DNA of 21,115 nt, from positions 1 through 21,115 of the IMG/VR virus record IMGVR_UViG_3300020215_000152; one strand, given 5' to 3'. Position 1 is the first letter of the stretch. Each line of letters starts with the position of its first letter. This document shows positions 1 to 21,115 of this stretch, in pieces. This stretch comes from a virus. The notes under the pieces were generated by a model. The model saw only the letters and a program-made list of their open reading frames with translations, did not search any database and had not been told where the DNA came from. The position numbers and the translations under genes were made by a program.

Positions 1-2
1 TT

Positions 3-212
3 GAGTACTGCTCGCCACCCCGTCCGCATACGGGCAATTGGTGGGTTGTGCTCGTGCGCAAGCCTGGTACCCAGGGACCCGCTGTCTACCGCTCCATCCG
101 CTACCACGCGGGCCAGTGGCAAATAAGGCCTACGCCCAGGGACGTCGTTGACCGCTTCATGAAGGCGCCAATTACGGCTAACGACAACGCTGGAGCCCCC
201 GACGATGAGTGA
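3..212 (+). CDS. C-terminal part of an unidentified protein (truncated by window edge)
   Basis: An open frame runs from the window edge to TGA at 210-212 and gives the last 69 residues of a protein whose start lies outside. I do not recognise it. The visible part begins with a Trp/Val-rich stretch (NWWVVLVRKPG), continues with a basic/aromatic segment (YRSIRYHAGQWQIRPTP) that looks folded, and ends in a polar, probably disordered tail containing the tripeptide NDN. The stop overlaps the next gene's ATG by 8 bp, which implies translational coupling and places it in the replication operon. The other two forward frames are closed by stops within the first 170 bases. Confidence 0.6.
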   Translation, partial: EYCSPPRPHTGNWWVVLVRKPGTQGPAVYRSIRYHAGQWQIRPTPRDVVDRFMKAPITANDNAGAPDDE

Positions 213-768
213 CTACGCTTCTCTTACGAGAAAGGTCCGCGCCGTATTGGAGCTGTTTAAGGACAATGACCACGAGGCGGGGGAGATGATTTTGTCCATC
301 ATTGCCAAGCACAATGGACGGAAAGGTGGGCGCCCGCCAGGTGGGGGTGGGGGTGCACCGGAAACCAGGTTTAAACCAGGTTATAACCAGGTTATTGGGG
401 ACCCCAATATAGATCTTATTCTTACTCCGGATCCGGATCAGATCTCAGATACCCAGGAAAACCAGGTTTCCACTTCACCGCAGTACAGTGCTGCATTCCT
501 GGCTTTCTGGGCGAAGTACCCGCGCAAGACCGGCAAGGGCGAGGCGTGGTCCTCCTGGCGGCGCAAGATTGCGGCAGGCGACGCTCCCGCGATTATGCGC
601 GCACTGGAATGGCAGACCCGTAGCCACGACTGGACCAAGAACGGCGGGCAATACGTTCCCATGCCTGCCACGTACCTGAATCAACGGCGCTGGGAGGACG
701 AACCACCGCGTGGATCGCAGCCCGCCAATAGCAACGGAATCTCGTACGCAACAAGGAGCGCAAAGTGA
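205..768 (+). CDS. O-like phage replication protein (putative origin-binding / helicase-loading protein)
   Basis: 187 residues. The C-terminal part (about residues 93-168: FLAFWAKYPRK, then WQTRSHDWTKNGGQYVPMPATYLNQRRWEDE) matches the pattern typical of the C-terminal region of phage replication O/helicase-loader proteins: an aromatic FW..YPRK helix, then a Pro/Trp-rich YLN..RW.DE end. Residues 1-40 are a short helical segment. Residues 41-92 are a linker with a run of glycines and no obvious fold. The linker DNA carries palindromic iterons (see the origin entry), as in the lambda O gene. The position directly upstream of and overlapping the DnaB gene supports a role in bringing helicase to the origin. 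The N-terminus is shorter than a usual winged-helix domain, so origin binding by this protein is inferred. The start ATG overlaps the previous stop by 8 bp. Confidence 0.7.
   Translation: MSDYASLTRKVRAVLELFKDNDHEAGEMILSIIAKHNGRKGGRPPGGGGGAPETRFKPGYNQVIGDPNIDLILTPDPDQISDTQENQVSTSPQYSAAFLAFWAKYPRKTGKGEAWSSWRRKIAAGDAPAIMRALEWQTRSHDWTKNGGQYVPMPATYLNQRRWEDEPPRGSQPANSNGISYATRSAK
363..393. repeat. Three tandem palindromic iterons, 11-bp period
   Basis: AACCAGGTT occurs three times with 2-bp spacers (TA/TT-type), one helical turn apart, so proteins bound to them would line up on one face of the helix. The first copy extends to AAACCAGGTTT and the same 11-mer recurs at 459-469. I saw no further copy in the window, which fits a single-site cis element. 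Confidence 0.8.
363..468. other. Candidate replication origin inside the O-like gene
   Basis: Seen directly: the 9-bp odd palindrome AACCAGGTT at 363-371, 374-382 and 385-393 (exact 11-bp period), then a 15-bp palindrome ATTGGGG-A-CCCCAAT at 394-408. Next come a 21-bp tract at 406-426 with only 4 G/C bases, a 12-bp palindrome TCCGGATCCGGA at 426-437, paired AGATCT sites at 411-416 and 440-445, and a fourth AACCAGGTT at 460-468. The three tandem copies lie in three different reading frames of the host gene, so conservation of the DNA rather than of a peptide repeat is implied. Iterons next to an AT-rich unwinding region within the initiator gene's linker is the known lambda origin layout. Origin function here is inferred. 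Confidence 0.6.
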
Positions 769-2105
769 GAGAGGCGCCGAGTTCAATTCCGGATGAAATG
801 GTTGTCCTTGGTACTGCCCTGGTATCCCCGGAGCGCGCTGAGAACGAAATCTCCGAGCTAGTCGAAGACGACTTCATTCTCCCTGCCCACCGGGAGATCT
901 GGCACGGCATGCGTGCCATTGCGAATAGGAAGCGCGTGGTTGACATTATCGGCCTGGCTGGGGAGTTGGGCCAGTCTGGCGCAATCTCGCGCCTGGAGGG
1001 CGGAGAGGGCTATTTGGTGACGTTGGCGGGCTTCGCCGTCCATCCCGACATCCTTGGCCAGTACGTGGCGAAGGTCCGGGAGAAGTCCACGGCGCGTCGT
1101 CTGCTGCTCCTCTGCGCTGAAACTCAGGCATCGGTCTATGCCAACCGGGACATCGACGAGGTCATATGCCACGCCAGGGCCCAACTGGGCGACCTGGAGG
1201 CGCACGCGGGGCGAGAGGGTCCCGTCACGCTGGGAGACGTCCTGCCCGACGTGCTGGCCAATATCGAGGCCCGCCAACGCTCGCCCCATGAGCATGCTAT
1301 CCAGACCGGCCTACGGTCGTTCGACCAACTCACCGGCGGCCTGCGCCCGGGGAAGCTGGTCGTCGTGGGCGGATTGCCTGGCATGGGCAAGACCGCATGG
1401 GCCGTTAACGTCTGCGGGTTCAGCGCATCCAAGGGTGTCCCCACGCTGGTCGTTTCGCTGGAAATGGGTCGTGAAGAGCTGGCTGAGCGTTGGCTTTCGC
1501 GCGGCTCCCATGTGCCAGCCTCAGAGATCGCCTCCGGCGCCGCAGCCGCCAGCCGCGAGTCTATGGCTGCGATATTCCGTTGCGGTGGTGAGGTAGGCGA
1601 ATTCCCCCTTTGGGTGGATGACCAGTCGCGGACCCTGTCGCGCATTGTCGGCAATATCCGGCGCTGGTGGGTCCGTAATGTCTTCGGCAAGGGGCACAAG
1701 CTTGGCCTGGTGGCGATTGACTACCTGACGCTTATCAAGGCGGACGGCAGGTCAGAGACACGGGCCATCGAGGTGGGTGAGATGTCGCGCTCGTTCAAGC
1801 TCCTGGCGCGCGAGCTACGCATCCCGGTGGTCCTCCTGTCCCAGCTTAATCGCCTGGCGGCCCGCGAGAACCGGAGGCCCATTGAATCGGACCTTCGTGA
1901 CTCCGGTGCAGTTGAACAGGACGCAGACATGATCATTTTCCCCTGGCGCGAGTTTCCCAAGGACGAAATGGGCAACGCCATGGTCAATGAAAGTGGCGAG
2001 GCTGAGTGGATTGTTGCCAAGAACCGACAGGGCCCGAAAGGTACGGCCCGCTGTTATTGGCAGGCCCCGGAAATGGGCTTTTACGACGTGGAAGATAATT
2101 ACTAA
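765..2105 (+). CDS. dnaB: Replicative DNA helicase, DnaB family
   Basis: 446 residues, the normal DnaB length. An N-terminal all-helical DnaB domain (about residues 8-145) is followed by a linker and a RecA-like C-terminal domain from about residue 180. Visible motifs: Walker A GGLPGMGKT (202-210), the SLEM glutamate (E233), Walker B LGLVAIDYL (D319), the SQLNR motif (359-363), SDLRDSGAVEQDAD (375-388) and the KNRQGPKG segment (419-426) with the conserved Lys and Arg near the intersubunit ATP site. It acts as a hexamer that unwinds the fork using ATP. The start is GTG in a GTGA overlap with the upstream O-like gene, with the Shine-Dalgarno AAGGAG at 752-757. It is presumably loaded by that neighbour and uses host primase and polymerase, since neither is seen in this window. 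Confidence 0.96.
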   Translation: MREAPSSIPDEMVVLGTALVSPERAENEISELVEDDFILPAHREIWHGMRAIANRKRVVDIIGLAGELGQSGAISRLEGGEGYLVTLAGFAVHPDILGQYVAKVREKSTARRLLLLCAETQASVYANRDIDEVICHARAQLGDLEAHAGREGPVTLGDVLPDVLANIEARQRSPHEHAIQTGLRSFDQLTGGLRPGKLVVVGGLPGMGKTAWAVNVCGFSASKGVPTLVVSLEMGREELAERWLSRGSHVPASEIASGAAAASRESMAAIFRCGGEVGEFPLWVDDQSRTLSRIVGNIRRWWVRNVFGKGHKLGLVAIDYLTLIKADGRSETRAIEVGEMSRSFKLLARELRIPVVLLSQLNRLAARENRRPIESDLRDSGAVEQDADMIIFPWREFPKDEMGNAMVNESGEAEWIVAKNRQGPKGTARCYWQAPEMGFYDVEDNY

Positions 2106-2148
2106 GTTTCGGTTGACTGATATTGGGCGTTGTTGCATGGAGGGTTCG

Positions 2149-2634
2149 ATGAAACGAGGAACGCTAAAGGACGCGATTCTCTTTCTTTATCGACAAGGGA
2201 AGACGTACCGGGAGATTGCAGCGGCGGTTGAGCGTCCGCCGACGTCGATAGGGGCCATACTGGCCGAGGCCCGCAGGGCGGGTGAGCTTGATGGGCCGCT
2301 GCGTACCCCGGGCCCACGCAGCGCTGTTATGCGTCCCCGCGTAGTCGAGCTGGCCAAGGGCGGCATGGGCCCCGATGACATCGCCAGGGAGATTGGCTCA
2401 ACCAGGCAAAGCGTGATGAACGCTCTTCGTATCGCCCGTCTGAAAGGCGAACTACCTCCTTTAGCGGCGGGCGCCTACCCGGACGGTCGCGAGCGCGACG
2501 AAGACAACAACGTGATTGGCAAGATCAAGCTCTCCAGGGAGAGCTGCCCGGTCTGCGAGCTTCGCGGCGACCACGAGTGTTTGCCCGGGTTGAATTACTA
2601 CATTGAGCAACGGCGTCCCGTGGACGTCCTGTAA
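2149..2634 (+). CDS. DNA-binding protein with two tandem HTH modules and a Cys cluster
   Basis: 161 residues from ATG 2149, chosen because GGAGGG sits at 2139-2144; an in-frame ATG at 2137 is possible. The protein holds two similar helix-turn-helix units: residues about 6-43 (LYRQGKTYREIAAAVERP, ending AEARRAGEL) and about 62-98 (LAKGGMGPDDIAREIGSTRQ, ending RIARLKGEL). Both follow the pattern G-x3-5-IA-x2-(I/V)-x5-I/V-x3-L-x2-AR-x2-GEL, so they look like an internal duplication. A Cys-rich end (SCPVCELRGDHECLPG) may bind zinc. The family is not known to me. A role as early transcriptional regulator, or even as small-terminase-like DNA-recognition protein, is inference from the HTH content alone. 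Confidence 0.75.
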   Translation: MKRGTLKDAILFLYRQGKTYREIAAAVERPPTSIGAILAEARRAGELDGPLRTPGPRSAVMRPRVVELAKGGMGPDDIAREIGSTRQSVMNALRIARLKGELPPLAAGAYPDGRERDEDNNVIGKIKLSRESCPVCELRGDHECLPGLNYYIEQRRPVDVL

Positions 2635-2646
2635 GAAGGGGAAACA

Positions 2647-2862
2647 ATGGAAAAGAAACCGTTCGATGGCATTGAGCTTGGCGGCCTGTGGGAATTGGCC
2701 GGCGGCAAAGGATTCAGCGGCATGTTTGGCAAGGCCAAATTGCTGGTGCTCAAGAACAACTACAAAGAGGCCGGAAGCAAGCAGCCGGATTACCGAATCT
2801 TCGTAGTGAAGGCGGAGCCCCGCGGCGACAAGGCGGGTGGTACTGGTGATGAATCCTTCTGA
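2647..2862 (+). CDS. Small conserved phage protein, beta-rich, function unknown
   Basis: 71 residues starting at ATG 2647 behind the purine-rich AGAAGGGG (2633-2640). The middle (KLLVLKNNYKEAGSKQPDYR, then IFVVKAE) resembles the short OB-like or DUF736-like phage proteins in which a strand, a charged loop with QPDYR and a second strand recur. This resemblance is from memory and partial. No catalytic residues are evident. The 3' end overlaps the next gene by 14 bp, so it belongs to the same operon. Position in the replication region would suit a nucleic-acid-associated role, but that is speculative. Confidence 0.65.
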   Translation: MEKKPFDGIELGGLWELAGGKGFSGMFGKAKLLVLKNNYKEAGSKQPDYRIFVVKAEPRGDKAGGTGDESF

Positions 2863-3037
2863 TCTGCTGCTAGTCGACCTGCCGACGGTCCGAGAGGACG
2901 AGGCGCGCGAACTGTTGGGGACGTTCGAACGGGCGTTGGAACGGGCACAGGAACTTGAAATGGATCTCATTGACGCCCGTCAGCGGGTAACCCAGGCCCG
3001 TGAGCGAGTACTTGAACGCCTGGGGGTCAGGCTCTAG
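2849..3037 (+). CDS. Small coiled-coil protein, function unknown
   Basis: 62 residues from ATG 2849. An in-frame GTG at 2837 would add four residues, but the purine-rich AAGGCGGG lies right at that GTG and so serves the ATG better. After a short acidic N-terminus the whole chain is one strongly predicted amphipathic helix (from about EDEAR to the C-terminus) rich in Glu, Arg and Leu, typical of a coiled coil. No family is recognised. The stop TAG shares its last base with the GTG start of the next gene (TAGTG), indicating coupled translation. Confidence 0.6.
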   Translation: MNPSDLLLVDLPTVREDEARELLGTFERALERAQELEMDLIDARQRVTQARERVLERLGVRL

Positions 3038-3396
3038 TGGCCCGCGGCCTGGCGGCGTCGGAGTTACTTAGACGCGCCAGGGAGCTGATCCGGGAGAAAG
3101 GATTGGCCAAGGGCAACCGCCCGACCGTAGCGCTGGGGTCGATGGCCGACATGATGTGGTGGGGGCGGGCTCGCGCATGCCTGGAATGGGCGGCGTATGA
3201 GACAGGACGGAAGGCCATAGCGCTTGACGGCGGGTGGTCAAGGCCTCCGGACGCGGTGGCAGAGGGGATGGGGATCCTGGCGACGATGCAAATGTTTAAC
3301 AAGGCAATCGAGGTGGCCGAGACAATCGAGCTAGCAGAGGAAGAAGAGAAAGCGGCGGCAAAGAGGCCGAAGAGGGCAAAGAAGAATGCAACCTGA
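3037..3396 (+). CDS. Hypothetical protein with charged C-terminal tail
   Basis: 119 residues with a GTG start in a TAGTG overlap. Residues 1-100 look folded and mostly helical (SELLRRARELIREKG; MWWGRARACLEWAAYE). The last 20 residues are a Glu run followed by a Lys/Arg/Ala-rich tail, suggesting nucleic-acid or protein contact through a flexible end. I do not recognise a family or catalytic motif. The 3' end overlaps the 34-residue membrane peptide gene by 11 bp. Gene status rests on length, coupling and the absence of any better frame. Confidence 0.6.
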   Translation: MARGLAASELLRRARELIREKGLAKGNRPTVALGSMADMMWWGRARACLEWAAYETGRKAIALDGGWSRPPDAVAEGMGILATMQMFNKAIEVAETIELAEEEEKAAAKRPKRAKKNAT

Positions 3397-3490
3397 GAAC
3401 CCAGTCGTAACGGCGGTCATGATTGTCTTTGTGACCATGTGCTACGTGGGGCTGTTTTGTGTGGCGGCGTTCCTGGCGATGGTTCCATGA
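3386..3490 (+). CDS. 34-residue single-span membrane peptide
   Basis: ATG at 3386, TGA at 3488-3490. The product begins MQPENPVV, runs through one uncharged hydrophobic segment of about 22 residues (TAVMIVFVTM, then CYVGLFCVAAFLAM) and ends in VP. It fills exactly the gap between two flanking genes, overlapping the upstream gene by 11 bp and sharing an ATGA with the downstream start at 3487, which is the pattern of a real translated gene in this operon. No strong Shine-Dalgarno is present; GAAGAG at 3369-3374 is too distant, so coupling is likely. Function unknown. A host membrane or lysis-related role is only a guess. Confidence 0.55.
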   Translation: MQPENPVVTAVMIVFVTMCYVGLFCVAAFLAMVP

Positions 3491-4185
3491 AACTGGGCGC
3501 CCAAGACGCCATCCAGCGAGTCCTCCGGGCGCAGCGGGCGCAGCGAACGACTCACGATGAATTGGTCCGATGCCTATCGGCGGCGCTGAAGCCAGGCGGG
3601 TCCGTCCGCTGGGTGCATGTACGGCGGGCGCTGTTCCTGGCCGGACACGGGCGGGCGAAGTCCCATGCGATAGCGTTGGCCATATACGAGGCCTTCCCGG
3701 ACGCGCGTCTGTCGCGGGAGGGTACGCGCCAGAGAGGACCGCGCAATGTAGTGGGCGTGTCGCTGGCGTCTTCGCTGGCGGACATGCGCCGGCAATTGGC
3801 AGCCAAGTGGGAGGCCATCATGGAGCATGAGGGTATGCCCGCGGAGCTACCCGGGATTGCAACCGAGTACACCACTCCGCTGCTGCGCAATGAGCATGGC
3901 GACGACGGCCGCGCCGAGAATCAGCACACGCCCAATCGCCTAGAAAAGCTGGTCAAAGCGGTGCACGCCCGCAAGGAGTGGGCCGGGCACTACTACGGCA
4001 AAGCAACTGACTACCTGTGGTCCTGCAATTGGTCGGAGTTCCCTGACGTACACCGGGATATCTGGGCTCTGCATTGCGAGGGCGCGACGCGACAGGAGAT
4101 TGCTATCGAACTGGGGATTGGCGAGCGGGTGGTGAGAACGAGGATTGATTATCACAGGGCCCGCGCAGGGCTTGTGCACCAATGA
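3487..4185 (+). CDS. HTH-containing DNA-binding protein, function unknown
   Basis: 232 residues from ATG 3487, selected for its ATGA overlap; an in-frame upstream extension would run through the membrane peptide. The N-terminal ~75 residues are basic and helical (IQRVLRAQRAQRTTHDELVR). The middle is variable. The C-terminus (about 196-228) carries a clear helix-turn-helix (EGATRQEIAIELGIGERVVR) followed by a basic helix, as in sigma-factor region 4 or small regulators. Plausible roles are a late-gene regulator or a small-terminase-like protein; the sequence does not decide. It overlaps the methyltransferase start by 4 bp. Confidence 0.7.
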   Translation: MKLGAQDAIQRVLRAQRAQRTTHDELVRCLSAALKPGGSVRWVHVRRALFLAGHGRAKSHAIALAIYEAFPDARLSREGTRQRGPRNVVGVSLASSLADMRRQLAAKWEAIMEHEGMPAELPGIATEYTTPLLRNEHGDDGRAENQHTPNRLEKLVKAVHARKEWAGHYYGKATDYLWSCNWSEFPDVHRDIWALHCEGATRQEIAIELGIGERVVRTRIDYHRARAGLVHQ

Positions 4186-4883
4186 CCATTGGCAGTCTGT
4201 TCAGCGGGATTGGCGGGCTCGAGCTGGGACTAGAGATGTGCGGCCTTGGCCCGGTCAAATGGCAGGCCGAACAGGATCCGTACGCAAGCGCAGTGCTGGC
4301 CAAGCACTGGCCGACGGTGAAGCGATACACGGACGTAAGGGAGATTAATGAGCAAGCAGAGCGCGTCGACGTCATTTGCGGAGGATTCCCCTGTCAGGAC
4401 ATCTCGAGCGCCGGACATCGCGTCGGTATCGCCGGCCAACGATCAGGGCTTTGGAAGGAATACGCAAGGATCGTTCGTGCACTTCGACCCCGGTACGTAT
4501 TCGTGGAAAACGTCGCAGACCTCTGTCGGCGGGGAATCGACGTTGTTCTCGGGGACTTGGCCGAGATGGGGTTCGATGCGGAGTGGGGCGTGCTGGGAGC
4601 GTGCGCCGTTGGTGCCTCACATCGACGGTCCAGAGTGTTCATTCTGGCGCACTCCGACCGCGTCAGACTACAAGCGTGGATCGACGGATCAGCGGCGCTA
4701 TCCGGGGGACAAGCGGGGCCGGACGCTCAATGCGGCCTTGGCTGGATATCCGAACCCAACGTGGGTCGAGTGGTTGATGGGTTTCCCAGGCCAGTGGACC
4801 GAACTAGATGCCTCGGAAATGCCGTTGTCCCGCAGCAAGCGGCGCTTGCCTGGCGGACGCTAATCGCAAGGGCCCACCAATGA
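4182..4883 (+). CDS. DNA (cytosine-5) methyltransferase, compact form
   Basis: 233 residues. C5-MTase motifs appear in order: I FSGIGG (7-12, AdoMet binding), IV GGFPCQDIS (67-75) with catalytic C71, VI ENV (109-111), VIII HRRSRVFILA (147-156), and IX/X region RCLGNAVVPQQAA (209-221). It transfers a methyl group from AdoMet to cytosine C5, most likely to shield phage DNA from host restriction. The space for a target recognition domain, between residue 157 and about 190, is only some 35 residues, far below the ~100 or more of classic family members. From base 4348 to 4863 the same DNA encodes a second protein in the +1 frame. The start and stop are both in ATGA overlaps with neighbours. Confidence 0.93.
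   Translation: MTIGSLFSGIGGLELGLEMCGLGPVKWQAEQDPYASAVLAKHWPTVKRYTDVREINEQAERVDVICGGFPCQDISSAGHRVGIAGQRSGLWKEYARIVRALRPRYVFVENVADLCRRGIDVVLGDLAEMGFDAEWGVLGACAVGASHRRSRVFILAHSDRVRLQAWIDGSAALSGGQAGPDAQCGLGWISEPNVGRVVDGFPRPVDRTRCLGNAVVPQQAALAWRTLIARAHQ
4337..4343 (+). promoter_or_regulatory. Shine-Dalgarno of the overlapping gene inside the methyltransferase
   Basis: AAGGGAG lies 4 nt upstream of ATG 4348 and has a near-perfect match to the anti-SD. It sits within the methyltransferase codons for DVREI, yet serves the +1 frame. This argues that the overlapping frame is translated from its own start. Confidence 0.7.
4348..4863 (+). CDS. Protein encoded wholly within the methyltransferase gene in the +1 frame
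   Basis: 171 residues, ATG 4348 to TAA 4861-4863, with SD AAGGGAG. The sequence is not that of a random frame. It contains motif strings I associate with a recurrent phage protein found beside or inside C5-methyltransferase genes: MSKQSASTSFAED at the start, SWKTSQ (52-57), FSGTWPRWGSMRSG (67-80), WRTPTASDYKRG (100-111) and NPTWVEWLMGFPGQW (136-150). The Trp-rich motif is read from the same bases as the methyltransferase EPNVGRVVDGFP segment, so both frames carry conserved-looking blocks. Function unknown. A target-recognition or accessory subunit of the methyltransferase supplied in trans is a hypothesis. Sequencing frameshift is unlikely because both frames stay motif-bearing to their ends. 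Confidence 0.75.
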   Translation: MSKQSASTSFAEDSPVRTSRAPDIASVSPANDQGFGRNTQGSFVHFDPGTYSWKTSQTSVGGESTLFSGTWPRWGSMRSGACWERAPLVPHIDGPECSFWRTPTASDYKRGSTDQRRYPGDKRGRTLNAALAGYPNPTWVEWLMGFPGQWTELDASEMPLSRSKRRLPGGR

Positions 4884-5200
4884 AGCACAAAGATCTGTTA
4901 GAGCGCTACCCTGAGCTGTATTCCGATCTGCCATACGGCATTGAATGCGGCGAAGGCTGGGGCCCGCTGCTAGATGACCTATCGCAGGTGCTGACGGCAA
5001 TCGGTGGCGTGCGCGCCGCCCAGGTCAAAGAGAAGTTCGGGACCTTGCGTTTCTATATCGATGGCCACGGTCCAGGCGTCGACTCCGCGATCCGCATGGC
5101 CGAGATCATCAGCGCGCATACGTGCGAGGGCTGCGGCAAGCAGGGCAAGCTTCGCCAGGGAAGCTGGTGGCGGACCCTTTGCGATAAGTGTCACCAATGA
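4880..5200 (+). CDS. Conserved phage protein with C-terminal zinc-ribbon-like Cys pairs
   Basis: 106 residues from ATG 4880 (ATGA overlap). It fits a phage family recognisable by a YPELY..LPYGIECGEGW opening, a central VKEKFGTLRFYI motif (about residues 49-60) and an AE..S..TCEGCG ending. Two CxxC pairs (CEGCG near 80; CDKC near 102) could hold one zinc ion. The biochemical role of this family is not known to me. It is frequently seen among small accessory genes of phages, which matches its place here between methyltransferase and packaging genes. Confidence 0.8.
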   Translation: MKHKDLLERYPELYSDLPYGIECGEGWGPLLDDLSQVLTAIGGVRAAQVKEKFGTLRFYIDGHGPGVDSAIRMAEIISAHTCEGCGKQGKLRQGSWWRTLCDKCHQ

Positions 5201-5442
5201 GCAAGGTATCCAAGGCAGTCGACGCTGCCGTTGACGCCATCGCCGCGCAGATTGACCACCTGTCCGCGTCTACCCCGCTAACCGATGAACAAGCGCGCCA
5301 GCTCACGGAGCTTACGCGGGTTCTGGCGACCATTGAAAATAGCCGCGTGTCCGCCGTCGTATCGCTATTGGTGGGCCGCAAGAGACTGGAGGACCTGTCA
5401 CCTAATGACTTTCAGGGTTTGCTTAAGGCATTGACAGAATGA
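5197..5442 (+). CDS. Small helical protein, function unknown
   Basis: 81 residues from ATG 5197 (ATGA overlap both ends). It is almost entirely helical by composition: an Ala/Asp-rich first helix (AVDAAVDAIAAQIDHLSAS), a second helix after a TPLTDEQ cap, then RKRLEDLSPNDFQGLLKAL. There are no Cys, no membrane segment and no recognised motif. It might form a helical bundle or dimer. No reliable family assignment. Confidence 0.65.
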   Translation: MSKVSKAVDAAVDAIAAQIDHLSASTPLTDEQARQLTELTRVLATIENSRVSAVVSLLVGRKRLEDLSPNDFQGLLKALTE

Positions 5443-5723
5443 CGAAGGGGGTTGATGTGCCTGAGCAAACGCCTGGTTGGCAGGACGGATACCGGGAGGC
5501 GATCGATGATGTGGAGAGACTGATCAAGGTGTGGGTGGGCTGCGCCCGCCTGGACGCCAGGAAGCGCGGGATCTCCGGCGAGGAATGGGATGCGGCGGTG
5601 CAGGAGGAAAGCGCCAACGCCCTTGACCGACTGCGGCGGGCCATCAAGTTCATGGGCGAATTCCCTAAGCGTAACGTGAACTTCGATGATGAGACTACGG
5701 ACGTACGCCCGCTGATGGATTAG
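5439..5723 (+). CDS. Hypothetical small acidic-helical protein
   Basis: 94 residues if started at ATG 5439, which shares ATGA with the previous gene. However, the best Shine-Dalgarno, AAGGGGG (5444-5450), sits 6 nt upstream of an in-frame GTG at 5457, which would give 88 residues, so the start is uncertain. The product has a long helical region (WQDGYREAIDDVERLIKVWV; EEWDAAVQEESANALDRLRR) and a polar acidic tail (FDDETTDVRPLMD). I do not recognise a family. Confidence 0.6.
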   Translation: MTKGVDVPEQTPGWQDGYREAIDDVERLIKVWVGCARLDARKRGISGEEWDAAVQEESANALDRLRRAIKFMGEFPKRNVNFDDETTDVRPLMD

Positions 5724-5761
5724 GCTTGCGTTCTGTGACTAAATGGGAGAGTATTAGTCAC

Positions 5762-6076
5762 ATGACCGACGCGCTGTACAAACGCCTCAAGGATGCTGAG
5801 ACAGAGCGGGACAAGGCGCGCGCCCAGGTCTCCACCGCTCGCACCGAGCTAGGCATTGCGCTTCTTGAGCGGGACCGGCTGCGAGAGGCGCTGACAAAGA
5901 CGCGGGACGATCTGGAGGCCATCACTCACTGCTACGTCTGCCGCGGCATATTCGCATACGACTTTCGCGAGCACCACGAGGACTGCCTCCCGGATGAGAC
6001 GGACGTCCGTGCGCCCGATGTCATGGCGATGTTCGACCGCATCGACGCCGCACTCGCGGGGAAGGAGGGGGCGTGA
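5762..6076 (+). CDS. Coiled-coil protein with a CxxC/H/C putative zinc site
   Basis: 104 residues from ATG 5762, with GGAGAG at 5746-5751. Residues 1-58 form an uninterrupted charged helix with heptad character (LYKRLKDAETERDKARAQ ... LLERDRLREALTKTRDDLEA). This is followed by HCYVCRGIFAY and REHHEDC, a compact Cys/His cluster that could bind zinc, and a C-terminal helix (DVMAMFDRIDAALAG). Coiled coil plus a small zinc knuckle occurs in many uncharacterised phage proteins. In-frame GTG 5735 is an alternative start. It overlaps the next gene by GTGA. Confidence 0.65.
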   Translation: MTDALYKRLKDAETERDKARAQVSTARTELGIALLERDRLREALTKTRDDLEAITHCYVCRGIFAYDFREHHEDCLPDETDVRAPDVMAMFDRIDAALAGKEGA

Positions 6077-6267
6077 AAAAGACCGAGAAAGTCTACGTCG
6101 GCGACGGCGTCTACGTGCGGTGGGACGGCTTTGCGCTGGAGTTGACGACCGAGAGGGCCGAAGGGACGCATTGGATCGTTCTTGAGCCACAGGTGTGGGC
6201 GAACCTCACGGCATTTGTTGAACGACTAGAGCGCGAGCGACGCACCCCACCCACGGAGGGGCGATGA
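6073..6267 (+). CDS. Small conserved phage protein (DGVYVRWDG type)
   Basis: 64 residues, GTG start with AAGGAGG at 6062-6068. The string VYVGDGVYVRWDGFALELTT followed by a Trp/Ile and Leu-containing strand (HWIVLEPQVWANLTAFVERL) matches a short family common in phages: a beta hairpin starting at DGVYV and ending in a helix with LEP.V...L. The family is uncharacterised as far as I know. It shares ATGA/GTGA overlaps at both ends, so is co-translated with its neighbours. Confidence 0.7.
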   Translation: MKKTEKVYVGDGVYVRWDGFALELTTERAEGTHWIVLEPQVWANLTAFVERLERERRTPPTEGR

Positions 6268-6710
6268 CCTGGCTACCCCATAAAGACATCGTCAAGAACG
6301 GGTTGCTCTACCTCCGCCGCCATTACCTGTCCCCGCGTACCTGGGGTTGGCGGTTGTTCCTGCACCTGATCAACAAGGCAGACGACGACCGGGATCCGCA
6401 CGATCATCCCTGGGGATTCTGGACCTTAATCATCAGGGGCGGATACATCGAACACGTGTACAAGGGCGGCAAGCTGGTGAGCGTACGAAAGTTAACTGCC
6501 GGCAACCTTGTGTACAGGGACCCGGAGCATACCCACCAGGTGGCGGAGCTTCTGGGGCCTACGTGGACGCTCGTTCTGGCGGGCCCAGCATCGCGTGTGT
6601 GGGGCTTTTGGCTGAAGGACGATACCTTCGTGCCATGGTATGAATATCTTCGCCGCGCAGATGGCAGCGTGCCTGAGCAATTGCCTGAGGACAGGGTGGT
6701 GAGGCTATGA
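6264..6710 (+). CDS. Cupin-fold protein, putative metal-binding
   Basis: 148 residues. The core is a small beta-barrel pattern: RDPHDHPWGFWTLIIRGGY (43-61) with H46 and H48, then VRKLTAGNLVYRDPEHTHQV (74-93) with H89 and H91, then WTLVLAGPASRVWGFW. This H-x-H ... E ... H arrangement with alternating strands is that of a cupin metal site (Fe, Mn or Zn). Similar stand-alone cupins occur in several phages. Substrate and reaction are unknown. A 2-oxoglutarate-type oxygenase or a simple binding protein are both possible. ATGA overlaps on both sides tie it into the accessory operon. Confidence 0.75.
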   Translation: MTWLPHKDIVKNGLLYLRRHYLSPRTWGWRLFLHLINKADDDRDPHDHPWGFWTLIIRGGYIEHVYKGGKLVSVRKLTAGNLVYRDPEHTHQVAELLGPTWTLVLAGPASRVWGFWLKDDTFVPWYEYLRRADGSVPEQLPEDRVVRL

Positions 6711-6913
6711 GGGCGTGGGTATGGCGCAAGGCCATGGACGAAGACGGCCACGTGTTTTGGCAGGGCCAAGGGCCGCGCTGGGTTTCCATGAACATTTGGC
6801 GCAGCGGCGGCAACAGCGGTGACTTTTTGGTCGAGTGCCCATGTCCCAAGCGATTTAAGACGCTGGACGCTGCTAAGCGGTGGGTGGTTGGGTATTTCGA
6901 GGACACCAAATGA
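6707..6913 (+). CDS. Small Trp-rich hypothetical protein
   Basis: 68 residues, ATGA overlaps at both ends. The sequence is unusually rich in aromatic residues (six Trp: WVWRK, FWQG, RWVSMNIW, RWVVGYF) with a CPCP dipeptide repeat near residue 46 and a terminal helix (TLDAAKRWVVGYFED). It looks like a compact beta-beta-alpha fold. I do not recognise a family. Confidence 0.6.
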   Translation: MRAWVWRKAMDEDGHVFWQGQGPRWVSMNIWRSGGNSGDFLVECPCPKRFKTLDAAKRWVVGYFEDTK

Positions 6914-7707
6914 GCAAGTACAACGTGGGCCCGCAGCACTTCTCCGACGAGTGCAATGAGATGTATTGGCACATAAACGTTGGCGTTCGCCATTGCACGG
7001 CAATCCCCGGGCATAAAGGCCCGCACTACGACGGCGTCAATGACTTTAGTTGGCCTCAGAAATCTGAGCCGCAAGCGGAACAGCCGCCAGCCACCGAAAG
7101 AGACGTTAGCCCTCAGAAATCTGAGGGGGTGACCTTCTCATCGGTTAGCGAGTCCTTGAGGCAGCATTTCAGCCGGCGGGTCTATCACGCCCAGGATGGC
7201 AATCCTGTCCAGGAGGGTTACCTGGGCGTGCGTGTGTGGGGCCCGCCAGCGCCCGGGTTAATGAGCCCCGTGGCGATGGAGATGGCGCGGGAAATGACAG
7301 ACGCGCAGTTCGAGGCGATGGGACGCGAACTGGATGTCCAGGATTACTGGATATGCAGCAACTGCGGGAAGTCTATGCCCAGGGATGGCCGGTGGTATTG
7401 CGATGAGTGTGTTGCGCGTGCCACCCAGCTGAAGGCCGGCTCAAGCAAGCATGAGCCAAAATGCGCCCCCACGTGCGGCCCGGCCTCGCCGTGCCTGGAT
7501 ACCGAGGCCTGTATCGACAGGAACGCGCGAGAGCGAGAGGCGTACATCAATACGAGTCGATCCCTGGCCACCTTGGCCGAGGAGGCCCTGGTCAAGCAAG
7601 CACACCGCACCGGCCCGCCCGAGCCCATGCGCTCAGGCCTGGGCATGCTGGCGGATACGTACCGCTATGCCTTGTCGAGGCATAAGAAAGCCAGGCTAGG
7701 TTCATGA
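6910..7707 (+). CDS. Modular protein with zinc ribbon; carries two palindromic repeats
   Basis: 265 residues from ATG 6910 (ATGA overlap). The N-terminal part (about 1-48) has His/Cys-rich CNEMYWHINVGVRHCTAIPG, typical of small phage domains of unknown role. Residues 49-72 are a disordered linker carrying the pentapeptide PQKSE twice. A mid region (75-145) is of unknown fold. A zinc ribbon follows at about 148-170 (CSNCGK ... CDEC), then a Cys-containing segment (CAPTCGPASPCLDTEAC) and a helical C-terminus. It seems a mosaic of small modules. The two PQKSE units are encoded by identical palindromic 15-mers. No enzymatic motif is visible. Confidence 0.6.
   Translation: MSKYNVGPQHFSDECNEMYWHINVGVRHCTAIPGHKGPHYDGVNDFSWPQKSEPQAEQPPATERDVSPQKSEGVTFSSVSESLRQHFSRRVYHAQDGNPVQEGYLGVRVWGPPAPGLMSPVAMEMAREMTDAQFEAMGRELDVQDYWICSNCGKSMPRDGRWYCDECVARATQLKAGSSKHEPKCAPTCGPASPCLDTEACIDRNAREREAYINTSRSLATLAEEALVKQAHRTGPPEPMRSGLGMLADTYRYALSRHKKARLGS
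7054..7068. repeat. Palindromic 15-mer, copy 1
   Basis: CCTCAGAAATCTGAG contains CTCAGA and TCTGAG as inverted 6-bp arms around AA. The same 15-mer recurs exactly 57 bp downstream. It lies in the linker of the coding region above. Confidence 0.7.
7110..7127. repeat. Palindromic repeat, copy 2 (8-bp arms)
   Basis: CCCTCAGAAATCTGAGGG is a perfect inverted repeat with 8-bp arms around AA. It includes the same 15-mer as copy 1. It could be a protein binding site or an RNA hairpin. Confidence 0.7.
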
Positions 7708-7898
7708 GCAACGATCGCCCAGGGCCTATCCGCTGCCCCCGATGCGGAATATGGGCTGACTACCACTACGGAACGATTCACGGCTGGTGGTGCTCAAGCT
7801 GCCAAGTACGTGTTGCTACGCGTCCTAGCCCCGACACGCCGTCACGTGGTAGCGAATCCGCTCACGTAATTGAGCGCCCGACCGCCCGTCACAAGTAG
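7704..7898 (+). CDS. Small zinc-ribbon protein
   Basis: 64 residues, ATGA overlap with the previous gene. The first half is a textbook minimal zinc ribbon: CPRCGIWADYHYG ... WWCSSCQV (residues 11-35), two CxxC knuckles separated by a beta hairpin. The second half (ATRPSPDTPSRGSESAHV) is low-complexity and likely disordered. Such proteins often bind nucleic acid or act as adaptors, but the partner is unknown. It is the last gene before a gene-poor stretch. Its stop TAG is followed immediately by a second in-frame TAG. Confidence 0.65.
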   Translation: MSNDRPGPIRCPRCGIWADYHYGTIHGWWCSSCQVRVATRPSPDTPSRGSESAHVIERPTARHK

Positions 7899-8157
7899 TA
7901 GAGGGTCGATAAGAATACTCCTACTTGGGCGGGACGCGGACCTCTCAGAGAACGTACGCGAGAAAAGCTAGGCATTTCGGAGCCGTCTAGCACCGCAAGC
8001 CAGGGAGCGGCCTTTAGACATATCCACAGCGTCGTCCGAGCGCACTCCGGCAACGTGGAGATCGTTACGAAAGCGAAGAGATCCATAAGATCTAAGGCTC
8101 CGCGTGTACCTGGGTGGGTTTATAGGCTTTTCATAAGCCACAGTAAGGTTCCTATAA
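7899..8157 (+). other. Gene-poor stretch without a confident gene
   Basis: This is the longest gap in the operon (259 bp). One forward frame stays open from 7902 to 8240, but it has no ATG, GTG or TTG start before GTG 8055, no ribosome binding site, and no wobble-position GC bias typical of its neighbours. It may be a gene remnant or chance. No convincing sigma-70 promoter is seen. The 3' end holds competing inverted repeats over the next start codon. Confidence 0.5.
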
Positions 8158-8158
8158 A
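8119..8158 (+). promoter_or_regulatory. Competing hairpins over the 8158 start codon
   Basis: TTTATAGG (8119-8126) is the exact inverse complement of CCTATAAA (8151-8158), whose last A is the first base of ATG 8158. GGCTT (8125-8129) can instead pair with AAGCC (8135-8139). Both stems need GG at 8125-8126, so they exclude each other. The long form encloses the AAGG (8145-8148) ribosome binding site in its loop and ties up the start, while the short form leaves both free. A translational switch is inferred and may be chance. Confidence 0.35.
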
Positions 8159-8343
8159 TGGCAATGACCCCGAAGGCATATCCGCTCCTGTGCAGGGCCA
8201 TCGAGGATGGCATTTCCGCTGGCTGGAACCGGGCGCATAAGCACACGGACCACCCGGGCGAGGCCGCGATCAAACAAGAGATTGAGCTGGCCATTCTTAA
8301 TGAGATTTGCGAGTGGTTCGCTATTGATAGTTGCCCTGAATAG
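8158..8343 (+). CDS. Small conserved phage protein (AIEDGISAGWNRAHKH type)
   Basis: 61 residues from ATG 8158; AAGG at 8145-8148 could serve as a weak ribosome site. The sequence AYPLLCRAIEDGISAGWNRA followed by HKHTD, IKQEIELAILNEICEWF matches a small all-helical family widely seen in phage accessory regions: a helix with (V/A)EDGI..G..RAHKHTD and a second helix ending NEI.EWF. Function unknown. It was chosen over the alternative frame (8055-8240), which shows no recognisable pattern. Confidence 0.75.
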   Translation: MAMTPKAYPLLCRAIEDGISAGWNRAHKHTDHPGEAAIKQEIELAILNEICEWFAIDSCPE

Positions 8344-8354
8344 GTCATCGCCAC

Positions 8355-8381
8355 GCTGAGGTACGGCGCTCTGCTGAGGTA
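8355..8381 (+). repeat. Direct 9-bp repeat in a short intergenic gap
   Basis: GCTGAGGTA occurs at 8355-8363 and 8373-8381, 18 bp apart start to start, in the 68-bp gap between two genes. This could be an operator half-site pair or chance. Confidence 0.4.
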
Positions 8382-8411
8382 TCGCCCCGACCGCGATTCA
8401 CCTATGTATAG

Positions 8412-8825
8412 ATGCCCGAGAATGATCGGGGCGGCCCGTTGGAGTACGAGGCCACGCCCTATAACAGGGAGCTGCATGAGGCGTTTGTCCGCGCTTCCTG
8501 GACGCGAGGCGCGCGCCGTGGATGGGATGAGTTAGCCGCCCACCTTCGCCGCCCCGAGACCCGCTGCCTAGTCGCGCATGTGCCCGGCGACCCCGAGGCG
8601 CTGCTTGGCTGGGCATGCGTTCGTGAGGGCGCAGTCATCTGGGTGTACTCGAGGGACCTGTTCGGCCGCATTCGCCGCCGCGGGCTTGGCACGAATCTGT
8701 TGCTTGAGCTGGGCGTTGACGTCTCCCAGCCAACGCCGTGCCTGTATTGGAGCCCCGCCGCAACTGAGATAGCTGCGCGCGGCTACCGTGTGTACTACGC
8801 GCCCAAGAAACGGAGAGCTGCATGA
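8412..8825 (+). CDS. GNAT-like acyltransferase-fold protein
   Basis: 137 residues. The order of elements is that of a small phage GNAT-like family: an N-terminal FVRASWTRGAR segment, a strand with CLVAHVPGDPEALLGWACV (52-70), a strand WVYS, then RRRGLGTNLLLELGVD (88-103), the acetyl-CoA pyrophosphate-binding R-x-x-G-x-G loop and helix, and a terminal GYRVYYAPKKR. Related phage genes lie upstream of the terminase. Substrate and activity are unknown, and some such proteins may be non-enzymatic. No clear ribosome binding site precedes ATG 8412. The stop is in an ATGA overlap with the next gene. Confidence 0.75.
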   Translation: MPENDRGGPLEYEATPYNRELHEAFVRASWTRGARRGWDELAAHLRRPETRCLVAHVPGDPEALLGWACVREGAVIWVYSRDLFGRIRRRGLGTNLLLELGVDVSQPTPCLYWSPAATEIAARGYRVYYAPKKRRAA

Positions 8826-9106
8826 AAGTTACCGCTACCTTCAGGCCATCAATCATTACGCCCCTTGGCACCTGGCACATCGTTACGGGCGACTGGGATG
8901 GCTCAGTGCTGTGGTTCGACATCCCCGAAGGCCAGCACAAGGGCCGCCGGGTGGGCGTCCACCTCAACAGCCGCGTGGTATTTGAGCCGGCCGCGGAGGC
9001 CAAGGAAGCCTGTGCCAACGACCCGGCCAATTGGGTCGAACCGCAGAGCAAATCGCAAGCAAAGCGCTTCGCGGAGCTTAAGGCGGCGAAGGAAGCCACC
9101 AAATGA
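8822..9106 (+). CDS. Hypothetical protein with beta domain and basic tail
   Basis: 94 residues in ATGA overlaps on both sides. Residues 1-55 look like a small beta barrel (TFRPSIITPLGTWHIVTGDW, then SVLWFDIPEG, RRVGVHLNSRVVF). The remainder is a charged, helical tail with Lys/Ala repeats (SKSQAKRFAELKAAKEA) likely to bind nucleic acid or be flexible. I do not recognise a family. Confidence 0.6.
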   Translation: MKVTATFRPSIITPLGTWHIVTGDWDGSVLWFDIPEGQHKGRRVGVHLNSRVVFEPAAEAKEACANDPANWVEPQSKSQAKRFAELKAAKEATK

Positions 9107-9189
9107 GCCCCATGGCCTGGATTGTCATTGGCCTGTCAGCGCTCACGGGCGTTCTCGTGTACCTCGCGTGCGGGATGATTGACCGATGA
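9103..9189 (+). CDS. 28-residue single-span membrane peptide
   Basis: ATG 9103 to TGA 9187-9189. The product reads MSPMAW followed by a hydrophobic span of about 19 residues (IVIGLSALTGVLVYLACGM) and a charged IDR end. It sits exactly between two genes with ATGA overlaps at both its start and its stop, the junction used throughout this operon, so it is very likely translated despite its size. The charged C-terminus suggests N-out/C-in orientation by the positive-inside rule, weakly. Function unknown. Confidence 0.6.
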   Translation: MSPMAWIVIGLSALTGVLVYLACGMIDR

Positions 9190-9383
9190 AGCGCCAGCGC
9201 ATCGCCAGACGCACGGAGATGCTTGCCAAGCTCATGTTGCGCTGTCTGCCATGGCTGGCCTCAGACCGCCGCTGGAGCACGTCTGGCGGCACTGTGGCTG
9301 CGCAAGAGATAGCAGGTAACCGCAAGTGGCGGCGCAAGGTGACCGCCACGATTCGTGCAATGGGAGGGACAGTCGATGGGTAG
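9186..9383 (+). CDS. Small basic hypothetical protein
   Basis: 65 residues with ATGA coupling to the membrane peptide gene. Strongly basic (MKRQRIARR; RKWRRKVTATIRAMGG), with a possible helix-loop-helix and a Gly-rich hinge (STSGGTVAAQEIAGN). A nucleic-acid-binding role is plausible from charge only. It overlaps the next gene by 8 bp. Confidence 0.55.
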   Translation: MKRQRIARRTEMLAKLMLRCLPWLASDRRWSTSGGTVAAQEIAGNRKWRRKVTATIRAMGGTVDG

Positions 9384-9624
9384 GCTATCAACGGCATTGG
9401 CGCAGTGGTTCTGGTGCAAGGTATGTGACTGGACGCTGGCGAGCTATCTGCGCAGTGAGCGCCGGTATCGCTGGGCTACGCGGCGCCTGTGGTTCTCCGT
9501 CTACGGGCGCTACCCGGAGGAAATGGATACCCGGCGCGCCGTTCGCATCATCACGCCGGCGCCAAGCAACGACAACGCAGAGGACGTCGTGGCGCGCATC
9601 ATGGACAAGTTCAAGGGCAATTGA
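9376..9624 (+). CDS. Hypothetical aromatic-rich protein
   Basis: 82 residues from ATG 9376, selected because GGGAGGG (9362-9368) lies 7 nt upstream; an in-frame ATG at 9355 has no such site. Residues 1-50 are rich in Trp, Arg and Tyr (WFWCKVCDW; RRYRWATRRLWFSVYGRYP) with a CxxC pair. The tail contains the N-D-N motif and a short helix (AEDVVARIMDKFKG). Family unknown. The stop shares a base with the next start (TGATG). Confidence 0.6.
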   Translation: MGRLSTALAQWFWCKVCDWTLASYLRSERRYRWATRRLWFSVYGRYPEEMDTRRAVRIITPAPSNDNAEDVVARIMDKFKGN

Positions 9625-9917
9625 TGACCGACATCACAGAACTGGCCGCGCTTACGCTGTCTGCCCACAACGCGCGCCGCAGTTTCGAGGGATTCGCGGA
9701 CCGCATGGCCCTTCTGTTCACTGATGAGGGCTGGGGCGTTTGTATCAATCACTACGAACCCGACAGCTATCACCCAAGCCCAGAGGCCGCCTTGCGGGCG
9801 TACATCGCAAGTCGTGCCAAGGACGCCAGCAAGGCCATAGACATCGCCCGCAGTGACCTGGAACGGTGCGAGCAGCTAGCTCGCCACATGGAAGACATCA
9901 TTAGCAAGGCTCGCTAA
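9624..9917 (+). CDS. Hypothetical protein immediately upstream of terL
   Basis: 97 residues from ATG 9624 (TGATG junction). An N-terminal helix (ELAALTLSAHNARRSFEGFA) is followed by a beta section (GWGVCINHYEPDSYHPSPEA) and a long C-terminal helix (KDASKAIDIARSDLERCEQLARHMEDII). The position directly before the terminase large subunit is where the small subunit often lies, but no helix-turn-helix or DNA-binding signature is evident, so I do not call it TerS. It ends in TAATG with terL. Confidence 0.6.
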   Translation: MTDITELAALTLSAHNARRSFEGFADRMALLFTDEGWGVCINHYEPDSYHPSPEAALRAYIASRAKDASKAIDIARSDLERCEQLARHMEDIISKAR

Positions 9918-11287
9918 TGCTTTCGGCCCTGTCCAAGCTCGCCACGGCTCAGTCCGCCCCCGCGGAAGGCGCCCGTACGCCCACCGAGCTGGACAGTTTC
10001 CCGAAGCAATGGGAGTACGTGGCCAGCGCGGCCAAATTCAAGCTGGTTATGTGTGGCCGGCGCGCGGGTAAGACGGCGGGAGTACGCTTGCGCACCATCA
10101 AGCGCGCCATTGAGCGCCCTGGTTACAAGAAGCTGTACGTCACCCTGATTCGTAGGAACTGTCGCAAGCTGTTTTGGCGACCCATCCTGGCCGACCTGCA
10201 GGCCCGTGGCGTGGAATTCGAGGCCAACGAGGTGGATATGATATGCCGCCTCGCCAATGGCTCCATTATCGAGGCCACGGGGTGCGACGACGTGCGCGGG
10301 GCCGGCAAGATCCGCGGGGACTTCTACGATGAGGTAGAGGTTGATGAGGCCCAGGAGCCATCTGACGACATACTGGAGCCGCTGGTGGAAGAGGTCTTGT
10401 TCCCGATGTTGGTCGACCGCGGCGGGGAAATGTCGCTACTTGGCACGCCCCCCGATGTCGATGTCGGCTATTTCATTGATCGCCTGACCGACCCTCGCTG
10501 GACCCGCTTTGGTTGGTCCATGTACGACAACCAATTCATCCCCCGCGCGCAGATTGACGACATGATCGCGGCGAAGGGGCTCACGCCCGACCACCCCGTG
10601 TATCAGCGCGAGATCCTGGGTCGCGCCGTCGTCAACCCGGACAAGCTGGCTTACGAGTATGCCCCCGGACGCAATGATTACGACCCGACTGCGGTCGACT
10701 TCAGCAATGGAGCGTGGCGCCATGCGATGGGAATTGATCTCGGCTTCCAGGACAGCGACGCCGTTGTCGTGGTTGCGTGGAACCGGAACGATCCGGATCG
10801 TCGGCTTTACGAACGATACGCCTGGGCTGCAAACCACAACGACGTCGACGCATTGGCGGCCAAGGTTGATGAAGTCCGCCGGCTATTCAAGCCCAACACC
10901 ATCGTCGGAGACCACGGCGGTCACGGCGCCGTAAAGGTCCTGGAGACCCTGAAGAACCGCATGAACCTGGAGATCCAGCTCAAGCCCAGGGACGTGATGG
11001 TTAGCGTCGGCTTGGTTAACGACGATCTGCGCACCGGGCGCCTGTTGCTGCAATCCGACGCCCTAAAGCAGGACTTGCGGCGTGTCCAGCGCACCGTGAA
11101 GCCGGACGGCCGCGTAGAGATCAACAAGCGCGGCTATCACTCGGACCTCTCCGAGGCCCTACGCTACGCGCACCACGCGGCCCGCCACTTTGCCGCCAAA
11201 CCGCTCCCCCCACCCGAAACCGTTGATGAGCGCCGCCAAAGACAGTGGCGCGAGTACATGAAGCACGAGGCTGACCCATGGATTTGA
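9917..11287 (+). CDS. terL: Terminase large subunit (packaging ATPase-nuclease)
   Basis: 456 residues. Walker A CGRRAGKT (46-53), a Walker B-like stretch DFYDEVEVDEAQ (135-146) with the D143-E144 pair, and coupling motif SLLGTPPD (173-180) form the ATPase that drives DNA into the prohead. The C-terminal nuclease has the expected acidic triad pattern: GIDLGFQDSDA (D274), VGDHGG (D332) and HSDLSEALRYA (D410). Length and motif order are normal. It starts at ATG 9917 in a TAATG junction. It would act at the portal encoded just downstream. The extra acidic residues in Walker B (DEVEVDEA) make exact catalytic residue assignment there tentative. Confidence 0.95.
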   Translation: MLSALSKLATAQSAPAEGARTPTELDSFPKQWEYVASAAKFKLVMCGRRAGKTAGVRLRTIKRAIERPGYKKLYVTLIRRNCRKLFWRPILADLQARGVEFEANEVDMICRLANGSIIEATGCDDVRGAGKIRGDFYDEVEVDEAQEPSDDILEPLVEEVLFPMLVDRGGEMSLLGTPPDVDVGYFIDRLTDPRWTRFGWSMYDNQFIPRAQIDDMIAAKGLTPDHPVYQREILGRAVVNPDKLAYEYAPGRNDYDPTAVDFSNGAWRHAMGIDLGFQDSDAVVVVAWNRNDPDRRLYERYAWAANHNDVDALAAKVDEVRRLFKPNTIVGDHGGHGAVKVLETLKNRMNLEIQLKPRDVMVSVGLVNDDLRTGRLLLQSDALKQDLRRVQRTVKPDGRVEINKRGYHSDLSEALRYAHHAARHFAAKPLPPPETVDERRQRQWREYMKHEADPWI

Positions 11288-11460
11288 CCGTAACCGAGCA
11301 ATTGGCCGCATTTATCGACACGCTCAAGCAAAAGGGCGTCCGTAGCTACAAGGGGGAGGTCCCGGTGCAGTGGAAAGACGGCCCCGTGACGTCGGCGGAT
11401 CGCTTCCCCATTGAGATTGTATTTGACCGCCCTGCCCGACACTCACCGGAGACTGATTAA
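11278..11460 (+). CDS. Small protein between terminase and portal genes
   Basis: 60 residues, ATG 11278 overlapping the terL end by 10 bp. It starts with a helix (TVTEQLAAFIDTLKQKGVRS), followed by two strands (YKGEVPVQW; PIEIVFDRPA). The composition is that of a folded small domain. Small genes at this position are common in podovirus-like phages and of unknown role. The next start, ATG 11462, lies just after its stop. Confidence 0.65.
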   Translation: MDLTVTEQLAAFIDTLKQKGVRSYKGEVPVQWKDGPVTSADRFPIEIVFDRPARHSPETD

Positions 11461-11461
11461 A

Positions 11462-13303
11462 ATGCGCGATGATCTCACGTGGCTTGAGGACCCACAGCTC
11501 CTGGACGGCGTAGCCAAACGTCTCGATAGCGACTTTGCGTCCCTGGACGCCGAGACCAAGGGTTACTTGCGTCTGTACTACGACCGCCCGGTCATTGGCG
11601 CAGACTACACGCGCCCCTATCGCGAGCTGGCGGTGTTCCAGTCGCTTAAGGATTCGATGGGCGGCAACCTTACGCGCGAGGTTATCGACGCCGCTGCGTC
11701 CATCCTGTGCCGCGAAATGGCCGCAGAGGTACTTCCCCGGGGCGCTGAATTCGAATTGGAACAGGGGTGCAAGGACGCAAGCCGCCTGATTGAGGGTGTT
11801 TTTGATAACAGCAACTTCCTGGAGGTCGCAACCCGCGCCGCGATCGACGGCATGACGTGCCCGGTTGGCCCAATTAAGGGCTATATCGATGAGCAAACTG
11901 AGGAAATTAAGTTTGAACGCATCAATCCGCTTGATTTCCGTTGGGTTGAGGACGGAACCGGAGCCCCGCGCACATTCCTGGTTACCGAGGCCATCAGCAA
12001 GGATGTCCTGGCCGCGCGCTACCCCGACCAGAAGTCCCAGATCATGGACCTGCCCGAGTGGTATCCGTCCACGGTCGTGGGCGTGGACCCCCCGAGCGCG
12101 CGCCGAGACACCAAGACGGTACGCGTAATCGAGGCATGGTGCCGCGCCCTAGGCCCGGACAGCCCCGGGCGTCACTCCGTCGTGACGTCTGACATCGTCC
12201 TGGAGGACGAACCATGGAAGCACGACATCACGCCCGTGTTCGGCTTCCGTTGGTCGCTGGATTTCCGCGGCTTCGCTGGCATTTCGTTGGCGCGCATCGT
12301 CGGGCGCTACGACGCTGCCAATCGACGCCTCATGCGCATGGTCTACGCGGCCCTTGCTGGCGCGGTTCCCCGCCTGATTGTCCAGGAGGACGCCGAGATC
12401 GACGGCGTTTCGGACAAGGAATTCGAAATCATAAGGTACTCGGGGGCTGTTCAGCCGAAAATCGAGACCCCGCAGGTTGTCTCGCCTGAGATTATCCAGC
12501 AAATTGAGCGCAATATTCAGCGCGCGTACGCTGAGGGTGGCGTTAACCAGAATATGGCGCAAGGAACCGCCCCCGCTCGCTACACTTCGGGCGCTGCGCA
12601 GCGGGAATTCGTGGATATTGCGAATACCCGCCTCCTGACTGCACAAAAGCGCTGGGAACAGCTTTGGAAAGACGCCGCCAAGGTGGTTGTCATGCTGGCC
12701 CAGAAGGCCCGCAGCGCCCACGTCAGGATCAAGGGGACCAATCGCTACGAATCGGTCAAGTTCCCCAGGCTCAGCTCCGACAAGTACCGCATTAACTTCG
12801 GCCTGTCGTCCGGCCTTAGCCTCACGCCCGCAGCTCGCCTCCAGGAGCTTCAGGATCTGAGCGAAATGGGCCTGGCGGACGTCGCTGACGTTGCCCGCAA
12901 CCTCAATCTGCCCGACACCCGCGCCCTAGCGGACCGTTTGAACGCCCCGCGTGACCTGGTTATGCAGCAAATCAGCGCGGCCCTCGATAAGGGGCAATTC
13001 ATCATGCCGTCGTCATTGCAGGGCGCACAGCTTGAGGCCCTGGTGCGTATCGGCGGGGAGGAATACCAGCGGGCGAGGTTGCAGGGTACGTACCCGCCGG
13101 CTCACATGGAAGTCCTGCGTCGGCTGATCAAGGCCGCCGAGGCCCGCATGGCTCCCCCGCCGGCTCCGGCCGCACCCCCTGCCCCACCCCCGCCCGCAAA
13201 TGACAATGGCGCGCCTCCCATGGCCCCGCCAGTTGATCCCAGCGCGGCCCCGCCGTTGCCGCCCGAGGCAATGCCGCCCGCGCCCGTCCCCGTCGCTCAG
13301 TAA
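11462..13303 (+). CDS. Portal protein
   Basis: 613 residues from ATG 11462, with GGAGA at 11448-11452. The pattern is that of a portal: an N-terminal region with LRLYYDRPVIGADYTRPYRE, a crown/wing part with INPLDFRWVEDGTGAPRTF, EAWCRALG, then a long helical stretch (LARIVGRYDAANRRLMRMVY; EIIQQIERNIQRAYAEGG) leading to the GGVNQNMAQGTAPARYTSG segment. The C-terminal ~60 residues are nearly all Pro/Ala (APPPAPAAPPAPPPP) and contain the NDN motif. They are probably disordered and may reach other virion or host partners. It forms the dodecameric DNA entry vertex, docks TerL during packaging and nucleates capsid assembly. It is followed directly by scaffold, the usual order. Confidence 0.9.
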   Translation: MRDDLTWLEDPQLLDGVAKRLDSDFASLDAETKGYLRLYYDRPVIGADYTRPYRELAVFQSLKDSMGGNLTREVIDAAASILCREMAAEVLPRGAEFELEQGCKDASRLIEGVFDNSNFLEVATRAAIDGMTCPVGPIKGYIDEQTEEIKFERINPLDFRWVEDGTGAPRTFLVTEAISKDVLAARYPDQKSQIMDLPEWYPSTVVGVDPPSARRDTKTVRVIEAWCRALGPDSPGRHSVVTSDIVLEDEPWKHDITPVFGFRWSLDFRGFAGISLARIVGRYDAANRRLMRMVYAALAGAVPRLIVQEDAEIDGVSDKEFEIIRYSGAVQPKIETPQVVSPEIIQQIERNIQRAYAEGGVNQNMAQGTAPARYTSGAAQREFVDIANTRLLTAQKRWEQLWKDAAKVVVMLAQKARSAHVRIKGTNRYESVKFPRLSSDKYRINFGLSSGLSLTPAARLQELQDLSEMGLADVADVARNLNLPDTRALADRLNAPRDLVMQQISAALDKGQFIMPSSLQGAQLEALVRIGGEEYQRARLQGTYPPAHMEVLRRLIKAAEARMAPPPAPAAPPAPPPPANDNGAPPMAPPVDPSAAPPLPPEAMPPAPVPVAQ

Positions 13304-13312
13304 GGAGAGAGT

Positions 13313-14359
13313 ATGTCAGACGCTATTGAGACCACAGCCACGCCCGAGGCCCCCGAGACCACTGCCCCCGACGCGTCGCCAGCCAACGCCGCAGACGCGG
13401 CCAGCGAGGCGGCCCGCACCCTTGCCGCCCGCCGCGCCGAGATCAAGGCCAAGCTGGCGAAGGGGGAAGGCAACGACCCAAAAGATTCGAAGCCAGATGG
13501 TGCTACCGATGCGAACGCGCAGCATGCATCTGCGAAGGATCCGAAGAGCGCCGACACCCAGAAGACGGCAGCCAAGGCGGACGCGGATGACGATCTCTCT
13601 GCGCTCATCAAGGAACAGCGGCGCATTAGCGCCGAGTCCAAGCGGATTGCCGCGGAGAGGGCGGCCATTGAGGCTGCCCGCAAGGAGGTAGAGGAATTCG
13701 CGCCGCGCGTGAAGGCGGCCAAGGAAGCGCTTGCCAAGGGCAGTAAGGTAGACGCGATCCGTGCCCTGTTCCCCGATGAAGACCTGACGACTGACCTGTT
13801 CTGGGATCTGGCTAAGCAGCTTGGGGAGGGCGAGCCCGCCCAGCCTAAGGCCATCGACCCGGAAGAGCTGGCCGAGCTGGCCGCCGCCAAACTTGAGGCT
13901 AAGCGTCAGGCCGAAGAGGAGGCACGCCAGGCCAAGGAGCGCGAGGCCCAGGAAGCCCAGGAGCGCCAGCTTAGCGAGGCACGCGAAACCTACCTGTCTG
14001 CCGTTAATGAGACCTTTCAGGCAAATGCCGCTAATTATCCGGGCGTAGTCCGCCTGTTCAAGCTGATTGGCGACAGGGCCAACAAGGTCGTTAGCGAGCG
14101 CATTATCGAGCTGGCCGAGGCCCAGGGACGCGAAACCGGCTCGGTACCCTCCGTCTCGGAGGTACTCGCCAAGGTCTCCCAGGAGCTTTACGCAGACGCC
14201 GCCCAGGCCGCGGCCAACGACAATGGAGCCGCCAGGTCCGCCGGAACTGTTACCAGCGCCTGGAAGTCCGATCCGGGGCGCCCAATCACGCCAAGCCGCG
14301 AAAAGACGCTAGAAGAGATAAGGGCGGAGCGTAAGGCAGCCCTGCGCGCCCAGCGTTAG
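13313..14359 (+). CDS. Scaffolding (capsid assembly) protein
   Basis: 348 residues with AAGGAGAGAG (13302-13311) just ahead of ATG 13313. The N-terminal ~100 residues are Ala/Thr/Pro/Asp-rich and disordered. Residues about 100-240 form long charged coiled coils (LIKEQRRISAESKRIAAERA; KLEAKRQAEEEARQAKEREA). The C-terminus is basic (EEIRAERKAALRAQR), as expected for the coat-binding end of a scaffold. The location between portal and coat genes, helical composition and length support the call. It should line the prohead interior and leave or be cleaved before DNA packaging. No protease gene is visible nearby. It is followed by a 147-bp hairpin-rich gap. Confidence 0.85.
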   Translation: MSDAIETTATPEAPETTAPDASPANAADAASEAARTLAARRAEIKAKLAKGEGNDPKDSKPDGATDANAQHASAKDPKSADTQKTAAKADADDDLSALIKEQRRISAESKRIAAERAAIEAARKEVEEFAPRVKAAKEALAKGSKVDAIRALFPDEDLTTDLFWDLAKQLGEGEPAQPKAIDPEELAELAAAKLEAKRQAEEEARQAKEREAQEAQERQLSEARETYLSAVNETFQANAANYPGVVRLFKLIGDRANKVVSERIIELAEAQGRETGSVPSVSEVLAKVSQELYADAAQAAANDNGAARSAGTVTSAWKSDPGRPITPSREKTLEEIRAERKAALRAQR

Positions 14360-14377
14360 CGACCGAGCGTCACTAGA

Positions 14378-14403
14378 GATTAGGGGATGGAGTTCCCCTG
14401 ATC
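14378..14403 (+). terminator. Hairpin after the scaffold gene
   Basis: A 10-bp stem (14378-14387 with 14394-14403, one G-U pair, core AGGGGA/TCCCCT) closes a 6-nt loop (TGGAGT), 18 nt after the scaffold stop. There is no U tract, so it is more likely a processing/stability hairpin or a partial terminator than a strong intrinsic terminator. Confidence 0.45.
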
Positions 14404-14410
14404 CGACATA

Positions 14411-14438
14411 CGCCGCGCCCGAAGTCGATAGAGCGGCG
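14411..14438 (+). repeat. Inverted repeat in the capsid leader
   Basis: CGCCGC at 14411-14416 is inversely complementary to GCGGCG at 14433-14438, with a 16-nt loop. This second possible stem between scaffold and coat genes is weaker than its neighbours. Confidence 0.35.
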
Positions 14439-14464
14439 GTCTAAGCCACCCAACGCAATAACCA

Positions 14465-14482
14465 GCGCGCTCGCTTGCGCGC
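14465..14482 (+). promoter_or_regulatory. Hairpin just upstream of the capsid ribosome site
   Basis: GCGCGC (14465-14470), loop TCGCTT, GCGCGC (14477-14482). The stem ends 6 nt before the TAAAGGA ribosome binding site (14489-14495) of the capsid gene. It could shield the 5' end of the most abundant structural mRNA from nucleases. Confidence 0.5.
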
Positions 14483-14506
14483 ATTGGCTAAAGGACCGCA
14501 TACACC

Positions 14507-15799
14507 ATGGCTCTCGATACGGGCGTACTTACGCAGCTCAAGGATCATTACGATAAGGACATTTACAAAATCCTCTTTGAGGACGGGAAGAAGACCACCC
14601 CGCTCCTCGCGATGTGCGAGGCAAAGAAGATTAAGGACGGGTTCGGCCGTCAGTTCGTTGTTCGCGTTGTGACCCACGAGGGCGCGGCCGTTGCCGCTGA
14701 CCCCGAGATCGCCGACGACATCGCTGGCGACGGGGCCGCTGGTGGCCGTCCGAGCCGCGAGCGCTGGCTTGTCGACGCGAAGTCGATGGATGCGCCGTTT
14801 ACCTTCGACCGCGACGAGGTTGACGCGATTGAGGGCAAGAGCGCTGACGAGCAGTTCGACGTCGTGTCCGAGGAAATGGACATGGCGGCGCTCCGCCTGC
14901 GCAACATCCTTGCTGAGCAGGTCTCGGGCAAGGGCTGGGGCGCCCTGGCGCAGATCTCGGCGATCACCTCCTCGACGGTGACGGTCCCCGCGGCCCGCAT
15001 CAACCGCTTCCCGGTTGGCGCTCGCCTCGTGGCGTCTGCGTCGGAGGACACGGACGTGCTGCTTGGGACGCCGGCGGGCGCTCAGTTGCGCGTGACCGCG
15101 GTGAATACCTCGACGGGCGTTGTTACGTTGAGCGGTAATCCCCAGACGGTGTGGACTAACTCGGCGACGCTGTGGCTGTTCCGGGCGGGCAACCGCGCGG
15201 CGACGGACCCGGGCGCTGCTGACTCGGCCAAGCTGGTTGTCTCGGGCCTCGAGGCCTGGGTTGATCCGGACAGCACCACGTTCATGGGTGTCACGCGCAC
15301 GGGCATCCCGCAGTTGACGGGGTACTCGTTCAGCGCCTCGGGCATGGACAGCGCGCAGGGGCTCATCTCTGCGGCTGACCTCATGTTCAATTACGGGCGC
15401 TCGGAAGAGTCAATGATCATCTGCTCGGGCACCACGTGGAAGCTCCTGCAGCAGGATTACGACGCGGCCAAGGTCGTTGAGACCAAGCTCGGCGACTACA
15501 AGATCGGTTTCCAGGCGTTCCGCCTTGCGACCGTGTTCGGTGATTGCCTGGTTGTGCCGGATCCGTTTATCCCGGCCGGCACGGCGTACCTCGGCCCGTT
15601 CAACTCAAAGAAGTGGGGCCCGAAGCTCTACCACACGGGCAAGAACCTGGTGAACCTGGATGACCTGGACGGCAAGCAGTTTGAGCGCCGTACGGAGTCG
15701 GGCAGCCGCCAGTTCAAGGGTCAGTTCTACTTCCGCGGCAACCTGGTTATCCCGGGCCCCGGCATGTACTGCAAGATCACGAACCTCCCGACGTCGTAA
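14507..15799 (+). CDS. Major capsid protein
   Basis: 430 residues from ATG 14507 with TAAAGGA upstream. Features typical of phage coat proteins downstream of scaffold: N-terminal helix (TQLKDHYDKDIYKILFEDGK), E-loop-like glycine-rich stretch (residues about 63-95), long spine helix (DEQFDVVSEEMDMAALRLRN), and a C-terminal beta region ending GMYCKITNLPTS. Residues about 150-235 look like an extra beta domain (SSTVTVPAARINRFPVGARL; RVTAVNTSTGVVTLSGNPQT) inserted in the A-domain, such as occurs in some coat proteins with surface domains. The HK97-like fold is inferred. Arg codons are almost all CGC/CGT, unlike neighbouring genes, fitting a very highly expressed protein. Confidence 0.88.
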   Translation: MALDTGVLTQLKDHYDKDIYKILFEDGKKTTPLLAMCEAKKIKDGFGRQFVVRVVTHEGAAVAADPEIADDIAGDGAAGGRPSRERWLVDAKSMDAPFTFDRDEVDAIEGKSADEQFDVVSEEMDMAALRLRNILAEQVSGKGWGALAQISAITSSTVTVPAARINRFPVGARLVASASEDTDVLLGTPAGAQLRVTAVNTSTGVVTLSGNPQTVWTNSATLWLFRAGNRAATDPGAADSAKLVVSGLEAWVDPDSTTFMGVTRTGIPQLTGYSFSASGMDSAQGLISAADLMFNYGRSEESMIICSGTTWKLLQQDYDAAKVVETKLGDYKIGFQAFRLATVFGDCLVVPDPFIPAGTAYLGPFNSKKWGPKLYHTGKNLVNLDDLDGKQFERRTESGSRQFKGQFYFRGNLVIPGPGMYCKITNLPTS

Positions 15800-15839
15800 T
15801 TGGGTAACGAAGCGAACTCGAAAGGTAAGGAATTAGGAA

Positions 15840-16211
15840 ATGTCGAATCAGCGTAACGTTCGTTTCTCCACCGCCAAGACCACGGTCAAGAACCGCCTCT
15901 GCACCTCTCGGGGTGCGGATGTGGCCTCGGCCGCGACCCTGACGCTGGGAAACGATGGGAATTACTTCAGCATCACGGGCACCACGAACATTGACTACAT
16001 CACGACCACGGACTGGACTCCGGGATCGGTGGTTCACCTCAAGTTCAATGGCTCGCTGACGCTCAATCACAACACTGGAACGGTACCGGCAAACACGGCC
16101 GCCCTCACTCTGGCGGCGGCCGGCAATGTCAGCGTCACGGCCGACGACATGATCACCCTCGTCTATGACGGGTCGACGTGGCGTCAGCTCCACGCGCTGC
16201 TGGCCATCTAA
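15840..16211 (+). CDS. Beta-rich capsid decoration or fibre-cap protein
   Basis: 123 residues, ATG 15840 with TAAGGA at 15826-15831. Most of the sequence (ASAATLTLGNDGNYFSITGT, IDYITTTDWTPGSVVHLKFN, SLTLNHNTGTVP, ITLVYDGSTWRQLHA) matches a beta domain I know as the C-terminal cap of phage fibre and beta-helix proteins: L.LGNDGN.F.ITGTT.I..I, G..V.L.FNG.LTL.HN and DG..W. Here it is a separate protein directly after the coat gene, so head decoration or head-fibre tip is likely. A 17-bp hairpin follows its stop. Confidence 0.75.
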   Translation: MSNQRNVRFSTAKTTVKNRLCTSRGADVASAATLTLGNDGNYFSITGTTNIDYITTTDWTPGSVVHLKFNGSLTLNHNTGTVPANTAALTLAAAGNVSVTADDMITLVYDGSTWRQLHALLAI

Positions 16212-16217
16212 TACCAC

Positions 16218-16257
16218 GCTGAGCTGGGTCCCGGGATTGTCCGGGGCCCGGCTTGGC
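16218..16257 (+). terminator. Strong 17-bp hairpin after the decoration gene
   Basis: Stem 16218-16234 with 16241-16257: 17 pairs, of which four are G-U, GC-rich core CTGGGTCCCGG/CCGGGGCCCGG, loop GATTGT. AATTT follows rather than a true U tract. The stem starts 6 nt after the stop and ends a few nt before the AGGAG ribosome site (16263-16267) of the next gene. Partial terminator, RNase processing site or mRNA stabiliser. Confidence 0.6.
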
Positions 16258-16273
16258 AATTTAGGAGATCAAT

Positions 16274-16813
16274 ATGGGACGCGAAGGTATTAGCAGGCCA
16301 CGGCATAAGGTTACATCGGCCAAGATCGCGGCTGGCGTCATTCTCACCGCAGACCTGGCGGACAACGCGGTCACTACCGCCAAGATTACTGACGGAAACG
16401 TCACCGCGGCCAAGCTCGCGGCGGCGTCGCTTGTGGGTACTCAGGCGGCGGTACTGGCGGACGCGGCTGTCATCGGCGGCATTCCGGTCGTGCATACGAT
16501 CAGCGTGGCCGACGGGGCGACCGCAAACGTTGACGTGACCCTCACGCACAAAACCGAAATTCTGGACGTAATTGTCCAGAAGCGCGCCGGCGCGGGCGGG
16601 GCGAGCGACACGATCACGGTCAACAACGGCGCGACAGCAATCACGAACGCCATGGACATCAACGTTGCGGACAAGACGATCGTTCGTGCGACCACGATCG
16701 ACGACGCGCAGAGCACTATCAATGCGGCCGGAACGCTGCGCATCGTTCGTACCAAGGCTAGCGCCAACAACGTCGCTTGCCTCGTAACGATCATTGGCGT
16801 CCGCCGGACCTAG
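16274..16813 (+). CDS. Head-fibre-like structural protein with (x)AKI repeats
   Basis: 179 residues, ATG 16274 with AGGAG at 16263-16267. The first 55 residues hold a repeating pattern: SAKIAAGVILTADLADNAVT, then TAKITDGNVTAAKLAAAS. This (A/V)TTAKI.DG.VT.AKL periodicity is typical of trimeric shafts in phage head fibres and tail fibres. The rest (VVHTISVADGATANVDVTLT ... VIIGVRRT) is a beta domain. The placement in the head module, after the coat and decoration genes, makes a head fibre or surface decoration likely. Host-surface binding is possible. Confidence in structural role is good, exact position on the virion unknown. Confidence 0.75.
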   Translation: MGREGISRPRHKVTSAKIAAGVILTADLADNAVTTAKITDGNVTAAKLAAASLVGTQAAVLADAAVIGGIPVVHTISVADGATANVDVTLTHKTEILDVIVQKRAGAGGASDTITVNNGATAITNAMDINVADKTIVRATTIDDAQSTINAAGTLRIVRTKASANNVACLVTIIGVRRT

Positions 16814-16816
16814 TCC

Positions 16817-17026
16817 ATGATGATGGTCATTGGCGCCGGCAAGCCCGGCAAGAAAGAGGCCGAGGAAAAAGAGGGCGAGGAAATGTCCGAAGAGGCGTCC
16901 CCAGGCCTCTCGGGCATGGCCCGCAAAAAGGCAGCCAAGGGCGTCCTGTCTGCCATCGAGTCGGGCGATAGCGCCGCGCTCGATAAAGCGCTCAAGGCGC
17001 ATTACGACGCCTGTTACGAAGAGTAG
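16817..17026 (+). CDS. Small acidic protein in the head module
   Basis: 69 residues from ATG 16817, 3 nt after the previous stop and with no clear ribosome site, so probably coupled; ATG 16882 preceded by GAGGAA is an alternative start. A Lys/Glu-rich disordered N-terminus (GKPGKKEAEEKEGEEMSEEA) precedes a helical C-terminal domain (ARKKAAKGVLSAIESGDSAA, LDKALKAHYDACYEE). Proteins of this type, an acidic linker plus a short helix pair ending in a Cys, recur near phage capsid genes. Function unknown. Confidence 0.6.
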   Translation: MMMVIGAGKPGKKEAEEKEGEEMSEEASPGLSGMARKKAAKGVLSAIESGDSAALDKALKAHYDACYEE

Positions 17027-17039
17027 TTAGTTAACCGGG

Positions 17040-17069
17040 GCCCCCGGGCGCTTGTCGGTGCCTGGGGGC
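17040..17069 (+). terminator. 12-bp hairpin before the adaptor gene
   Basis: Stem 17040-17051 with 17058-17069, two G-U pairs, GC-rich (GCCCCCGGGCGC / GTGCCTGGGGGC), loop TTGTCG of 6 nt, no U tract. It lies 13 nt after a stop codon and 8 nt before the AAGGAG ribosome site of the next gene (17078-17083). Confidence 0.6.
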
Positions 17070-17088
17070 ACGGTCCTAAGGAGCTGGA

Positions 17089-17727
17089 TTGACTAGGGCT
17101 GAAGCTCGCACGGCGATTAGGGCAGCGACCGATCAAGAGGCCAGCGACGAAACCGCGGCCCAGGTTCTTGGTACGCAGCTCAATACATGGATTGATTTAG
17201 AGCACAAACAGCTCCGCCGCGAGCTTTCCCAGATTGTGCCATCGCTTTACACGGCGGTAGGCAGCGAACAAACCCCAAACGCCACCACGGGCGCCCTTAC
17301 GATGCCCTCAGATTATGAGCGGCTGGTGCGCGTGGAGATCAAGATCGGGTCAACCTGGTACCCCGTTGAAGAGGCGTCCGACGGGCTTTCTCCGCATTTG
17401 CGTGAGCTATGCGTTCGTGAAGAAGGGAGCACCCTGTTCCTTGCACCAGTTGCCACCGCTACCAGCTACACGGTCCGCATTGTTTACGTTCAGAGCGTCG
17501 CTACGCTAAGCGCTGACAGCGGCACGGGCGGCGTCTTGCTGGTTCCCGACGGATGCGAGGACATTATCCTCGCCCGCGTCGAGGCGCGCGTTCAGACGCG
17601 TTTTCAGCGCGACCCATCGCCGCATATCGCGAGGGCGCGCGAGGTCCTGCGGGAGCAGAAGAAGTATCTTCGTAAACGATACGGGACCACGGCGCAGCCC
17701 GGTCTGCGGGTTACGGGGCGCTGGTAA
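17089..17727 (+). CDS. Head-tail adaptor / tail-tubular-A-like protein
   Basis: 212 residues with a TTG start; AAGGAG at 17078-17083 is ideally spaced and no ATG or GTG in frame fits it. The pattern of N-terminal helices (AEARTAIRAATDQEASDETA; LNTWIDLEHKQLRRELSQIV), a beta middle (LTMPSDYERLVRVEIKIGST ... VRIVYVQ) and a basic C-terminal helix (AREVLREQKKYLRKRYG) fits gatekeeper/adaptor proteins of short-tailed phages, which bind under the portal and hold the nozzle. It is followed by a small gene and the nozzle-like gene, the order expected for a podovirus neck. Confidence 0.7.
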   Translation: MTRAEARTAIRAATDQEASDETAAQVLGTQLNTWIDLEHKQLRRELSQIVPSLYTAVGSEQTPNATTGALTMPSDYERLVRVEIKIGSTWYPVEEASDGLSPHLRELCVREEGSTLFLAPVATATSYTVRIVYVQSVATLSADSGTGGVLLVPDGCEDIILARVEARVQTRFQRDPSPHIARAREVLREQKKYLRKRYGTTAQPGLRVTGRW

Positions 17728-18017
17728 TGAAGCCGGCATTTATTGCGCAGCCTGGCGCCAGCGTTACCCAGCTACAGCAGGAACTTGCGAAAGTATTCGA
17801 CTCGCTGGGAATCATCTGTGTTGGCCTGCTAATTGAGGACGTGGAGATCGGGACTTCGTCTACCACCGTGCCGCATGGGCTTGGCAGCGTGCCGAGCGCC
17901 GTGTTCGTGGCAATCGGATCCGTCGGTGTGACTGTCCTCCACGCGGCCGACGCTGACGCGACTAACCTGTATCTCCAGGCGTCCGCCCCTATTACAGTGT
18001 CCCTCTGGGTGGTCTAG
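17727..18017 (+). CDS. Small beta-structured virion protein
   Basis: 96 residues, ATG 17727 in a TAATG junction. A short helix (VTQLQQELAKVFDSLGIICV) precedes a beta domain containing the VPHGLGSVPSAVFVAIGS signature and a final strand pair (ATNLYLQASAPITVSLWVV). The HGLG..P motif recurs in small phage structural proteins that sit next to neck and tail genes, with a trimer or beta-sandwich expected. The exact role is unknown; a neck or fibre-attachment component is plausible. Confidence 0.65.
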   Translation: MKPAFIAQPGASVTQLQQELAKVFDSLGIICVGLLIEDVEIGTSSTTVPHGLGSVPSAVFVAIGSVGVTVLHAADADATNLYLQASAPITVSLWVV

Positions 18018-21016
18018 TGCCACTGGTTGAGCAGTTAGTTCAGGTCCTGTTCTCGGGCGTCGACCAGCGGACGAAGGACAAGGTCATCCGCGTGCCTGGC
18101 AAGCTCGTGGAGGCCAAGAACGTCCGCATGAGCAAAACGGGCGCCTATGGCAAGCGCTATGGCGCAAGCGCGCTCAATACCACGACTGACAGCGGCACAA
18201 TTACAACGGGCAAGGGGATCGCGGCGTCGAATGACTCCATCGTCCTGCATGCCAATGATGTCATCTACAACCGGGACACCACAAACAATATGTGGCGCAA
18301 CCGCGGCACCCAGGCTCGGGCGTTTGCCACGGATCAGGTGGCCATACCCTCTAGGGCGGGACGTCCTCAGTGCGTCGTTCAGTCTGGCTACATCTACGAA
18401 TTCACGGCGGGCCTTCAGACCACAACGACACCTGGCTTCTATTACCGTGTTACCGACGCGGCATCTGGAATCGAGATCAAGGCGCCCACATTTGCGAGCT
18501 ACGGCGGCGTTGGTACTACGGTACTGAACATGCGAGCCATAGCGGCGGGAGGCTACGTTTGGGTCTTCATCGGAGACAACGATCCCATCAAGGCCTTTAA
18601 GTTCGACCCGGCGACGCCAGCCGCGGCGCCGACTTCTACCGACTATTTTGACCCAACCGCCGGGGGCGTCCAGATTGCTTGGGATGTCATCTCAACGGTC
18701 AATGGCGTAGCCTTCTTTGCCATCGCCGGTTCTGGTTCCACGATCGGCGGCGTGTCACGCACTACGTGGTTTTCTTACCTGGACACGGCCACTGGCCTGG
18801 CGGCGGCGTCGCCCGGGTGGGTCGGCGATAGCACCATGGTTTATTCATCGGGCCATACCGCAGCATGGGTCAAGTACGACGGCACGAACGGCTTCCTGTA
18901 CCTGACCTACCTGGGGCCTAGCGCAACATTCTCTGCGCGACTAGTGCGAGTCAGCGCCTCTGCTTTTACCGGCGTAACCGAGCGGAACCTAACCAATCAT
19001 TCCGGTTCAAACGACAGAATACTGAATGGCTATAGCGACGACGGCGACACCGTCCAGGTGCTCCTGTCCGACGCGTCAAATGGCTCCACCAGCGCTGATA
19101 TTGAGAACTGCAAGATCCACAAGTATCAGCACGTTTGGTCCACAAACACGACCACGACGACAAGCAACTGGATGCGCCACGCGTGGCTCGCGTGTGAGCC
19201 GTTTAAGATCGGGTCTACGTGGTACCTGATTACAGGCTACGACGACAACAATAACCTACAACGCTCGTATTGCCTGAGGACGGCCAGCGACAAGGCTATC
19301 CTCGCCCGCGCCCTCTACGCCCGTGCCGGCAACGTCTTTCACCGCGGCACCACGTCATTCAACAATATGACGGCGGCGTATTCGGCCGTGACTGTTTCGG
19401 GAAACACTGTTTATTCATGTCTCATAGGCAACGACGGTGTTAACGGTGAGTACCACGTTCGCCGCGTCATCTGGAACCTGGCGGACAGCTATGGGCCGCT
19501 GAGATCGCTGGATGGCGGGCAAAACGTGCTTGTTCCTGGCGGATGGCCTGCGCGCCTGGGCGACAGTGAATCTACGATCGTCGATCCGGCGCCAATGATG
19601 TACCCGCGCTCCCATGGAACGCCCACTACGGTAGCCAGCGCCGGGGCGACTCTAAACGGGACGTACGGCGTCGCGATCCTGTACTCATACACGGACGGAC
19701 GCGGACGTCGTTACCTGTCCAGCCCAACGGCACAGACCAATACCGCCGTCACGACCAACAACGCGATCCGCATCGCCGCGCCCAATCTCCGTATGGGCAA
19801 CCAGGACCTGGCAAAATTCAAGATAGAGGTCTATATCACGGGGGCAGGGCCGGCGGGCAGCCTCCAGCTCGTAAAGACCGTTGCCAACGATCCGACGACG
19901 GACACCCAGAACATTGATCTAACGGCCCCCGCGGCGACGGGGGCTGAAACCATTTACACCGCGTCCAGCGAGCTATCGAACGCCCCGCCGCCGCCGTTCA
20001 AGGTGGTTACGGAATGGCATAACCGCGTGTTCCTTACGGACACGGATGTGGAGGGCGAGGTCTGGGCGTCCAAGGAATACGTTGTAGGTCGCGGCACGGA
20101 CTACGCCGAGACGCTGGTGTTCAAGGTTGGCGCAGGGACAGGGCGAATCCGCGCTGCTGGCGTTGTTGATGACAATTACCTGGCATTTTTCAAGCGCGAC
20201 TCGATTTCGGTCATCCAGGGCGCGGGCCCCGACTCACGCGGCAGAGGGCAGTATTCGCCCATTGAAGTCCCAGGCGCCTACGGCTGTACCAATCCCAACA
20301 GCGTCGTCACGGGGCCGCAGGGATGCTTTTTCGCGCATACCGACGGCGGGATCTATCTGCTTGGTCGCACGCTGGAGGTCACGTACATCGGTCGCGGCGT
20401 CGACAACCACAAGAGCGCCACGATCCAGGCGGCGGTTCACTTCCCGAAGGATCAGCACGTCAGGTTCTGGACGTCGACTAATAAGGTTTTGGTATTCGAC
20501 TACGGCCATCCGACGGAATCGGATCCGATGGGCCAGTGGTACGTATGGGAAGGAGACGCCATGGCTGGGCTGGCCGCAGCGGTGGTTAACGACGTCGTGC
20601 ACTATGTGCAATCTAACGGCGTCGTGTACAAGGAAGTGTCCGGCCAGTACTTCGACGGGACGAACACGCCGATCCTCCATGCCGTGGAAATCGCCCCGAT
20701 CCCGTTTGGGAACATCCTTGGCTATAGCCAGTGCATGCGTGGCCAGCTCCTGGGAACGTACGCCGCCGCCAGTACCGTGCGAGTCACGCTGAAGTCGGAC
20801 TACGCCGCGTCCACCGACACGCTGTCAAAGGCGTTCACGGCGGGGCCCTTGAACCTGGAGTTTCGCCCCGTCAACACACGCAAGAACACGTCATTCGGGG
20901 TTCGCATTGAGCAGACAGGATCGGACTTGACCGAGGCGTTCACGATCGAAGGCTTGGCGTTCGAAATTCTACTTGAGCCGCGCCTCAGGCGCTTAAACAC
21001 GACAGCGAGGATTTAG
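18017..21016 (+). CDS. Large tail nozzle / tail-tubular-B-like protein
   Basis: 999 residues, GTG start in a TAGTG junction. The N-terminus (LFSGVDQRTKDKVIRVPGKL, VEAKNVRMSKTGAYGKRYG) is the common opening of phage tail nozzle and stabilisation proteins, with G.D.RT...V..GKL....N......G...KR.G. The remainder is almost all beta strand with many Trp, Tyr and Gly residues, including YSYTDGRGRRYLSSP (about 555-570) and HNRVFLTDTDVEGEVWASKE, typical of beta-propeller/sandwich parts. Its size and position after the adaptor suggest the tube that ends a short tail. Receptor-binding fibres should lie further downstream. Confidence 0.75.
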   Translation: MPLVEQLVQVLFSGVDQRTKDKVIRVPGKLVEAKNVRMSKTGAYGKRYGASALNTTTDSGTITTGKGIAASNDSIVLHANDVIYNRDTTNNMWRNRGTQARAFATDQVAIPSRAGRPQCVVQSGYIYEFTAGLQTTTTPGFYYRVTDAASGIEIKAPTFASYGGVGTTVLNMRAIAAGGYVWVFIGDNDPIKAFKFDPATPAAAPTSTDYFDPTAGGVQIAWDVISTVNGVAFFAIAGSGSTIGGVSRTTWFSYLDTATGLAAASPGWVGDSTMVYSSGHTAAWVKYDGTNGFLYLTYLGPSATFSARLVRVSASAFTGVTERNLTNHSGSNDRILNGYSDDGDTVQVLLSDASNGSTSADIENCKIHKYQHVWSTNTTTTTSNWMRHAWLACEPFKIGSTWYLITGYDDNNNLQRSYCLRTASDKAILARALYARAGNVFHRGTTSFNNMTAAYSAVTVSGNTVYSCLIGNDGVNGEYHVRRVIWNLADSYGPLRSLDGGQNVLVPGGWPARLGDSESTIVDPAPMMYPRSHGTPTTVASAGATLNGTYGVAILYSYTDGRGRRYLSSPTAQTNTAVTTNNAIRIAAPNLRMGNQDLAKFKIEVYITGAGPAGSLQLVKTVANDPTTDTQNIDLTAPAATGAETIYTASSELSNAPPPPFKVVTEWHNRVFLTDTDVEGEVWASKEYVVGRGTDYAETLVFKVGAGTGRIRAAGVVDDNYLAFFKRDSISVIQGAGPDSRGRGQYSPIEVPGAYGCTNPNSVVTGPQGCFFAHTDGGIYLLGRTLEVTYIGRGVDNHKSATIQAAVHFPKDQHVRFWTSTNKVLVFDYGHPTESDPMGQWYVWEGDAMAGLAAAVVNDVVHYVQSNGVVYKEVSGQYFDGTNTPILHAVEIAPIPFGNILGYSQCMRGQLLGTYAAASTVRVTLKSDYAASTDTLSKAFTAGPLNLEFRPVNTRKNTSFGVRIEQTGSDLTEAFTIEGLAFEILLEPRLRRLNTTARI

Positions 21017-21018
21017 TT

Positions 21019-21115
21019 ATGGGTCTTTGGGATAAGGCAAAGAAGCTAGGCAAGAAGGCTACGACGCCGTTTACGAGGCTGGCCAAGGGAGATGTCGTCG
21101 GCGCACTGGAGGCCA
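21019..21115 (+). CDS. N-terminus of a further structural-region protein (truncated by window edge)
   Basis: ATG 21019, 2 nt after the nozzle stop, with CGAGGA at 21006-21011. The 32 visible residues (MGLWDKAKKLGKKATTPFTR, LAKGDVVGALEA) form a basic amphipathic helix with no signal peptide. This kind of opening occurs in phage internal virion and tail-associated proteins, but nothing decides the identity here. Confidence 0.55.
   Translation, partial: MGLWDKAKKLGKKATTPFTRLAKGDVVGALEA

Follow-up and report, generated by a model that had tools for sequence, protein, structure and literature searches.

A nested +1-frame gene in a viral C5-cytosine methyltransferase locus and its probable role as a second enzyme subunit

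The question raised by this locus is whether a methyltransferase gene can contain, on the same bases, a second gene that is needed for the same enzyme. The window, i.e. the whole stretch of DNA analysed here, is a viral record of 21,115 bases (IMG/VR IMGVR_UViG_3300020215_000152). The first-pass annotation had placed a second gene of 171 codons at 4348-4863, inside the methyltransferase gene and in its +1 frame. These coordinates were borne out, and AAGGGAG (4337-4343), the 4-nt spacing and the ATG at 4348 were all found. All peptide blocks quoted for the +1 frame are present in the translation, and alpha EPNVGRVVDGFPRPVDR and beta NPTWVEWLMGFPGQWTEL indeed share bases (4752-4802 and 4753-4806, respectively). 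As judged from sequence, the best explanation with a probability of roughly 0.86 is that two nested genes on one strand specify the subunits of a heterodimeric C5-cytosine DNA methyltransferase, in which alpha would provide catalysis and beta the target-recognition domain (TRD) and motif IX.

The features of the locus are as follows; beta lies entirely within alpha at an offset of +1.

4182..4883, + strand: alpha, C5-cytosine methyltransferase catalytic subunit, 233 aa (Pfam, phmmer, AF2/Foldseek)
4348..4863, + strand: beta, nested +1-frame protein, 171 aa, candidate TRD and motif IX subunit (profiles, shuffle tests)
4182..4185, + strand: ATGA, alpha start overlapping the stop of the upstream gene (sequence)
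4197..4229, + strand: alpha motif I, LFSGIGGLELG, SAM binding (sequence)
4337..4343, + strand: Shine-Dalgarno-like AAGGGAG for beta, 4 nt (ATTA) before ATG 4348 (sequence)
4380..4406, + strand: alpha motif IV, GGFPCQDIS, with catalytic Cys71 (C71 invariant in 60 alphas)
4384-4404, + strand: beta DSPVRTS, same bases as alpha motif IV
4483-4524, + strand: beta FDPGTYSWKTSQTS, overlapping alpha motif VI
4497..4514, + strand: alpha motif VI, VFVENV (E109 and N110 invariant in 60 alphas)
4546..4587, + strand: beta block FSGTWPRWGSMRSG (W71, P72, W74, G75, S76, M77 and G80 at least 90% conserved in 81 betas)
4614..4649, + strand: alpha motif VIII region, ASHRRSRVFILA (H147, R149 and R151 invariant in 60 alphas)
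4645..4668, + strand: beta WRTPTASD block, opening a length-variable segment, the candidate TRD (variable columns of the beta alignment)
4689..4751, + strand: alpha linker between motifs VIII and X, dual-coded with the beta variable region (low pLDDT, low conservation)
4752-4802, + strand: alpha EPNVGRVVDGFPRPVDR, same bases as the assigned beta motif IX
4753..4806, + strand: assigned beta motif IX, NPTWVEWLMGFPGQWTEL (IX-then-X order in split and single-chain relatives)
4809..4844, + strand: alpha motif X, CLGNAVVPQQAA (G212 and N213 nearly invariant in 60 alphas)
4880..4883, + strand: ATGA, alpha stop overlapping the start of the next gene (sequence)

A catalytic protein and the start of the nested frame

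Alpha has motifs I-VIII and X of a C5-cytosine methyltransferase: motif I, the PC of motif IV, the ENV of motif VI and the Arg of motif VIII are all present, and among 60 alpha homologues P70 is invariant like C71, E109, N110, R149 and R151. However, the match to Pfam PF00145 (E 7e-40) covers only profile positions 1-163 of 324, and phmmer aligns alpha with M.HhaI over residues 16-178 of 327 only, ending at motif VIII. The AF2 model of alpha (pLDDT 84.5, pTM 0.80), whose best Foldseek match is M.HhaI, has a confident large domain, and its confidence drops precisely in the interval from motif VIII to motif X, with a pLDDT of 44-63 around residues 161-210 and below 50 at 178-200. The TRD and motif IX, which in monomeric enzymes lie between motifs VIII and X, are absent from alpha, where a low-confidence linker of ~45 residues is found in their place. 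The earlier statement that frame 0 keeps all C5 methyltransferase motifs thus stood for motifs I, IV, VI, VIII and X, but not for the TRD and a canonical motif IX. In C5 methyltransferases, motif IX supports the TRD.

A TAA at 4336-4338 lies in the beta frame just upstream of ATG 4348, which is therefore the first usable beta start. This ATG and a Shine-Dalgarno-like sequence are kept in the closest relatives L084, L085 and L089 (GAGGGA and GAGAG at the equivalent site in L084/L085 and L089), so that the start site proposed at first pass is conserved among the closest homologues. The same observation bears on the idea that ribosomes translating alpha enter the +1 frame by programmed frameshifting, so that the product is an alpha(I-VIII)-beta(TRD-IX) fusion instead of an independently initiated protein. 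Frameshifts, real or from sequencing, do join alpha and beta parts in L195, L244, L249 and Ochi17, but their break points vary between loci, the fusion product would be without motif X, and in many relatives beta is open from near the alpha start, so that its N-terminal part would duplicate alpha sequence. With a Shine-Dalgarno sequence and an ATG conserved directly after the in-frame stop, a programmed frameshift product was rejected as very unlikely, and beta would instead be translated from its own internal ATG.

Several relatives are interrupted, shifted or extended. In Mycobacterium phage Ochi17 (L002, 1423-2182) an indel after motif VI splits alpha into two ORFs and the frames are exchanged, the beta N-terminus being joined with the alpha C-terminus; the annotation calls each half a DNA methyltransferase, and the pattern recurs in Llama, Seabastian, Modragons and others. 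This type of break reflects either real decay or frameshifting. In the E. coli PCP07014 prophage (L230, 2995-3772) both subunits are interrupted at one spot by stops within 7 bases, a TGA in alpha at 3358-3360 and a TAG in beta at 3362-3364. A one-frame shift within alpha fuses alpha and beta parts in one ORF in L244, L249, L195 and L127, which could be due to sequencing error, decay or recoding. Furthermore, in L162 (2872-4695) and L217 (2830-4650) a beta frame of 607-608 aa runs on without a stop into a DUF3631 domain (E about 1e-60). These may be beta-DUF3631 fusions, but internal ATGs follow the beta part and a downstream DUF3631 gene in the same frame is equally likely.

Selection on two reading frames

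To avoid selecting on beta, an independent set of loci was gathered by alpha similarity alone, and a beta-like +1 frame was found in 62 of these 63 loci. Homologous loci with a +1 frame broken by stops had been named as evidence against a second gene; the opposite is the case, the frame being open in essentially every homologue. In a wider count all of the 205 complete alpha ORFs examined overlap a beta, in +1 every time, although this figure is not independent because many of those loci were collected via beta.

An open +1 frame might also arise as a by-product of composition and codon usage in a conserved, GC-rich alpha. The alpha genes of 48 non-redundant alpha-selected loci were therefore compared with 300 synonymous shuffles each. 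The shuffles keep some beta similarity because alpha is conserved, and part of the beta similarity is a by-product of the alpha protein sequence. However, stops in the +1 frame numbered 75 against 217 expected, which is a depletion of about threefold even though many of the 75 are beta's own terminator, whereas the +2 frame of the same loci showed no deficit (448 observed, 466 expected). Beta similarity exceeded all 300 shuffles in 40 of the 48 loci and all but at most 5 of 300 in 46, the two exceptions being L127 with its frameshifted alpha and L138, in which no beta is recognisable. For the window itself the +1 frame stayed open over 171 codons in 8 of 1000 synonymous shuffles of alpha. With a beta profile from which the window had been left out, its +1 product scored 180.9 bits, compared with a shuffle average of 65.7 and a maximum of 117.7 bits.

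Fourfold degenerate sites at identical residues were compared in 18 genes that have 35 or more alpha codons ahead of the beta start. Ahead of the beta frame their identity was 27.8% (25.3% expected), which is near saturation, and within the overlap 48.9%; opposite motif IX, at alpha residues 191-200, it reached 91.8% in a wider set of 177 alphas. Since codon position 3 of alpha is position 2 of beta, raised fourfold identity in the overlap is what selection on beta predicts. The conservation is confined to the overlap, and together with the shuffle test it refutes an artefact of codon bias, the probability of which we regard as close to nil. The open frame, the similarity above synonymous shuffles and the suppressed synonymous divergence in the overlap only give strong support to the proposal of two overlapping genes under dual selection. 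At the sequence level, these patterns demonstrate purifying selection on both frames and identify beta as a real second gene.

Identity and possible origin of the nested protein

Beta had been regarded at first pass as a hypothetical protein with no described function. Instead, it appears to carry the motif IX that is missing from the methyltransferase and, most probably, its TRD. Beta matches the PHROG family phrog_1008, labelled DNA methyltransferase, with E 6.5e-24 (residues 8-118 to profile positions 39-151), and the beta homologue of phage JangDynasty matches it with E 4.4e-58 in an alignment that reaches profile position 318 and includes motif X. In the mycobacteriophages Philonius and Geralt a single ORF contains the alpha profile from I to VIII, then the beta profile and then alpha motif X; the part recognised by the beta profile is LPTPxASD...FPEWMMGWPAGW (E about 2e-8), and LPTPxxxD repeats occur in the TRD region of these single-chain enzymes. 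In JangDynasty, Euratis and Embleya alpha stops after motif VIII and a separate beta homologue holds IX and then X. These split betas have an NPxFxEWMMGWPxGW-like block with motif X ~20 residues on, which is the canonical IX-X order. Moreover, in L021, L031, L081, L118 and L224, and by eye also in L063, motif X is found in the ORF with motif IX and is absent from alpha, which gives one motif X per locus.

By motif order, PHROG profiles and visible residues, the NPTWVEWLMGFPGQW block of beta is assigned as motif IX; by eye, HPRECARVMGYPDSY of M.HhaI presumably corresponds to it. On the same sequence evidence, the C-terminal half of beta and the TRD/motif IX segment of single-chain enzymes are homologous, and the variable segment of beta from GSMRSG to motif IX is most probably the TRD. 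This segment shares its bases with the poorly conserved alpha linker, and the conserved N-terminal beta blocks sit opposite alpha motifs IV-VIII. The N-terminus is longer in many relatives, where it overlaps nearly all of alpha, so that the window has the short form.

Beta could also be a genuine protein under selection whose gene was overprinted on that of the methyltransferase and whose job is unrelated, e.g. in counter-defence or regulation. No Pfam family was matched by beta or by the split betas with motif X, the beta profile found no C5 methyltransferase among PDB sequences but only chance matches such as cytochrome oxidase subunit 4, and JangDynasty beta matched none of these sequences. 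The N-terminal blocks WKTxQ and TWPRWGSM without known counterpart and the N-terminal extension of many relatives would also fit an unrelated role. This is nevertheless improbable, although somewhat less so than frameshifting, because single chains have the TRD/IX segment after alpha motif VIII and before motif X, motif X shifts to the beta frame exactly where alpha is without it, and alpha has neither a TRD nor a motif IX of its own. The AF2 model of beta alone is of low confidence (pLDDT 60.8, pTM 0.25), which would fit a chain that needs its partner in order to fold, without being evidence for this.

In the preferred reading of a heterodimeric methyltransferase, alpha would bind SAM, hold the catalytic Cys71 and form the large catalytic domain, and beta would bind alpha, complete the small domain with the TRD and motif IX and set the sequence specificity. 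The heterodimer may then methylate phage DNA, as its probable substrate, at a specific sequence; the simplest role of this would be to protect or mark that DNA. If this is true, catalysis and specificity are located in separate chains that are read from the same bases and mostly annotated as one gene, and the nested pair provides a natural split C5 methyltransferase. Recorded "complete" alpha methyltransferases would probably be inactive or non-specific if cloned alone. It would also explain the phage families phrog_1008, 26627, 27243 and 35493, which are mislabelled or listed as of unknown function.

The series of a single chain, a partly overlapping split with X in beta and a fully nested pair with X in alpha suggests an origin by a frame change between IX and X. 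The ancestor would have been a split alpha(I-VIII)/beta(TRD-IX-X) methyltransferase, in which the frame change let motif X fall into the alpha frame; alpha would then have to extend across the entire beta gene as far as motif X, and the two frames would become locked. We give even odds to the view that the nested pair is a stable, ancient architecture that arose from a split enzyme in this way and spread in phages and bacteria and in at least some archaea. The intermediates offer material for the study of how overlapping genes originate.

Distribution and comparison with known systems

Searches with beta by tblastn found 116 phage records at E<1e-3 and 208 viral-contig stretches with relatives, as well as relatives on plasmids of Leptospira, cyanobacteria and a methanogen and on chromosomes from many bacterial phyla and one archaeal MAG. 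Among 398 sampled genomes of Pseudomonadota, a beta match at E<1e-10 occurs in 19, and every locus read from these genomes has a beta-like frame that overlaps with an alpha-like one. The nested arrangement thus occurs widely, in phages and bacteria as well as in at least some archaea, and is usually annotated as a single gene. Where the genes overlap partly, both are named DNA methylase in many actinobacteriophage records; for nested pairs most records list alpha alone, so that the pair, present across many phyla, has been overlooked by most annotations examined.

Some loci contain additional copies of the arrangement or of its parts. The E. coli PT62 prophage (L229) has two different C5 methyltransferase genes, at 1-1023 and 2995-3732, each with a nested +1 beta, and its annotation covers only the two alphas. 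Philonius and Geralt (L254 and L255) have, in addition to the in-frame TRD-IX-X, a nested +1 ORF of 172 aa at 1171-1686, in which beta blocks are recognised (E about 2e-20) but that of motif IX is missing.

To our knowledge, prokaryotes only rarely have one gene wholly inside another on the same strand with both products conserved and coupled in one enzymatic function. Literature searches, which covered papers outside subscription, returned no description of the nested family. New here are the breadth of occurrence, the dual-coding evidence and the series of intermediates, whereas the kind of enzyme is already known.

A second protein read out of frame within a phage methylase gene is also known from ShiLan, where a hidden HNH endonuclease is a homing insertion (PMC11855218). 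Unlike this nuclease, the window beta is a proposed enzyme subunit; it has no HNH match and is not an insertion, and a hidden homing endonuclease of this type was rejected. Related pairs occur in actinobacteriophages, e.g. gp6/gp5 of JangDynasty and gp33/gp34 of Euratis, in which alpha and beta are homologous to those of the window (beta profile E 9e-30 for JangDynasty), beta is likewise in the +1 frame and both genes are annotated as DNA methylase. In contrast to the window, these genes overlap only partly, IX and X are contiguous in beta and alpha ends at motif VIII. M.AquI (CYCGRG) is the nearest partly overlapping split form. It also has two subunits, with motifs I-VIII in AquI alpha, but its small subunit comprises part of the variable region together with IX and X, whereas the window genes are nested and X is kept in alpha; an M.AquI-type small subunit with motif X is found only in relatives such as L252.

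M.EcoHK31I (YGGCCR) is part of a restriction-modification system, and there too the gene for beta (~176 aa) lies within the alpha gene in a different reading frame. The window resembles it in this nesting of the small-subunit gene. In M.EcoHK31I the larger subunit contains motifs I-VIII and X and is reported to include the predicted TRD, and motif IX belongs to the smaller polypeptide (PMC3404938). The same distribution of motifs I-VIII and X in alpha and of motif IX in a separate small polypeptide is seen in the window, a likeness of motif layout. Unlike M.EcoHK31I, the window alpha with its 233 aa has no room for a TRD, which is assigned here to beta. By this analogy, the best explanation is that the window pair works like M.EcoHK31I as a two-polypeptide C5 methyltransferase.
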